64,000 bases of DNA from Methanosphaera sp. (GTDB lineage: Archaea > Methanobacteriota > Methanobacteria > Methanobacteriales > Methanobacteriaceae): positions 1-64,000 of the forward strand of contig NZ_JALEKL010000009.1 of NCBI RefSeq assembly GCF_022768985.1. Direction: 5' to 3'. Position 1 is the stretch's first letter; every line of letters begins with the position of its first letter. A program made the translations under genes and the position numbers. This document shows, in pieces, positions 1 to 64,000 of the stretch. Under the pieces are notes generated by a model. The model had not been told where the DNA came from, searched no databases, and was given only the letters and a program-made list of their open reading frames with translations.

Positions 1-29
1 CAGTAGCTTCCGCCAGGATCAAACGGATT
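1..29 (-). rRNA. 16S rRNA, 5' end only
   Basis: Read on the minus strand, the first bases give TCCGTTTGATCCTGGCGG followed by AAGCTACTG, the conserved 5' end of archaeal 16S rRNA. The gene runs off the left edge of the window, so only about 29 bases are present. The exact mature 5' base is uncertain by one or two positions. Confidence 0.93.
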
Positions 30-179
30 TACACATCTAATGTTGTAAATCAGTATCAATCTAAGCAGATTTTGTAGTAATTTACACACTGTTTTTATAT
101 TGTCTAGTAAATAAGAAGTATTTATTAGAAAAGTACAAAAAATTTCTTTTAAACTTAAAAAAAATTTAGCAGTTTTTCA

Positions 180-255
180 CAATACATTATTTGCGGATGT
201 ATTGCACCACACAACCAAACTTTCAAACATAGTTATGTTTTCAAAGTTTTAGTTG
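180..255 (-). other. 16S rRNA leader with two hairpins
   Basis: Two inverted repeats sit between the rRNA promoter and the 16S gene. The first (180-204) is a perfect 8-bp stem, CAATACAT against ATGTATTG, with a 9-nt loop. The second (212-255) is a long imperfect stem: CAAC/GTTG, AAACTTT/AAAGTTT and AAACATA/TATGTTT with small internal loops. They lie in the transcribed leader on the minus strand, so processing signals for pre-16S RNA are the natural reading. I did not identify a complementary arm, because the 3' side of the 16S gene is outside the window. Confidence 0.5.
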
Positions 256-329
256 TCTACACTTTGCGTTTAACATACATCAAACTAAATCACTACTTAA
301 TTTTAAGTAGCTTTACTTTAGCTTTCAAT

Positions 330-344
330 ATTATAAATGTTTCG
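330..344 (-). promoter_or_regulatory. Likely rRNA operon promoter (BRE + TATA)
   Basis: The minus strand reads CGAAAC followed by ATTTATAAT, which matches the archaeal BRE plus TATA box arrangement. Transcription would start near 305-310 and give a leader of about 280 nt before the 16S gene. This is pattern matching only. Confidence 0.5.
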
Positions 345-345
345 T

Positions 346-621
346 TATAATATAATAAGAAATATTATTGCTACACTTGGAAAAAACATTCAATCATAAC
401 AAAACATACTTAATGTTCTTGTTCATGTGTCTCGCTTTTTGTAGCACATACTATTCTCACAACATCTACCATAACAATATAATTAGAAAATATTGCATAA
501 ATTATTAATTGAAAGTACATAAAAAAGTAGTATTATTATAACTTAAAAAACAAAAATATTTAATAAAAAATTTAACTAACAACTCACCCTAGAAAAAAAT
601 AATACAAAAAAGCTGTTTGAT
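346..621. other. Non-coding AT-rich spacer upstream of trm5
   Basis: I see no coding region, tRNA or clear repeat here. It separates the divergent rRNA operon from trm5 and presumably holds the trm5 promoter, but no single TATA element stands out in the AT-rich background. Confidence 0.4.
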
Positions 622-1644
622 ATGAAATGTATAAAATCTATTAAAAAAAATGCAAATGATATACGAAAAATTCTACTTAAAAATAATCATATAAGTAGAG
701 ACTATAAACTAATGACAGATGAAAAATATGTATACATACCACTTATTGATGAATATGATGAAAATCTAATAGATTCAATAAAAACACAATATTCATTTGA
801 AGTTACAAATCATAACTTCACACAATCCCAACACAGAGCACGTAACTTTATAGACTATCTTGACAATAAAATAGATCCTGAAAAAATTAATGATATAGTA
901 AAATCATTTGATATAATAGGAGATATAGTAGTTGTTGAAATACCTGATGATCTTGAAGATGAAAAATATAACATTGCAGAAGCAGTTCTTAAGTTTACAA
1001 AAAGACGAAGTGTATATGCAAAGAAAAGTAAGATACAGGGAATTATGAGAACACGTCAATTTGAATATCTTGCAGGTGAAGAAAATCTTGAAACTATACA
1101 TAAAGAAAATGGTATAAGATTTAAACTTGATATATCAACTGTATATTTCAGTCCAAGACTTGCAACAGAAAGAGAAAGAATAGTAAGTCAAGTAGAAGAT
1201 GGTGAGATAATAATTGACTTCTTTGCAGGTATAGGATCATTTCCTATAAATATTGCACATAAAAAGAATGCAACAATATATAGTGTAGATATAAATCCTG
1301 AAGCATACAAGTATACAAAAGAAAATATCAAACTTAACAAACTTAAAGGTGAAGTAATACCAATAAATTCAGATATTAATAAGGTAATAGATACTCTTCC
1401 AAAAGCAGATCGTATACTAATGAATCTACCAGGAACATCAAAAGACTTCCTTGATGTAGCAGTAAATCATCTAAAAAAGGGTGGAATACTAAACTACTAT
1501 GAATTTGCAGCAGACTATGAAACACCAATAAATAGAGTTAAAAAAATAGCACATCCACGTGAAATTGAAGTTATAAATAAAAGAAAAGTAAAATCACAAA
1601 GTCCTGGAATATGGCATATGGCTGTGGATATAAAAATAAATTAA
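622..1644 (+). CDS. trm5: tRNA (guanine(37)-N1)-methyltransferase Trm5
   Basis: Makes m1G37 next to the anticodon using S-adenosylmethionine, which protects the reading frame. The 340-aa protein has the archaeal Trm5/Met-10 layout: an N-terminal D1-like part, then a Rossmann methyltransferase domain. The SAM-binding motif DFFAGIGSF is at residues 199-207, the catalytic NLPGTS motif begins at about 268, and the conserved STVYFSPRLATER segment lies just before the Rossmann fold. Full length for the family. It stands alone, faces mtnA tail to tail with only 41 bp between them, and uses an ATG start. Confidence 0.93.
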   Translation: MKCIKSIKKNANDIRKILLKNNHISRDYKLMTDEKYVYIPLIDEYDENLIDSIKTQYSFEVTNHNFTQSQHRARNFIDYLDNKIDPEKINDIVKSFDIIGDIVVVEIPDDLEDEKYNIAEAVLKFTKRRSVYAKKSKIQGIMRTRQFEYLAGEENLETIHKENGIRFKLDISTVYFSPRLATERERIVSQVEDGEIIIDFFAGIGSFPINIAHKKNATIYSVDINPEAYKYTKENIKLNKLKGEVIPINSDINKVIDTLPKADRILMNLPGTSKDFLDVAVNHLKKGGILNYYEFAADYETPINRVKKIAHPREIEVINKRKVKSQSPGIWHMAVDIKIN

Positions 1645-1685
1645 AAGTATTTAAAAATAAAAAAAAGTAAAGAGGATTAGATGTA

Positions 1686-2630
1686 TTAGAATGGTTTTTT
1701 AATACCTTCCTCTGTAATAATCCCCGTAATAAGATCTGATTCTACAATATCAAATGCTGGATTTGAAACTTCTGTATTTTCATTAGCAATAAATTTATCA
1801 TTAATACATAAAACCTCATTTTTATCTCTTTGTTCTATTGTTGTATCAAAGATATTATTTTCAAAGTCAAATGTACTAATTGGTGCTGCAACATAAAATG
1901 GTATATCATAACGATTAGCAGCAACTGCAACCATAAGAGATCCAATCTTATTTGCAACTCCACCTTCAGCTACACGATCTGCACCAATAACTACCTTGTC
2001 AACTTTTCCTTGTTGCATCATAAATCCTGCTGCTGAATCTACAATAAGTTGTACTGGAATATTTTCTTGTTGCATTTCAAATACACTTAATCTTCCACCC
2101 TGAAATAGTGGACGTGTCTCATCACATATTACACTGATATTTTTACCACTATTATGTGCTGTGCGAATAACACCAAGAGCAGTTCCATACCCTGCACATG
2201 CTAAAGCACCAGCATTACAATGTGTAAGAATTGTATCTCCATCATCAATTACTGTATTTCCATATTCTCCAATTTTTTCATTAACTTTTATATCATCATT
2301 ATACATCTTATTTGCAGCATCAATTGCACTACATCCACTATCAACTGCTTTTAGTACTTCATCAACAGCCCAGAAAAGATTTATAGCAGTAGGTCTTGCC
2401 TGTTTTATTTTAACTGCAGCTTCATCTAAGTTAACATTATGACACTCTGCTAATGCCATAGCATATGCTGCTGCAACACCAATTGCTGGAGCTCCTCGTA
2501 CTTTCATAGTCTTTATTGCATCTATTACATCTTCATATGTTAAACATTCACAATATTTTATATCCCTTGGTATTAATGTTTGATCTAGAAGATATAGTTT
2601 ATTATCTTTCCAATATAATGTTTCAATCAT
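1686..2630 (-). CDS. mtnA: S-methyl-5-thioribose-1-phosphate isomerase (MtnA/eIF2B-like)
   Basis: Converts methylthioribose-1-phosphate to methylthioribulose-1-phosphate in methylthioadenosine salvage. From the ATG at 2630 the protein has 314 residues; a TTG three codons upstream (2639) could also be used, but neither has a clear ribosome binding site. Family marks are RGAPAIG at about 45-51, the catalytic cysteine in HCNAGALAC at about 138, DETRP at about 170 and the catalytic aspartate in IGADRV at about 218. The MtnA motifs argue against the related ribose-1,5-bisphosphate isomerase and eIF2B-alpha families. It follows nifB on the same strand after about 70 bp; co-transcription is possible but unproven. 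Confidence 0.88.
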   Translation of the reverse strand: MIETLYWKDNKLYLLDQTLIPRDIKYCECLTYEDVIDAIKTMKVRGAPAIGVAAAYAMALAECHNVNLDEAAVKIKQARPTAINLFWAVDEVLKAVDSGCSAIDAANKMYNDDIKVNEKIGEYGNTVIDDGDTILTHCNAGALACAGYGTALGVIRTAHNSGKNISVICDETRPLFQGGRLSVFEMQQENIPVQLIVDSAAGFMMQQGKVDKVVIGADRVAEGGVANKIGSLMVAVAANRYDIPFYVAAPISTFDFENNIFDTTIEQRDKNEVLCINDKFIANENTEVSNPAFDIVESDLITGIITEEGIKKPF

Positions 2631-2699
2631 AATAATCAATATAAAAAAATTTTATTTAAATAAAAAAGGGTTTTGGTGGTGAGTTTAAAGTACTACTCA

Positions 2700-3572
2700 C
2701 TAGTAATGACTATTTGGTATCATCTCTAGTGAAAAGTCACTTTCTTTTTTTCCCGGTATTCCAAATGCATCTGCCCTACACTGGGTACATGCCCTAAATA
2801 CTGGAAGATATTTTTCAACTTCTTCACGTACACAGCTAAGTTCTCCACATCCAGGCTTTTTAAGATCTGCAAACTTATTAAGTGGTATGAGTGGAAGAAC
2901 ATTCATCATAGATGCACCTTTATCTTTTACACAACGTGCAATATCAACTATGTGTTCATCATTAACACCTGGAATTAATACACTGTTAACTTTTACAATT
3001 ACTCCAAGTTGTGTAATTTTTTCAATTCCTTTTAGTTGATTATCAAGAAGTAGTTGTGCACCTTCAACTCCATGATATACTTTTCCTTTATAGTTTATAT
3101 CATCATATATCTTAGCACCAATAGTACTATCTACTGCATTTACTGTAACAGTTACTGTTTTAACTCCAGCATCTGCTATTTCTTGTGCATAGTCTGCAAG
3201 AAGAAGTCCATTAGTACTCATACATAAGATAAGATCTGGAAATTCATCCTTTATTTTATTGAAAAGCTTAAGTGTATCAGGATTACATAGTGAATCTCCA
3301 GGACCTGCAACACCAACAACACTTATAGGCATTGACTGTGTTGTTTTTCTAATATGTTCTAATGCTTCATCAACACTCATAATACATGAGGCAACACCTG
3401 GCCTGTTTTCTTTATCTGATATTTTTCTTGTACAAAAACCACACTGTATATTACATGCAGGTGCAATTGGTATATGTATACGTCCTACTTTATCATGTAT
3501 TTTTTCATTAAAACATGGATGTGCTTGTGTAACATGTGCAAAATGTCTCATCTTTTTTTCATCATCTGACAT
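2700..3572 (-). CDS. nifB: NifB-type radical SAM enzyme (Fe-S-carbide cluster assembly)
   Basis: NifB fuses two [4Fe-4S] clusters and inserts a SAM-derived carbide to form the [8Fe-9S-C] precursor (NifB-co/L-cluster). The 290-aa protein has the archaeal short form: the HPCFNEKIHDKVGRIHIP opening, the radical-SAM C-x3-C-x2-C at C40, C44 and C47, and a cysteine-rich C-terminal segment (CTQC near 262-265). There is no fused NifX domain. SD-like GGGAGGAA lies upstream of the ATG. No nifH, nifD, nifK or nifE is in the window; its neighbours are methanogenesis-marker genes on the same strand. That context suggests supply of the cluster to the MCR activation complex rather than to nitrogenase. The enzyme call is strong; the role here is inferred. 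Confidence 0.92.
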   Translation of the reverse strand: MSDDEKKMRHFAHVTQAHPCFNEKIHDKVGRIHIPIAPACNIQCGFCTRKISDKENRPGVASCIMSVDEALEHIRKTTQSMPISVVGVAGPGDSLCNPDTLKLFNKIKDEFPDLILCMSTNGLLLADYAQEIADAGVKTVTVTVNAVDSTIGAKIYDDINYKGKVYHGVEGAQLLLDNQLKGIEKITQLGVIVKVNSVLIPGVNDEHIVDIARCVKDKGASMMNVLPLIPLNKFADLKKPGCGELSCVREEVEKYLPVFRACTQCRADAFGIPGKKESDFSLEMIPNSHY

Positions 3573-3617
3573 GATTAATACATTCCTCCCTAGTTATAAT
3601 AAAAGGGGAAAATATGT

Positions 3618-3660
3618 TTTTTTGGAGAAAAATATTCCCTTTACTTATTTCTCCAAAAAA
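3618..3660 (-). other. Perfect 13-bp inverted repeat between mmp17 and nifB
   Basis: TTTTTTGGAGAAA (3618-3630) is exactly complementary to TTTCTCCAAAAAA (3648-3660), with a 17-nt loop. It lies in the intercistronic gap, upstream of the nifB ribosome binding site. In the minus-strand transcript it is followed by A-rich sequence, not a U-tract, so it is not a standard terminator. It could be an RNA processing or stability element, or a protein site. Confidence 0.6.
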
Positions 3661-3681
3661 TATTAAATTGTTAGTACTTAT

Positions 3682-4236
3682 TTATTTTCTATTTTTAACT
3701 TCATCTATTAGTTCATCAAATTTCTCATACCATGAATCATCAATGATCTGATCACTACACATAAGACATACCATATTTCCTTCACTAGCATTGTATGTTA
3801 TACGGAATCCTTCTGGTACAATTCTGAAAAGTGCATCATATACTTTACGTTTAAGTTCTTCATGTGAATTTATAATCATTAATTCATCAGGATCAAAACT
3901 TGGATATGGAATCTCTATTTTATAACGACTAGGCTGTGATACATTACTACGTCCTTCAAGATCCCATAATACTCTAAGTAGATCTGGTGTATAGTCTTCT
4001 TTTTCAACTTTTATTTTTAATATATCTCCTTCAACTTTATATGAAGCCATATCTTTTAGATATATAGGAGCAGATGGAGGTGCAAGTTTTACAACTCCCA
4101 TAAATAGTGCATCTCTAGGTTCAATAAATACTTTGATATCATCTATTGCTTTTGCAAGTTTAAGTTCTTGTAATGTATATCTTAGTATTGTATCATATGC
4201 CTGTGCACCTTGCTCATCGTAACATTCTACATACAT
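3682..4236 (-). CDS. mmp17: Methanogenesis marker protein 17 (MCR activation complex subunit)
   Basis: A 184-aa protein matching what I recall of methanogenesis marker 17: the VECYDEQGAQAYD opening, the mid-protein RVLWDLEGRSNVSQPSRY segment and a C-terminal part with CLMC. Mmp17 co-purifies with McrC, Mmp3, Mmp6 and Mmp7 in the complex that reductively activates methyl-coenzyme M reductase. It lies just downstream of mmp15 (24-bp gap), consistent with one transcript. An SD-like GGGAG sits about 13 nt before the ATG. The family call rests on remembered sequence pattern and neighbourhood. Confidence 0.78.
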   Translation of the reverse strand: MYVECYDEQGAQAYDTILRYTLQELKLAKAIDDIKVFIEPRDALFMGVVKLAPPSAPIYLKDMASYKVEGDILKIKVEKEDYTPDLLRVLWDLEGRSNVSQPSRYKIEIPYPSFDPDELMIINSHEELKRKVYDALFRIVPEGFRITYNASEGNMVCLMCSDQIIDDSWYEKFDELIDEVKNRK

Positions 4237-4260
4237 AAGCTTAATACACTCCCTTTAGTT

Positions 4261-5517
4261 TTAGAATCTTTTACTGTCATCTATATCTGTATCTTTAAGT
4301 CCTGATACAAGAAGAGCTGATCCTACAGCACCAATAAATTGTGAATATTCAGGTACTATAATGTCCATTCCACCAAGTACATCTTGTACTGCATCTACAA
4401 GTCCACCAAGAAGTGATGTTCCACCTACTTGTATTAATGGTTCACGTACATCAATTTCCTGTAATTGTTGTTCATATACCTGTTCTGCTACAGAATGACA
4501 TGCTGCACTTGCTGCATCTACATTTGATGCTCCACCTGCAAGTGTTGTTACAAGGTCTTGAATACCAAATACTATACAGTAACTTGCAAGTTCTGCATTT
4601 TTAGGATTTCCACGACGAGCAAGTTCTCCAAATTCAGAGATATCTACACCAAGACGTCCACTTGCCATATCAAGGAAACGACCACTAGCACCAGCACAGA
4701 TACCTCCCATTGTGAAGTTATCAGGTATACCATTGTTTACTGTAATAACTTTGTTATCCATACCACCAATATCTAGTACTGTTGCTTCACCTTTCTGTGC
4801 TCCTGCAAGATATACAGCACCTTTACTATTTACTGATATTTCTTCTTGTATAAGTTTTGCACCTAATTCTTTTCCTATTGTTATACGACCATAACCTGTT
4901 GTACCTATTGCTTCTACATCATCAAGTGTATAGTCTGTTTCTGCAAATGCTTCATTCATAGCATCATGGGTACATCCCATAATATTTCCAGTTTTTACCC
5001 ATCCTGTTCCTATAACTTCATCATTTTCCATAAGTGCAACTTTTGTTGTTGTTGAACCACTATCTATACCAAGAGTAAGTCCTTCTTGTTTTTCACGTGC
5101 AAGAACACTTTTTCTTGATACAATTGTTGTAAGTGCTTCCATACGAATAAATAATTCTGATGCTTTTGTATTTTCTGTAAATGAATATGTTACAACTGGA
5201 AGATCAGTATATTCCTGGATAAGACGACGTACTTCATTTCTTGCAATAGCAGCTTCTGCACATCTGAAACATGTACATATAAATACTGCATCTGCTTCAT
5301 TTTTACCTTCAACTAGTGACATTGCACGTGCAATCATAAGCTTTAAACTTGAACTTGCACAGTTAAGTCCGAACTTTTCATATGCTTCATCAATTTCATC
5401 TAAGTTTACATCAGGAAGTACAATTTCTGCTCCAAACTTCTCTGCTGCTGTTTCAATTTCTTTTTGTACTCCACTGTATTCTGTTCCACAGGAAAGTTGT
5501 GCTATTTTTATTGCCAT
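4261..5517 (-). CDS. mmp15: Methanogenesis marker protein 15 (BadF/HgdC-type ATPase)
   Basis: The 418-aa protein has an N-terminal domain of about 140 residues (with C81, C83 and C86 in ICTCFRC), then an ASKHA-fold ATPase like the activators of 2-hydroxyglutaryl-CoA dehydratase and benzoyl-CoA reductase. The phosphate-1 loop is DSGSTTTK (152-159), and [11 protein letters not shown] carries the cysteine that in HgdC-type activators helps hold the bridging [4Fe-4S] cluster. Such proteins couple ATP hydrolysis to low-potential electron transfer. The start at 5517 is chosen because TCCTCCT-complementary sequence (5525-5531) lies 7 nt upstream; the upstream in-frame ATG at 5541 would lie inside mmp5. 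Direct participation in MCR activation is inferred from context. Confidence 0.85.
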
Positions 5518-5521
5518 ATAC

Positions 5522-5971
5522 TTATTCCTCCTCTGATTCATTTAAACTTTCAAGAAATGTGTTAATTTTATATACCATTTCTATGGTTTCATCACGTGAT
5601 GTTGGGAAGTCTAACTCTAAAATTGGTACATCTCTATGTCTCATTGAAAAGAGTGTTAATTCATTTGATCTTGCACAACCTACACATCCAAAGCCATATG
5701 GTGCATTTTGCATGATAATTGCTGCTTCTGCATTTTCAATAATAGGACCAAATATAGCCATACGTCCACGTACACCTGATGGTACTTCAATTGCTGCATA
5801 CTTAAGTCCTTTTATTGGATCATCCTCTGTTATGTTAAATGGTGGTGCATCTATATCTGGACTTGTTACTCTTTGATGCATTTCTTTTTGAACAACTAAT
5901 GCTTCATGTCCATTTCTTTCAACTAGATCAGCTAAGATCATTGAATTTGGTGGAAATACTGCAACTTTCAT
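5522..5971 (-). CDS. mmp5: Methanogenesis marker protein 5
   Basis: A 149-aa protein of the size expected for marker 5, a family known essentially from methanogens and without an assigned reaction. Visible features: PPFN near residues 43-46, [18 protein letters not shown] in the middle, and a Cys-containing [13 protein letters not shown] motif that could bind metal. Its end is 4 bp from the mmp15 start and carries the mmp15 ribosome binding site, so translation is probably coupled. The upstream gene (6065-6676) is a clear paralogue. Confidence 0.78.
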
Positions 5972-6064
5972 ATTTTTTAAACCTCAATATTTTTTTTCTT
6001 ATATAAATTCTCCTAAAATAAAATTCTCATAGTATTTCATATGAAAATCATAGGGTGGTGATTT

Positions 6065-6676
6065 TTATGCTTTTGTAATTTTATTTATTTCATCTTCTAT
6101 AACATCCAAACTAACCCTGTCATCATAATGATACTTACGTCTGTCAACAACTGTTCCCATTGGCATATCTTCTACATTTTCTAGAAATTCATTTACATCA
6201 TCTATAATTGATATTAGATCATCACGACATTCAGGATATGAAATTTCAAGTCTTGGAATTTTTTTCTCTTTAAGTATATGTACAATTAAGTCATATGAAT
6301 TTGGACAACTAATGCAACTAAATAATATTAGCTCATTAAGTTTATCATACATTCCCGTTGCTCCTGTCTGATTTCTTGGATAATCAAGAATAATTGCAGC
6401 TTCAGCTTCACGTATTACATTCTCAAAGAGTGTTAATCTTCCCATTACACCAGATGGTGCCTCTGCTGGTAGAAATTTCATAGATTCAAGTAAGTTATAT
6501 CCACCCATATTAAATGGTGGTTTTTCATAGTCAAAGTTTTTCTCATCACCCTCTTTCACTTCTCTTTTTTCAAGATCTGCCTGTGAAACTGATGATGCTG
6601 ATAAGTATTCATGACCACTTTTATTTATTAAATTTACAATAAACATTGCAAAATCTGGCATTAAAGCTATTTTCAT
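6065..6676 (-). CDS. Mmp5-family paralogue
   Basis: A 203-aa protein colinear with the neighbouring Mmp5. It shares the opening (MKIALMPDFAMFIVNLINKSGHE against [23 protein letters not shown] when aligned in part), PPFN, the APSGVMGRLTLFENVIREAE block and a C-terminal ISYPECRDD segment. It has an insertion after the first 30 residues and a C-terminal extension of about 35 residues. The Cys motif is altered to FSCISCPN and shifted. This looks like an old duplication with divergence. Function unknown; by position it belongs to the same MCR-activation operon. Confidence 0.68.
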   Translation of the reverse strand: MKIALMPDFAMFIVNLINKSGHEYLSASSVSQADLEKREVKEGDEKNFDYEKPPFNMGGYNLLESMKFLPAEAPSGVMGRLTLFENVIREAEAAIILDYPRNQTGATGMYDKLNELILFSCISCPNSYDLIVHILKEKKIPRLEISYPECRDDLISIIDDVNEFLENVEDMPMGTVVDRRKYHYDDRVSLDVIEDEINKITKA

Positions 6677-6833
6677 AATCCTCTAAGTTCCTCCTAAATT
6701 TTATTTAATAATTATCTAATGAACTTATATATTGATTATTAAATATGCTATTTTCATAAATTTAATTTTAATATTCATGAAAACTTAACAGTTTATATAA
6801 ATTAACTTTGAACTTTCCATATTGATACAAATT

Positions 6834-7373
6834 TTAATCAAATTTAAGATTAAATCTTGACTCACTTTTTTGTTCTTCTTTTTTTGGTGTTATTTCATCT
6901 ACAACATCTGCAAATTCTTTAACAGATACTCTTTTCTTTGGTGTAATATCAACATGTTTTGGATGTTCAAGAGCATATGATACATCTGCAAGCATTTCAT
7001 ATTCAGCTTCAAGTTGATGGAATCCTTCACGTGCACCTTTCCTTTTTGCTCTACAACGTCTTGGATCACCAACTGGAAATCCTCTGTTTTTTATGAAAAT
7101 ATGTGTTTCATCAAGTTTACGTGCATGTTCTGCTGCAACTTTAACATCTTTTGCTGTACCATTAATATGTGCCCCATAACATGTAAGTCTTACATTAATT
7201 GGTAATTCAAGCATGTGAATGTGTGTTACAAGCTCTTTTGTACTTACTTTACATCCAGGTCCAAGTACTACCATTCTATTTATTTTATCCATTTCATTAG
7301 ATAGACGATATGATCCATCTCCCATTGGAATACGACAAAATCTATTATCTATACTGCTATCTTTCTTTGACAT
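6834..7373 (-). CDS. mmp6: Methanogenesis marker protein 6 (MCR activation complex subunit)
   Basis: From the ATG at 7373 the protein has 179 residues. It matches marker 6 in VVLGPGCKVSTKELVTHIH, PINVRLTCYGAHI, and RGFPVGDPRRCRAKRKG. Mmp6 is reported in the MCR activation complex. The start at 7373 is preferred over the in-frame ATG at 7388: GGAGAT lies 7 nt upstream of 7373, while 7388 has no such site. Its start lies inside the 3' end of mmp3 (17-nt overlap), which argues for translational coupling. The last 35 residues are charged and probably disordered. Confidence 0.82.
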   Translation of the reverse strand: MSKKDSSIDNRFCRIPMGDGSYRLSNEMDKINRMVVLGPGCKVSTKELVTHIHMLELPINVRLTCYGAHINGTAKDVKVAAEHARKLDETHIFIKNRGFPVGDPRRCRAKRKGAREGFHQLEAEYEMLADVSYALEHPKHVDITPKKRVSVKEFADVVDEITPKKEEQKSESRFNLKFD

Positions 7374-8889
7374 ATACTGTATCTCCATCTTTAAAGTTTT
7401 TCATATTGTCAAATCCACCAACAATTCTTCCTATAACATTTGTTCCATCAAATGATTCTCCTGTAGGTCCAAAGTCTGAATTATCTGTAAATCTTATACC
7501 AATGTTTCCAACTTGTTTACATGCAGTGTTACTTACACAGATATCCCATGCATTTACTTTACCATCTGGTAGTTTTTCTGGAATTAATCCTTTAGCTTCA
7601 CGTCTTACTGCTTTAAACATTACAAGCTGCATCTCTTTAATTGCCATGTTAACTTGTAGATGTCCAATATCTCCATCAAGTAGTCCTGTAATTTTTCTGA
7701 AATACCATACAGAACTTGGACTTTCATCTTCATATAACTCAATTTCTACAAAGTCACCTTTTGGAACACCAAGAGTTTTAATTTTATTTTGTTTTGCAAC
7801 ATCTACAGTATATTGTGGATCTTGTGCAACAATTACAGCATCATCATCTGTAAGTCCATCACGTGTATGTTTAATTGATCTGTCTCCAAGATATTCTCCA
7901 GCATCTTTTTGTGTAAGACCAATTGTTGAGATTTTAGCAGGCTGTGTTATGGTTGTGATTTTGTCACCTTTTTGTGCAATATCAAGAAGTTCCATACCCT
8001 GTGTTACATAACCTATTTCATTATGTGTTGGTACAAGAATTCTGCTTTCACGGTAGATATATACACGTCCTACACCATGTCCCTGATTTCTTAGTGTTAC
8101 ACATCCTCTGTTTCTTTTTGCTGGAAGTTCTGTGTCTTTTTCAAGTCCTTTAAGTGCATCGTTTTGTATGAATGTTTCAGCTTCATAGTCAACATGGAAT
8201 GTTCCATCACTTATTATTTTAAGGAAGTGTTCAAAAGACATTGGTGCATCATCATTTGCTGTTACTTCCATGTATGTGTATAGTTCATTGCCTTGTTCTA
8301 GTTTTGTTGACAAATCACTTACCTGTGTTGAGTTTGTAACAGTTTTTCTTTCAAGAACCATTTCAATATTTACTACTTTATCAGTATTTTTTAGTTTTTT
8401 AATAGTTCTTTTTCCACCCACAACTTTTGCAAGAATACCTTTATTTTCATCAGGAACTCCATAGATTGCTTCATGTTTATCTTTTGAAAATATTATATGA
8501 GTACTTTCATTTGAAAATGCTGATAAACTTACAATTACATCCCATTTATCGTATAAATACTCATTATTTGAAGGTTCTAAATCTGATACTATAGAACCAA
8601 TTGCTGCTTCTTTAGATGAAGTCCATCGTATTGATGTATCTATAAATTTTTCATAATTTGCCTTCCAAAAGTCTGCTAATTTTCCTGCATTGTCATCTAA
8701 TTCTATAATAATACTACCTTGTGTGGTTGTAATTTTATATTTATTTACATGACCTTCAAGTTCTTGCCTTCCTTTAATTAGGGCAATTGCAGATCCTGGA
8801 ACATATGGGGCATTAGAAGCATTTATAGCATCTTCAATAGTTGAATCAGCATCCACATCTATTTCAACATTATTGATTTTAACTTGCAT
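7357..8889 (-). CDS. mmp3: Methanogenesis marker protein 3 (MCR activation complex subunit)
   Basis: A 510-aa protein of the length expected for marker 3. It begins with a small ubiquitin-like stretch (MQVKINNVEIDVDADSTIED), and the C-terminal part (roughly 400-505) resembles cyclophilin-like folds (GLIPEKLPDGKVNAWDI, GIRFTDNSDFGPTGESFDGTNVIG). CVTLRNQGHGVGRVYIYRES is in the middle. Mmp3 is a reported subunit of the ATP-dependent MCR activation complex. It is the first gene of the likely operon mmp3-mmp6-mmp5L-mmp5-mmp15-mmp17-nifB. Confidence 0.85.
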   Translation of the reverse strand: MQVKINNVEIDVDADSTIEDAINASNAPYVPGSAIALIKGRQELEGHVNKYKITTTQGSIIIELDDNAGKLADFWKANYEKFIDTSIRWTSSKEAAIGSIVSDLEPSNNEYLYDKWDVIVSLSAFSNESTHIIFSKDKHEAIYGVPDENKGILAKVVGGKRTIKKLKNTDKVVNIEMVLERKTVTNSTQVSDLSTKLEQGNELYTYMEVTANDDAPMSFEHFLKIISDGTFHVDYEAETFIQNDALKGLEKDTELPAKRNRGCVTLRNQGHGVGRVYIYRESRILVPTHNEIGYVTQGMELLDIAQKGDKITTITQPAKISTIGLTQKDAGEYLGDRSIKHTRDGLTDDDAVIVAQDPQYTVDVAKQNKIKTLGVPKGDFVEIELYEDESPSSVWYFRKITGLLDGDIGHLQVNMAIKEMQLVMFKAVRREAKGLIPEKLPDGKVNAWDICVSNTACKQVGNIGIRFTDNSDFGPTGESFDGTNVIGRIVGGFDNMKNFKDGDTVYVKER

Positions 8890-8897
8890 TTCTTTCG

Positions 8898-8930
8898 CCT
8901 CAAAAAAAAGTTTGGTAAAATGTATATAGT
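8898..8930 (-). promoter_or_regulatory. mmp3: Possible mmp3 operon promoter with short leader
   Basis: The minus strand has ACTATATAC (8922-8930) about 33 bp upstream of the mmp3 ATG, and GAGG close to the start codon. If this is the TATA box, the transcript would begin within about 10-15 nt of the start codon. The rest of the 262-bp gap to mmp2 is AT-rich and without a gene. Confidence 0.4.
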
Positions 8931-9151
8931 ATAGTTTCTATATGATTTCCATCCTTCTTTTATGTAATTAAATAAATCTTTTTTTCTACAATAAAAATGT
9001 TTTATATATTTATTAAAATTTTTATTCTATGATGTTTATTTATAGTAATTATCTTATTAATATGTTATAATTTAATAGAAAAAAATATGGTAAAAAAATA
9101 GCTAATTATTAAAAAAAAATTGAAGGGGAAGAATAATAAGAAGTGTGAATT

Positions 9152-10135
9152 CTATTTACCACTAAATCCCATTATTATATCACTACTAAAGTCAAATACT
9201 GTTTTTTTCTCATTTTCATGTTGTAGTGTTAGTTTTGGTTCCTCTGTTACACTTCCTACACATGCAGCATTTATATGTGTTTTTTCAAGCATACTTATTG
9301 TTTCATCTGTATTTTCAGGATCTAGTGTCATTACAAATGCACTTCCTGGATACATTTTAAGCCAGCTTATCCAATCTACATCGTCAGGTTTTGGTATCAT
9401 GTCAAGATCTATTGCTGCTCCCATCTCTGATGCTTCAAGCAGCATACCTAATGTTCCTACAGCACCTGGATTACTTATATCTTTTGCAGCATGTACTAGG
9501 TGTTTTTTTCCAATGGTATTCATTACCTTTATCTGATCTTGTACATATTTTGGTGTTTTATCACTTGTTGAATCCCAGTTTATCTCTGTTCCTGGATAAA
9601 TACTTCCATCAAGATCTATTGCTATGATTACATCATCACCTGCTTGTGCATTTGAACTTGGTATTACACTATCTTTATCTACAATTCCACTTATTGCAAC
9701 ATCTAGTGCATCATATGGTGTGTCAGGATGTGTATGTCCTCCTACCATTGGTACTCCAAATTTCTTTACACCTTCTTTTATTCCATCCATAATTTCATCT
9801 ACTGTATCTGGATTTGATGATGATAATACATTTGTCATTCCAACAGGTAGTCCTCCCATTGCTGCTATATCATTTACATTTACAAGTACTGAACAGTATC
9901 CTGCCCACCATGGATTAAGATTCATTAATGCTCCCCATATTCCATCTGTTGCAAGTAGCATTAGTTGATTGTTTCCTATATTTATTGCTGCTGCATCATC
10001 TCCAAATGCTAGATGTACATCTCCTGATATATTAAATACATCATCAAGTTTTTTTTGAACATCTGCTATTGAATGTTTACGTGTTACTCCCTTAAATGTT
10101 CTTATTGATTCTACAATTTCATTAAAGTCTGTTAT
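9152..10135 (-). CDS. mmp2: Methanogenesis marker protein 2 (AIR-synthase/PurM-like), non-canonical start
   Basis: A PurM/SelD-fold ATP-binding protein of the marker-2 type. The first ATG in this frame (9961, in MLLATDGIWGA) would remove the conserved GDDAA nucleotide/metal loop. The open frame continues upstream through FKGVTRKHSIADVQKKL and FGDDAAAIN to a stop at 10157-10159, and contains no ATG, GTG or TTG. A strong purine stretch (GGGGGAG) lies right before GTA-ATT-ATA-ACA-GAC. An ATA start at 10135, 5 nt after GGAG, gives 327 aa, about the usual family length; ATT at 10138 is the alternative. Function is unknown, but family members are restricted to methanogens. The family call is firm on the GDDAA and DISNPGAVGTLG motifs; the start codon is inferred. 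Confidence 0.75.
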   Translation of the reverse strand: MTDFNEIVESIRTFKGVTRKHSIADVQKKLDDVFNISGDVHLAFGDDAAAINIGNNQLMLLATDGIWGALMNLNPWWAGYCSVLVNVNDIAAMGGLPVGMTNVLSSSNPDTVDEIMDGIKEGVKKFGVPMVGGHTHPDTPYDALDVAISGIVDKDSVIPSSNAQAGDDVIIAIDLDGSIYPGTEINWDSTSDKTPKYVQDQIKVMNTIGKKHLVHAAKDISNPGAVGTLGMLLEASEMGAAIDLDMIPKPDDVDWISWLKMYPGSAFVMTLDPENTDETISMLEKTHINAACVGSVTEEPKLTLQHENEKKTVFDFSSDIIMGFSGK

Positions 10136-10258
10136 AATTACTCCCCCAGTATTGTATTATTTAAAAATATTTTTTCTCCTTTTTATGATATATTTAGGTT
10201 TTTATTTATTGTAGTATAAAAAGTATGATTTAGTTTCATATTAATAAAAAAAAATTTT

Positions 10259-11392
10259 TCATAGTTTTGTTTCATTTTCAAATTTAAATTCATATTCTAT
10301 ATCTGATTTATTAATTATTTCTATGATGTTATCTTTTAGTTGATCTATTGAATTTATATTTACTGAATTTTTCATATTAAATATCTTTTCATGTATAACT
10401 TTTCCTATTTTATCATCATGTCCTGGTGTTAGTTGTATTATTGTTGATTTTTCATGTTTAAATCCTTCAACTACTACACGGTCAAGATCTCCATCTGTTA
10501 TTCCTATTATTGGTATGTTAAATCTATATACTATATCTGATGTTAGTAGTGTTGTATCATCACCTATACATACAATTACATCAGCATCACGATATTTATA
10601 TACATCTTCTGCTGCATGGTCAAGATAGATTGCATATAGCTCTTCATTTTCCTGGTGTTTAAGTACTCTTGGTGTTATGTTATCATTACGTCTTAGAAGT
10701 CCTGTTTTTATGATTGCACTTTTAAGATCAACACTTCCTAACTTTTCAAGTCCGTGTTGTTTTATAACTCCTCCTTGCATGTCAACAATTTCATCATCTT
10801 TTGCAATAATTATAAGTTCATCTGCTGTAACTTGTCCTATTATTGTACCGTTTAACATGATGTTTTCACCAATATTAACACCTGCTACTTTTCTTTTTAT
10901 AATATTTTCATCTGTAATATATCCTGTTTCATCAACTACCTGATTTTCTACATCTTCGGCATCTGTTATTGGAAGTTTAAGATCACAACTTACACTTTCT
11001 ATAAGTTCATTATCTGTATTTTTATTCCATTTTATTATTATTCCATCATCTTTATCTGGTCTTTCAATTTGAATAAGATTTACATTAAAATCTATATGTG
11101 ATAATACCTTATATCCAAATGTATGTCCTGTAAGTGTTGATTTTCCAGAATTTAGTAGAAATACTACATCTGAGTTTTCTGCAAGTATTTTTATTGACTC
11201 ACTTGGAAGAAGCTTATCTTCTATATTTATTATATCTTCAAGATTTGCATCAATAACTGCTGTTCTTCCCATTGTTCCACCAAGACGTGATGTTACATTT
11301 CCATAATTTTCTAGTATTTTAATTATTTTAAGTGCATATCCTGAATCTATAATTCCAGGTCCATGTACAACTACTCCAATTTCTAGCATCAT
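10259..11392 (-). CDS. Conserved archaeal protein, probably DUF2117 family
   Basis: A 377-aa protein with a start of the MMLEIGVVVHGPGIIDSGYA type. It has an N-terminal region with GGTMGRTAVIDA and, later, VFLLNSGKSTLTG (P-loop-like but lacking the classical GKT/S spacing). A central block (about 160-230) resembles a small beta domain, and the C-terminal half has DADVIVCIGDDTTLLTSDI and IIGITDGDLDR, which look like a nucleotide- or metal-binding alpha/beta domain. I recall this pattern as DUF2117 from methanogens but cannot verify it. No function is assigned. It follows nob1 on the same strand after 27 bp, so the two may be co-transcribed. Confidence 0.6.
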   Translation of the reverse strand: MMLEIGVVVHGPGIIDSGYALKIIKILENYGNVTSRLGGTMGRTAVIDANLEDIINIEDKLLPSESIKILAENSDVVFLLNSGKSTLTGHTFGYKVLSHIDFNVNLIQIERPDKDDGIIIKWNKNTDNELIESVSCDLKLPITDAEDVENQVVDETGYITDENIIKRKVAGVNIGENIMLNGTIIGQVTADELIIIAKDDEIVDMQGGVIKQHGLEKLGSVDLKSAIIKTGLLRRNDNITPRVLKHQENEELYAIYLDHAAEDVYKYRDADVIVCIGDDTTLLTSDIVYRFNIPIIGITDGDLDRVVVEGFKHEKSTIIQLTPGHDDKIGKVIHEKIFNMKNSVNINSIDQLKDNIIEIINKSDIEYEFKFENETKL

Positions 11393-11419
11393 AAATTAAT
11401 CTATTCTCCTAATATCTTT

Positions 11420-11944
11420 TTAGTAGTTACTTCGTCCACCAACACGTTTTTGTATAATTGGTGATCCACAAATTTCACATACTTCATCTTTACTATCTGC
11501 AGGATACTGTTTTCTACAGCCTTTACATACTCTTTTCCATTTTATTGTCTTTTTTATTCCCTGTGTATTTACAGATTTAAATCTGAGACCTAATAGTTTT
11601 AATGCATTTTGCATGGAATAGTCATCTGTTACTGTTGTTGTATCATATCCCATATTTTTATATTTAAGTGATATTGCAACAATTTCCTTATCAGTATCAG
11701 ATAGTCTTAGAAAATCTCCACTTCTAACAAGAGACTCTTTTATTGATTCATAGTCTTTTTTTGTTATATCTTCAATTGTTATAAATCCCTTTGCTATACA
11801 ATCTTCAAGTCGTATCTGTGTTTGCATATCTTTTATTTCTGCTACTGTTTTTGATGTCATGATGTTAGGATGTGATTTTGAATAAAATCCATTAATTATT
11901 CCTGATGCATCTAGAATAAAAATTTTTTCACTAATAAGAAACAC
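11420..11944 (-). CDS. nob1: Nob1-like endoribonuclease (PIN domain + zinc ribbon)
   Basis: Nob1 cleaves pre-16S rRNA at its 3' end during small-subunit maturation. The 174-aa protein has an N-terminal PIN domain with the acidic residues expected for metal binding (D12 in FILDASG, D83/D85 in LSDTDKE, D107/D108 in VTDDYS) and a C-terminal zinc ribbon with C140, C143, C156 and C159. It ends with a basic tail (QKRVGGRSNY). Length and order fit archaeal Nob1 rather than VapC toxins, which lack the ribbon. The SD-like purine run GGGGGAG (minus strand, 11945-11951) lies upstream of the ATG. Confidence 0.87.
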   Translation of the reverse strand: MFLISEKIFILDASGIINGFYSKSHPNIMTSKTVAEIKDMQTQIRLEDCIAKGFITIEDITKKDYESIKESLVRSGDFLRLSDTDKEIVAISLKYKNMGYDTTTVTDDYSMQNALKLLGLRFKSVNTQGIKKTIKWKRVCKGCRKQYPADSKDEVCEICGSPIIQKRVGGRSNY

Positions 11945-12229
11945 TCCCCCATTTTTTCTATTATTATTTTTTTTATATTTTGATAAAATTTTAATTTTTA
12001 CTATTATTATGTTCTAGTTTTATGTTGTTTTATTTTTATCTAAAATTTAATAAAACAGTTTTAAATTATAATAAAATGTATTTGTTATAAAAAACATAAA
12101 TATTAATAATTAAATGAATACTTAACATTCTATTTTATCATCAACTAAATATGAAGATAAAAACTTGTTAAAAGAAGTATTCTTAATTTAAATTAGAAGA
12201 TTTTTATAATTTATAGGAATTGATTAAAG

Positions 12230-12508
12230 ATGCGCTTAAATAAAATTATAGGAAAAGAAGTGTTAAATGAAAAAGGATCTGTAGTAGGAAAAGTTACAGA
12301 TATAGAAATTGACACAGCTTCAAATAGAATAGAAAACATTGTTATATCACCCAAAAATAAGGAAAAAGGATTAACAGCATCTTTTATGAAACCAAAAGGT
12401 GAAGTTTTAATTCCATATGAAAATATTAAAAAAATTGGTGATATGATAATTCTTAAAAAGCCAATTAGTGAAATTGAAGAAATTATTGAAGAAATTCAAA
12501 ATCTATAA
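12230..12508 (+). CDS. PRC-barrel domain protein
   Basis: A 92-aa single PRC-barrel protein: LNKIIGKEVLNEKGSVVGKV is the first strand pair and PYENIKKIGDMIILK the last. Similar small proteins are common in archaea and are linked to RNA/ribosome functions or, in some lineages, to cell division (CdpB). It lies 46 bp upstream of pyrE and may share its transcript. A second, two-domain PRC-barrel gene lies just beyond pyrE. Confidence 0.82.
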   Translation: MRLNKIIGKEVLNEKGSVVGKVTDIEIDTASNRIENIVISPKNKEKGLTASFMKPKGEVLIPYENIKKIGDMIILKKPISEIEEIIEEIQNL

Positions 12509-12554
12509 TTAAAAACTAATAACATACTACAAAAAATTGGGGGATTAATTTAGA

Positions 12555-13100
12555 ATGAATGATTATAAAAACAAGTTAATGCAATTACTTAAAGAAAATG
12601 AAGTTATTAAATTTGGTGATTTTACACTTTCATCTGGAAAGAAAAGTAACTACTATGTTGACATGAAAAAGGCAATAACAGAACCTGAAATTCTTAGTTG
12701 TGTTGCACATATGATAACTGATGAAATTAAAGATTCAGACATTGATAAAATTGCAGGTCCTGCTCTTGGAGCTGTACCTATTGCTACTGCAACATCACTT
12801 ATATCTGGAAAACCTATGCTTATGATTAGAAAAGAAAAAAAATCATATGGTACAAGTAAACAGATTGAAGGTGAACTTAACTGTGATGATAATGTAATTA
12901 TTGTTGAAGATGTTACAACAACAGGTGGATCACTTCTTAAAGCTATTGATGTAATAGAAGATAATGGTGGAAAGATTGTTGAAGCATATGTGATTGTTGA
13001 CAGACAAGAAGGTGCTGTTGATACATTCAATGAACGTGGAATTATATTTAAGCCTTTAATTAAAATAGATGAATTTAAAGCTTTTCTTGATGAAAACTAG
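12555..13100 (+). CDS. pyrE: Orotate phosphoribosyltransferase
   Basis: Transfers phosphoribosyl from PRPP to orotate to make OMP in pyrimidine synthesis. The 181-aa protein carries FGDFTLSSGKKSNYYVDMK near the N-terminus and the PRPP-binding loop VIIVEDVTTTGGS at about 113-126. Full length for archaeal PyrE. Its ATG is preceded by GGGGGATTAA. No other pyr gene is nearby. Confidence 0.93.
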   Translation: MNDYKNKLMQLLKENEVIKFGDFTLSSGKKSNYYVDMKKAITEPEILSCVAHMITDEIKDSDIDKIAGPALGAVPIATATSLISGKPMLMIRKEKKSYGTSKQIEGELNCDDNVIIVEDVTTTGGSLLKAIDVIEDNGGKIVEAYVIVDRQEGAVDTFNERGIIFKPLIKIDEFKAFLDEN

Positions 13101-13296
13101 AGGTTTAGAGCTTGAAGTTTCTATTAAATCATAATAAGGTTTATATAGAAATATAATAAAAAATATTTAACATGATAAAAATTATTAGTATTTAAACTTT
13201 ACTAATAATCATAAATAAGATAATTATTATTATTTTATTTTTGGGACTAATCAAATTAGTACAAAAAAATATAGAAAAAAAGAATATGGTGATAAA

Positions 13297-13833
13297 ATGA
13301 ATGTAAAAGAATTACTTGGAATTAAAATTATAGACAAAAACGGTAAAGAAGTAGCTAAAGTTGCAGATTTAAGATTTGATGTTAAAACATACAACATCTC
13401 AGCAATATATGGATCAGCAGGAAACCCAATTAGTAAAAAATACTACGAAGTAGATCCAGCATCAATCATTGCAATGGGAGAATACTTATTAATTAGTCAA
13501 ACAATTGAAGAATTAGAAGAAACAGTAGTTACAAAAATCCCAACAGAAGATGGAACATCAACAATAAACCAAGGTCTTGAAAAAACAGTTATTGACAAAG
13601 AAGGTAACATTGCAGGTAAAATTACAAACATAGAAATTGAAAAAGATCCATTTGCAGTAACAGGAATTATCGTAGAAAAAGCTGGCGGATCATTCGGAAA
13701 ACCTAAAGCAAAATACAGCATAAACAAAGAAGACATCACAACAAACGGTGACTATGTAATATTAAACAAAGTTATCGAAGAACCAAAAGAAGAAGAAGCA
13801 GAAGAAGCAGATGCAGAAGCTGATGAAGAATAG
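13297..13833 (+). CDS. Tandem PRC-barrel protein with acidic tail
   Basis: A 178-aa protein with two PRC-barrel repeats: MNVKELLGIKIIDKNGKEV for the first and GLEKTVIDKEGNIAGKI for the second. It ends in a glutamate/alanine-rich tail of about 20 residues. GGTGAT lies just upstream of the ATG and is a good ribosome binding site. A/C-ending codons dominate, unlike pyrE next to it, which may mark high expression. Function unknown; RNA-processing and archaeal cell-division (CdpB-like) roles are known for relatives. Confidence 0.8.
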   Translation: MNVKELLGIKIIDKNGKEVAKVADLRFDVKTYNISAIYGSAGNPISKKYYEVDPASIIAMGEYLLISQTIEELEETVVTKIPTEDGTSTINQGLEKTVIDKEGNIAGKITNIEIEKDPFAVTGIIVEKAGGSFGKPKAKYSINKEDITTNGDYVILNKVIEEPKEEEAEEADAEADEE

Positions 13834-13905
13834 ATTCATAATCTATTCCCATAATCCCCATTTTTTATATTAAAAATTCTATTTTTTCTAAAAAGAAATA
13901 TTTTC

Positions 13906-14253
13906 TTATAATTTATTTGATATTAATTTTTTAAGTTCATCAAGATTTTTTTCTATGAATTTTTTTGAATTTTTATCTGCAAGTATTTTATATTGTTTTA
14001 TATTTGATTTTTTATATGCTTCATCCATAAGTTGTTGTATTTCATCTACATTCATGTTAAATACTTTTTTTATTAATGATTTCTGATTATCATTAAGTCC
14101 ACTTGCAACTAGTAATATTTTTGTTTTAAATTTTGCAACTACATCTGCTGTTGTTTTTATCATTACTTTTAATACCATTGTTGGTGCTTTTGAAAATATA
14201 AATTCATATTTTTTAATATCCTCATATGTTATTTTATCATTATCATCTGCCAT
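13906..14253 (-). CDS. Hypothetical protein, helical
   Basis: A 115-aa, lysine-rich, apparently all-helical protein with no recognised motif (FSKAPTMVLKVMIKTTADVV in the first half; IDENL-like heptads toward the C-terminus). No signal peptide or cysteine. A putative SD (GGAGT) lies upstream of the ATG. It lies between a convergent PRC-barrel gene and an upstream MBL-fold gene on the same strand. I do not recognise the family. Confidence 0.6.
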   Translation of the reverse strand: MADDNDKITYEDIKKYEFIFSKAPTMVLKVMIKTTADVVAKFKTKILLVASGLNDNQKSLIKKVFNMNVDEIQQLMDEAYKKSNIKQYKILADKNSKKFIEKNLDELKKLISNKL

Positions 14254-14298
14254 TATCTATTCACTCCTATTTTATTTTTTAATTTTCTATATTTAATG

Positions 14299-15147
14299 TT
14301 ATATATCATGTCCTGGTATTATTTTTATTTCATATTTATCTTTATAATCATCATATAGTTGTATTATTTTCTCAAGTGTTATTTGTGCTTGTGTTATATT
14401 TTGCATATAATCAGTGGGTGCTTTTTTATATTTTAATGAATCTTTTATATAGAATACATCACCTGCTATTATTGTTTTTATGTCAGAATTTATTAGATAT
14501 GCAAGATGTCCATTTGTATGTCCTGGTGTATGTATTGCAAGTAGTGAATTATCACCAAAGATGTCATAGAATGTGCCATATTTTGTAGGTGTAAAATCAT
14601 TAATATCAAGTATTGCTATATTTTCTTTGTTTTTGAAGTATTCACCATAATAGTATGGTTTTAAGTCCATACTTTTTTCAAGTGATGAAAAATATATTGG
14701 TATATTATCATCTAAATCTAGGATTCCAGATACATGATCAAAGTGAAGATGTGTAAGAAATATACCACTTAGTTTTATATCATTTTCTTCTATATAATCT
14801 GCTATTGGTTGATGTTGATGTTGTATAATTTCTGTTGCATATTCATTTTTTAGCAATCCTTTCTGTGATCCATATTTATCATCTATAAATGATCTATCAA
14901 CACCAGCATCAATAAGAAAATAACCATACACATCATGATATATAATATGTGCTAAAACAGGTGCCATAAATGAATCTTTAGCATCATCAGACTTACAACT
15001 ATGATCTCCCCCTATACATCCTGAATAATTTAACATTACCCTACCTGTAATATGAGAATTTAGTAAATGTATATTTGAACTATCTTCTAGTATCTCATCT
15101 AATGTCATTGTAGAATTACTTTTCATTGTATGTTTAAAAATTTGCAT
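14299..15147 (-). CDS. Metallo-beta-lactamase-fold hydrolase (AHL-lactonase-like)
   Basis: The 282-aa protein has the complete di-zinc signature: HLHFDH at 133-138, HTPGHTNGH at 206-214 and the bridging aspartate in IIAGD at 230. An N-terminal extension carries GCIGGDHSCKSDD, similar to the N-acyl-homoserine lactonase (AiiA/AttM) branch. The substrate cannot be told from sequence: lactonase, glyoxalase II-like and other esterase activities are all possible. Cytoplasmic, no signal peptide. Confidence 0.82.
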   Translation of the reverse strand: MQIFKHTMKSNSTMTLDEILEDSSNIHLLNSHITGRVMLNYSGCIGGDHSCKSDDAKDSFMAPVLAHIIYHDVYGYFLIDAGVDRSFIDDKYGSQKGLLKNEYATEIIQHQHQPIADYIEENDIKLSGIFLTHLHFDHVSGILDLDDNIPIYFSSLEKSMDLKPYYYGEYFKNKENIAILDINDFTPTKYGTFYDIFGDNSLLAIHTPGHTNGHLAYLINSDIKTIIAGDVFYIKDSLKYKKAPTDYMQNITQAQITLEKIIQLYDDYKDKYEIKIIPGHDI

Positions 15148-15419
15148 AAATTTGATTTTACTCCTAATTGTTAATAATATCTTAGTATAATCTATAATAG
15201 ATGATTGTATTATAATTTTTACTAAAAACTACTTTAAAAACCGATAGATTATAATTTAAGTTATTTATTTGAATATTTAAATATTATTAAATTCAAAATA
15301 TTTATAAATGATAAAGAAAATAAGAAAACACTAAGTTTTAAATTATTTTTTTTACATTTAAGAAAAAAAAAGTAAAACTTAAAACAGATGTAGAATAACT
15401 TATTTATCCAAATTATATT

Positions 15420-15440
15420 ATGTATAAGGAGGTTTTATAA
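15420..15440 (+). promoter_or_regulatory. Mini-ORF carrying the ribosome binding site, overlapping an ATT start
   Basis: ATG-TAT-AAG-GAG-GTT-TTA-TAA is a six-codon reading frame containing the GGAGG of the next gene. Its TAA shares its last A with the ATT that opens the downstream gene (TAATT), mimicking the common TAATG stop/start overlap. The paralogue at 17388 has the same arrangement with a shorter mini-ORF. Confidence 0.45.
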
Positions 15441-16996
15441 TTAAGGGATACATTGGAATCATCCTAGCATTCATGGTAATATGTTTGATAGGATGTGCAT
15501 CAGCTACTAACAACACAGACATACCATCAAATCTTGATGAGATACAATCAGACAATTCAGTAACACATACCAGTAGTAATGATGTTGTTTTAAACAGTGC
15601 ATCAAAATCTGTAAAACAAGCACCAACAACTACCTCAAATTCAGTAAATAGTAGTAGCTCAAAAGCAGTGAAAACTGCAAATAATGCAAAAATTACAACA
15701 AAAACATCAGTGGGAAGTCTTACAAGCAACCCTGGAAGTACTGTTACATTTAAAACTACAGTAAAAACATCAGATAATAAAAATGTTAATACAGGAAAGG
15801 TTGCCTATAAGATTAATGGGAAAACAATTGGAACATCATCAGTATCTGAAGGTGTTTCAACACTTAAATATAAAATTCCCGCATCTTACACATCAGCTGA
15901 ATATCAGATAACAGCAAAGTATGGTGAAAATGATAAATATAAAGAATCATCTGATAGTGCAACACTACATTTAAATAATGTTACTAAGACTAAAACAACA
16001 GTTGGAAGTCTTACAAGTCATCCTGGATCTAAAGTTACACTTAAAGCTAATGTTAAAACATTAAATAATAAAGCCGTAAATTCAGGAAAAGTATCATTTA
16101 AGATTAATGGTAAATCTATTGGAACAAGTAAAGTTTCAAAAGGAGTAGCTACAATAAGCTACACTATACCAACTTCATTTTCATCATCACAATACCAGAT
16201 AAGTGCCATATATGGACAAAATGGTGAATTTAAAGAATCATCTGATAGTGCAACACTACACCTTAATAATGTTACAAAAACCAGCATAAAAATAGAAACA
16301 AATTCTATTATTGCAGGTGAAACTAACAAGATTAAGGCAACAATTAAAAGTTCTAAAACCGTTAAAGATGGTAAAGTATCTTTTAAATTGAATGGAAAGA
16401 CAATTGGAACAGTAAAAGTTTCAAATGGAGAAGCAGTACTAGATTATGCTGCGCCAGGAACACTTAAAGGATCATACACACTAACTGCAATTTATGGTCA
16501 GTGTGGTGAATTTAAAGAATCTCAAACATCTATGAAGATAGATGTAGCTTCATCACAATATCTTAAACCATCAAAAAACTGTGAAGTTGGAGATGCATTA
16601 TTTAAGAAAGTTGTAAAAGAAGTTACAGCAGAATGTACCACTACATATCAAAAGGCAAAAGCATTATTTGATTATGCAAATCGTAAACTTGTATATAGTG
16701 GATACTATAATACACGTTATGGTGCAAAAGGTACACTGCAAAGAGAATATGGTAACTGTTGTGACATGGCACACGTAGTTGTCGCTTTAATGCGTACAGC
16801 TGGAATACAAGCAAGATATAACCATGCAAAATGTTACTTTAGTAGTGGTCTTGTTACAGGACATGTGTGGGCTGAAGTACTTGTTGATGGAGTATGGTAT
16901 AAATGCGATGCAACATCAATAAGAAACTCATTTGGAGTTATAAAAAATTGGTATAAATGCGGTACAATAAATAAATACGCATCATTACCATTTTAG
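15440..16996 (+). CDS. Secreted Ig-repeat protein with transglutaminase/pseudomurein-endoisopeptidase-like domain
   Basis: From an ATT at 15440 (7 nt after GGAGG) the protein has 518 residues. This start restores a signal peptide (basic start, hydrophobic IIL-AFM-VICLIG core, then CASA); the first ATG (15473) would cut it in half. A Thr/Ser/Asn-rich spacer follows, then three Ig-like repeats of about 90-95 residues (each with the GKVxxKxNGKxIGT and IYGQxGEFKESS pattern). The C-terminal papain/transglutaminase-type domain has C440 or C441 in YGNCCDMAH, H475 in TGHVWAEV and D490 in CDATS. The domain resembles pseudomurein endoisopeptidases (PeiW/PeiP-like), but no pseudomurein-binding repeats are seen. 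Likely a cell-wall-associated hydrolase or adhesin-like protein. Confidence 0.83.
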   Translation: MKGYIGIILAFMVICLIGCASATNNTDIPSNLDEIQSDNSVTHTSSNDVVLNSASKSVKQAPTTTSNSVNSSSSKAVKTANNAKITTKTSVGSLTSNPGSTVTFKTTVKTSDNKNVNTGKVAYKINGKTIGTSSVSEGVSTLKYKIPASYTSAEYQITAKYGENDKYKESSDSATLHLNNVTKTKTTVGSLTSHPGSKVTLKANVKTLNNKAVNSGKVSFKINGKSIGTSKVSKGVATISYTIPTSFSSSQYQISAIYGQNGEFKESSDSATLHLNNVTKTSIKIETNSIIAGETNKIKATIKSSKTVKDGKVSFKLNGKTIGTVKVSNGEAVLDYAAPGTLKGSYTLTAIYGQCGEFKESQTSMKIDVASSQYLKPSKNCEVGDALFKKVVKEVTAECTTTYQKAKALFDYANRKLVYSGYYNTRYGAKGTLQREYGNCCDMAHVVVALMRTAGIQARYNHAKCYFSSGLVTGHVWAEVLVDGVWYKCDATSIRNSFGVIKNWYKCGTINKYASLPF

Positions 16997-17387
16997 ATGA
17001 AATTATACTCCCACTTTATTTATTTTTTTTAATCTAACACTTTACTATTTTTTAATTTAATTTTTCATGGCAAAAAAACTCTTTTTTTATTAAATTACAT
17101 GTTATGTGTAAACTTTCAACCATATATTTTAAAACTAACTTATAAATTCTATTTTTTATATTAAATTTCATTAAACTATACTTTAATAATTAAATAAAAA
17201 TATATTCATCTAATTTTAATTAAAAACCATATTTTAAATATCTATTTTTTAATTTAATGAACTATTTTTAAAATTTAAATACTATTAACTCTAAAAACTA
17301 ATTTAAATAATAAAAAAACTAATAATTAATAAGTTTTTATTAAAACAAACCTTAAAAAAGCTTTACATAAATTATTAGAAAGAATAC
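16997..17387. other. AT-rich spacer between the two surface-protein paralogues
   Basis: About 390 bp, nearly pure A/T, with no coding potential and no clear hairpin. It must contain the terminator of the first gene and the promoter of the second. TTTACATAA (about 17363-17371) is a weak candidate TATA element, but many such strings occur by chance here. Confidence 0.4.
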
Positions 17388-17402
17388 ATGGAGGTTTTAT
17401 AA
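17388..17402 (+). promoter_or_regulatory. Second mini-ORF/TAATT start arrangement
   Basis: ATG-GAG-GTT-TTA-TAA overlaps the GGAGG of the downstream gene and ends in TAATT, exactly as upstream of 15440. The shared string GGAGGTTTTATAATTAA is identical in both paralogues although the sequence just 5' of it differs. Confidence 0.45.
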
Positions 17403-18955
17403 TTAAAAAATACTATGCAATTATTCTATCATTCATAATAATATGTCTGATAGGATGCATATCGGCAGCAAATACTACAGATACACAAATAAATTCCAAT
17501 AAAATACAACAAGACACACCAACAACACATACAAGTAGTGATAATATTTCAACCAATACAACAAAAAAAGTAACAACTACAAATAAAATAACCACCACAT
17601 CAAAAGTAGCAAAAACTGCACCTAACACAAAAGTTGCAACAAAAACATCACTAGGATCACTTACAAGTAAACCAGGAGCAAAAGTAACACTAAAAAGTAC
17701 AGTGAAAACATCAAATAATAAGAAAATCAACACAGGAAAAGTAACCTATAAAATCAATGGAAAAACAATTGCAACATCAAAAGTTTCAGATGGAATTGCA
17801 ACAATAAAATACACCATACCAAAATCATTTACATCAACAAAATACACAATAACTGCAAAATATAGTGGAAGTAGTAATTATAAAGACTCATCTGATAGTG
17901 CAACACTACACCTAAAAAATGTGATAAAAACAAAAACATCACTAGGATCACTTAGTAGCTATCCAGGATATAAAGTTACACTAAAAAGTACAGTGAAAAC
18001 ATCAAATAATAAGAAAATTAACACAGGAAAAGTAACATTTAAGATCAATGGAAAAACAATTGCAACATCAAAAGTATCACATGGAATTGCAACAATAAGA
18101 TACATAATACCCAAATCATACAGATCACCAACATACCAGATAAGTGCCATATATGGACAAAATGGTGAATTTAAAAAATCATCAGACACAGCAACACTAC
18201 ACATGAAAAATGTGATAAAAACCAGTATAAAAATAGAGACAAAAACAATAAAAGCAGGTGAAAATAATAAAATAAAAGCAACAATTAAAAGTTCTAAAAA
18301 TATCCCAAATGGTAAAGTATCATTTAAATTAGATGGAAAAACAATTGGTACTGTAAAAGTATCAGATGGAAAAGCTGTGCTAAATTATAATGCACCAAAA
18401 ACACTAAAAGACAAATACACACTAACTATTATCTATGGACAGCATAATGAATTTAGAAAATCTCAAAATTCAATAAAAATAGATGTAATAAAACCATCAC
18501 CAACACCATCATCTAAGTATCTTAAACCTACACGTAATTGTCAAGTTAATGATCCATTATTTAAAAAAGCTGTAGGTGAAGTTACATCAGGATATACCTC
18601 AACATATGCTAAAGCAAGAGCACTATTTAATTATGCAAAGCAAAGACTTTCATATAGTGGATATTATAATACACGCTATGGTGCAAAAGGCACATTTACT
18701 CGTAGATATGGTAATTGTTGTGACATGGCACATGTAGTTGTTGCCCTAATGCGTACAGCAAAAATTGAGGCAAGATATAATCATGCAGTGTGTTACTTTA
18801 GAAGTGGTCTTGTTACAGGACACATATGGGCTGAAGTACGCATAGATGGCATATGGTATAGGTGTGATGCAACATCAAAGAGAAATTCATTTGGAGTGAT
18901 AAGAAATTGGTATAGTTGCTATAATCTAAGACGCTATGTATCATTACCATTTTAA
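17402..18955 (+). CDS. Secreted Ig-repeat protein with transglutaminase/pseudomurein-endoisopeptidase-like domain, paralogue 2
   Basis: A 517-aa paralogue of the preceding gene with the same order: signal peptide (a hydrophobic stretch of IILSFIIICLIGC type), Thr/Lys-rich spacer, three Ig-like repeats, and the C-terminal cysteine-protease-like domain with YGNCCDMAH, TGHIWAEV and CDATS. There is no ATG, GTG or TTG before residue 101 in this frame (first GTG at 17702), so the ATT at 17402 behind GGAGG is the only start that gives a signal peptide. Codons are strongly A/C-ending, unlike paralogue 1. The catalytic domain is more basic (RLSYSG, RNWYSC, RRYVSLPF). Confidence 0.83.
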   Translation: MKKYYAIILSFIIICLIGCISAANTTDTQINSNKIQQDTPTTHTSSDNISTNTTKKVTTTNKITTTSKVAKTAPNTKVATKTSLGSLTSKPGAKVTLKSTVKTSNNKKINTGKVTYKINGKTIATSKVSDGIATIKYTIPKSFTSTKYTITAKYSGSSNYKDSSDSATLHLKNVIKTKTSLGSLSSYPGYKVTLKSTVKTSNNKKINTGKVTFKINGKTIATSKVSHGIATIRYIIPKSYRSPTYQISAIYGQNGEFKKSSDTATLHMKNVIKTSIKIETKTIKAGENNKIKATIKSSKNIPNGKVSFKLDGKTIGTVKVSDGKAVLNYNAPKTLKDKYTLTIIYGQHNEFRKSQNSIKIDVIKPSPTPSSKYLKPTRNCQVNDPLFKKAVGEVTSGYTSTYAKARALFNYAKQRLSYSGYYNTRYGAKGTFTRRYGNCCDMAHVVVALMRTAKIEARYNHAVCYFRSGLVTGHIWAEVRIDGIWYRCDATSKRNSFGVIRNWYSCYNLRRYVSLPF

Positions 18956-19145
18956 AATATTATAGAAGAAATTATTATACTCTTCATCTAACTTTTAACT
19001 TTTTTTTTAAATATTAATATGAACCACCCCTCTTTTTTTAAATTAAATATTCTAAGTTAATAAAATACCTACTTTTCTTTAAATAGATTAATTAGTAAGG
19101 ATATATAAAAATATAATTTAGTAATTTATAAGGAAGTAATAAATA

Positions 19146-20447
19146 ATGATATGGGATGAAGAAATTGAGTGCTTACCACAAGAAGATATGGAGGAATTAC
19201 AACTTAAAAGATTACAAGATGTTGTAACTCGAGCATTTAATGAAGTACCCTACTACCATAAAAGATATTCAGAAGCAGAAGTATACCCAGAGGATATACA
19301 AACACTATCTGATATTGAAAAATTACCATTTACAACAAAAACAGATCTAAGAGCATCATATCCCTTTGGATTATTTGCTGTAGATCAGAAAGATATTGTA
19401 GAAGTTCACACCTCAAGTGGAACAACAGGAAAACCAACAGTATCAGGATATACAAAAGAAGATCTTGACATCTGGGGAGAGGTTATGGCACGTGGACTTA
19501 CAATGATGGGTGTTGATGAAAATGATATTATACAAAACACTCATGGATATGGTCTTTTTACTGGTGGATTCGGAGTACATTATGGTGGACAGAAAATTGG
19601 TGCAACAGTAATACCAATATCAACAGGACAAACATTAAGACAGATAGAATTAATGCAAGACTTTAACACATCAATGTTAATATTTACACCATCATATGGT
19701 CTTCACTTAGCTGAAGTTCTAAAAGAAAAAGGTGTAGATGTTGATGATTTAAATCTTAAAGTTATAGGATTTGGTTCAGAATCATGGACAGATGAAATGA
19801 GATCAAAAATTGAGGAAAAATTCCATGTACCAGCATATAACATCTATGGACTTACAGAAGTTATAGGTCCTGGTGTTGCAATGGAATGCTCAGAGCAAAA
19901 CGGTCTTCACATAAATGAGGATCATTTCTATCCTGAAGTAATTAATCCTGAAACACTAAAACAAGTACCTGAAAATACATCTGGTGAACTTGTACTTACT
20001 GCATTAACACGTGTTGGTATGCCACTTATAAGATTCCGTACAAAAGATATTACAAAAATACATCATGAAGTATGTGGATGTGGAAGAACACTTGTTAAAA
20101 TGGATAAAATTAGTGGAAGAACAGATGACATGCTTAAAATTAAAGGTGTTAGTGTATTCCCATCACAGATTGAAAAAGCATTACTTTCAATTGAAGGTGT
20201 AGAACCACACTACCAGATCATACTTACAAGACCTGACATGCTTGACCAGATAGAAATTAAAGTTGAAGCATCACCTGAAATATTCTTTGATAATGTAAAA
20301 GAATTAATTGGTATACGTGATAAACTTGCTCAAGCTATCCATGATGAAATTGGTCTTAGAGTAAATGTAACACTTGTTGAACCTAAAACTATTGACAGAG
20401 TAGAAACTGGAAAAGCAAAACGTGTAATTGATAAAAGAAATGAATAA
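19146..20447 (+). CDS. paaK: Phenylacetate-CoA ligase-type AMP-forming ligase
   Basis: Activates an aryl acetate with ATP and CoA to the aryl-acetyl-CoA. The 433-aa protein has the adenylation P-loop SSGTTGKP at 90-97, YGLTE-type A5 motif ([10 protein letters not shown]), and the C-terminal [16 protein letters not shown] hinge typical of PaaK. It is followed 22 bp later by a two-ACT-domain protein, a pairing common in methanogens. IorBA lies convergent just downstream, so a role in re-using exogenous aryl acids for Phe/Tyr/Trp synthesis (aryl acid to aryl-CoA to aryl pyruvate) is reasonable. Specificity not determined. Confidence 0.9.
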
Positions 20448-20469
20448 AATTAATTAGGAGTATTTAATT

Positions 20470-20913
20470 ATGATAGAAGATGCATATATAGATCAATTAT
20501 CTATATTTCTTGAAAATAAGGAAGGTAGAATTCTTAGTACATTAGATGTTATTGAAAATCTTGGAATAAATATAAGAGCATTATCTCTTGCTGATACATC
20601 AGAATTTGGTATTTTAAGATTAATTGTAACAGATCCATATAAAGTTAAAGAAACTCTTGAAGAGAAAGGATTCATTGTTAAAATTACAAAAGTATTTGCT
20701 GTAAGTATTACAGATGAACCTGGAGGATTAAACACTATCCTCAGATTACTTGATGAAAACAATATTAATCTTGAATATCTCTATGCATTTGTTGAACAAA
20801 AAACTTATGCTGCTATTGTAATACTTAAACTTGAAGATATGCCAAAAGCATACGATATTCTAGTAGAAGGTAATGCAAATATTATAAATTCTGATGAATT
20901 ATATTCATTATAA
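20470..20913 (+). CDS. Tandem ACT-domain protein
   Basis: A 147-aa protein of two ACT domains: DQLSIFLENKEGRILSTLDV (first) and VFAVSITDEPGGLNTILRLL (second). It resembles the ACT proteins paired with paaK in methanogens. Probably senses an aromatic amino acid, and may regulate the ligase; it has no DNA-binding domain. GGAG lies upstream of the ATG. Confidence 0.85.
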   Translation: MIEDAYIDQLSIFLENKEGRILSTLDVIENLGINIRALSLADTSEFGILRLIVTDPYKVKETLEEKGFIVKITKVFAVSITDEPGGLNTILRLLDENNINLEYLYAFVEQKTYAAIVILKLEDMPKAYDILVEGNANIINSDELYSL

Positions 20914-21087
20914 TATTTTTTTTTAGAATTTAGAAAAAAAACTTTCTCCACCCAAACCTTATTTTTTTTAGATTAAATTACTTGTTTTGAAATTTATTAC
21001 ATTATTTAAAAAAAATAGAGTAGTAGATTTATTATTTTCAGATAAAATTAGTTTTTATATAAAAAAAAAGAGATTAGTAGAAAAATA

Positions 21088-21675
21088 TTATTTTCTACAT
21101 TTTTCATATCCTGCCATGAATGCTTTAAGATTTGTTTCAATTGACTTTTCAGGTAAGTTATTTTTCATTGTCTCTTTTACATCATCAATTTCAAGTGGGA
21201 ATGTTGACACAGCACATGCTCCACCAACCATTGCCATGTTCATTGACAGTGGATGTCCAGCATCAACTGCTATTTTATTTGCATCCATACTATATACTTC
21301 ATTCATCTTTGATGATAATTCCTCAAGTATTTCATCAATATCTGGATATTCAACATCCTGCTGATTTATTGTTGATGGATATACAGCTGATGTATTTACA
21401 ATTGCCACTGTATTTTCATTTGTTTTTTCAAGTGCTCTTAGTGCTTCAACAGGTTCAAATGCAAGAAGTATATCTGCTGTACCATTTTGAATTATTGGAC
21501 TTTTATCATCACCAATTTTAAGTTCTGTTGATACAACACCTCCTCTTTGTGACATTCCATGAATTTCACTCATTACAACATTTAAATCCTCAGATAGTGC
21601 TGTTTCTCCAATTACAATTGATGTTTTTATAATTCCCTGTCCACCAATTCCACAAATATAAATATTATATGCCAT
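21088..21675 (-). CDS. iorB: Indolepyruvate ferredoxin oxidoreductase, beta subunit
   Basis: A 195-aa gamma-domain-type subunit: YNIYICGIGGQGIIKTS opening and GMSQRGGVV, both typical of 2-oxoacid:ferredoxin oxidoreductases. With IorA it converts aryl pyruvates to aryl-acetyl-CoA with reduction of ferredoxin, or runs the reverse. The gene begins 3 bp after the iorA stop, so the two are translated together. An 8-bp inverted repeat (GTAGAAAA 21077-21084 / TTTTCTAC 21091-21098) overlaps its 3' end. Confidence 0.92.
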   Translation of the reverse strand: MAYNIYICGIGGQGIIKTSIVIGETALSEDLNVVMSEIHGMSQRGGVVSTELKIGDDKSPIIQNGTADILLAFEPVEALRALEKTNENTVAIVNTSAVYPSTINQQDVEYPDIDEILEELSSKMNEVYSMDANKIAVDAGHPLSMNMAMVGGACAVSTFPLEIDDVKETMKNNLPEKSIETNLKAFMAGYEKCRK

Positions 21676-21678
21676 AAT

Positions 21679-23544
21679 CTATTCACCTTCACATTTTTCT
21701 ATTGCACTTATTGGACAAACATCAACACATACTCCACATTTTATACATGATGCATCAATTTGTATTTGATCATCAATTAATGAAATACTTGGACATGCAA
21801 GATCATTAATACATTTATCACAACGTATACATTTTTCAGTGTTTACTTTTATATCATAGTTACGTGCTCTGATTGCTGGTTTATTTATTAAGTTACATGG
21901 ATATTCAGCAAGTATTACTGATACTCCATCATATTCTAGTGCATCTTGATATACTTTTATCATTTCATTTACATTTAGTGGATTGATTCTTTCAACAAAT
22001 CCTACACCAATAGATTTTACAAGTGCCTCTATTGATATTGCAGGTGCTTCATCTCCCATACCATCAATTGGTATACCAGGATTTGTCTGTCCACCTGTCA
22101 TTGCTGTAATTCTGTTATCAAGTATTACTAATGTAAATTTCATCTTATTGTGTATTGCATTTATAAGAGGTGGTATTCCTGCATGGAAGAATGTTGAATC
22201 TCCAATAAAGCTTATTATTGGCTGATCTTCTGTAGCTTTACTAAATCCACAACTTGCACCTACACTTGCCCCCATTGACATAAGATAGTTTGCCATCTTA
22301 TATGGTGGTGCAATTCCTAGAGTATAACATCCTATATCTGATGGATGAATACTTTCAATATATAAATTTAAGCTTTTAATTGCCTCACGTGCTGCATAAA
22401 ATGATGCTCTGTGTGGACATCCAGAACAGAGTGTTGCAGGTCTTGATGGAAGTGCAATTCTACTTTCTGAATTTACTTTCTGTGGTTGTGCATCAAGAAT
22501 TTCTAGTTTTCTTAGTGAATCAATTATAATATCTGGTGTATATTCAAATACTTCAGGTAGTGATCCATCTTTTTTACCATGTATTGTTGTATCTATATGA
22601 TTTGCACCTGCTATTGCTAGTGTTTCAATTTCATGTATTGGATCAACTTCTTCAACTACTAATACTTCACTATTTGCTCTTAGGAAGTCTGCTACAAGTT
22701 CATCTGGGAATGGATGTGTAAATCCAAGTTTTAGTATGTTTACATTTAAGTCATACTTATTTACTACATCTGCAACGTAGTTATATGCTCCTGATGATGC
22801 AATTATACCAAAGTCTGCTCCATTGTCAAATACTTGATTTAGTGGTGAGTTATTTGATACTTTTCGTATATCTGCAATTTTTTCTACAAGATTTTTATGC
22901 ATTAGGCGTGCTGCTTCTGGTACTGGTACATGCATTCCTATATTTTCATATTCACCATGTGTTATTGTGTTTTTATTATATTCACCAGTTTCAACTACTC
23001 CTCTCATATGTGATACTCTTGTTGTTGTTCTAAGTATTACTGGTGTGTTGAATTTATCTGATATTTCATATGCATATTTTATGAAATCCTTAATTTCCTG
23101 TGGATTTGATGGTTCAAATATTGGCATGTTTGCTTGACGTGCAAAGTGTCTTGTATCTTGTTCATTTTGTGATGAAAATGTTGATGGATCATCAGCTACA
23201 AGTATAAGAAAACTTCCCTCAACTCCCATATATGCACTTGTCATGAGTGAATCTGCTGCTACATTTACACCTACATGTTTCATAAATGAAAATGTTCTTA
23301 GTTGTGAACATGCAGCTGATGCTGCTACTTCTACTGCTACTTTTTCATTTGCTGAAAATTCAAAGTAGATATTTGCATCTTTTGCAATTTTGTAGAGTAT
23401 ATCACCTATTTCTGATGATGGTGTTCCAGGATATGTTGCAGCAAGTGAAACACCTGCTTCTAGAACTCCCCTTACAGCTGCTTCATTTCCTAGCATGAAA
23501 CGTTTCTGTCCTTGTTTTGGATCTAATAATTCTTTTATATTCAT
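21679..23544 (-). CDS. iorA: Indolepyruvate ferredoxin oxidoreductase, alpha subunit
   Basis: The 621-aa catalytic subunit binds thiamine diphosphate and two [4Fe-4S] clusters. An N-terminal pyruvate:ferredoxin oxidoreductase-type domain carries AATYPGTPSSEIGD; the TPP domain has GDSTFFHAGIPPLINAIHNK and LDNRITAMTGGQ. The C-terminal ferredoxin domain has CIRCDKCINDLACP, with one shortened cluster motif, and CIKCGVCVDVCP. Complete for the family. Divergent from tfrB, with which it shares a 308-bp promoter region. Confidence 0.94.
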   Translation of the reverse strand: MNIKELLDPKQGQKRFMLGNEAAVRGVLEAGVSLAATYPGTPSSEIGDILYKIAKDANIYFEFSANEKVAVEVAASAACSQLRTFSFMKHVGVNVAADSLMTSAYMGVEGSFLILVADDPSTFSSQNEQDTRHFARQANMPIFEPSNPQEIKDFIKYAYEISDKFNTPVILRTTTRVSHMRGVVETGEYNKNTITHGEYENIGMHVPVPEAARLMHKNLVEKIADIRKVSNNSPLNQVFDNGADFGIIASSGAYNYVADVVNKYDLNVNILKLGFTHPFPDELVADFLRANSEVLVVEEVDPIHEIETLAIAGANHIDTTIHGKKDGSLPEVFEYTPDIIIDSLRKLEILDAQPQKVNSESRIALPSRPATLCSGCPHRASFYAAREAIKSLNLYIESIHPSDIGCYTLGIAPPYKMANYLMSMGASVGASCGFSKATEDQPIISFIGDSTFFHAGIPPLINAIHNKMKFTLVILDNRITAMTGGQTNPGIPIDGMGDEAPAISIEALVKSIGVGFVERINPLNVNEMIKVYQDALEYDGVSVILAEYPCNLINKPAIRARNYDIKVNTEKCIRCDKCINDLACPSISLIDDQIQIDASCIKCGVCVDVCPISAIEKCEGE

Positions 23545-23852
23545 ATTAATTCCCTTGAATTTTTGATTTCAAATTTTTATCTTAAAACATAGTATTTTAA
23601 TAATAATTAATCATTATATATTATTTTCTTTTTTATAACTATTATATTTTAAAGTAAACATCTACTATATCTTACCTTCTTTTTTGTATTTAATATGATA
23701 ATATTATAAGTTGTAAAAAACAAATATAGTACATAATAGTAATAAATTTTACTGAACTTAAATTTAGGAATATATTTTGATAAATATATATGGAAAAAAT
23801 ATATTAGATGAGATTAATTTTTTTTATAAATTAAAACTTTTAGGGGTATTGC
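23545..23852. other. Divergent promoter region of iorAB and tfrB
   Basis: 308 bp of A/T-rich sequence between divergent genes. Several TATA-like strings exist on both strands (for example the run near 23775-23800 before tfrB), but none can be chosen with confidence. No coding region. Confidence 0.4.
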
Positions 23853-25364
23853 ATGATAATAACTGTGAATGTTAAACGTTATGATCCAGTAGAAGATAAA
23901 CATTACATGGAATCATATGAAATAGAAAAAACAGAAAAAATGAAAGTACTAGATGCTCTACAGCAGATAAATGATAAATACGATGCAAATATAGCATTTA
24001 GATTTTCATGCAGAGCAGGACAGTGTGGATCCTGTGCAATTAAAATTAATGATAAGGCAAAACTTGCATGTAAAGCTGAAATTGAAGATAATGACACACT
24101 TGCACCACTTGATCTTGAAGTATTAAAAGACTTAGTTGTAGATAGAGAACCACTTAATGATAAAGTACGTGACTACAACCTTTATATGATATCTGAGGAT
24201 TCATATTCTGATATGGAAAAACCATCAGTTATAAATCCTGAAACATATGAAAAAATTGGAAATCTTAGTGATTGTATAGATTGTTATTCATGTATCTCAA
24301 TGTGTCCTGTACTTACAAAAACAGATGACTATGTAGGACCATACTTTATGAGATTCTTATCTGAATTAACATTTGATCCAAGAGAAGATGCATCAAAAAC
24401 AGATGAAGCAGTAGATCTTGGAATGTACTACTGTACATCATGTGGACAGTGTAGTGTAACATGTCCAAAAGAAATAGACATATATGGTAAAGCTATTGAA
24501 AAACTACGAGAACAAGCATGTCGTGAAAAACAAGGTCCACTTAAAGAACATAAACTAATACGTGACTCAGTTATTACAACAGGAAGAAGTATTAATCCTA
24601 AAAGTGAGAAATACCCAGAAGGATTCATTAAAGCATACAATGAAAACCACAAAAAACCTGAAACTAGCGATGATAAACCTAAAATTGCATTCTTTACAGG
24701 TTGTATGATCGACTACAGACTTCCATGGATTGCAGAATACACAATAAATATTCTTGAAAAACTAGGATATAGTGTAGATGTACCAGAAACTCAGGTATGT
24801 TGTGGATCACCACTTCTAAGAACAGGACAGACAGATATTATACCAGAGCTTGTTGAGAAAAACTATGAAACATTCAAAGACTATGATATTGTTCTTACAG
24901 TATGTGCAGGTTGTGGATCAACACTTAAGAAAAACTACCCAGAATATGGTGTAAACTTAAATGTTATGGATATAACAGAGTTCTTAGATGATAAACTTAA
25001 CTATGATGATATGAAAGAAGTTGATGTTAAAGTTACATATCATGATCCATGTCACCTTGTACGTGGACAGGGAATATCACAACAACCACGTAATATTCTT
25101 AAAAATATGAAAGGTGTAGAATTTATTGAAATGAAAAATGCTGATAAATGTTGTGGAGCAGGTGGAGGAGTAAAATCTGGTATGCCTCAACTTGCAGAAG
25201 AACTTGCTGATGAAAAAGTAGAAAATATTGAAGCTTTAGATGTTGACTATGTTGTAACTGTATGTCCATTTTGTGAACGTAACATCCAAGATTCAATAGA
25301 TAAGAAAGAATCAGATAAATCAGTTATTAACCTTATGGAATTGTTAAATGAAGCATATCAATAA
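23853..25364 (+). CDS. tfrB: Thiol:fumarate reductase subunit B (CoM/CoB-dependent)
   Basis: TfrB oxidises coenzyme M and coenzyme B thiols to the heterodisulfide and passes electrons to TfrA for fumarate reduction, which supplies succinate in Methanobacteriales. The 503-aa fusion has an N-terminal SdhB-like part with a [2Fe-2S] motif (C53, C58, C61, C73), then two [4Fe-4S] motifs (CIDCYSCISMCP and CTSCGQCSVTCP), and an HdrB-like C-terminal half with two CCG-type domains (CCGSPLLR, and CCGAGGGVKSG plus CPFCERN). tfrA is not in the window. GGGGTATTGC upstream of the ATG is the ribosome binding site. Confidence 0.93.
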   Translation: MIITVNVKRYDPVEDKHYMESYEIEKTEKMKVLDALQQINDKYDANIAFRFSCRAGQCGSCAIKINDKAKLACKAEIEDNDTLAPLDLEVLKDLVVDREPLNDKVRDYNLYMISEDSYSDMEKPSVINPETYEKIGNLSDCIDCYSCISMCPVLTKTDDYVGPYFMRFLSELTFDPREDASKTDEAVDLGMYYCTSCGQCSVTCPKEIDIYGKAIEKLREQACREKQGPLKEHKLIRDSVITTGRSINPKSEKYPEGFIKAYNENHKKPETSDDKPKIAFFTGCMIDYRLPWIAEYTINILEKLGYSVDVPETQVCCGSPLLRTGQTDIIPELVEKNYETFKDYDIVLTVCAGCGSTLKKNYPEYGVNLNVMDITEFLDDKLNYDDMKEVDVKVTYHDPCHLVRGQGISQQPRNILKNMKGVEFIEMKNADKCCGAGGGVKSGMPQLAEELADEKVENIEALDVDYVVTVCPFCERNIQDSIDKKESDKSVINLMELLNEAYQ

Positions 25365-25473
25365 GTATGCAAAAAAAATATTAGTTGAAGTATTGAATTT
25401 ACTTCATTTAACTTTTTTATTCTCTTTTTTTTGGAAATTATTATTTATATTTTAAAATATCACTCACTTTTTT

Positions 25474-25794
25474 TTAGTAGCTTACAGCTGTACCATTTAC
25501 ACTTATAAGTATTGTATTTCCCATGGTACCTCCAAGGTTGCTGTAGTTAATACGTACATTTAATATTGCATTTGCACCTAGATCTATTGCTTTTTGTTTC
25601 ATTGCCTCTAATGCTTTTTCTCTTTCTTTTTGAATTTCTTCTTCATATGTTGATGTTCTTCCACCTACAACATCACGAACACCAGAAAAGATGTCTTTAT
25701 ATACATTAGCTCCAATTAATCCTTCACCATTAACAATACCATGATATTTCTTAACAGTTTTGCCTTCTATATTTGGTGTTGTAACAATAATCAT
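25474..25794 (-). CDS. YbjQ/UPF0145-family protein
   Basis: A 106-aa protein of the heavy-metal-binding-like YbjQ family: [41 protein letters not shown] and [20 protein letters not shown]. It forms beta-rich pentamers in known structures; the biological role is unclear. GGAGGTAAATT lies upstream of the ATG. A monocistronic unit between tfrB and the TrmJ-like gene. Confidence 0.88.
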
Positions 25795-26011
25795 ATAATT
25801 TACCTCCTTCTTATTTTATTTATTTTAATAGTAAAATATCTTCTATAATCTTAATATTATAGCTTATTCCACCAAGAAATCGAATTAACTTATAAAAATT
25901 ATTAAATTAAAATATAATATTTACTTAATATATTATATTGTTTTAATGTATATAAAAATTAAAAGCAATAAAAAACAAATATATTATTATAAAATTTTAT
26001 AGTGATTCTAT

Positions 26012-26731
26012 TTGACAATTTATACAGTATTTGTACAACCTAAAACATCAGGAAATATCGGATTTCTTGCAAGATGTATGAAAAACTTTGGATTAAAAAG
26101 ACTAGTTTTAATTGATCCATGTGAACTTCAAAACGATGCATATTATCAGGCAATGCATGCACGAGAATTAGTACAAGATGCCCTGGTATATGATACACTT
26201 GAAGAATTTATAGAAGATAAAAATATAACACAAACCATAGGTACATCAGGTACAGCAGGTGGAAGTTATAACGTTCCAAGAATACCAATAACACCAGATG
26301 AACTTGGACGTAATATTGATATTGAAACAAACAATGTTGCACTAGTTTTTGGACGTGAAGGTGATGGACTTTCAAATGAAGAACTTAAACTATGTGATGT
26401 ACTTGTAACAATACCAACAAGTGATGAATATCCTATAATGAATATTACACATGCAGCATCAATTATTTTTTATGAAATATTTAAAAATCAGAAGAAAGAT
26501 TATCCTGTAGAAGATATAGACATAGCAGATTTTGAGGATAAAAAAATATTAGATGAAACAATAGATGAAATAATCTCAAAACTTGAATATGCCGAACATA
26601 AACAAGACCAAGTAGAAATTCTAATGAAACGTATAATTGGACGAGCATTTATGACAGGACGAGAACTTCGTACATTTCGTGGAATACTTAATCGTATAAA
26701 CAAAAGAATCAAAAACTCATATGAGGAATAA
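26012..26731 (+). CDS. SpoU/TrmH-family RNA 2'-O-methyltransferase (TrmJ-like)
   Basis: A 239-aa SPOUT methyltransferase. The order is that of TrmJ: FVQPKTSGNIGFLARCMKNFG, ALVFGREGDGLSNEEL (SAM knot) and IPTSDEYPIMNITHAASIIFYE, followed by a helical C-terminal tail. TrmJ makes 2'-O-methyl at position 32 of tRNA. The start is TTG at 26012, supported by GTGAT (26002-26006) five nt upstream. First of a tight three-gene unit with dcd (3-bp gap) and glyS (6-bp gap). Confidence 0.87.
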   Translation: MTIYTVFVQPKTSGNIGFLARCMKNFGLKRLVLIDPCELQNDAYYQAMHARELVQDALVYDTLEEFIEDKNITQTIGTSGTAGGSYNVPRIPITPDELGRNIDIETNNVALVFGREGDGLSNEELKLCDVLVTIPTSDEYPIMNITHAASIIFYEIFKNQKKDYPVEDIDIADFEDKKILDETIDEIISKLEYAEHKQDQVEILMKRIIGRAFMTGRELRTFRGILNRINKRIKNSYEE

Positions 26732-26734
26732 GTA

Positions 26735-27325
26735 ATGGCAATACTTAGTGATATTGATATAAAGAAATATTTAGATGAAGAAAGGATTGTAATTGATCCT
26801 ATATTGGATGAAAAACAAATACAACCATCATCAGTAGATTTAAGAATAGGTAATAAATTTAAAGGATTTAAAATTATAACAAAACCATACATCGATCCAT
26901 TCGATGAAACAGACCTTGAATCTTATATGAGTGAAATTACAATAGATGAAGATCAACCTTTCATAATACATCCTGGAGAATTTACACTCGCTACAACACT
27001 TGAAACTGTAAAACTTCCAGAAGATATTGTTGCAAGAGTAGAGGGAAGATCCTCCATTGGAAGACTTGGTATTACAATGCATGTAACAGCAGGATATATT
27101 GACCCAGGATTTGAAGGTAAAATAACACTTGAAATATCAAACATTGGAAAAATGCCAGTAGCACTATATCCAAATCAAAGAGTTTGTCAGATAGTGTTTG
27201 AAACCATGACATCACCATCAGCAAGACCATATGGACATGAAAGTCGTGACAGTAAATATATGGGACAGTCAGGTCCACAGGTAAGTCGTATAAAAGAAGA
27301 CTTTGACATTAAAAAAGGAGAATAA
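26735..27325 (+). CDS. dcd: dCTP deaminase / dUTPase
   Basis: Converts dCTP to dUTP, and in the archaeal bifunctional type on to dUMP, for thymidylate synthesis. The 196-aa protein has QPSSVDLRIGNKF, the catalytic VEGRSSIGRLGITMHVTAGYIDPGF block and PNQRVCQIVFE. Length fits the trimeric Dcd family; whether it is bifunctional (as in Methanocaldococcus) cannot be settled from sequence reading. Middle gene of the TrmJ-dcd-glyS unit. Confidence 0.93.
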   Translation: MAILSDIDIKKYLDEERIVIDPILDEKQIQPSSVDLRIGNKFKGFKIITKPYIDPFDETDLESYMSEITIDEDQPFIIHPGEFTLATTLETVKLPEDIVARVEGRSSIGRLGITMHVTAGYIDPGFEGKITLEISNIGKMPVALYPNQRVCQIVFETMTSPSARPYGHESRDSKYMGQSGPQVSRIKEDFDIKKGE

Positions 27326-27331
27326 GATACA

Positions 27332-29068
27332 ATGGTAAATGAAGAAATGATGAGCATAGCAAGAAAAAGAGGATATCTCTATCCATCTTTTGAAATCTAT
27401 TCAGGAGTAGCAGGTTTTTATGACTATGGACCTCTTGGTGGAACTCTTAAAAATAATATAATGAATCTATGGAGAAAATACTATGTAAATGGTGAAGGAT
27501 TCTTTGAAATAGAAGCACCTACCATTATGCCAAAACCAACACTTAAAGCATCAGGACACGTTGATAACTTCACAGATCCAATGACAAAATGTAAAGAATG
27601 TAAAGAAATTTACCGTGCAGACCATGTTATTGAAGCAGTAATTGATGATGATGTAGAAGGACTTCCAGATGAAACACTAACACAGATTATTAAAGATAAC
27701 AACATAGTATGTGAAAGTTGTGGAGGAGAACTTGACGATGTTGTAAGTTACAACTTAATGTTTAAAACCCAGATTGGTGCAAGTGGAAAACAAACAGCAT
27801 TTATGAGACCTGAAACTGCACAAGGAATATTTATTGCATTTAAGAGAATTAGCAGATTCTATAAAGATAAACTTCCATTTGGAATTGTACAACTTGGAAA
27901 ATCATATAGAAATGAATTATCACCAAGACAGGGTGTTATCAGACTTCGTGAATTTACACAAGCTGAAGCTGAAATCTTTGTAGATCCATCAGATAAAACA
28001 CATGCAAAATTTGAATCTGTTGCAGATCATGAACTTAAATTATATTCACAAAAACAACAACAAAACAGAGATGAACCACTACAAATTACAGCAGGTGAAG
28101 CTGTAGATGCTGGTATTATTTCAAGTGAAACTATAGCATATCAAATTACAATTGCTCATAACTTCCTACATGATCTTGGAATTGGTGATGATGCAATAAG
28201 ATTCAGACAACACTTACCTGATGAAATGGCACACTATGCAATTGATTGTTGGGATGCAGAAGTTAAAACAGACCAGTATGGATGGGTTGAAATTATTGGT
28301 ATTGCAGATAGAACAGACTTTGACCTTAAATCACATATTAAACATTCAAAAGAAGATTTATCTGTATTTAAAGAATATGATGAACCTAAAACTGTTACAA
28401 CAACAAAAGCAAACTTTAACATGAAAAAGTTCGGACCTACATTTAAGGGAGATTCACCAAAAGCTAAAGAAATCCTTGAAAATACAGATGTTGATGTTAT
28501 AATGAAAGCATTTGAAGATGAAGGAGTATTTAAATTTACAATTGGTGAAAATGAATATGAAATAGATGATTCATTCATAACATTTAAAACAGAAGATGAA
28601 CAGATTCGTGGAGAAAGAATTATACCACACGTTATTGAACCATCATATGGTATTGATCGTATAATTTATTCAACACTTCTTCATTCATATACAGAAGATG
28701 AAAATGATGAAGGAGAAAAAAGAGCATATCTTAAATTACCAGCAAAAATTGCACCTATCAAAGCTGCAATACTTCCACTTGTAAATAAAGAACCACTAGT
28801 ATCACTTGCAAGTGATATTGAAGATATGATAAGAGCATCTGATATTATTACAACATTCGATGTAAGTGGTACAATTGGACGTCGTTATGCACGTGGTGAT
28901 GAAATAGGAATTCCATATGCTGTAACTGTTGACTATGACAGTATTGATGATGAAAAAGTAACAATAAGAAACAGAGATAACCTTAAACAAAAACGTGTAA
29001 ATATCTCAGATGTAGCAGATATTATTAAAAAACTAGTTAATGATGAAATAGAATTTGATGATATATAG
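27332..29068 (+). CDS. glyS: Glycyl-tRNA synthetase
   Basis: Charges tRNA-Gly. The 578-aa class II enzyme has the archaeal/eukaryal alpha2 form: a zinc-binding CKECKEIYRADHVIE with CESCGG, motif 2 in FRNELSPRQGVIRLREFTQAE (partial), the motif-3 GIDRII near 440, and a C-terminal anticodon-binding domain (PIKAAILPLVNK, YDVSGTIGRRYARGDE-like). Complete. Third gene of its unit; a TatD-like gene follows after 46 bp. Confidence 0.96.
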   Translation: MVNEEMMSIARKRGYLYPSFEIYSGVAGFYDYGPLGGTLKNNIMNLWRKYYVNGEGFFEIEAPTIMPKPTLKASGHVDNFTDPMTKCKECKEIYRADHVIEAVIDDDVEGLPDETLTQIIKDNNIVCESCGGELDDVVSYNLMFKTQIGASGKQTAFMRPETAQGIFIAFKRISRFYKDKLPFGIVQLGKSYRNELSPRQGVIRLREFTQAEAEIFVDPSDKTHAKFESVADHELKLYSQKQQQNRDEPLQITAGEAVDAGIISSETIAYQITIAHNFLHDLGIGDDAIRFRQHLPDEMAHYAIDCWDAEVKTDQYGWVEIIGIADRTDFDLKSHIKHSKEDLSVFKEYDEPKTVTTTKANFNMKKFGPTFKGDSPKAKEILENTDVDVIMKAFEDEGVFKFTIGENEYEIDDSFITFKTEDEQIRGERIIPHVIEPSYGIDRIIYSTLLHSYTEDENDEGEKRAYLKLPAKIAPIKAAILPLVNKEPLVSLASDIEDMIRASDIITTFDVSGTIGRRYARGDEIGIPYAVTVDYDSIDDEKVTIRNRDNLKQKRVNISDVADIIKKLVNDEIEFDDI

Positions 29069-29114
29069 ACTAGTTGATATAAAATAGAGCAAATTATAGG
29101 GAGGATGTATTATT

Positions 29115-29885
29115 ATGATTATTGATGCTCATTTACATGCAGATACAAGACCAGTTGAAAACTTTATGGACATGAAAATGGCAGGAGTTGAAGCTATTAT
29201 TTCATGTGCACATGACCCACTTGAGATGCGAAAATCAAATGTTACAATAGAACACTTAAATCGTATTGTATATAGTGAGCCTAAACGTGTATCAAAGCAT
29301 AATATAAAACTCTTTGCAGCAGTAGGTGTACATCCACGAGCAATACCTGAAGATTATGAAAATGTAATAGCAAAACTTCCAGATTACATGGCAGAGGATC
29401 ATGTAATAGCAGTTGGTGAAATTGGACTTGATGAAGTTACAGATATACAAAAAGAAGTTTTCATAAAACAATTACAGTATGCTGATGAAAATAACTACAA
29501 TGTTATTGTTCACACACCACGTACAAATAAGGCTGAAGTTACAAAATCAACAATAGAAGTTCTTGATGAATATATAGATCCTAGAAATGTACAACTTGAT
29601 CATATTGACTATTCAATTGTTGATATGGCAATAGATAAGGATTATACATTAGGTATTACTGTTCAGCCACAGAAGATGTCAGTAGAAGGTACTGTAGCTA
29701 TGCTTGATGAGTATGGATTTGATAAATTTGTTGTTGATACAGATATAAGTTCTGCTCCATCCAATCATATGGCTCTTGCACAACTTAAACATAAACTTAT
29801 CCAGGATGGATATAAAAAACAAGATATTAACAAGGTTTTATATGAAAATGTTATGAAATTCCATGGAGATAATCTTAAAATTTAA
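29115..29885 (+). CDS. TatD-related metal-dependent hydrolase
   Basis: A 256-aa TIM-barrel hydrolase of the archaeal TatD-like branch. Metal ligands are visible: H6 and H8 in DAHLHAD, E-containing VGEIGLDE, H in VIVHTPR, H in LDHIDYS and D in VVDTDIS. TatD members are DNases or other amidohydrolases; the archaeal branch has no proven substrate. GGAGGATGTATT precedes the ATG. Confidence 0.85.
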   Translation: MIIDAHLHADTRPVENFMDMKMAGVEAIISCAHDPLEMRKSNVTIEHLNRIVYSEPKRVSKHNIKLFAAVGVHPRAIPEDYENVIAKLPDYMAEDHVIAVGEIGLDEVTDIQKEVFIKQLQYADENNYNVIVHTPRTNKAEVTKSTIEVLDEYIDPRNVQLDHIDYSIVDMAIDKDYTLGITVQPQKMSVEGTVAMLDEYGFDKFVVDTDISSAPSNHMALAQLKHKLIQDGYKKQDINKVLYENVMKFHGDNLKI

Positions 29886-30045
29886 ATTCCCCACCTATAA
29901 ACCCTTTTTTTACTTTTTTTGAATTAAAAATTTATTATTAAAAAAAAATGAGAATTTAGAAATTATTTATAAAAAAAAGAAAATGTAGAAAGAGTGTTGA
30001 TATGGCTATCAACATTAATGTATTCAATATATTTTTATCTAAATT

Positions 30046-30522
30046 TTATGATTTAAGTAGTACTATTTCACTAGGTACTATCACTACAACATTTTTTGTA
30101 CTTCCAAGAAGAACTACTTTTGCATCTGTTGCTTGTTTGAACTTATTTAACATATCTCCTACATCTTTAAGTTCAGATTTCCTTCTTTTTTGAATATAGT
30201 CAAAATCAACAATGAGAGGTACACGTGTTTTATCAAGTGTGTCAAGTTCATCATCTAGTTGATCTATTGTTTTTACCTTTACAAGTCTTATAGTATCAAT
30301 ATTTGATGGTTCATCAGGTGCTATTATAAAGTCATCATCATAGGAATGATCTACAATAATATCATCTTCATAGTCATCATCATATGATTTTTCAATTGAT
30401 GATATAAGATTATCATCATTTAACATCTTCTGATCATCATCAAAGTTTGGCTGTAAATCTTCTACATATTCACGGTCAATAGACTTTTTAATATTGATAG
30501 TAAGATCTCTAAAGTTTTCCAT
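30046..30522 (-). CDS. sepF: SepF cell-division protein (archaeal type)
   Basis: SepF anchors FtsZ to the membrane in archaea that lack FtsA. The 158-aa protein has an N-terminal amphipathic stretch (NFRDLTINIKKS), an acidic Asp-rich linker (residues about 25-75) and the C-terminal SepF fold: RLVKVKTIDQLDDELDTLDK, VPLIVDFDYI and LLGSTKNVVVIVPS. Its ATG overlaps the stop of the upstream DUF1611 gene by one base (TAATG), so the two are translationally coupled. Confidence 0.88.
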   Translation of the reverse strand: MENFRDLTINIKKSIDREYVEDLQPNFDDDQKMLNDDNLISSIEKSYDDDYEDDIIVDHSYDDDFIIAPDEPSNIDTIRLVKVKTIDQLDDELDTLDKTRVPLIVDFDYIQKRRKSELKDVGDMLNKFKQATDAKVVLLGSTKNVVVIVPSEIVLLKS

Positions 30523-31583
30523 TATTTTTCACCTACATACTCCAGAACTGTTTCAAGTAAACGTTTAATTCCACCATTTGAATCTGTATGTAAATCCACT
30601 GTCGGTAGATTAAATTCATCTTCTATATCTTCAAGTGAAAGATCCTCTGCATTACGTCTGTTTATTGATAATGCAATTACTTTTGTTGTTGGCTCTACTG
30701 CTTCTATTGCATTGAGTTCTGTCTGAATTCCTACAGGTTCACGGAATGGATGGTTTTCTCTGTGACATAATACTACAGCATCAGGTTGTGCTCCAAATAG
30801 TATTGATGCTGATAATCCTTTAGGATGTGGATTTCCAGTTTCTGTAAGACTTGATTGTCCTTCAACAAATATAATATCTGCATCTTCTTCCTCTTCAAGA
30901 TATTTTACAGTTCCCATAATTGCTGCTGGTACATCCATTACAGATAAACTTCCTGCTCTGAAGTTAATATCTGTTGGTTCTTCAAGTCCCATTTCATCTG
31001 TTGAAAATATTTTAGCATTCATTCCAAGTTCTTTTGCAGCTTCTCCTAATTTTTTTGTGGTTGTTCTTTTTCCACATTCCTGGGAGGTTCCACCTACAAA
31101 GATTAATGGTTTTTTATGTTTATATGTTATTTTAGGTAGTACTTCTGTTACTTTTTCTGGTGCTTTTCCCATAACTTTTTCTACATTGTCAAGTCTTGAG
31201 CTTATCTCTTTTATTTGTACACCATTTTGTTGTGCAACTTTTAGTAATGTTTGATTTTCATTAAGTGGTAGGGATCTAAATGATGTTAATACATTTTGTC
31301 CAAGACACATTGCTTCTACTGCATATTTTAGTGCTGTTGCTTCTGCACCTATTGGTAACATTATTGCTACTGTTTTTGAATCTGTTGTTTCTACTAATTC
31401 TTTAAGGTCAGATCCAACAATGTGTCCACAGAATTCTGTTCCCTGTTTTGCTGGTGCATCATCTAGAAATCCTGCTGTTTCAACACCTTTGAAGTTTGAG
31501 AGTTTTTCTCCTCCCCCACCAGCTCCAATTATAATAAATGGGCTTAATTCTTCAAAATCTTTGCTTGATGTTATTGAATACAA
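30522..31583 (-). CDS. DUF1611-family P-loop protein
   Basis: A 353-aa two-domain protein: an N-terminal Rossmann-like domain ([16 protein letters not shown]) and a C-terminal P-loop domain with [16 protein letters not shown] (Walker A-like) and [14 protein letters not shown]1611 members elsewhere include D-amino-acid N-acetyltransferase-like proteins (DgcN), so a nucleotide- or acyl-CoA-dependent enzyme is likely. The TTG start at 31583 is preferred because GGAGAAGTGAT lies just upstream. The stop overlaps the sepF start. Confidence 0.78.
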
Positions 31584-31829
31584 AAAATCACTTCTCCAAA
31601 ATTATTTGTATAGCTTTTTTTATTTTTAAAATATTAAAACTATACTATTGTTTGTAATATATTTATTATTTTATTTTTAATATAATTTAAAGTATACGAA
31701 TATAGCCAGATAATAAAGATTATAAAATATTATTAAATTTAATAAAAAGCAGTGAAAATGAAATTATTTGAAAAGTTATAAAAAAAGTGGATGTTTTTAA
31801 AAAAAAGAATTAAATGCAAGATATAAAAT

Positions 31830-32837
31830 TTAATATCTTACTTTTCCTATGTGTCTTGTACTTCCAGGATCTTCACCATTAAATATTGCAAGGTGGTATA
31901 TGAACCATTCAAGTGGTACAATTAAAACAAATGGTGTAAGTAGTGGATCAATATCATAGTAATCTTTTATATCAAAGATTATTGAGTTAACTTTTAAATC
32001 TCCACAGAAGTTAATTGCACGATCTGTTACTTCATCCCAGTCATCACCAGATTTTAGAAATACTACTGTTACTCCTTCTTCAACACGTTCAATTAGTCCA
32101 TGACGGAATTCTCCTGAATATACAGGACATGCATGTTTTAAAGCTCCTTCCATAAACATTGTCATTGCAAGTTTATATGCAAGTCCAAAGTTAAGTCCAC
32201 TTCCCATACAATAGAATAGGTCAACATCCTTGTTTTCTTCTGCAATTTTCTTTGCATCTTCTTGTGTTGTTGCTATTAATTTTTCCATTATCTTTGGAAC
32301 TTCATCAAGTTGTGCTAGAACATCTTTTGCTCTTTGATTATCTATCATATTAAAGAATATGTAGTATAATGAAAATAGCTGTGTTATGTATGTTTTTGTA
32401 CCAAGGATTGCTACTTCTTCATTACATAATGTTATAATTGCATCATCTGCTTCTTTTGCCATTGAACTTTCTGGCATGTTTGTTATTGATAATGTTTTAA
32501 TATTGTGTTGTTTTGCTTTTCTTAGTGCAGATAGTGTGTCTGATGTTTCCCCAGATTGTGATGTTAATATTACACCATAATTACAATCATTTTCTAGGTA
32601 TTGATGATCTACAAAGTCAAATCCTGTCTGTACATCAATATTTATATCTGCTATTGATTTTACTGCATCTCTTATTGTGTAACATGTTGAAATAGAACTT
32701 CCACAACCAATTAAAAAGATTTTATCAAATTTACTATATTGTTCTGCTAGTTGTTTCATATGGTCTTTTTCTGATTCTATTGTACGTTCAAGAGAAATTG
32801 GTTGATCTAAAATTTCTTGATACATTTCATATTCCAT
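31830..32837 (-). CDS. SIS-domain sugar isomerase/deglycase-like protein
   Basis: A 335-aa protein with two SIS domains and no glutaminase domain. It has FLIGCGSSIS and TSQSGETSDTLSAL (SIS phospho-sugar binding), GMGSGLNF-type CMGSGLNFGLA, EFRHGLIE and a C-terminal RHIGKVRY. It resembles the isomerase half of GlmS and FrlB-type deglycases. The start at 32837 is chosen because GGAGAGGA lies just upstream; a longer in-frame ATG at 32900 lacks such a site. Possible roles are amino-sugar phosphate isomerisation or deglycation; not decided. Confidence 0.82.
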   Translation of the reverse strand: MEYEMYQEILDQPISLERTIESEKDHMKQLAEQYSKFDKIFLIGCGSSISTCYTIRDAVKSIADINIDVQTGFDFVDHQYLENDCNYGVILTSQSGETSDTLSALRKAKQHNIKTLSITNMPESSMAKEADDAIITLCNEEVAILGTKTYITQLFSLYYIFFNMIDNQRAKDVLAQLDEVPKIMEKLIATTQEDAKKIAEENKDVDLFYCMGSGLNFGLAYKLAMTMFMEGALKHACPVYSGEFRHGLIERVEEGVTVVFLKSGDDWDEVTDRAINFCGDLKVNSIIFDIKDYYDIDPLLTPFVLIVPLEWFIYHLAIFNGEDPGSTRHIGKVRY

Positions 32838-33036
32838 GACGTCCTCTCCATTAATTAAAAAAATAATCATTATCTGAATATTTTTATTATTTTCTCTCAC
32901 TGACTTAAAATATTTAATAACAGTAGTTAGTTAATTAGTATATTTAGTATTTAATTTATTTAAATATTAATAATTAAATCATTTTTATTATATTTTCATT
33001 ATTTAAATAATATGATTTTTTGGATAAAATTATTAG

Positions 33037-33411
33037 TTATTTTTTATTAGATGAAGCTATCTTATAACAATCTATTATTTGATAGATATAAACTAATACT
33101 ATTATAATTATTATCATATATGCTGCAAGTGATACTCTTGATGGTATCATCATGGTATAAAATGATAAAATAAATGCAAAGCTAAAAAATATTAAAGGAA
33201 ATACTAAAAGAAATACTAATGCTCGTAGATACTGTCTTAGATAGAGATATGAAATTCCTGGAAGTATTATACTTAATATTAGTGGTATTATTTTTATTTT
33301 ATGCTGTGTTGTTGAATTCATATTATTTACTTGGTTTGTAAGGTTATTTCCACATTTTATACAAGTTGTATTTGTATTATTATTTTCACAGCCACACACA
33401 TTACATTTCAT
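33037..33411 (-). CDS. Zinc-ribbon membrane protein, short
   Basis: A 124-aa protein: N-terminal double CxxC ribbon (CNVCG ... CIKCGN), a short Asn/Thr linker, then three hydrophobic segments (about 40-58, 61-85 and 92-115). The first hydrophobic segment, PGISYLYLRQYLRAL, matches that of two neighbours (33418 and 34501), so it is a paralogue. It starts 6 bp after the end of the upstream zinc-ribbon gene. Function unknown. Confidence 0.75.
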   Translation of the reverse strand: MKCNVCGCENNNTNTTCIKCGNNLTNQVNNMNSTTQHKIKIIPLILSIILPGISYLYLRQYLRALVFLLVFPLIFFSFAFILSFYTMMIPSRVSLAAYMIIIIIVLVYIYQIIDCYKIASSNKK

Positions 33412-33417
33412 ATATCA

Positions 33418-34263
33418 TCATTCTCCTGCCTTTTTATATGAATCTACTATGGAATATAGATAAATTATCATATTTATTATAAAAATTAAATCAAATACAC
33501 CATTATTACCACTAATATTAATTGATACTAGTAGATATACAACTAGTAACATTACAACTTGCAATACTATGTATGTTATAAATTTCTGCATATTTCTAAG
33601 ATATACAAATCCTAGTCCTATAAAGATCATTGAAAGTATTGTTGCAATAGCCTGTCTTTTTGATGTTAATTGTTCTACTCCACCAATATATGTTTTTGTT
33701 GATTTTTTAACTTCATTTCCACCAAAATATGTAGCATTATTATTGTTGTTATTTGAAATATTATCTTCTACATTATTACCTGTTGGGGATTTAGTACTGG
33801 ATTTTATTGTTGGTGTTGGTATTGTTGTAGATGTTTGTGTTTGTATTGGTGTTGGTTTTTTAACAGTTGTATGTGTTGTTGTATCTTCTTGATTTATTGT
33901 TTGTTTTTTATTTGCATCAACAACTTCATCTACAGCTGCACTAGTGGTAGTTGTTAAATCATCAGATGTTGTAGTTATAATATCTTCTTGTGGTTGTTTT
34001 GTGTCATCTAATGTGGCAGTTGTTGTATCTGGTTGTGGTTGTTTAATTTGTTGTTGTATTTTATTTGTATCATGTATCTGTTGTGATGGTTTTGTTTCAT
34101 TATTTTTATTTTTCATCTCATTTATTAAAAAAGAATAGTATAATTCATTAAGTTGTACTGTTTTATCATTTACATCGTTGTTATCTGATAATTTCTTAGC
34201 ACAACGAACACAATATATGTCATCATCACTATTTTTAAATCCACAATTGCTACATTTAATCAT
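33418..34263 (-). CDS. Zinc-ribbon membrane protein with long Thr/Gln linker
   Basis: From the ATG at 34263 the protein has 281 residues: zinc ribbon (CSNCGF ... CVRCAKK), then about 130 residues of Thr, Gln, Asp and Asn-rich low complexity, then hydrophobic segments with FIGLGFVYLRNMQKFITY. The in-frame ATG at 34314 would add 17 residues ahead of the ribbon and is less likely. The linker suggests an extended tether between a cytoplasmic ribbon and the membrane. Same family as the genes at 33037 and 34501. Confidence 0.75.
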   Translation of the reverse strand: MIKCSNCGFKNSDDDIYCVRCAKKLSDNNDVNDKTVQLNELYYSFLINEMKNKNNETKPSQQIHDTNKIQQQIKQPQPDTTTATLDDTKQPQEDIITTTSDDLTTTTSAAVDEVVDANKKQTINQEDTTTHTTVKKPTPIQTQTSTTIPTPTIKSSTKSPTGNNVEDNISNNNNNNATYFGGNEVKKSTKTYIGGVEQLTSKRQAIATILSMIFIGLGFVYLRNMQKFITYIVLQVVMLLVVYLLVSINISGNNGVFDLIFIINMIIYLYSIVDSYKKAGE

Positions 34264-34500
34264 CTTAATATAATTCCCAAATATTTTTATATTATCTAAA
34301 TTATAATTTGCCAAAAAAATGAAAGGCTAATTAATATAAGATCTTAATAATACTATTTTTATATATCTTATAATATAACAATTATTTTATATTATAAATA
34401 GATTTAATACTATAAAGTTAGATATAATAGAATTTAATAAAAAAAATTGAAAAGATAATCATAATCTAATTACACATATATAATGGAGTTATGAATCAAG

Positions 34501-35115
34501 ATGAAATGTAAACGTTGCAATTTTGATAATGAAGATGATGCACAAAAATGTATCAACTGTGGTATGAAACTAGAACCAAGAAAAGACAATACAAAAAAAG
34601 AGGAGTTTCAAAAACCAACAGTGACAGTTGAAATACAATCTGCAAATACACAAAATAAAAACAATGACATAAAAAAGATGCAGATGAGAAAATCAGAAAA
34701 TGACTACTTCCAAAGCCAATACCGAGGACCTGGAAGTAACACTAACAATAGTAGTAATTTTAATGAAAATTCAAAGATAAAAGCAGCAAATAATAATATA
34801 CAAAAAAGAGATGAAAATCCAAGAGCTGTAAATGACTACTATCTTACAGAATATAAAGGTCCTCAAGATCAACAACAAAAAGTTCCAAAGAAAGGTAAAA
34901 AACTATGGATTACTGTAGTTCTTGCAATACTTTTTGTAGGATTTGGACATATCTATCTTAAAGAATATAAAAAAGCATTAATCTTTATAATAATAGCTAT
35001 AGTAACATCACTATTATCTGTTAAAATAGCATTCTTTACAGTAATAGGTGTATTTAATACAATGTATCAGCTTCTTGATGCAATAAATACATACAAAAGC
35101 AACTATATCAGCTAA
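34501..35115 (+). CDS. Zinc-ribbon membrane protein, divergent copy
   Basis: A 204-aa protein with an N-terminal ribbon (CKRCNF ... CINCGMK), a charged linker containing two copies of a NDYxxxxYxGP motif (ENDYFQSQYRGPGS and VNDYYLTEYKGPQD), then hydrophobic segments with FVGFGHIYLKEYKKALIF. Divergent from the 33418 gene, so the three paralogues form a small locus. GGAG lies upstream of the ATG. Confidence 0.75.
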   Translation: MKCKRCNFDNEDDAQKCINCGMKLEPRKDNTKKEEFQKPTVTVEIQSANTQNKNNDIKKMQMRKSENDYFQSQYRGPGSNTNNSSNFNENSKIKAANNNIQKRDENPRAVNDYYLTEYKGPQDQQQKVPKKGKKLWITVVLAILFVGFGHIYLKEYKKALIFIIIAIVTSLLSVKIAFFTVIGVFNTMYQLLDAINTYKSNYIS

Positions 35116-35296
35116 ATTAGTTGTTTTTAGTTAAATATAATCCATATTTATATGTGTAATAGTTAACATTACAATTTAAAAGGATTAATTTTTTTGTTAA
35201 TAAATTTAATATAATACAAAACAATTAAATATATAATATAAATTAATTAATATTTAGTTAATTAAACTAATACTATTATTTTTATACGATGATAAT

Positions 35297-35572
35297 ATGG
35301 CTGAAAGAGTTATAGAAGGATATAATTTATATAAAAACAATGATGTTGAAGTAAAACATTATGAACCAGATCATATTATCTTTGAAGTTAAAAAAGACAA
35401 TACAAAATTATATATTGTATCAATGATTTATGGATACTGGAATTGTGATTGTGCAGACTATATGTATAGAAACCAAAGACAACCTGGTAGCTTTTATTGT
35501 AAACATATGCAAGCAGCACAATTTAAACTTCTAGACATATTAAATGAAAATGAAAAAAATATGAAGGAGTAA
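35297..35572 (+). CDS. SWIM zinc-finger protein
   Basis: A 91-aa protein whose C-terminal half has the SWIM signature C-x-C-x(n)-C-x-H: CDC in YWNCDCADYMY, then CKH in SFYCKHMQA. SWIM domains bind DNA or protein partners. Followed 8 bp later by a small zinc-ribbon gene. Cytoplasmic; function unknown. Confidence 0.8.
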   Translation: MAERVIEGYNLYKNNDVEVKHYEPDHIIFEVKKDNTKLYIVSMIYGYWNCDCADYMYRNQRQPGSFYCKHMQAAQFKLLDILNENEKNMKE

Positions 35573-35579
35573 TATAAAA

Positions 35580-35786
35580 ATGAAAATGGAAGACTTATTA
35601 AGACCATGTCCAAAATGTGGATCACAAAATAAAACACAACACAGAGACTTAGATAAACAATTCTTAGCATACGGACAAAATGGAGAACTTAAATGTTCAG
35701 ATTGTGGACATATCTTTGTAACAAGAGATGAAGCAATAGACATTAGACGTGCTGAAGAAGCTAAAGAAGAAGCAGAAAAAGAATAG
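35580..35786 (+). CDS. Small zinc-ribbon protein
   Basis: A 68-aa protein with a TFIIS-like ribbon: CPKCGS (about 10-15) and CSDCGH (about 41-46), then an acidic helical tail (EEAKEEAEKE). AAGGAGTAAT lies upstream of the ATG, inside the end of the preceding SWIM gene. Possibly a nucleic-acid-binding accessory; unknown. Confidence 0.75.
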   Translation: MKMEDLLRPCPKCGSQNKTQHRDLDKQFLAYGQNGELKCSDCGHIFVTRDEAIDIRRAEEAKEEAEKE

Positions 35787-35822
35787 GAATAATAAAATAA
35801 TAGATATGGGGATTTTAGTTTT

Positions 35823-35987
35823 ATGATAATAAAAGAACATTGTATGTATTGTGGTGCTTGTGCTGGGGTGTGTATTGTAGATGCAATAGAAGTACAAGAA
35901 TTAAAAATTGTAATTGACGAAGAAAAATGTACAAAATGTGGAATATGTGTAAAAACATGTCCAATTGAAGCACTTGAACTTCAATAG
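35823..35987 (+). CDS. Small 2[4Fe-4S] ferredoxin
   Basis: A 54-aa protein with two [4Fe-4S] motifs. The first is CMYCGACAGVC, which is followed by IVDAIE instead of the usual C-P ending; the second is CTKCGICVKTCP. It is too short to stand out as a large ORF but is clearly real. It ends 19 bp before the geranylgeranyl reductase start, so it probably donates electrons to that enzyme. Confidence 0.85.
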   Translation: MIIKEHCMYCGACAGVCIVDAIEVQELKIVIDEEKCTKCGICVKTCPIEALELQ

Positions 35988-36006
35988 AATAAATTTTGGT
36001 GAAAAC

Positions 36007-37188
36007 ATGATAGAAACAGATATTTTAGTAGTAGGAGCAGGACCATCAGGATCTCTTGCAGCAAAAGAAGCAGCACTTAAAGGAGCTAATGTTTTATTAA
36101 TCGATAGAAAATCTGAGATAGGATCACCAAAAAGATGTGCTGAGGGAGTTTCAAAAGAAGGTCTTAAAGAGCTTGGTATTAAACCTGATAAAAGATGGAT
36201 CGCACGTGAACTTGACGGTGTAAGACTTGTATCTCCAAACAATACAAGTGTATGGCTTGATACATCAACAATACCAATTCCAGAAGCAGGATATATTCTT
36301 GAAAGAAAAGTATTTGATAAACATATGGCTATGGATGCAGCACGTGCTGGTGCAAAAATTATGATAAAAACAAATGCAACATCACTTAAACGTGTAGATG
36401 ATGGATTTATACTTAAAGCAGAACGTATGGGAAAAGAAATTGAAATTCATGCAAACATTATCATAGCAGCAGATGGACCTGAATCAAGAATTGGTCGTAT
36501 GGCAGGACTTAAATGCAGTACACCTGCAGAACACATGGAATCCTGTGTACAATTTGAAATGGCAGGACTTGAAATGGAAAATAACCGTGACATTGCATTA
36601 TTCTTTGGAAGTGCAGCACCTGGTGGATATGTATGGATCTTCCCTAAAGGAGATGATGTTGCAAATGTAGGTATTGGTGTTCTTAAATCAAAAACAGATA
36701 AAAGTGCACTTGAACACTTAGTTGAATTTATAGAAAACTCACCTGAAACTAAAAATGCACAAGCAGTAGAAATGAATGTTGGTGGAGATCCTGTTGCTGG
36801 TGTAATGGAAGATAGAACAGGAGATAACATTCTTGTTGTTGGAGATGCAGCAGGATTTGTAAATCCACTTACAGGTGGAGGAATTAACTCAGCACTTGAA
36901 TCTGGTGTATATGCAGGAATTGTAGCAGCAGATGCAGTTGAAAGAAAAGATTATTCAAAAGCAAGCTTTGATGAATATCTTAAATTAACAGATGAAAATA
37001 TTGCTAAAAACTACAGAAAATATGATGCTGCTAAAAAATACTTACTTTCACTTGAAGATAGTGAACTTGATGAAATTGCAGAAGCATTTGCAAATGAAGA
37101 ATTTACAGAAGTTACACCAAAATCACTTCTTAAAAAATTAGTTAAAATCTCTCCTAAAGCTTTACTAAAACTTGGTAAAATATTCTAG
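36007..37188 (+). CDS. Geranylgeranyl reductase-family FAD enzyme (archaeal lipid saturation)
   Basis: Saturates the isoprenoid chains of archaeal lipids. From the ATG at 36007 it has 393 aa; GGTGA lies just upstream, and the in-frame ATG at 35965 lies inside the ferredoxin gene. The FAD-binding GAGPSGSLAAKEAA is at the N-terminus, followed by GSPKRCAEGVSK, DGPESRIGR, and the second FAD motif VVGDAAGFVNPLTGGGI. Length fits digeranylgeranylglycerophospholipid reductase. The ferredoxin immediately upstream is a likely electron donor. Confidence 0.9.
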   Translation: MIETDILVVGAGPSGSLAAKEAALKGANVLLIDRKSEIGSPKRCAEGVSKEGLKELGIKPDKRWIARELDGVRLVSPNNTSVWLDTSTIPIPEAGYILERKVFDKHMAMDAARAGAKIMIKTNATSLKRVDDGFILKAERMGKEIEIHANIIIAADGPESRIGRMAGLKCSTPAEHMESCVQFEMAGLEMENNRDIALFFGSAAPGGYVWIFPKGDDVANVGIGVLKSKTDKSALEHLVEFIENSPETKNAQAVEMNVGGDPVAGVMEDRTGDNILVVGDAAGFVNPLTGGGINSALESGVYAGIVAADAVERKDYSKASFDEYLKLTDENIAKNYRKYDAAKKYLLSLEDSELDEIAEAFANEEFTEVTPKSLLKKLVKISPKALLKLGKIF

Positions 37189-37294
37189 ATAAAAGGGATT
37201 TAATAATTTTTCACCACCACTTTACTACTTTTTTTTATTAAGAAGAGTGAAATTTTTTTATATATTTAAATAAATTTTTAGGGAAAATAAAACT

Positions 37295-38224
37295 ATGAAA
37301 CATGCAAAAATACCATGTATAACAGAACTTTCATTACAACGTCCAGAAGTAATAAGATGGCAAGAACGTATGGCTCTTCTTGAACCATTTAGTGATACTA
37401 TTGTACTTCTACCATGTAGTATGAAAAAACCTTATTCTCAGTCAAAATCACATACACTTTATAGAAAATATACTAAAGGATTACAGGAACTTATTGTAAC
37501 ATCACCATTTGGTATATGTCCAAGAGAGATGGAAAAAACTTATCCAATCCAGTCATATGATGCATCAACTACTGGTGATTGGTCTGATGAGGAAATTAAG
37601 ATGACAGCACGTTGTCTTAAAGAATATGTTAAAGATCATAAAGTTATTGCACACTTATCTGGCGGATATCGTCAGGCTTGCCAGGAAGCTCTTGGTGATG
37701 ACAATGTTGTTTACACAGCAGAAGATGGAAATTTAAGATCTAATGAATCACTTGCTAATCTTAAAGCTGAAGTTAAAAAGGCTGATAAAGTATCATATAA
37801 AAATCATAGAATTCATGATTTAAGATCTATTGCAAGATACCAGTTTAATAGTACTGATGCTGATGCTCTTATTGCAGATAATACTACTACACGTGGAAGA
37901 TTTAATACTCAGATTTTAAATGGTAAAGAACAAATTGCAACACTTCACTTTGAAACAGGACTTTATACACTTAATATGGCTGGTGGTGAAATTCTCAATG
38001 AACATGAAATAAATCGTGTATTTATTGACTTTGAACTTCAATCTAACACACTTTTCACACCAGGTATTGATGATGCTGACAGTAACATTATTCCTAATGA
38101 TGAGGTTGTTATTGTATATAAAGATCAAGTTGTTGGTGTAGGTAAAGCTATGATGAGTGGGGATGAACTTGCTAATGCTACAAAAGGTGTTGGTGTTAAA
38201 ATTAGACATCAAATTAAACAGTAG
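37295..38224 (+). CDS. ArcS-like archaeosine synthase core + PUA domain (short form)
   Basis: A 309-aa protein with the ArcS core motif: P40-C41-S42-x-x-K45-P46-Y47 and SKSH at 50-53. A C-terminal PUA domain follows (IADNTTTRGRFNTQIL through VGVGKAMMSGDELANATKGVGVK). ArcS adds lysine (with a radical-SAM partner) to preQ0 at position 15 of tRNA to make archaeosine. Canonical ArcS has a TGT-like N-terminal domain of about 300 residues, which is absent here, and the N-terminus starts just ahead of the core motif. So a split ArcS, or a specialised homologue, is likely. Confidence 0.75.
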   Translation: MKHAKIPCITELSLQRPEVIRWQERMALLEPFSDTIVLLPCSMKKPYSQSKSHTLYRKYTKGLQELIVTSPFGICPREMEKTYPIQSYDASTTGDWSDEEIKMTARCLKEYVKDHKVIAHLSGGYRQACQEALGDDNVVYTAEDGNLRSNESLANLKAEVKKADKVSYKNHRIHDLRSIARYQFNSTDADALIADNTTTRGRFNTQILNGKEQIATLHFETGLYTLNMAGGEILNEHEINRVFIDFELQSNTLFTPGIDDADSNIIPNDEVVIVYKDQVVGVGKAMMSGDELANATKGVGVKIRHQIKQ

Positions 38225-38317
38225 TATAGTAATGTTTTAATATATATGAAAAATAGATATTGATTTAATAGAATTTATATATTGATTGTTATAGAATTAA
38301 TAATTGAGGAAATTAAA

Positions 38318-38611
38318 ATGGCAGATGAAATAAAAAATACAATTCAAGATAAAATCGCAAAAATAGCAGACCCTCATATGGGTGTAAGTATAGTTGAAAT
38401 GGGAATCGTACGTGAAATTGAAGTAGATGAAGAAAAAAAATACGCAAAAATCACACTATCACCTACAAACCCAGGTTGTATGAGTATTGCAAACATTGCA
38501 ATGGCAGCAAGACTTGAAGCTGAAAAAGTTGAAGGTATTGACAAAGCTGAAGTTAATGTTATTGACCATATGATGTCTGATACTATCAATGATATGGTTA
38601 ACAAAGAATAA
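38318..38611 (+). CDS. MIP18/DUF59-family Fe-S assembly protein
   Basis: From the ATG at 38318 the protein has 97 residues. It has ADPHMGVSIVEMGIVREIEV and the LSPTNPGCMSIANIAM segment of the MIP18 (SufT/PaaD-like) family, which helps load Fe-S clusters onto target proteins. The 38282 ATG would add 12 hydrophobic residues without an obvious need; TTGAGGAAATT precedes 38318. Single gene before a hairpin and the tRNA pair. Confidence 0.85.
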   Translation: MADEIKNTIQDKIAKIADPHMGVSIVEMGIVREIEVDEEKKYAKITLSPTNPGCMSIANIAMAARLEAEKVEGIDKAEVNVIDHMMSDTINDMVNKE

Positions 38612-38616
38612 GTATG

Positions 38617-38653
38617 AAGTTTTTGATGTTATTTACATCATTAACTTTTTTTT
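38617..38653 (+). terminator. Hairpin plus T-run after the MIP18 gene
   Basis: AAGTT-TT-TGATGT (loop TATTT) ACATCA-TT-AACTT folds as two short stems with a 2-nt internal loop and is followed directly by eight T residues. This looks like an intrinsic terminator. In archaea T-runs alone often suffice. Confidence 0.55.
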
Positions 38654-38663
38654 ATTAAAACAT

Positions 38664-38682
38664 AACCGTAAAGTATATATAC
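38664..38682 (+). promoter_or_regulatory. tRNA-Ile promoter (BRE + TATA)
   Basis: ACCGTAAAG followed by TATATATAC (starting about 38673) is the best archaeal promoter match near the tRNA pair. It lies about 45-50 bp upstream of the first tRNA, leaving a leader of about 20-25 nt. Confidence 0.6.
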
Positions 38683-38727
38683 TATGAACAAATAATATAA
38701 TAATAGTTCTTATTTCAAGACATACAA

Positions 38728-38802
<75 letters not shown>

Positions 38803-38829
38803 CTTGAAATAAACTTCTTTTTAAAATCC

Positions 38830-38852
38830 ATGTTTAGAAATAAACATTTTTA
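38830..38852 (+). other. Hairpin plus short T-run between the two tRNA-Ile genes
   Basis: ATGTTTA-GAAA-TAAACAT is a perfect 7-bp stem with a 4-nt loop (38830-38847), followed by T residues. It sits between the tRNA copies, and could mark the end of the first transcript or an RNA processing point. Confidence 0.45.
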
Positions 38853-38861
38853 TTTGTATTA

Positions 38862-38936
<75 letters not shown>

Positions 38937-39105
38937 TTTAAAATAAACTTCTTTTAATAAATAATTTTCTAAAAATTTTATAAACTATTTTACTAAATTT
39001 AACATATTATATACTAATTTAGGCGTCTTTTTTTAATTTAAAATATTATCTAAGAAAAATTAGCTCATATAAAAAGAATATGGGTGGGGAAAAAGGTTAT
39101 TTTAT

Positions 39106-39333
39106 CTATTCATTTTCAAGTTCTGTGAGTAATTCATTCCATGTATTTAATGTTTCTTTTGCTGCTTCTTCTGTTAATACTTCAATTGCATATCCTGAAT
39201 GAATTAATACATAACTTCCAATATCTGCATCTACGAGGTCAAGTTTTGCTTCCTGTTTTACTCCACCAAAGTCACAAGTTGCTACGTTATTGTTATCTAT
39301 TTCTAAAATTTTTGCAGGTGCTGCTATACACAT
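39106..39333 (-). CDS. hypC: Hydrogenase maturation chaperone HypC/HupF
   Basis: Delivers the Fe(CN)2CO unit to [NiFe]-hydrogenase large subunits with HypD. The 75-aa protein starts MCIAAPAKILEI, with the essential cysteine at position 2, and contains YVLIHSGYAIEVL and a helical C-terminus. GGAGGAAGATAT lies upstream of the ATG. Other hyp genes are not in the window. Confidence 0.93.
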   Translation of the reverse strand: MCIAAPAKILEIDNNNVATCDFGGVKQEAKLDLVDADIGSYVLIHSGYAIEVLTEEAAKETLNTWNELLTELENE

Positions 39334-39696
39334 TATATCTTCCTCCTAATTTAAAATTTAAAAAACATAGATTATATTTTTAATTTTTTTCACTCAAATA
39401 ATTTAGAAATTTATTTTTTCATTTATACTCTATATTATTATTTTTGTATTATTTAAATTATATTATTAAATCATTATGAATTATATTTTCAACAAAAAGA
39501 TATGTATAAAAAATTATATAAAAAAAACTTTATATATAATAAAAGTTTAATATTATTTATTGATTAAAAAGTTACAAATTACTTCAAATAATATTAATTA
39601 GAAAAGGTTTTAAAATTATCTCTTTTATTTTAAGTACACTCATAAAGACGTAAATTTAATAAAATCTTAGCAAATTAATTTATATAAAGTGATTAA
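39334..39696. other. AT-rich divergent spacer hypC / YhgE-like gene
   Basis: 363 bp with no coding region. TTTATATAAAGTGATTAA immediately before the ATG at 39697 contains the ribosome binding site GTGAT; its TATA-like part is too close to the start codon to be trusted as the promoter. Confidence 0.4.
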
Positions 39697-41070
39697 ATGA
39701 TAAAGAATATTAAAGAAATAATCAATAAAGATTTAAGAGCTATGTTTAAAAACCCCGTAGTTACGGTTGTTCTTATAGCTTTAATTATTCTTCCATCATT
39801 ATATTCAATTGTAAACATCTACAGTTGTTGGGATCCATATGAAGATACAGATAATATGGAATTTATCATAGTAAACAACGATAATCCAGTAACTGTAAAT
39901 GGTACAACATATGATTATGGAAGTAAGGTAGTATCTTCACTGCAAGAGAATGATAAGTTTAATTGGATCTATAAAGATGAAGATGAAGCACGAGATCTGA
40001 TTAAAAATGGAAGTAATTATGCTGCCATTATAATTCCTGCAGGTTTCACAGAAGATATTTTATCTGTTCAATCTGGAAATCCACAACAGGCAACAATACA
40101 ATATATTACAAACGATAAAACAAGTCCTGTAGCACCAAAAATAACATCTAATGCTGCAAACAAAGTTAACAATGAAATTAGTGATTCAATAATGGAACAG
40201 TATGCAATGCAGAATTATCAACCTGTAGTTGCACAACAAGCTGCAGCAGCACAGATGGCACAAAGTTCAGCAGCACAATCTGCTAATCAGACCACAGCAA
40301 ATGCTCAGGCAAATGCACAGATGGCAAACCAGACAGCTTCAGCTCAGATGGCAAATCAAAGCACTGCTGCTCAAGCTACAAACCAAAGTATTAGTAATGC
40401 TCAAAGTTATTTCCACTCACCAACAGTGTTAAGTAACTACAGCTACTATGAAGCTGACAATTATGGTCAACAAGTTACACCATTTTACACAGCTCTTGCT
40501 CTTTGGGTAGGTTGTATTATTCTTATTGCTCTTCTTTCAACAACAGCTGGAAAAGATGAAGAAAAATACAGACCTGTTGAAGTATATCTTGGAAAATTAG
40601 GATTATTTGCAATCATGAATATATTACAAACTGTTGTAATGTTTATTGCACTTAATTTACTTGGAGTAACAATGGTTGATCCTACTATGACATTTATTTC
40701 AATGTTCATTATAGGTTTATCATTTATGATATTAACATATACACTTGTTTCCTTATTTGGAAATGTTGGAAAAGCTATTGCAATTATTATTCTTGTATTC
40801 CAAATTTCAGGTACAAATGGTATTTATCCAATTCAAATTATGGCACCAGCACTTCAATCACTTATGCCATTTTTACCAATGACATATGCTATTGCTATGC
40901 TTAAAGATGCAATCTTTGGTATTATTTGGCCATCATTTATTGGTAATGTAACATGTTTACTTATATTCCCAATTGCTGCAATCATATTAGGTTTCATAGC
41001 AAAAGAAAAACTTGATAAGAATTGTAAATATGCAAATAAAAAACTTGAAGAAAGTGACATATTCCAATAA
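39697..41070 (+). CDS. YhgE/Pip-type ABC-2-like membrane protein
   Basis: A 457-aa membrane protein with one N-terminal segment (VVTVVLIALIILPSLYSIVN), an extracytoplasmic region, and about five C-terminal segments, as in YhgE/Pip-family and ABC-2 permease-like exporters. The family opening KDLRAMFKNPVVTVVL and SCWDPYEDTDNMEFIIVNND are visible. Between about 170 and 240 is an Ala/Gln/Asn-rich stretch built of AQMANQ-type repeats. The usual long heptad repeats of bacterial Pip proteins are missing. Substrate unknown; no ATPase is adjacent. Confidence 0.78.
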   Translation: MIKNIKEIINKDLRAMFKNPVVTVVLIALIILPSLYSIVNIYSCWDPYEDTDNMEFIIVNNDNPVTVNGTTYDYGSKVVSSLQENDKFNWIYKDEDEARDLIKNGSNYAAIIIPAGFTEDILSVQSGNPQQATIQYITNDKTSPVAPKITSNAANKVNNEISDSIMEQYAMQNYQPVVAQQAAAAQMAQSSAAQSANQTTANAQANAQMANQTASAQMANQSTAAQATNQSISNAQSYFHSPTVLSNYSYYEADNYGQQVTPFYTALALWVGCIILIALLSTTAGKDEEKYRPVEVYLGKLGLFAIMNILQTVVMFIALNLLGVTMVDPTMTFISMFIIGLSFMILTYTLVSLFGNVGKAIAIIILVFQISGTNGIYPIQIMAPALQSLMPFLPMTYAIAMLKDAIFGIIWPSFIGNVTCLLIFPIAAIILGFIAKEKLDKNCKYANKKLEESDIFQ

Positions 41071-41207
41071 TAAAAAAAAGGGGATTTTAAAAAGAGGAGT
41101 GGAGATTTAATATCTTCATTTTTTTTTCTTTTATTTTAATTCTTTTTTTTAACTAATTTTTTTTTATTAATTTAATAATAATTTATTTTTAATTAACTAT
41201 TTTTTTC

Positions 41208-41708
41208 TTAGTATAATGATACTTTTGACACTCCATCTATTTTTATTAGGTGATTTATTAGTTTTCCTTCTACTGGTTTGTCTGTTATTATCATTATGTG
41301 TGGTATTGGATCTATTTCTGGATCACTTACATATGCTTGTCTTATACTTACTTTTTCATCTGCTAGTATTTTTGTTACCTCACTTAGTATTCCTGATTTT
41401 TTTCCTTGTCCTTCTATTTCTATTACTCCAAGTCTTAATTCTGATGCTATGTTTGATAATAGTGGTCCTGATGGTTTTAGGTTTTGGAATATATTTTGTA
41501 GCTGTTCATCGTTTTGTATGTTTTTTATTGTTGATACTACTACTCGTCTGTCTGTTTTTAGTGTTTTTGCTAGTGATGATACGTTTATTTCTACATCATC
41601 ACAGTATATTTTATCATTTTCTACTTTTAATCCTAGTTGAAGTAGTTTTTTTACTACTTTTTGTTGGGATGGGTATTTGTCGAATTTTTCTATTAGTTTT
41701 GCCCACAT
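41208..41708 (-). CDS. trpY: TrpY-like regulator of tryptophan genes (HTH + ACT)
   Basis: A 166-aa protein with an N-terminal DNA-binding part (SSLAKTLKTDRRVVVSTIK, helix-turn-helix-like) and a C-terminal ACT domain (LGVIEIEGQGKKSGILSEVT). TrpY of Methanothermobacter, a member of COG2150, is divergent from trpEGCFBAD and represses it with tryptophan. The divergent position and the same order of trp genes here support the call. Homology was judged by eye. Confidence 0.82.
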   Translation of the reverse strand: MWAKLIEKFDKYPSQQKVVKKLLQLGLKVENDKIYCDDVEINVSSLAKTLKTDRRVVVSTIKNIQNDEQLQNIFQNLKPSGPLLSNIASELRLGVIEIEGQGKKSGILSEVTKILADEKVSIRQAYVSDPEIDPIPHIMIITDKPVEGKLINHLIKIDGVSKVSLY

Positions 41709-41750
41709 AAGTCTTTTTCCTTTTATTTAGTTATTTTTCATAATTTCGTT

Positions 41751-41790
41751 TATTGTTATTATATTATGTTTATTGTTATTATATTATGTT
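41751..41790. repeat. 20-bp perfect tandem repeat in the trpY-trpE region
   Basis: TATTGTTATTATATTATGTT occurs twice in direct succession (41751-41770 and 41771-41790) with no mismatch. It lies on the trpY side of the divergent promoter region. It could be a duplicated control element or a recent slippage product. Confidence 0.75.
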
Positions 41791-41814
41791 TAATGTTTAA
41801 TATATATTATTAAT

Positions 41815-41857
41815 GTATAAATTTATACACTAAAGTTTTATATACTACATTAATGTA
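41815..41857 (+). promoter_or_regulatory. trpE promoter flanked by two palindromes (candidate TrpY operators)
   Basis: A TATA element (TTTTATATA, 41836-41844) with BRE-like CTAAAG lies between two perfect palindromes: GTATAAATTTATAC (41815-41828) and TACATTAATGTA (41846-41857). Their centres are 30 bp apart, about three helical turns. The TGTACA TRP box described in Methanothermobacter is not present, but TACATTAATGTA contains both half-sites around a 4-bp insert. Confidence 0.6.
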
Positions 41858-41895
41858 AATATATTAAATAGACACAAAAAATGAGATGATAAAAA

Positions 41896-41928
41896 ATGAA
41901 TAAGAGTGAATGTTTTTGGCAACCTTAA
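41896..41928 (+). promoter_or_regulatory. Ten-codon ORF with a Trp codon over the trpE start
   Basis: ATG at 41896 opens MNKSECFWQP, a ten-residue peptide ending at TAA 41926-41928 and running out of frame across the trpE GTG at 41906. GATGAT lies 6 nt upstream of its ATG. One tryptophan codon is present. It could be a leader or coupling peptide, or chance. Confidence 0.35.
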
Positions 41929-43278
41929 AAGCCTAATTAAAAAACCAACAACAAAAAAGATCGCAATAGACGATCCATTTAAATTATTTAAAAACTTATA
42001 CTACAACTACAAAGATACATTCTTACTTGAATCAAAACAAGACGATGAAGAACTTGCAAGATACTCAATAATAGGATTTAATCCAGTAGCAAAAATAAAA
42101 GCACACAACCACATCATAACAATAACAACAGATGATGGAGAATATGAATATGAAACAGAAAATCCATTCATAGACATAAAACCACTACTAAATAACGACT
42201 TCCAAGAATCAGGATTTAGAGGAGGACTACTTGGATATGTTTCATATGAATCAATAAAATACTTCGAAGATGTCACAACCTATGAAAGTATCTATCCAGA
42301 CTTTGAATTTGGACTATTTCTAGACTGTATAGTATATGATAACATCAACAAAACCTGTGAATACACAACACTAAAAGATGACAGATCAGAACTAATACTA
42401 AAAATCTATGAACAACAACATACCAATGGAATTTTAGAATACAAACTCATAGATGAAGACTTCCAGAAAATGGAATATGAAAATGCAGTAAATGATACAA
42501 AAAACTCATAGAAGAAGGAGAAATCTTCCAATGTGTACTATCAAATCCACAAAACCTAGTACTAAAAGGAAGCAAACTACCATTCTATGAACATCTACGA
42601 AAAATCAACCCATCACCATACATGTATCACATAAAACTCAACCAACGTGAAATAATAGGATCAAGTCCAGAGATGCTAATGCGTGTAGAAAACCAGAAAG
42701 TAGAATCATATCCAATAGCAGGATCAAGACCAAGAGGATGTGATGAAAAACAAGACAAACAACTTGAAGATGACCTACTATCTGATGAAAAAGAATTAGC
42801 AGAACACTTAATGCTAGTAGATCTTGCACGAAATGACATAGGAAAAATAAGTCAAATGCAAAGTGTACAACTAGAAGAATTCTACCAAATCCGTAAATTT
42901 TCACACATACAACACATAGTATCACATGTAACAGGAAAACTAAAAGATGAATACGATGCAGTAGATGCATTCATGTCACTATTTCCGGCAGGAACACTTA
43001 GTGGAGCTCCAAAAATAAGAGCAATGGAAATCATCAACAAATCAGAAAAAACAGCAAGAGGACCATATGGTGGAGCTGTAGGATACTTCTCACTAAATGG
43101 AAATGCAGACTTTGCAATAACAATAAGAACACTAACAACATACAATGAAAAAGCAGAAATCCAGGCAGGAGCAGGAATAGTCTATGACTCAGTAGCAGAA
43201 AATGAATACATAGAAACAAGAAACAAGATGAAAGCATTAATTGAAGCATTAAAACAATCAGCAGATGAGGTGATGTAG
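41906..43278 (+). CDS. trpE: Anthranilate synthase component I, interrupted by a -1 frameshift
   Basis: Makes anthranilate from chorismate. The first part (41906-42511, GTG start) gives the N-terminal TrpE half, ending at TAG 42509-42511. The C-terminal half continues in the -1 frame, and its LIEEGEIFQCVLSNPQNL joins at the expected place. The switch falls on an A-AAA-AAC heptamer (42499-42505), the classic slippery type, one codon (TCA) before the TAG. With the shift the product is about 457 aa, and catalytic motifs (GSSPEMLMRVENQ, PAGTLSGAPKIRAMEII, GAGIVYDSVAENEY) are intact. It may be programmed frameshifting, a real inactivating deletion of one A, or a sequence error. trpG follows at 43280. 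Confidence 0.85.
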
Positions 43279-43279
43279 A

Positions 43280-43849
43280 ATGATACTAATAATAGACAAC
43301 TACGACTCATTTACATACAACCTATATCAGTTAGTTGGAAAATATACAGATGACATCAAAGTAATACGTAACGATAAAACAACAATTAATGAAATAGAAA
43401 AACTTAACCCAACACACATAATAATATCACCAGGACCAGGAAATCCAGAAAATGAGGAAGACTTTGGAATATGTCATGAAATACTAGATGAATTTAAAAT
43501 GACACCAATACTTGGAGTATGTCTTGGACACCAGGGAATATATTCACACTATGGTGGATGTATACATAAACTAAAACCTGTACATGGAAAAAAAGATACA
43601 ATAATTCATGATGAATCAAAACTATTTAAAGATATACCAGATGAATTTGAAGTAGTACGATACCATTCACTAGTATGTGAAAAAGAAAACATACCAGATG
43701 ACATAAAAGTAACAAGCTACAACAAAGATGGAATAATCATGGCAATAGAACATGTGAAATATCCAACATATGGAATACAATTCCATCCAGAATCAATATC
43801 AAGTAGCTATGGTGATGAAATAATAAGAAACTTCCTAGATATAAAATAG
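43280..43849 (+). CDS. trpG: Anthranilate synthase component II (glutamine amidotransferase)
   Basis: Supplies ammonia from glutamine to TrpE. The 189-aa class I GATase has ILIIDNYDSFTYNLYQLVG, IIISPGPGNPENEED, the nucleophile in GVCLGHQGI (about residue 80) and YGIQFHPES with the catalytic histidine. Starts 1 bp after the trpE stop, so translation is likely coupled to the second part of trpE. Complete. Confidence 0.95.
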   Translation: MILIIDNYDSFTYNLYQLVGKYTDDIKVIRNDKTTINEIEKLNPTHIIISPGPGNPENEEDFGICHEILDEFKMTPILGVCLGHQGIYSHYGGCIHKLKPVHGKKDTIIHDESKLFKDIPDEFEVVRYHSLVCEKENIPDDIKVTSYNKDGIIMAIEHVKYPTYGIQFHPESISSSYGDEIIRNFLDIK

Positions 43850-43866
43850 AGGAGGATTGTTATATA

Positions 43867-44661
43867 ATGACTGTTGTAAGTGAAATTGTAAAAAATAAGA
43901 AAATACAAGTTGCAAAAGATAAAGAAAAAAAATCATCAAATATAATAAAAAAAATTGCAACAGATATTGCATCAACAAGATCAGAAAATTTCAGATTCCA
44001 GGAAAAACTTAAAGATAAAACATCAACCAAACTCATATCTGAATTTAAACCAGCAAGTCCATCAAAAGGAGATATAAGTTCACTATCAATTGAAAATGTA
44101 ATTGGAATCTATGATGAATATGATGCTGATATGATATCAATCCTAACTGAGGAAAGCTTCTTTAAAGGAAGTATTGATAATCTTTCACGTGCTGTAGGAC
44201 TTACAGATAAACCAATACTTAGAAAAGATTTCTTTATTGATGAATACATGATATATCAAGCTGTAGCACATGGAGCATCAGCAGTACTTCTAATTAATGG
44301 AGTATGTCCTGACATGGAAGGATATCTTAACTTATGTGCAGATCTAGGAGTTGATGCTATAGTTGAATGTCATACAAAACAGGACTTAGATGATGTTATA
44401 GATTTAGATCCAAAAATTATAGGAGTAAATAATCGTAACTTTACAGATTTAAGTATTGATCTTAACACAACAAAACAACTTGCAAAGTATATTCCAAACT
44501 ACATGATATCAGAAAGTGGAGTAAGATCAACAGATGATGCAAAACTTCTTAAAAGCTATGGAGCAGATGCACTTCTAATTGGAACAGCAATTCTTGAAAG
44601 TAATAGTGAAGATAAAATTGGTAGATTTATAAAACAATTAAAAGAAACACTGAAAAATTAA
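43867..44661 (+). CDS. trpC: Indole-3-glycerol-phosphate synthase
   Basis: Closes the indole ring from CdRP. The 264-aa TIM-barrel protein has LISEFKPASPSKGDI, LTEESFFKGS, LRKDFFIDEYMIYQA, IIGVNNRNFTDL and the ISESGVRSTDDA block. GAGGAGG lies before the ATG. Complete. Third gene of trpEGCFBAD. Confidence 0.95.
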   Translation: MTVVSEIVKNKKIQVAKDKEKKSSNIIKKIATDIASTRSENFRFQEKLKDKTSTKLISEFKPASPSKGDISSLSIENVIGIYDEYDADMISILTEESFFKGSIDNLSRAVGLTDKPILRKDFFIDEYMIYQAVAHGASAVLLINGVCPDMEGYLNLCADLGVDAIVECHTKQDLDDVIDLDPKIIGVNNRNFTDLSIDLNTTKQLAKYIPNYMISESGVRSTDDAKLLKSYGADALLIGTAILESNSEDKIGRFIKQLKETLKN

Positions 44662-44713
44662 ATAATGAAAAAAAAATGGAAAAATAAATAATAATAATTG
44701 GAGTATTGATAAT

Positions 44714-45400
44714 ATGACTCTTGAGGTAAAAGTATGTGGAATAACACGAAGTAATGATATTGAAAAGATTCAAAAACTAGATGTTGACCATATAGGCTTT
44801 ATAAATATTGAAAGATCAAAAAGAAACGTAACACTTGATGAAATATGTTCTCTTAAATATGACTTAATTGATAAAACAATGGCAGTACTTGTTGTTGAAC
44901 CAGAAAATCCATATGAGGCAATAATGAAAACAAGTTTTACAAAAATAGGAAATATACAACTACATTCACTTAACTGTTCAGATCTTAAATTTATCTCATG
45001 GTTTAATCAATACTACAGTCCTAATGGACTAAATATTACAAAAGTTGTACCAATAACTGGAAAACTTACAGATGCAAAGATACATGAAATTGTTAACACA
45101 TCACTATGTGCAAATAACATCCTATTTGACTATGAAAAAGATGGACTTAGTGGTGGAACAAACACACAAATTCCAATAGATACAGCAGTAAAGGCATCAA
45201 AACTTGTTAAGCAAAACTATCCAACAACAAAAACCACACTTGCAGGTGGAATAAATCTAGAATATCTTGAAGAGATTTATGATAAACTACACTACTTTGA
45301 TAGAATTGATATTAACAGTGGAGTAGAAGATGCTCCAGGATGTAAAAATATAGGCGAAATTAAAAAGATTTTAAAACTAACAAATGAATTTAACAACTAA
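44714..45400 (+). CDS. trpF: Phosphoribosylanthranilate isomerase
   Basis: Isomerises PRA to CdRP. The 228-aa protein has KVCGITRSNDIEKI (conserved catalytic Cys), a middle with IQLHSLN, and the C-terminal TTLAGGINLEYLEEIY and DINSGVEDAPGCKN (phosphate binding). Slightly longer than bacterial TrpF, with two small insertions. Complete. Confidence 0.92.
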   Translation: MTLEVKVCGITRSNDIEKIQKLDVDHIGFINIERSKRNVTLDEICSLKYDLIDKTMAVLVVEPENPYEAIMKTSFTKIGNIQLHSLNCSDLKFISWFNQYYSPNGLNITKVVPITGKLTDAKIHEIVNTSLCANNILFDYEKDGLSGGTNTQIPIDTAVKASKLVKQNYPTTKTTLAGGINLEYLEEIYDKLHYFDRIDINSGVEDAPGCKNIGEIKKILKLTNEFNN

Positions 45401-45470
45401 AAATAAAACTACACTACTTAAAAAAAAATAATTTAAACAATTAAAAATAATTAAATGAGATGATTAGAAA

Positions 45471-46652
45471 ATGATGCAAAAGGGAAAATTTGGTAAATAT
45501 GGTGGAGTATTTGTACCAGAACTATTAATACCAGCAATTGAAGAATTAGAGCAAGCATACTATGAATGTATAAATAACAAGGAATTTCTTGAAGAATACA
45601 ATGAATATCTACGTGAATTTGCAGGAAGACCAACAGGACTATACTATGCAGCAAACCTCTCTGAACAACTAGGATGTAAAATATACCTAAAACGTGAAGA
45701 TATGCTTCATACAGGAGCACATAAAATTAACAACACAATAGGTCAAGGACTTCTTGCAAAATACATGGGAAAAACAAAACTTATTGCAGAAACAGGAGCA
45801 GGACAGCATGGAATTGCAACAGCTGTAATTGGTGCAAAACTTGGACTTGATGTTAAAATCTACATGGGATCAAAAGATGTAGAACGTCAAAAACTTAATG
45901 TGTTCCGTATGGAATTATCAGGAGCAGAAGTTGTACCTGTAGATATTGGATCAAAAACACTAAAAGATTCAATTAATGAAGCATTCCGTGACTGGGTTGC
46001 AAATCTTGACACAACACACTACCTTATAGGTACAACAATGGGACCACATCCATATCCATCAATGGTAAAATTCTTCCAAAGTGTAATAGGAACAGAAGCA
46101 AGAGAACAAATACTAGAAATTGAAGGCAAACTTCCAGATACAGTAATTGCATGTGTTGGTGGAGGAAGTAACTCAATGGGAATCTTCAGTGGATTTGTTG
46201 ATGATGAAGATGTAGAACTTATAGGTGTTGAAGCAGGTGGTGTGAGTGTTGAAACTGATGAAAATGGTGCAACACTAACAAAAGGACGTGATGGAATACT
46301 TCATGGATCACTATCAATTGTACTTCAAGATGAAGAAGGTCAAATACAGGATACCTCAAGTGTATCTGCAGGACTTGACTATCCAGGAGTAGGACCTGAA
46401 CATGCATATCTTAAAACATCAGGACGTGCAAAATATGTACCTATAACAAATGATGAAGCACTAGATGCATTCCAACTATTATGTCAGACAGAAGGAATTA
46501 TACCAGCACTTGAAAGTTCACATGCTGTAGCATATGCAGTAAAATATTCAAAAATGCCAGAAAATAAGGGTAAAACAATCATTGTAAACCTTTCAGGACG
46601 TGGAGATAAAGACATGTTTACAGTAGCAAAAGAATTAGGGGTGGAAATATGA
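45471..46652 (+). CDS. trpB: Tryptophan synthase beta subunit (TrpB1 type)
   Basis: Condenses indole with serine using PLP. The 393-aa protein has [19 protein letters not shown] with the PLP lysine, [26 protein letters not shown] (partial GGGSN loop) and [11 protein letters not shown] near the end. Length and motifs point to the TrpB1 form that works with TrpA. Two consecutive ATGs (45471, 45474) are possible starts. It overlaps trpA by 4 nt (ATGA). Confidence 0.95.
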
Positions 46653-47464
46653 GCATGAAGAGTTATTCTCAACTATTTAAAGAAGCAAAAGAAAATAATG
46701 AAGGAGTATTTATACCATTTTTAGTAACAGGAGATCCTGACTATGAAACATCAATGGAAATTGCAAAAATACTATGTGATAATGGAGCAGATGCTCTTGA
46801 AATAGGATTTCCATACTCAGATCCTGTAGCAGATGGACCAAGTGTACAAAATGCTGATCTTCGTGCATTTAAAAGTGGAATGAATGTTAAAAAATCACTT
46901 AAATTCCTCGAAGAATTACGTGAATATACAGATAAACCATTTGGACTTCTAATGTATTACAATCTCATATATCAGTATGGTATTGATGAATTCTATAAAA
47001 AACTTAGTGAAATAGGAGTAAATGCTGTACTTGTTGCTGATCTTCCACCAGAAGAAGCAGATGATGTACTTAATGCATCAGAAAAATATGGAATTGAACA
47101 GATCTTTATTGTATCACAAAAAACAACAAATGACAGACTTAAATATATCACAGAAATTGTTGGAGGATTCATATATGTTGCATCTGTAATGGGAACAACA
47201 GGTGCACGTAGTAGTGTTGAAAGTAATACAACAGATCTTATACGTAGAATCCGTGAACATACAGATGTACCACTATGTGTTGGATTTGGAATTTCAAAAG
47301 CAGAACACATAAAAGAAGTACTAGATAGTGGAGCAGATGGTGCAATTATTGGAAGTGCACTTATTAACATAATTGAAGAAAATCTTGAAAATAAAGATGT
47401 AATGTATTCAAAAATTAGTGATTATATATATGAAATGAAACAAGCAACAAAAAAAGATGATTAA
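46649..47464 (+). CDS. trpA: Tryptophan synthase alpha subunit
   Basis: Cleaves indole-3-glycerol phosphate. The 271-aa protein has [33 protein letters not shown] (catalytic Glu), and later [11 protein letters not shown] (catalytic Asp) and [11 protein letters not shown]. Starts within the trpB stop. Complete. Confidence 0.95.
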
Positions 47465-48521
47465 CATGATTCATGACATACTAGATGATATTATTGAACA
47501 AAAACGTGACCTTACATATGATGAATCATATGAATGTATGAACGACCTTATTGGTGGAGAATATCCTGATAGTGTAGTTGCAGCATTTCTCACAGCAATG
47601 AGAATTAAAGGAGAAATCATTGATGAAATTACAGGACTTACCCAGTCAATGCGTGATCATGCACTACAAATTGACTATGACCCTGCAGATGGAGAATATC
47701 TAGTTGAAAGTTGTGGTACAGGTGGAGATACACTTAAAACATTTAATGTAAGTACAACAGCATCAATTATTGCATCAGCAGCTGGTGCTAAAATATCAAA
47801 ACATGGAAATCGTAGTGTAAGTAGTAAGTTTGGAGGAGCAGATGCACTTGAAGCACTTGGTGTAAACCTTGAATTAACACCAGATGAGGTTGCAAATTCT
47901 ATTGAAAAATGTAACTTTGCATTTATCTTTGCTCCAATTTATCATAGTGCAACAAAAAATGTTATGCAGATAAGACAACAACTTAAAACCAGAACAATAT
48001 TCAACCTACTAGGTCCTATCTCATGTCCTAGTCATGTAACAGCAAGAATTACAGGTGTATATGATCCTGATGTTGTTGAAGATATTGCAAAAGTATCAAT
48101 GAATCTTGGAGTTAAACGTGGAATGATAGTTCACGGATTTGATGCTGATGGTAATCCTGCAATGGATGAAATATCAAATGTTGGAAAGACAAAAGTTGCA
48201 TTTATCAATGATGGTAAGATAGATGTTAAATATATTACACCAGAGGATTTTGGACTTGAATATTCAGATGCAGAAGATATCACAGCTCCTGATAGTGCTG
48301 ATGAACACCTAGAAATTATTAAAAATATTATATCAAATAAAGTTGAAACAAAAAGTGATAAGGCACGTATGGATCTTGCTCTTATGAATGCTGCAGCAAT
48401 ATTATATGTTGCAGATAAGGTTGATTCACTCAAAGAAGGTGTTAGTGTTGCACGTCGTTGTATTGAGGATGGATCTGCACAAAAACAACTTGAATTAATT
48501 GTTAAATATTCAAATTGCTAA
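47457..48521 (+). CDS. trpD: Anthranilate phosphoribosyltransferase
   Basis: Transfers phosphoribosyl to anthranilate. The 354-aa protein has VESCGTGGDTLKTFNVST (PRPP loop), KHGNRSVSSKFGGADALEALG, and NLLGPISCPSHVT. The ATG at 47457 overlaps trpA by 8 nt; the ATG at 47466 is equally possible. Last gene of the trp operon, followed by a C/T-rich spacer with T-runs (48530-48620) that probably terminates the transcript. Confidence 0.94.
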   Translation: MINMIHDILDDIIEQKRDLTYDESYECMNDLIGGEYPDSVVAAFLTAMRIKGEIIDEITGLTQSMRDHALQIDYDPADGEYLVESCGTGGDTLKTFNVSTTASIIASAAGAKISKHGNRSVSSKFGGADALEALGVNLELTPDEVANSIEKCNFAFIFAPIYHSATKNVMQIRQQLKTRTIFNLLGPISCPSHVTARITGVYDPDVVEDIAKVSMNLGVKRGMIVHGFDADGNPAMDEISNVGKTKVAFINDGKIDVKYITPEDFGLEYSDAEDITAPDSADEHLEIIKNIISNKVETKSDKARMDLALMNAAAILYVADKVDSLKEGVSVARRCIEDGSAQKQLELIVKYSNC

Positions 48522-48686
48522 AAACTTAACCACCACCTTTTAATTTATCATCTCACATAACCCCCATCATCTCATTTATCACCACCCCTCTTCTTTTCAT
48601 TTATTTTTTTAGAGTATCATTTTTTATATTAATGTTAATATATTCAATAATTAATTATTAAATAAAAAAATGTGAATTGATTTTTT

Positions 48687-49994
48687 ATGGTAAAAATTGT
48701 TATTATAGGAGCAGGACCTGCTGGACGATTTGCATCAATGTATGCAGCAGAAGCTGGTGCTGATGTTACTCTTATTGAAAAAAGTCATATTGCTGGTAAA
48801 TGTTTAAATCAGGCATGTATGGTTGTATGTGCATTTAATGATGTTGCACGTCACATACAAGATAGTCGTAATCTTAATGATCTTGGAATTATTAAATCAG
48901 ATGTTGAAGTTGACTTTGAAATGATTACAAAACAGATAAAAGAGTCACAAAAAAAGATTCGTAAAATTTCAGAACAAGAAACTACACTTTGTGGTGTTGA
49001 CTATGTACGTGGTGTTGCAGAAGTTGATGCTGAAAATAAGGTTGTAATTGTAAATGATGATGATGAATATGAATATGATAAACTTCTAATTTGTACAGGA
49101 TCAAATCCACATATTCCAAATATTAAGGGAGCTGAAAATGCCTTCACATATAAGGATGTTTTAAAACTTAAAGAAGTTCCTGATGACTTAGTTATTATTG
49201 GTGGTGGAAGTACTGCTGCTGAATATGCAAATATCTTCTCAACCTTTGGAAGTAATGTTAATGTATTATGTAGAAGTCAGTTCCTTAAAATGCTAAATGA
49301 CTCTGAAGCTGAGGAATATATTGTATCTAACTTGCTTAAAAATACATTGATACATGAAAATGTAGAAATAAAAGAAATTACAGATAGCTCAGTTATTACA
49401 AACTTTGGAGAAATCAAAGGTAAATGTATGCTTGCAACAGGAGTAGTTGCAAACTCATCAATTGTAGATGGAATTGTAGAACTTGATGAAAATAAAAACA
49501 TAATAGTCGACAGATACATGCAAACATCAAATGAAGACATCTATGCAGCAGGTGATGTAATAGGTGGAATACTATCAACACCAGTATCAAGAATGGAGTC
49601 AATAACAGCAATACGAAATATACTAGGTGAAAAAGTAGAACCAGACTATTCAATGGTACCTATGACAGTATCACTAGGATATGATGTAAGCTACCTGCTA
49701 GGATATGACATATCAGATGTAGGAACTAAAGTAAAACTTCCAGGATCAGCAGGACCAGGAAGCTTCTGGAATCTACTAAATGGAAAAACAGGATATACAA
49801 AAGAAATAATAGATGATGATGGAAAAATAACAGATATACTCTCAATAAGTCCAACATCAAACGTTGCACTACCATACATGGTAAAAGCAATAAAAGATGG
49901 AATAAAAGCAGATGACTTTGAAAACTTCATAGAAATCCATCCAACAACAGACATAATAGAAAAACTAGCAGAGTATTCAAAAAGATACTCCTAG
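48687..49994 (+). CDS. Dihydrolipoamide-dehydrogenase-like FAD/NAD disulfide oxidoreductase
   Basis: A 435-aa flavoprotein with FAD motif IIGAGPAGRFASMYAA, the redox pair C39-x4-C44 in GKCLNQAC (plus C48), NAD-binding VIIGGGSTAAEYAN, DIYAAGDVIGG and C-terminal EIHPTTDIIE. The usual GGTCLNxGCIPSK is altered to AGKCLNQACMVVC, so it is probably not a classical E3. Codon style switches at about 49480 from T-ending to A/C-ending. Its neighbours (trpD, MraY-like) do not explain its role. Confidence 0.8.
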   Translation: MVKIVIIGAGPAGRFASMYAAEAGADVTLIEKSHIAGKCLNQACMVVCAFNDVARHIQDSRNLNDLGIIKSDVEVDFEMITKQIKESQKKIRKISEQETTLCGVDYVRGVAEVDAENKVVIVNDDDEYEYDKLLICTGSNPHIPNIKGAENAFTYKDVLKLKEVPDDLVIIGGGSTAAEYANIFSTFGSNVNVLCRSQFLKMLNDSEAEEYIVSNLLKNTLIHENVEIKEITDSSVITNFGEIKGKCMLATGVVANSSIVDGIVELDENKNIIVDRYMQTSNEDIYAAGDVIGGILSTPVSRMESITAIRNILGEKVEPDYSMVPMTVSLGYDVSYLLGYDISDVGTKVKLPGSAGPGSFWNLLNGKTGYTKEIIDDDGKITDILSISPTSNVALPYMVKAIKDGIKADDFENFIEIHPTTDIIEKLAEYSKRYS

Positions 49995-50196
49995 ATGATC
50001 TACACTAGATAATATGTGAAAAGAATCATCGACACAAGCACATAAACAGTGTGGAAATAGTGTGGTTGTTGATGTTTTACAATATATTTTAAAAGAAGTT
50101 ATTGATAATTGTTTATTATAAAAAAAAGTTTATACTTTATATAATATAACTAATAAACACATTAGAAAAACAAAACTTATAGAAAGGTGAATAAAT

Positions 50197-51174
50197 ATGG
50201 AAATCTATCAAATGTGGATAGTTGCATTTATTCTCACATTAATCTTAACAATAGTATTTACAGTGCTATTTTCTAAGATTAAAGGAAATTTATTTGAAGA
50301 AATACGTGGTGGAATTCCAAAAGCTGTAGGTATTGCACCGTTTATTGTAATGGTATTGTTTTTCCCAGCACCATATAATTATCTTATAGCAATTATTGGT
50401 ATTGCTGGATTTATAGATGATTTAGTTGGACGTAGAAAACTTGGATCATACATGGAGGTAGGTCAGTTCTTCCGTGGAATTGGTATGCTTATTGTTATGA
50501 TCTATGGTTATTATATTATGGGTCCTGTTGCAATTCTTGTAACTTTAATGGTTCAAATATTAAATATTGCAGATATGCAGCCAGGTACAGCATGTATGAC
50601 AGTTGTTATTATGTCTATTATTTCAACTATAATTCTTGCATTTTTGGGATCACATGCATATTATGTTCCATTACTTCTTCTATTAATTTGTCTTGGATAT
50701 ATGTCACAGGACTATTCTGGATATATTATGCTTGGAGAAGTTGGAAATCATTCATTTGCAGTAGCATTAGGTATCTGTTTTGCTTTAGTTTCAGCAGCAG
50801 TTACAAAAACAGTTGCACCTCATGCATTCTATCCTGTTGAATTCTTAATAATGCTTGTATTATTCTTATTTACAGCAATACTTATTGCAGAATTAAGAGA
50901 AGATACACTTAAGTATTATCTTGAAAACTATCTACACATAAAAGATCCTACATATGGTGATTATGTAATGGATGTTCTAACAGGTGGAGGTCTTGGTGAT
51001 CTTATACGTATGTTAGTATTAGATGATGCACAGTATGAAATTAAAAATAAAACTCTTATTAGTCTTGGTATGAGACGTCTTGTCTATAATCCTGTGAGAG
51101 TTAAAAAGAAAGCTAAAAAGGTTTCACTTAACAAGAAGGATTCACTAGGATATGATGAGGAAGGATTTCTTTAA
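50197..51174 (+). CDS. MraY-like phosphoglycosyl transferase (pseudomurein type)
   Basis: A 325-aa multi-span membrane protein of the GT4/MraY superfamily: RGGIPKAVGIAPF, GIAGFIDDLVGRRKLG (Asp pair) and a C-terminal TYGDYVMDVLTGGGLGDL. The usual NxxDGxDGLA motif of MraY/WecA is replaced by NIADMQPGTA. Homologues of this kind are found in pseudomurein-forming methanogens. Probably transfers a sugar phosphate to a lipid carrier in cell-wall synthesis. GAAAGGTGAA lies upstream of the ATG. Confidence 0.8.
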   Translation: MEIYQMWIVAFILTLILTIVFTVLFSKIKGNLFEEIRGGIPKAVGIAPFIVMVLFFPAPYNYLIAIIGIAGFIDDLVGRRKLGSYMEVGQFFRGIGMLIVMIYGYYIMGPVAILVTLMVQILNIADMQPGTACMTVVIMSIISTIILAFLGSHAYYVPLLLLLICLGYMSQDYSGYIMLGEVGNHSFAVALGICFALVSAAVTKTVAPHAFYPVEFLIMLVLFLFTAILIAELREDTLKYYLENYLHIKDPTYGDYVMDVLTGGGLGDLIRMLVLDDAQYEIKNKTLISLGMRRLVYNPVRVKKKAKKVSLNKKDSLGYDEEGFL

Positions 51175-51310
51175 ATGAATAAATTCATGCATCAAAATTT
51201 AACCACCCCACAAATTTCTTTTTTTATTTTTTTTATTTAGATGATTAAATATTGTATTTTTAAAAATTTTATTAGTTAAAAAAAGAGTAAAATTTAGGAA
51301 ATAAACTAAA

Positions 51311-52366
51311 TTATGTTATTCCTGTTATTTTATTTAAATATGGTATTTTATTAAGAATTAAAAGCATTACACTACATAGTAGTATTGTTATAATTGTAAA
51401 GATTGGAACATTAATAAATGGTGATACTGCTACATTATAGAATCCAAATTTGAAAAATAGATTTATTAGCAGTATGTTTGATAGATATATTCCAAAGCTT
51501 AATATACTAAGATATGTTGCAAGTTTTGTTATACTACTTTCAAATCTTCCAAATACCTTTGTATAGTCCATATTTTTCAGTATTATAAACATTCCTGTTG
51601 CCTGCAATGCTGAATTTAGTGTTAAATCTCCTAGTTTTATAAATGTATAATTATTTGATCCTGCAAAATATGATGTTAGTATAAATCCAAGTAGTGTAAT
51701 TACAACACCAAGTAAGTATAGTAGTAATCCTACTCTTGGACTTCTAAGGTAGACATTTTTTGTATTATGCAGGTAGTGTCCTAGTATGAAATATCCTACA
51801 AATCCCATGAAACAGTTAAGATATTCAACTAATATAAATCTAAATTCCACCATACTAATTATAATTAAGGCAAACCAGATTGCAAGGAAGTATCTTATTT
51901 CACTTCTTTTTGCATGTTCTACCCATGTTGATATAATTGGAGATACCAGATATACTCCAACTATCATGTATACAAACCAGAACTGTACAGATAGTATTGT
52001 AGGATCAGCAAGTGCTGTGATAAGTAGATTTAATGTGTTGCTTATTGAAAGCATATAACTTATTCCATGAACTTTCACCATCTTAACTATGAAATAAATT
52101 ATAAACCAGAAAAGATATGGAAGCAGTACTCGCTTCAGACGTCGGGGTAGATCTTCTACTGTTTGTTTTTTACGCAGAAGAAGTACTCCTGATGCCATTA
52201 CAAATAGTATAATACTAAATCTTACAAACGATTCAACAGCAACACCTTGTATCCATATTGGACTTAGAAATTGTGTTTCTGTAAGATATTTTGATGAAAG
52301 ATGTATTATTATAACACCTATAATTCCTAATGCTTTTAGATAATCAACATAAACAATTCTCTTCAT
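51311..52366 (-). CDS. Acyltransferase-3 family membrane protein (OafA-like)
   Basis: A 351-aa protein with about ten hydrophobic segments. RIVYVDYLKALGIIGVIIIHLS at the start (only in part shown) carries the conserved D-x-LK and H of membrane O-acyltransferases, and VASGVLLLRKK plus RLKRVLLPYLFW follow. Likely acylates a cell-surface glycan or lipid. Divergent from galE side genes; monocistronic. Confidence 0.85.
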   Translation of the reverse strand: MKRIVYVDYLKALGIIGVIIIHLSSKYLTETQFLSPIWIQGVAVESFVRFSIILFVMASGVLLLRKKQTVEDLPRRLKRVLLPYLFWFIIYFIVKMVKVHGISYMLSISNTLNLLITALADPTILSVQFWFVYMIVGVYLVSPIISTWVEHAKRSEIRYFLAIWFALIIISMVEFRFILVEYLNCFMGFVGYFILGHYLHNTKNVYLRSPRVGLLLYLLGVVITLLGFILTSYFAGSNNYTFIKLGDLTLNSALQATGMFIILKNMDYTKVFGRFESSITKLATYLSILSFGIYLSNILLINLFFKFGFYNVAVSPFINVPIFTIITILLCSVMLLILNKIPYLNKITGIT

Positions 52367-52669
52367 AAAATCATTGAATAAATTTTTAATATAATCAAAT
52401 AAATTCTAATATAACTATGCTAATTGAGTGTTATATTAAAATTAAAGCGATTAAATTACATTAATTTTATTTATATAAAAAAATATATTTAAATCTATTT
52501 ATTTACCCATAAAAGAAATTAGATAAAACCTACATTAAATATCTAATAGTTAAGTTATAAATTAATTAAAATAGAATAATTAGAAAGAGTTAGAATGAAA
52601 AAATCATAATTAAAATATAGAATTTTTTTAGAAATAATAAGGTGGTGGTGAGGGGAAAATTTGTAAATT
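52367..52669. other. Spacer between acyltransferase and nuclease genes
   Basis: 303 bp of AT-rich sequence with no coding potential. It should hold the acyltransferase promoter (minus strand) and the nuclease terminator. GGTGGTGGTGAGGGG at 52642-52657 is the only notable G-rich string and has no obvious partner. Confidence 0.35.
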
Positions 52670-53125
52670 CTATGTCCATCCATATGGATTAAATTCACTT
52701 GGTGGCATATACATTATCTCTGCATATCCCTGTTTTAGAAGTTCTTGGTTGAGATTTTGACCATCTACATATACAACACCTAAGATACGATCATATTTAT
52801 CATAATGTTTTTGATCATCTACATCTACTGTTACTTCTTTATTAAGACATTTACTTTTTACAAATTCTTTAGCTTCCTTATATCCATCTTCTCCACGTTC
52901 TGGTGTATTTACACATACAAATCTTATTCTTCCAACACCTTGAACATCTATTGTATCTCCATCTATAACTTTTGTACATACTCCTGTTACATTTGATCCA
53001 TCAATATTTACTGTTGTTGCTGGATAGTTTTTTGTATTTGCCTGCCATGCACTTACACATAGAAGTGAACTTAAAGCAATTATAAGAACAACTATTGCTA
53101 CTGGTAGTTTCATAGATTTCTTCAT
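52670..53125 (-). CDS. Secreted thermonuclease-family (SNc) protein
   Basis: A 151-aa protein with an N-terminal signal peptide/anchor (KKSMKLPVAIVVLIIALSSL, in part) and a staphylococcal-nuclease domain. The catalytic residues of the family are present: D in VIDGDTID, R and E in RIRFVCVNTPERG, and R in YDRILGVVYV. Likely an extracellular Ca2+-dependent nuclease. Compact, ending at NPYGWT. GGGGGTGA upstream of the ATG is a strong ribosome binding site. Confidence 0.87.
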   Translation of the reverse strand: MKKSMKLPVAIVVLIIALSSLLCVSAWQANTKNYPATTVNIDGSNVTGVCTKVIDGDTIDVQGVGRIRFVCVNTPERGEDGYKEAKEFVKSKCLNKEVTVDVDDQKHYDKYDRILGVVYVDGQNLNQELLKQGYAEIMYMPPSEFNPYGWT

Positions 53126-53271
53126 ACGCTTTCACCCCCTGTTTTTTAGTTGTTTTTTTTAGTATTAAATTCACTTTATTTTATACTATTAATTATATTT
53201 AATAAAAAACATATATTTATAATAATTTTTAATTTAAAAATAAAAATAAAACATTTTTTTGGAGGAATTTT

Positions 53272-54243
53272 TTGATATTAATTGTAGGTGGAGCAGGATA
53301 TATAGGATCCCACACAAATAAAGCATTAAATGAAGCAGGATATGAAACAGTTGTACTTGACAACTTAAGTTATGGACATGAAGAATCAATTAAATGGGGA
53401 GAGTTTTGTAAATGTGACCTTGCAAATATTGATGATGTAGATGAAGTATTTAATAAATACGACATTACAGCAGTAATGCATTTTTCATCATTCATAGATG
53501 TGGGAGAATCAGTAACAAACCCAGAAAAATACTACACAAACAACGTAGTAAATACAATGAACCTACTTCATGTAATGCTAAAACATAATGTTAAAAAATT
53601 TATATTCTCATCAACATGTGCAACATATGGAGTACCACAAAAAATACCACTAGTTGAAGATCATCCACAAAATCCAATAAATCCATATGGAATGACAAAA
53701 CTAATGGTAGAAAAAATACTAAAAGACTACGACAATGCATATGGACTAAAATCTGTAATACTAAGATATTTCAATGCATCAGGAGCAGATGAATCAGGCG
53801 AAATTGGTGAATGGCACAACCCTGAAACACACCTAATACCATTAATACTAGATGCAGCAATAGGAAAAAGAGAAGATATTAAAATCTTTGGAACAGACTA
53901 TGACACAGAAGATGGAACATGTATTCGTGACTACATCCATGTAACAGATCTTGCAGATGCACACATCAGAGCACTAAAATACCTAGAAGATGAAAATACA
54001 AGTAATGAATTTAACCTAGGAAATGGTGTAGGATTTTCAGTACGCCAAGTTATAGAATCTGCTAAGAAAGTAACAGGACGTGACTTTAAAGTTGAAGAAA
54101 CAAAAAGACGTCCAGGAGATCCAGCAGTATTAATTGGAAGTTCAAAAAAGGCAAAAGATACACTAGGCTGGAATCCACAATATACAGATATTGATGACAT
54201 TATAAAAACAGCATGGATTTGGCATCAAAAACTAAATAAATAA
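53272..54243 (+). CDS. galE: UDP-glucose 4-epimerase
   Basis: Interconverts UDP-glucose and UDP-galactose. The 323-aa SDR protein has GGAGYIGSHTNKALNEAG, IFSSTCATYGVP and YGMTKL (catalytic Y and K), and RYFNASGADESGEIGE. The start is TTG at 53272, 5 nt after GGAGGA (53261-53266). 13 bp before a family-2 glycosyltransferase, so the pair likely builds a galactose-containing surface glycan. Confidence 0.93.
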   Translation: MILIVGGAGYIGSHTNKALNEAGYETVVLDNLSYGHEESIKWGEFCKCDLANIDDVDEVFNKYDITAVMHFSSFIDVGESVTNPEKYYTNNVVNTMNLLHVMLKHNVKKFIFSSTCATYGVPQKIPLVEDHPQNPINPYGMTKLMVEKILKDYDNAYGLKSVILRYFNASGADESGEIGEWHNPETHLIPLILDAAIGKREDIKIFGTDYDTEDGTCIRDYIHVTDLADAHIRALKYLEDENTSNEFNLGNGVGFSVRQVIESAKKVTGRDFKVEETKRRPGDPAVLIGSSKKAKDTLGWNPQYTDIDDIIKTAWIWHQKLNK

Positions 54244-54256
54244 GGAAATAGGAAAT

Positions 54257-55264
54257 ATGACAAACACAGTATGTGCTGTAGTTGTAACATACAATAGAAA
54301 ACAATTACTACTAAAATGTCTAGATTCACTAATAAATCAGAAACTAAAGCCTGATGCAATCTACATAGTAGATAATAATTCAACAGATAACACAGAATCT
54401 GATCTTAAAGATGCAGGATACATCACAAAACTACCACAAAAAAACAATACTACAGAAATAATTGAAAACAGTGTAAATGATATAAAGATAAAATACATCC
54501 ACTTACCTGAAAATATAGGAGGAGCAGGTGGATTTTATGAAGGCATAAAAGCTGCACATGAAGATAACTATGACTGGGTATGGATAATGGATGATGATGC
54601 ATTTCCAACACATGAATGTCTAAGCAAGCTAAGTGCATACTATGATAGTGATGCTGTAGCACTTGCAAGTCTAAAAGTTGACCTGGATGATAACATACTC
54701 TATCATCACAGAGGATATTTTAACTTTAGTCATGGACTTCCAGTTCAAAGACATATTACAGATGAAGATCTTAAAGATGATGTAGTTGACATTGACATGG
54801 TATCATTTGTAGGACTTCTTGTAAGATCAGATGCAATAAGCAAGATTGGCTATCCAAAACGTGAATTCTTCATACATTCAGACGACCTTGAATACTGTAT
54901 ACGACTTCGCCAGGTAGGAAAGATAAAACTAATACGTGATAGTATAATTAAACATGCAGAAGGTAGTGTGAAGGGAACATATGCAAAGACAAAGTTTCAC
55001 ATAACAGCACAAAGAAGACCATATGATAAACTATGGATTAACTACTTTATGCAACGAAATCTTATATGGCTTGGATGTAAATATTCAGAAAATAAGCTTT
55101 CATTATATACAACAATTATTAAAAACTTCATACTAACAGTAGGTGGAATCATAGTATTTGATGATCACAAATACAGACGTATAAAATTCTTTGCAAATGC
55201 ATACCTTGACGGCTTAAGAGCAAACTTTGACAATAGCAAGCCTAAAAAAATACTATATGAATAA
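54257..55264 (+). CDS. Family 2 glycosyltransferase
   Basis: A 335-aa GT-A enzyme with VVVTYNRKQLLLKCLDSL, DNNSTDNTES, NIGGAGGFYEG, the metal-binding WIMDDDAFP and HSDDLEYCIRLRQVG. The pattern is that of the galactofuranosyl/rhamnosyl-transferase-like GT2 branch. Its coupling to galE suggests galactose or galactofuranose transfer; the acceptor is unknown. No membrane segment. Confidence 0.88.
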   Translation: MTNTVCAVVVTYNRKQLLLKCLDSLINQKLKPDAIYIVDNNSTDNTESDLKDAGYITKLPQKNNTTEIIENSVNDIKIKYIHLPENIGGAGGFYEGIKAAHEDNYDWVWIMDDDAFPTHECLSKLSAYYDSDAVALASLKVDLDDNILYHHRGYFNFSHGLPVQRHITDEDLKDDVVDIDMVSFVGLLVRSDAISKIGYPKREFFIHSDDLEYCIRLRQVGKIKLIRDSIIKHAEGSVKGTYAKTKFHITAQRRPYDKLWINYFMQRNLIWLGCKYSENKLSLYTTIIKNFILTVGGIIVFDDHKYRRIKFFANAYLDGLRANFDNSKPKKILYE

Positions 55265-55343
55265 GTATATAATGTTAAATTTTTTATATGTATTTCAATA
55301 TAATATAAAATTAGAAAAAAAAATTATATGAGGGGAGCTTATC

Positions 55344-56330
55344 ATGGGAGTGAAGTTTAAAGACATAACTAATCCTGATACAATAGAAATGCGAGAACTA
55401 GATGGTAAAATATTAACAGTAGATGCATCAAATCTAATCTATAAATTTCTCACAACAATGAGACAAGGTGATGGATCACCACTAAGAGATTTGAATGGAA
55501 ACATAACATCACATCTTAATGGAATAATGTTTCAAACATCAACACTAATTGACTTAAATATTAAACCAATCTATGTATTTGATGGAAAAGCCCCAATACT
55601 AAAGAAGAAAACACAACAAGAAAGAATTGAAGTTAAAAAAGAATCAGAGGCAAAGTATCTCAAGGCAAAAGAAGTTGGAGATACAGAAAAAGCAAGAAAA
55701 TATGCAGCACGTACAGCACAACTAACACATGAAATTCTTGAATCATCAAAGAAACTTCTTGAACTTATGGGAGTACCATATGTTGAGTCAATAACAGAAG
55801 GAGAAGCACAAGCAGCATACATGGCAAAAAGATCAGATGCATGGGCAGTAGTATCACAAGACTATGACTGTTTACTCTTTGGTGCACCACGTGTTATTCG
55901 AAACTTCCGCTTAACTAAAAGTAACTATGAAATGGAAATTATTTCACTACAAAAAACACTTGATGAACTTAAATTAACACAACAAGAACTTGTAGATGCA
56001 GCAATACTTGTAGGTACAGACTTCAATGAAGGATGTTATGGAGTAGGAGCTAAAACTGCAATAAAACTTATTCATGAGTATAAAAATGTTGAAAATGTAT
56101 TGAAAAATACAAAATATAGTATGGATGATAGTAATGTTGATGAAATTCGTGAAATATTCCTAAATCCACAAATTCAAGAATACTATGATACAACATTTAA
56201 AAAGCCTAAAAAAGATGAACTTATGGATTTCCTATGTGGAGATCATGACTTTGATGAGGTACGTACAGAACATGCAATTGCAAAAATCCAAAATAAGTGT
56301 GCTCAGACAAATCTAGAACAATGGTTCTAG
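55344..56330 (+). CDS. fen1: Flap endonuclease 1
   Basis: Removes 5' flaps in replication and repair. The 328-aa protein has N- and I-domain motifs (DASNLIYKFLTTMRQ, YVFDGKAP, EAQAAYMAKR, SQDYDCLLFGAPR, LVGTDFNEG) and ends in QTNLEQWF, a PCNA-interacting PIP box (Q-x-x-L-x-x-W-F). AGGGGAGCTTATC precedes the ATG. Complete. Confidence 0.95.
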   Translation: MGVKFKDITNPDTIEMRELDGKILTVDASNLIYKFLTTMRQGDGSPLRDLNGNITSHLNGIMFQTSTLIDLNIKPIYVFDGKAPILKKKTQQERIEVKKESEAKYLKAKEVGDTEKARKYAARTAQLTHEILESSKKLLELMGVPYVESITEGEAQAAYMAKRSDAWAVVSQDYDCLLFGAPRVIRNFRLTKSNYEMEIISLQKTLDELKLTQQELVDAAILVGTDFNEGCYGVGAKTAIKLIHEYKNVENVLKNTKYSMDDSNVDEIREIFLNPQIQEYYDTTFKKPKKDELMDFLCGDHDFDEVRTEHAIAKIQNKCAQTNLEQWF

Positions 56331-56484
56331 AACACTCTCTCCCTTTTTTTACTATTTTTACTAACTACTATTTTTTAGAAATTATTACAACTATTTTTTT
56401 TATTTTTTTGAATTTAAATTTAAAAAAAAGAAAAAGAAAATAATATGGGGTGGTGATAGAATTATCTGTACTTAATTTATCGTC

Positions 56485-57738
56485 TTATGTTCCTACATCC
56501 CAACTATTCATGTATACTTTCTGATCATCTGATAATTCATCAATTTCAACATTCATAGTTTGAAGTTTTAATCTTGCAATTTCCATATCTGTTGAATCTG
56601 CTGTTTTATATACACCAGGTTCCATGTCTTCTTCAACTAAGCGTCTTGCAGATAATGCTTGCATAGCAAAACTAAGATCCATAATTTCAGCTGGATGTCC
56701 TTGTCCATGTTCTCCTGCAAGATTTACAAGTCTTCCACCAGCAAGGAGGTAGATTTCACGTCCATCTTCCATTGTGAATGCTTCAATATCAGGTTTAAGT
56801 TGTTCACGTGCTACACATTGTGCTGCAAGATCGTTTTCATTAACTTCTACATTGAAGTGTCCACTGTTTGCAAGCATACATCCATCTTTTACGTATTTAA
56901 AGTCGTCACCTGAGATGATGTCTTTGTTTCCTGTTGCTGTAATTACAAGATCTGCTTCTTTAAGTGCATTTTGTACTGTCATTACACGGTATCCATCCAT
57001 TTTAGCTTCAAGTGCTCTTATTGGATCTACTTCTGTTACAATAACATTTGCACCAAGACCGTCTGCACGCATTGCAATTCCACGTCCACACCATCCATAT
57101 CCACATACTACTACTGTTTGTCCAGCAATAACTGTGTTTGTTGTTCCCATGATTGAATCAAATGTGGATTGTCCTGTACCATATCTGTTATCAAATAAGT
57201 ATTTCATGTATGAATCATTTACAGCCATTACAGGCATTTTAAGAGCGTTGTCATTGAACATTGCTTTTAATCTGTGAATACCTGTGGTTGTTTCTTCACA
57301 TCCACCTCTTAGTTTTTCAAGAAGTTCTGGTCTTTCTTTATGAATTAAAAATATTAAATCTGCACCATCATCAATAACTATGTCTGGTTCATAGTCTAAT
57401 ACTTTATTTAGTTGTTCATAATATTCTTCATTTGTTTCACCAGTCCAACCATACATGTTAAGACCCATTTTTGCTCCTGCTGCTGTTGCATCATCTTGTG
57501 TTGATAGAGGATTACATCCTGTCATTACAACTTCAGCTCCTCCTGCTTGGAGTGTTAAACCGAGGTTTATTGTTTTAGGTTCAAGGTGAAGACATGATCC
57601 TATTGTAATTCCTTCAAATGGTTTTTCTTCCATGAATTGTTTTTTGATTGTTTCAAGTACAGGCATGTGTTTTTGTACCCATTTAATCTTTTTTTCTCCT
57701 TGTGGAGCTAAGTTAATATCTTTAATATCATATGCCAT
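56485..57738 (-). CDS. ahcY: Adenosylhomocysteinase / S-inosylhomocysteine hydrolase
   Basis: Hydrolyses the by-product of SAM-dependent methylation. In methanogens the homologue was shown to use S-inosylhomocysteine after deamination. The 417-aa protein has LEPKTINLGLTLQAGGAE, VVCGYGWCGRGIAMRADGLGA-type NAD binding and NSGHFNVEVN, and ends in ...YMNSWDVGT. The usual C-terminal KPxHYRY tail of bacterial and eukaryotic enzymes is absent, as in other archaeal members. Substrate not decided by sequence. Confidence 0.92.
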   Translation of the reverse strand: MAYDIKDINLAPQGEKKIKWVQKHMPVLETIKKQFMEEKPFEGITIGSCLHLEPKTINLGLTLQAGGAEVVMTGCNPLSTQDDATAAGAKMGLNMYGWTGETNEEYYEQLNKVLDYEPDIVIDDGADLIFLIHKERPELLEKLRGGCEETTTGIHRLKAMFNDNALKMPVMAVNDSYMKYLFDNRYGTGQSTFDSIMGTTNTVIAGQTVVVCGYGWCGRGIAMRADGLGANVIVTEVDPIRALEAKMDGYRVMTVQNALKEADLVITATGNKDIISGDDFKYVKDGCMLANSGHFNVEVNENDLAAQCVAREQLKPDIEAFTMEDGREIYLLAGGRLVNLAGEHGQGHPAEIMDLSFAMQALSARRLVEEDMEPGVYKTADSTDMEIARLKLQTMNVEIDELSDDQKVYMNSWDVGT

Positions 57739-58019
57739 ATTTATTACCTTTATAATTTTTTTATAATTTTATATTAAATTGTATATAATGTATAGTTTTT
57801 ATTTTTTAGGGATATTATGGGCATTTTATTAAATAAATTATGTTCATATTTCAAAAAAAGTAGAGTTTTAATAATTTTCAATAAAAATAGAATTAATTTT
57901 TTTTTGTAGGTGATTGATTGAATAGGAAGATGTGCTAAAAATAATAACACATACTTCACAATCCAATACTAGTTTAATTTGATTTATGTTTTCATTTAAT
58001 AGTCTTATGTTTTTTTTAC
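57739..58019. other. Spacer between CDC48 and ahcY
   Basis: 281 bp, AT-rich, on the 5' side of ahcY (minus strand). No gene recognised; short ORFs such as 57774-57959 show no sign of being real. The ahcY promoter should be here. Confidence 0.35.
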
Positions 58020-60206
58020 TTAGTTGTATGATACTGATGATTCTTCTTCATGTTTTGGTTTTACTTTCTCCATTGCTTTTTTAAATGCATCGTTTGTTAC
58101 AACTTCTGAGTCAAAGTTTTCTCTTAATGTTAACATTACAGCTTCACGACATACAGCTTCAATGTCTGCTCCTACAAATCCATCTGTATCTTGTGCTAGT
58201 TGTTTTATGTCTACATCATCTGCTATTGGCATGTCTTTTGTATGTACTTTAAATATTGATTCTCTTGATTTTTCATCAGGTAGTGCTACTTCAACGTGTC
58301 TGTCAAATCTTCCTGGTCTTAGTAGTGCAGGGTCTATTATGTCTTCACGGTTTGTTGCTGCTATTACTGATATGTCATGTAATTCTTCCATTCCATCCAT
58401 TTCTGTTAGGAGTTGGTTTACTACTCTTTGTGTTACTCCATTGTCTGCTCCACTTCCTCTTGCTGATGCAATTGAGTCGATTTCATCGAAGAATATTACT
58501 GTTGGTGCTGTTTGTCTTGCTTTTCTGAATACTTCTCTGATTCCTTTTTCTGAATCTCCTACCCATTTAGATAGTAGTTCTGGTCCTTTTACTGATATGA
58601 AGTTTGCATTACTTTCATTTGCTACTGCTTTTGCAAGGAGGGTTTTTCCTGTTCCTGGTACTCCTGTTAGTAGTACACCTTTTGGTGGTGTAATTCCGAA
58701 GTGTTTGAATTTATTAGGATTTTTTAGTGGCCATTCTATTGCTTCTTGAAGTTCTTGTTTTGCATCCTCAAGTCCTCCTACATCATCCCATGTTACGTTT
58801 GGTACTTGTACCATTACTTCTCTGAGTGCTGATGGTTGGATGTCTTTTAGTGCATCTTTGAAGTCTGCATTTTTAAGTACCATTTGTTTTAGTACTTCTT
58901 CTGGTACTTCCTGGTCTGTCTGTATATCTGGTAGTACACGTCTTAGTACACGCATTGCTGCTTCTTTACAGAGTGCTTCAAGGTCTGCTCCTACAAATCC
59001 ATGTGTTACTTCAACTAGGTCATCAAGATTTACTTCATCATCTAGTGGCATGTTTCTTGTGTGTACTTCAAGTATTTCTTTTCGTCCATTTGCATCTGGT
59101 ACTCCGATTTCTATTTCACGGTCAAATCTTCCAGGTCGTCTTAGTGCTTCATCTATTGCATCAGGGCGGTTTGTTGCTCCTATTACTACTACTTCTCCTC
59201 TGCTTTTTAGTCCATCCATGAGTGTTAGTAGTTGTGCAACTATTCTTCTTTCTACATCTCCTGTTACATCTTCACGTTTTGGTGCTATTGCATCTAGTTC
59301 ATCTATGAAGATTATTGCTGGGCTGTTTTCTTCTGCTTCTTCAAAGAATTCTCTTAGTTGTTCTTCTGATCCTCCCACGTATTTACTCATGATTTCAGGA
59401 CCATTTATTACGATGAAGTGTGCATTTGTTTCATTTGCCACAGCTTTTGCAAGGAGTGTTTTACCTGTTCCAGGTGGTCCATGGAGTAGTACTCCTTTTG
59501 GTGCTGATATTCCTAGTTGTTTGAATAGTTCTGGTCTTTTGAGTGGTATTTCTACCATTTCTCTGATTTTTTTTACTTCATTTTGTAGTCCACCAATATC
59601 TTCATATGATACATCAATTAGGTTTTCTACTCCTTCAAATTTTGATGGATCTACTGGTTTTGTTTCCATTTCTATTTCTGTTGCTGGTGTTATTTTTACA
59701 GCACCTAGTGGTTTTGTATTTACTACTGCGAGTTTTATTTCACCTATTGATGGTGTTGGCATCATATCTCCAAAGATGTCATCAAACATTGTTGATGGTC
59801 TTGGTTGTTGTTTTCTTATTCCTGTTACTATGATGTCACCTTTGTTTACTACACGGTCTGCAAATACGTTTGTTAGATCTCCACGTATTGCAATTTCCTG
59901 ATCTACTGGTGCGAGTGTTACTTTTTTTGCAGCTTTAATTTGTGGGATTCTTACTGTTACTTCTTCCCCTATTGAGGTTCCTGCATTTTTTCGTATGTAG
60001 CTGTCTATTCTTATGATTCCTAGTGTTATATCTGATTTGGATGCAATTACTGTTGCTGTTGTTATTTTGTTTCCTTCTATTTCTATTTTATCTCCATCTT
60101 TCAGATTTAACTCTGACATACATTGAGGGTCAAGTCTTGCTACAGATCTTCCAATATCTGCTTGGGAGAAGGCTTCGGCTACTTTTAATTTTAATTCATT
60201 TTCCAT
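58020..60206 (-). CDS. CDC48/VAT-type AAA+ ATPase
   Basis: Unfolds ubiquitin-like-tagged or damaged proteins for degradation, often with the proteasome. The 728-aa protein has the VAT N-domain (to about 180), D1 with Walker [16 protein letters not shown] and Walker [17 protein letters not shown], and D2 with [15 protein letters not shown] and [15 protein letters not shown]. Arginine-finger region [20 protein letters not shown] is present. Two conserved pore/SRH regions intact. Complete; C-terminus ends SVSYN without a clear HbYX motif. Confidence 0.96.
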
Positions 60207-60450
60207 CCTTATCTCTCCATTAATTTTTTTTATAATAATTTTATGATTGTTTTAATAAATATATTCTTTTAGTTACCTTTTGTAATAATAAGTTTATATG
60301 AAAGTTATATTTATACTTAATGGTTATTTCAAAATAAATTTAAAAAAAACTAGAAAATAAAATAAAACATAATTAACTAATAAAAAGAAAATAAAACAAA
60401 AATAAGACTTTAAAAAAAATAAAAAATATAAAAAAAAGAATTAAAAGAAA

Positions 60451-61782
60451 TTATCTAATTTCAAAGCCTAAAGCTTTAAGATAATCCTCAACTACTATAC
60501 GTCCATCAGGACTAAATACATGATATGAAAATGTAAAACTCATAAAGCCATCTTTAATCTGTTTTCCATCATAAACATCGATGAGTTCAACATCAAATGC
60601 AGGACCAATCTTTGAAATCATATCAACAAACACATCACCCTCACATTCTTTTGGAAGAAGTAGTGAAACATCATATCTATGAAGTGGCATGTTCTCCTTT
60701 TTCCATGTGAAAATCTCATCATCAGATAATATATTAACATTTGAAATTTTAAGATTAACAGTTTTACCTTTAAGATTTACTAATTGCACATTATCACTAT
60801 CAGCCTTTATAACTTCACCAATGTGAATATTACCTGAGTATTGATGTTTAAGTCCTATCTCTTTTCCTATAGAATTTTTAATAAATTTCACATCTTCTGT
60901 AAGTATACTAATTGCCTTATCAGATCGTCCAAGTGCTTCTTCAAACTCATCAAGATAACGTGCTGATTTTATCATATTTTCAACAAATTCATCCTCATTT
61001 GAATCAAGCACAAGATCTGCAAGATATCTCATCTCACCAATTAATACTTCACGTGAATGTGCTGTTTGATTGTTTGACTTTTGTATTGAATAGTAAAGAT
61101 ATGGGTTTTGTGATACAATACGACTTATCATATCAAGCATCAGGCTATATACAGGACTTGCAAAATCTCTTGACTTTTTAACACTCACACCTAATTTACG
61201 TATAGTTGATGCTATTGAAATGTAGGAAAAGTGTGTAAGTCCCTGTACAACACTCATTGTTTTATCATGTTCTTCTGGTGTTGATACAACAATTTTTGCA
61301 CTTTTTTCTTTAAGATATGAATATACCCTACTATACCACATGTTACATCGATCTTCAATTGGTGTAAGTATTACTACCTGTCCATCAAGTGATGATATAC
61401 GTGGTCCAAACATTGGGTGTGTTGGTAGTATTTCAACACCATCTGGTGCATATTTTGATAGTGCATCTGATGGCTGCATTTTAACAGATGTTACATCAAT
61501 AAGTAGTGATCCAGGCTTTGCATATCCTGCTGTATCTGCTATTGTATCTACCATGTATTCAATTGGTACACTGTATATTACAATATCAGAGTTTTCTATA
61601 GCTTCGATATTGTCATCTGTGTAGTTTACTTTTAGTTTCTTTGCAACTTTCATTCCTGAGACTTTATTACGACTTGTAATTGTTACATCAAAGTTGTCAT
61701 ATCTGAGTTGTTCGGCAATCCATTTACCAAGACCTCTTGTTCCTCCTATAACACTAATTTTAATATCTTCATTACAAGTCAT
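60451..61782 (-). CDS. tyrA: Prephenate dehydrogenase with C-terminal FDX-ACB-like domain
   Basis: Oxidises prephenate toward tyrosine. The 443-aa protein has an NAD-binding ISVIGGTRGLGKWIAEQLR opening, LLIDVTSVKMQPSDALS, LPTHPMFGP and a helical dehydrogenase domain to about 270. The last 75 residues (from MPLHRYDVSLLLP) resemble the ferredoxin-fold anticodon-binding domain of PheT: VELIDVYDGKQIKDGFMSF and VFSPDGRIVVEDYL. A linker beta domain (about 300-365) lies between. A Phe-tRNA synthetase-type domain on an aromatic-biosynthesis enzyme suggests tyrosine or phenylalanine sensing. Confidence 0.87.
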   Translation of the reverse strand: MTCNEDIKISVIGGTRGLGKWIAEQLRYDNFDVTITSRNKVSGMKVAKKLKVNYTDDNIEAIENSDIVIYSVPIEYMVDTIADTAGYAKPGSLLIDVTSVKMQPSDALSKYAPDGVEILPTHPMFGPRISSLDGQVVILTPIEDRCNMWYSRVYSYLKEKSAKIVVSTPEEHDKTMSVVQGLTHFSYISIASTIRKLGVSVKKSRDFASPVYSLMLDMISRIVSQNPYLYYSIQKSNNQTAHSREVLIGEMRYLADLVLDSNEDEFVENMIKSARYLDEFEEALGRSDKAISILTEDVKFIKNSIGKEIGLKHQYSGNIHIGEVIKADSDNVQLVNLKGKTVNLKISNVNILSDDEIFTWKKENMPLHRYDVSLLLPKECEGDVFVDMISKIGPAFDVELIDVYDGKQIKDGFMSFTFSYHVFSPDGRIVVEDYLKALGFEIR

Positions 61783-61902
61783 AATTTAATCTCCTTCAAC
61801 CTTTTTTTTAATATCCATATACATGTAGCTTTTTTTGTGTATTTTGGATATCTTCTCTAAAAAAAATCTTTAATGAATATAATTTTCTTGTTTTTAGTAT
61901 TA

Positions 61903-62229
61903 TTATATTTCTATTTTAGTTGCCTTGTTTTTTCCATAGAATTCACTTACCACCTTTAGTAGTTCTGCTATTTTTGGATTTCCTATTAGTTCTATAAATG
62001 CTTCATATTCATTTAAGTTTTTAAGATATACTCCACGTTTTTTTAGTGGTTGTCCATTTACTGATGGATTTAGTTCAACAAATACTGTCTGGTAGTTTTT
62101 CTGTTCTGGAGTTTTTACTAGAAATACTCCCTCTACTGATGTTGGAATTCTCTCCCATGGCATTGTTTGTTCAACTGTTTTTACTAATATCTTTTTTTGT
62201 TCTTGATCCATAATGTCTGAATTTTTCAC
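61903..62229 (-). CDS. Conserved hypothetical protein
   Basis: A 108-aa protein, start at 62229 or at the in-frame ATG 62211. WERIPTSVEGVFLVKTPEQ and FVELNPSVNGQPLKKRGVYL suggest a small alpha/beta fold. No cysteine, signal peptide or known motif. It follows no obvious partner; the next gene, on the opposite strand, is the restriction-modification gene. I do not recognise the family. Confidence 0.6.
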   Translation of the reverse strand: MKNSDIMDQEQKKILVKTVEQTMPWERIPTSVEGVFLVKTPEQKNYQTVFVELNPSVNGQPLKKRGVYLKNLNEYEAFIELIGNPKIAELLKVVSEFYGKNKATKIEI

Positions 62230-62377
62230 CTTTAATTAGTTTTGTAATATTATATTTTATTATTACTACTATAAAAAGTATTACTATTTAATAGTAAAAG
62301 TATTACTTATTGGGGGAGATAATATATCATGTGAAAATCAAAAATAATAATAACAATAATAAAGTAAGTGAATGTGC

Positions 62378-64000
62378 ATGAATGAATATATTGAAAATAA
62401 TCTTTTTGACTTAAAACTGATGGATCAATACATAGAAAAGTATGAAGATAATCTTGAAATTACAGATACAATAAATGAAGCAGTAAATAAATGGATATCA
62501 ATGCTAAATTCCAAAGAACTAGAATCAGAACTAAAACACCACAAAGACTTCCACCATATCATACTTGAAGAAATATTAGGATATCCATATGACAGTTACA
62601 AATGTGAAGAAAACATAGGAAACAACAAACGCCCTGATGTAATACTATACGATAATAAAAAGCCATATGTTGCATGTGAACTTAAATCAACAACAACAAG
62701 ATTTAATAAAAAAGAAGGAATGAATGCAATAGATCAAGTAACACTATATGCAAGTAAAAAAGAAGAAACAAAATGGGCAATAGTATCAAACTATGAAGAA
62801 ATAAGACTTTTTAATCCAGCATACAATGAAAAATATATCTCATTTAAATTTGAAGAACTAACAGATACAACAATCCTAAAAAAATTTCTACTAGTTTTCA
62901 GTAAATTTAGTCTAATTGATGAAAAAATACCAATCAAACTACTTGATGAAACTAAGATAATTCAAAGACAATTTGAAGATAACTTCTATGAACTATTCTG
63001 TGAAACACGTCTAATGTTAATTGAAGAAATAAAACATCAAAATGATTCATTTTCAAATGATGAAATAATAAACTATGCACAACTTATTTTAAATAGATAT
63101 CTCTTCATATGCTTTGCAGAAGCCCTATCAATAATCCCTCGAGTAACAAAAGACACAATTACCACACCAATTATTAATGAAAATCTATCTGAAGATACTA
63201 TATGGCAGAGATTAAATGAATTATTTAAATTCATATACAAAGGTAATTCAAAAAAACAAATTTTAAGTTTTGAAGGTGATCTTTTTAAAGATGACCTATA
63301 TAATAAATTTAAAATTTGTGATTTTATTAAAGATCCAGAAGTATTCTTCAAAGGCTGTTATAGAAAATACAAATTCAATGATAAAGATGTTGAAATTGAA
63401 AAGATTCTATCAATTTATGATGATGATGAAACATATGATCCAATAAATCCTATCTTTAGAAATTTACTTCTAATATCATCATTTGATTTTAGTACAGAAC
63501 TTGATGTGAATATATTAGGGCATATATTTGAAAACAGTATTGGAACTCTTGATGATATTTTTGATGAAACTCAAGATGAAAATGAGGAAGAAGATGGGAA
63601 TGTAACTCAAAGACAGAAAAATGGAATATTTTACACACCTGAATATGTAACTAATTATATGTGTAAAAACACTATTATATCCTATTTAAGTAAAACATCA
63701 GAAGCATTAAGTATTGCAGATTTAATTCAAGAATACCAAGATGATGATGAATTAGACATACTTGATGAAAAACTTAAAAATATTAAAATACTAGATCCTG
63801 CATGTGGAAGTGGAGCATTCCTAAATAAAGCAGTAGATATTCTTCTTGATATTCATCAAAGTATTCATGATTCTAAAAATTATTCAAAATCTAATCTTGA
63901 TAAATGGATAGATAGTATTGAAACAAGAAAAAACATACTTCAAAATAATATATATGGTGTAGATCTTAGTGAAAACTCAGTAGAACTTACTAAATTATCA
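62378..64000 (+). CDS. Type IIG-like restriction-modification protein (partial, runs off the edge)
   Basis: Starting at the ATG 62378, the frame is open to the window end (541 codons). The N-terminal domain has a PD-(D/E)xK nuclease motif: P86-D87 in RPDVILYD and E101-L-K103 in VACELKS. The methyltransferase domain begins with GIFYTPEYVTNYMC and motif I, D473 in DPACGSGAFL. IYGVDLSENSVELTKLS closes the visible part. This order (nuclease, helical linker, N6-adenine methyltransferase) fits single-chain type IIG enzymes. The target-recognition part and the stop lie outside the window. Confidence 0.82.
   Translation, partial: MNEYIENNLFDLKLMDQYIEKYEDNLEITDTINEAVNKWISMLNSKELESELKHHKDFHHIILEEILGYPYDSYKCEENIGNNKRPDVILYDNKKPYVACELKSTTTRFNKKEGMNAIDQVTLYASKKEETKWAIVSNYEEIRLFNPAYNEKYISFKFEELTDTTILKKFLLVFSKFSLIDEKIPIKLLDETKIIQRQFEDNFYELFCETRLMLIEEIKHQNDSFSNDEIINYAQLILNRYLFICFAEALSIIPRVTKDTITTPIINENLSEDTIWQRLNELFKFIYKGNSKKQILSFEGDLFKDDLYNKFKICDFIKDPEVFFKGCYRKYKFNDKDVEIEKILSIYDDDETYDPINPIFRNLLLISSFDFSTELDVNILGHIFENSIGTLDDIFDETQDENEEEDGNVTQRQKNGIFYTPEYVTNYMCKNTIISYLSKTSEALSIADLIQEYQDDDELDILDEKLKNIKILDPACGSGAFLNKAVDILLDIHQSIHDSKNYSKSNLDKWIDSIETRKNILQNNIYGVDLSENSVELTKLS

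Follow-up and report, generated by a model that had tools for sequence, protein, structure and literature searches.

Is ATT the start codon of two tandem genes for exported adhesin-like proteins in Methanosphaera, and if so, is this an isolated oddity or one instance of a wider usage? Both genes lie on the forward strand of the window, by which we mean the whole stretch of 64,000 nucleotides that was analysed. Gene 1 (15440–16996) encodes a protein of 518 amino acids with three Big_3_5 repeats and a C-terminal Transglut_core domain, and its tandem paralogue gene 2 (17402–18955) encodes a protein of 517 amino acids with the same arrangement; the two are 68% identical, and both score above the cut-off for the Ig-like Big_3_5 family (PF16640) and the transglutaminase family (PF01841). 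The N-terminus of the gene 1 product is hydrophobic (IKGYIGIILAFMVICLIGCASA), the hydrophobic segments and signal peptides of these proteins having been judged by eye. The pair thus combines the Ig-like repeats, C-terminal transglutaminase domain and N-terminal hydrophobic anchor of transglutaminase-type adhesin-like proteins.

Direct reading of the start regions confirms the layout described in the original prediction. In gene 1 an ATG at 15420 opens a mini-ORF (MYKEVL, 15420–15440) that contains GGAGG at 15428–15432 and ends in a TAA (15438–15440) overlapping the ATT at 15440–15442, from which the frame is open to 16996; an in-frame stop lies five codons upstream of this ATT. The arrangement recurs in gene 2, with ATG at 17388, the mini-ORF MEVL (17388–17402), GGAGG at 17390–17394, TAA at 17400–17402 and ATT at 17402–17404, open to 18955. 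The gap from GGAGG to ATT is 7 nt in both genes, and the commonest gap before ATG in the genome is 7–9 nt. The Shine–Dalgarno sequence of gene 1 extends to TAAGGAGGT (15425–15433), a 9-nt run matching TAAGGAGGTGATC that is kept in orthologues; matches of at least 9 nt are rare: among about 1,100 first-ATG sites sampled from Methanosphaera, only 3 have one. A 17-mer common to the two leaders has exactly two copies in the 1.6-Mb genome, one at each gene. Gene 2 has no ATG, GTG or TTG for 100 codons after the ATT, as had been claimed, the first being a GTG at 17702. The further claim that ATT is the only codon giving a whole signal peptide stands as regards ATG, GTG and TTG, none of which does so in either gene, and has to be qualified for a near-cognate in-frame ATA (15437 in gene 1, 17399 in gene 2), which has a poor gap of 4 nt.

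Conservation of the leader among transglutaminase orthologues

The orthologues could have shown a plain ATG at another place and no conservation of TAATT; the outcome was the opposite. Fifteen of the 20 Methanosphaera genomes match an 18-mer leader, GGAGGTTTTATAATTAAG, exactly and always before the transglutaminase gene, and G001 has a one-base variant. No other genus of the family has this leader at the gene: it was absent there from all 119 genomes searched outside Methanosphaera. Most one-mismatch matches to the leader pattern outside the transglutaminase family fell within coding sequence.

The start column is ATT in all 14 aligned orthologues, whereas internal isoleucine columns mix ATA, ATT and ATC. 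Among the 32 columns at which the residue is invariant in these 14 sequences, the codon is invariant only at the ATT (codon 1), the following AAG (codon 2) and one other. In the second paralogue of G002 and G003 the leader reads GGAGGTTTAATTYATAAAG, with ATA in place of ATT and an 8-nt gap; ATT is exchanged for ATA among the transglutaminase orthologues, never for ATG. The spacer and second codon are likewise invariant, so that some of this conservation may reflect a function other than the start.

queE and further candidate genes

The gene queE, for a tRNA-modification enzyme, starts with ATG in each of the 28 genomes examined from other genera and also in G013, which is basal in Methanosphaera. 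The remaining 19 of the 20 genomes of the genus have ATT (14), ATC (4) or ACG (1), placed at the column of the methionine or one codon away. In three of them (G009, G019 and G015) the ATT comes straight after an in-frame TAA, and the conserved core begins four codons on. The 19 genomes form a single clade (support 100/99), within which the tree implies two or more origins of ATC, a single origin of ACG and no reversion to ATG.

Other genes present similar starts. In the protease gene lonB, GGAGGGTTAAAT is followed by ATA (G016) or ATT (G000), the frame is conserved and the first standard start comes 69–81 codons in. An ATT start is conserved in a family of 676-aa surface proteins and is seen in a second transglutaminase family, and a further plausible one belongs to a signal-peptide protein of G009 (L058/L119); for a membrane protein of 236 aa the start is ATT in G000 but ATG in its paralogue and several orthologues. 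Within the window, the methanogenesis marker 2 gene (9152–10156, reverse strand) has a possible ATA start at 10135–10133, the first standard start being 65 codons into the open frame, although its exact start is ambiguous because the G016 orthologue begins with TTG one codon later. Candidate non-AUG starts make up some 1.5–2% of sampled ORFs. About 20 of 1,200 ORFs qualified in the Methanosphaera samples (G000 and G016, about 0.8 Mb of each) against 1 of 354 in 0.4 Mb of the M. smithii-like G061, an excess that is suggestive only (p = 0.06). An A follows the start codon in 16 of 20 non-AUG starts in a hand-compiled list, compared with 49% of ATG starts (p = 0.006).

The leader and its spacing are conserved, ATA but never ATG replaces ATT, and the same usage is found in the boxed-in queE, where the non-AUG codon aligns with the AUG of the outgroups; together with proper Shine–Dalgarno spacing and the want of any standard start giving the full conserved protein, this strongly supports the original prediction that ATT is the real start. 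On these comparisons of sequence we put at roughly 85% the probability that the ATT codons at 15440 and 17402 are real starts and one case of a conserved non-AUG set in Methanosphaera, at which initiation is probably held low. The Shine–Dalgarno sequence 7 nt upstream would position the ribosome on ATT, where the ordinary initiator tRNA (CAU) would pair despite a mismatch at the third position, presumably making residue 1 methionine. The set would comprise AUU, AUC, AUA and rarely ACG, serving many exported or membrane proteins as well as queE and lonB. A weak start joined to a clear Shine–Dalgarno sequence would probably keep initiation low and sensitive to aIF1 fidelity, in the manner of AUU in bacterial infC.

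It is plausible that selection for low or tunable expression has retained the ATT. The same starts might instead reflect relaxed start selection, in which AUN codons are tolerated and ATT, ATC, ATA and ACG drift with no tuned control. The candidates span genes of unrelated function (QueE, LonB, ATP-grasp and surface proteins), the codons interchange in queE and ATT is sporadic in the 236-aa membrane family, all as such drift would have it; yet AUG is normally restored after a weaker start (PMC5622118), and queE shows no return among 19 genomes, while the transglutaminase gene keeps its ATT with an exceptionally long Shine–Dalgarno sequence. We consider drift possible though doubtful, a judgement that does not compete with ATT as the start, since the starts are equally real and only the selective reason differs. 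A bolder proposal, which we advance tentatively and hold to have somewhat less than an even chance, is that AUU, AUC and AUA (with ACG) form a regular start class in at least 1.5–2% of Methanosphaera genes, a selected, genus-wide and fidelity-sensitive brake on the translation of exported proteins and a handful of housekeeping enzymes; this would be the first regulon in archaea to be defined by the identity of its start codons.

Other readings of the leader, and the initiation machinery

Translation from a downstream ATG, TTG or GTG, with the conserved block acting as a regulatory DNA or RNA element, would account for the invariant spacer and second codon and for an upstream TCCAAATTAT-like block that recurs in many orthologues. 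In some orthologues an ATG or TTG at codon 7 could yield a shortened signal peptide. The standard codons are, however, unconserved, with none in the first 20 codons of G000b, G005, G006 and G008; they lack a Shine–Dalgarno sequence and would cut the signal peptide, and single-sequence folds reveal no shared hairpin, all of which makes this reading very improbable. Nor did a conserved hairpin hiding the Shine–Dalgarno sequence emerge: AATTAT and ATAATT can pair in some leaders, and the folds differ between species.

Termination–reinitiation, in which the mini-ORF would be translated to its TAA and translation restarted at the overlapping ATT, had been part of the original prediction and did not survive comparison. 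An ATG mini-ORF ends in TAATT at both genes of the source genome, and G002 and G003 carry an ATG 15 codons upstream in the mini-ORF frame, but neither mini-ORF is conserved in the genus: that frame has no ATG, GTG or TTG at 15 of 19 loci, and the TAATT overlap is absent from most ATT-type queE, lonB and surface-protein loci. This leaves reinitiation unsupported and, in our estimate, very improbable. A programmed –1 frameshift, with ribosomes beginning at the mini-ORF ATG and slipping to the main frame around GTT TTA TAA, fits the main ORF being the –1 frame of the mini-ORF and the stop following a U-rich stretch, and is dismissed on the same non-conservation, the upstream ATG missing in most orthologues and in-frame stops standing immediately before ATT in several queE genes.

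No lineage-specific change explaining AUU use was found in the initiator tRNA or aIF1, the two components of the initiation machinery that were compared. The anticodon of the initiator tRNA is the normal CAU, with A1–U72. Two tandem genes for tRNA-Ile(GAU), at 38728 and 38862, were considered as a special initiator with an isoleucine anticodon, but look like ordinary identical elongators. In Methanosphaera aIF1 is without the basic tail that ends the Methanobrevibacter protein at its C-terminus; loss of this tail is unlikely to be the cause, since it is also missing in G013, which has an ATG queE, and in archaea outside the genus.

Should the main reading hold, archaeal initiation can use AUU, AUC and AUA codons routinely, and the genes offer natural substrates for testing aIF1 fidelity. 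With non-AUG usage kept across Methanosphaera, a genus of gut archaea, standard gene-finders limited to ATG, GTG and TTG would misplace protein beginnings; in an organism of the human gut, adhesin-like proteins would be given wrong N-termini and signal peptides.

Comparison with known systems

By the textbooks AUU starts are rare, bacterial infC being the main known case. Our literature search, with most subscription papers outside its reach, found neither an account of AUU starts in Methanosphaera nor one of a set spanning an archaeal genus. A reconstruction of start codons across 36 prokaryote groups placed the change from AUG to AUU at 1 in 61,358, against about 4% for GUG to AUG (PMC5622118). 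In bacteria the fidelity factor IF3 represses infC (AUU/AUC; AUC in Streptomyces) as well as sigR (GTC), and sigR has an extended conserved ribosome-binding site, starts with GTC in 32 of 34 species and GTT in 2 of 34, and had been misannotated to a canonical codon (PMC5472188). The Methanosphaera set resembles them in joining a conserved non-canonical start to a clear Shine–Dalgarno sequence; it differs in belonging to an archaeon with aIF1, which discriminates against non-canonical starts (PMC6237735), rather than IF3, and in covering many unrelated genes, mostly for exported proteins, together with queE and lonB.

Group III (transglutaminase-type) adhesin-like proteins of gut methanogens share with the present proteins the Ig-like archaeal big domains, the C-terminal transglutaminase and a single N-terminal hydrophobic segment; the description is silent on start codons (PMC11532034), whereas here three genes with a transglutaminase domain were examined in one Methanosphaera genome and ATT is the probable start of two. 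TAATG stop–start coupling finds its likeness in the queE of other genera, which often overlaps the upstream stop in this way, but the TAATT of genes 1 and 2 overlaps an unconserved mini-ORF, and most Methanosphaera queE genes have a separated Shine–Dalgarno sequence and ATT. An archaeal parallel in method is an Asgard tubulin operon, where an ATT start was deduced from alignment, fold and the position of the ribosome-binding site; that case concerns one gene in one metagenome-assembled genome (PMC13394414), while the probable ATT starts of Methanosphaera extend genus-wide and over several families.

The two transglutaminase genes and their leader

Direct reading of both genes bears out the layout of the original prediction, in which an ATT start overlaps the stop codon of an upstream mini-ORF. 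In gene 1 (forward strand) an ATG at 15420 is followed by GGAGG at 15428-15432, TAA at 15438-15440 and ATT at 15440; the corresponding positions in gene 2 (forward strand) are 17388, 17390-17394, 17400-17402 and 17402. Counted from ATT, the products have 518 and 517 residues respectively and are 68% identical. The N-terminus of each is hydrophobic, and three Big_3_5 Ig-like repeats precede a transglutaminase-core domain at the C-terminus; gut methanogens have transglutaminase-type adhesin-like proteins of this layout (PMC11532034). Gene 2 does lack a standard start (ATG, GTG or TTG) for about 100 codons, as had been claimed, the first being a GTG 100 codons past ATT. A further in-frame ATA, absent from that description, lies directly 5' of ATT in both genes; its gap of 4 nt from GGAGG falls below the 7-9 nt that most often separate Shine-Dalgarno and start in this genome. 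An TCCAAATTAT-like block (window 15408-15419), repeated in many orthologue leaders some 10-20 nt 5' of the Shine-Dalgarno, is a possible promoter or leader element.

Relatives of the encoded proteins occur in all 20 Methanosphaera genomes. The 18-mer GGAGGTTTTATAATTAAG is found exactly in 15 of these, each time at this gene, as is the variant GGAGGTATTATAATTAAG in genome G001, while a 20-base version of the leader, allowing up to two mismatches, gave a single match (AGAGGTTTTATAATTAGGGG), without the GGAGG core, in 119 genomes of other genera. The genus specificity of this leader is firm. On start-codon variation among orthologues, a point raised with the original prediction, the leaders show ATA in place of ATT in a second paralogue of genomes G002 and G003 (GGAGGTTTAATTYATAAAGGG, gap 8 nt) and never ATG. 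Codon alignment of 14 orthologues contains 32 columns with an invariant residue, only three of which are also invariant in codon, namely ATT (codon 1), AAG (codon 2) and one AAT; internal isoleucine columns mix ATA, ATT and ATC. The Shine-Dalgarno TAAGGAGGT is a 9-nt match, and runs of at least 9 nt precede only 3 of approximately 1,100 first-ATG sites in two sampled genomes. The start codon by itself does not account for the constancy of the second codon and the TTTTATA spacer.

Apparent non-AUG starts in other genes

Further genes were found by a Shine-Dalgarno-anchored scan of samples and by comparison of genomes G016 and G000 (199 reciprocal best-hit pairs). The start of queE is ATG in 28 examined genomes of other genera (MKAPIIEIF and similar) and in the basal Methanosphaera G013 (ATG TCA AAT ATA ACT GAA), and is ATT (14), ATC (4) or ACG (1) in the other 19 Methanosphaera genomes. 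These 19 form one clade (support 100/99), within which ATC was gained two or more times, ACG a single time, and ATG was never regained. In three of them (G009, G019 and G015) an in-frame TAA is the codon directly 5' of ATT, with the start of the conserved core four codons further on, which leaves no room for a standard start. The genus specificity of the non-AUG queE start is firm.

The lonB gene (TIGR00764) starts with ATA in G016 and ATT in G000, both behind an identical GGAGGGTTAAAT, the first standard codon lying 69-81 codons into the frame. An ATP-grasp-like protein (named from sequence reading) has an ATT start in both genomes, a 676-aa surface protein retains ATT, at a distance of 8 or 9 nt, in most species whose start region was covered, and a second transglutaminase protein carries GGAGGCGGTAAGATTAAG in both genomes; G016 has a third, for which the start is TTG. 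In a family of 236-aa membrane proteins ATT is confined to G000, and the ATG in the same column of the paralogue and several orthologues is an independent check that ATT marks the start.

Scan readings, which include manual judgement and missed the second transglutaminase family, gave as candidates approximately 12 of 623 ORFs in G000, 8 of 577 in G016 and at most 1 of 354 in G061, a M. smithii-like genome of another genus (Fisher p = 0.06, scan samples); the genus specificity of the overall frequency is only suggestive. In a hand-compiled list, A follows the start codon in 16 of 20 non-AUG starts versus 49% of ATG starts (p = 0.006).

Other loci were observed alongside these. The second transglutaminase family (L102 and L228, both minus strand) has a similar leader, TTTTGGTTTATTATG(A)GGAGGCGGTAAGATTAAG, in both species, with an apparent ATT start and an upstream ATG opening a mini-ORF out of frame. 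The methanogenesis marker 2 gene (window 9152-10156, minus strand) has no standard start in the first 65 codons of its open frame and probably starts at ATA (or ACA); its G016 orthologue has TTG one codon later. Apparent ATA starts behind a long Shine-Dalgarno are seen in G000 for a transporter-like protein (L112:1671-2849, plus strand) and a 420-aa membrane protein (L251, minus strand). A G009 surface protein with a signal-peptide-like N-terminus (L119:6209-8590, minus strand) plausibly starts at GGAGGTAATATT-ATT-AAA, directly 3' of an in-frame TAG, and a 331-aa ORF of G061 (L263, minus strand) has a candidate ACG start behind GAGGAGGGTGAAAAC. An ORF of G016 (L225:17735-18607, plus strand) that is related to a G000 protein lacks about 50 N-terminal residues in its open frame and may be a pseudogene or carry a frameshift.

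Probable initiation at ATT and its possible maintenance

That ATT is the real start gains strong support from the retained leader and spacing, the occurrence of ATA but not ATG in orthologues and the boxed-in ATT of queE. Standard codons downstream of ATT show no conservation, and at four loci the first 20 codons include none. The favoured interpretation is that the ordinary initiator tRNA initiates directly at AUU, with help from the Shine-Dalgarno and perhaps from A at +4. Re-initiation after the mini-ORF, also proposed originally, does not survive as a general mechanism: the short mini-ORF is confined to this genome's two genes, G002 and G003 have an ATG 15 codons upstream in its frame, and the remaining 15 of 19 loci have no ATG, GTG or TTG in that frame, so TAATT is best read as incidental to the conserved spacer TATAATT. 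Methanosphaera aIF1 ends in ...IEIK (L294; L275-L297, L304-L308, L336, L348), without the basic C-terminal tail present in nearly all Methanobrevibacter-type genomes examined; the tail is also missing in G013, where queE starts with ATG, and in several other archaea, so its loss does not explain non-AUG usage. An altered initiator tRNA was sought in G016, where the anticodon is the normal CAU. Two tandem tRNA-Ile(GAU) genes of identical sequence (window 38728-38803 and 38862-38936, 58 bp between them) look like ordinary elongators rather than initiators.

AUG is normally the favoured start (PMC5622118), yet one-step mutations to ATG remain unfixed in queE and the transglutaminase gene, a pattern suggesting that selection may keep the non-AUG starts.

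Comparison with known non-canonical starts

No genus-wide set of AUU starts in an archaeon came up in a literature search with limited subscription coverage. An Asgard tubulin operon has one inferred ATT start (PMC13394414), and AUU starts are already known in bacteria, for example in infC (PMC5472188). Both infC (AUU/AUC) and sigR (GTC, with a conserved extended RBS) are repressed by IF3 (PMC5472188), and archaeal aIF1 discriminates against non-canonical starts (PMC6237735); by analogy, ATT could have a regulatory role, lowering expression and responding to aIF1.
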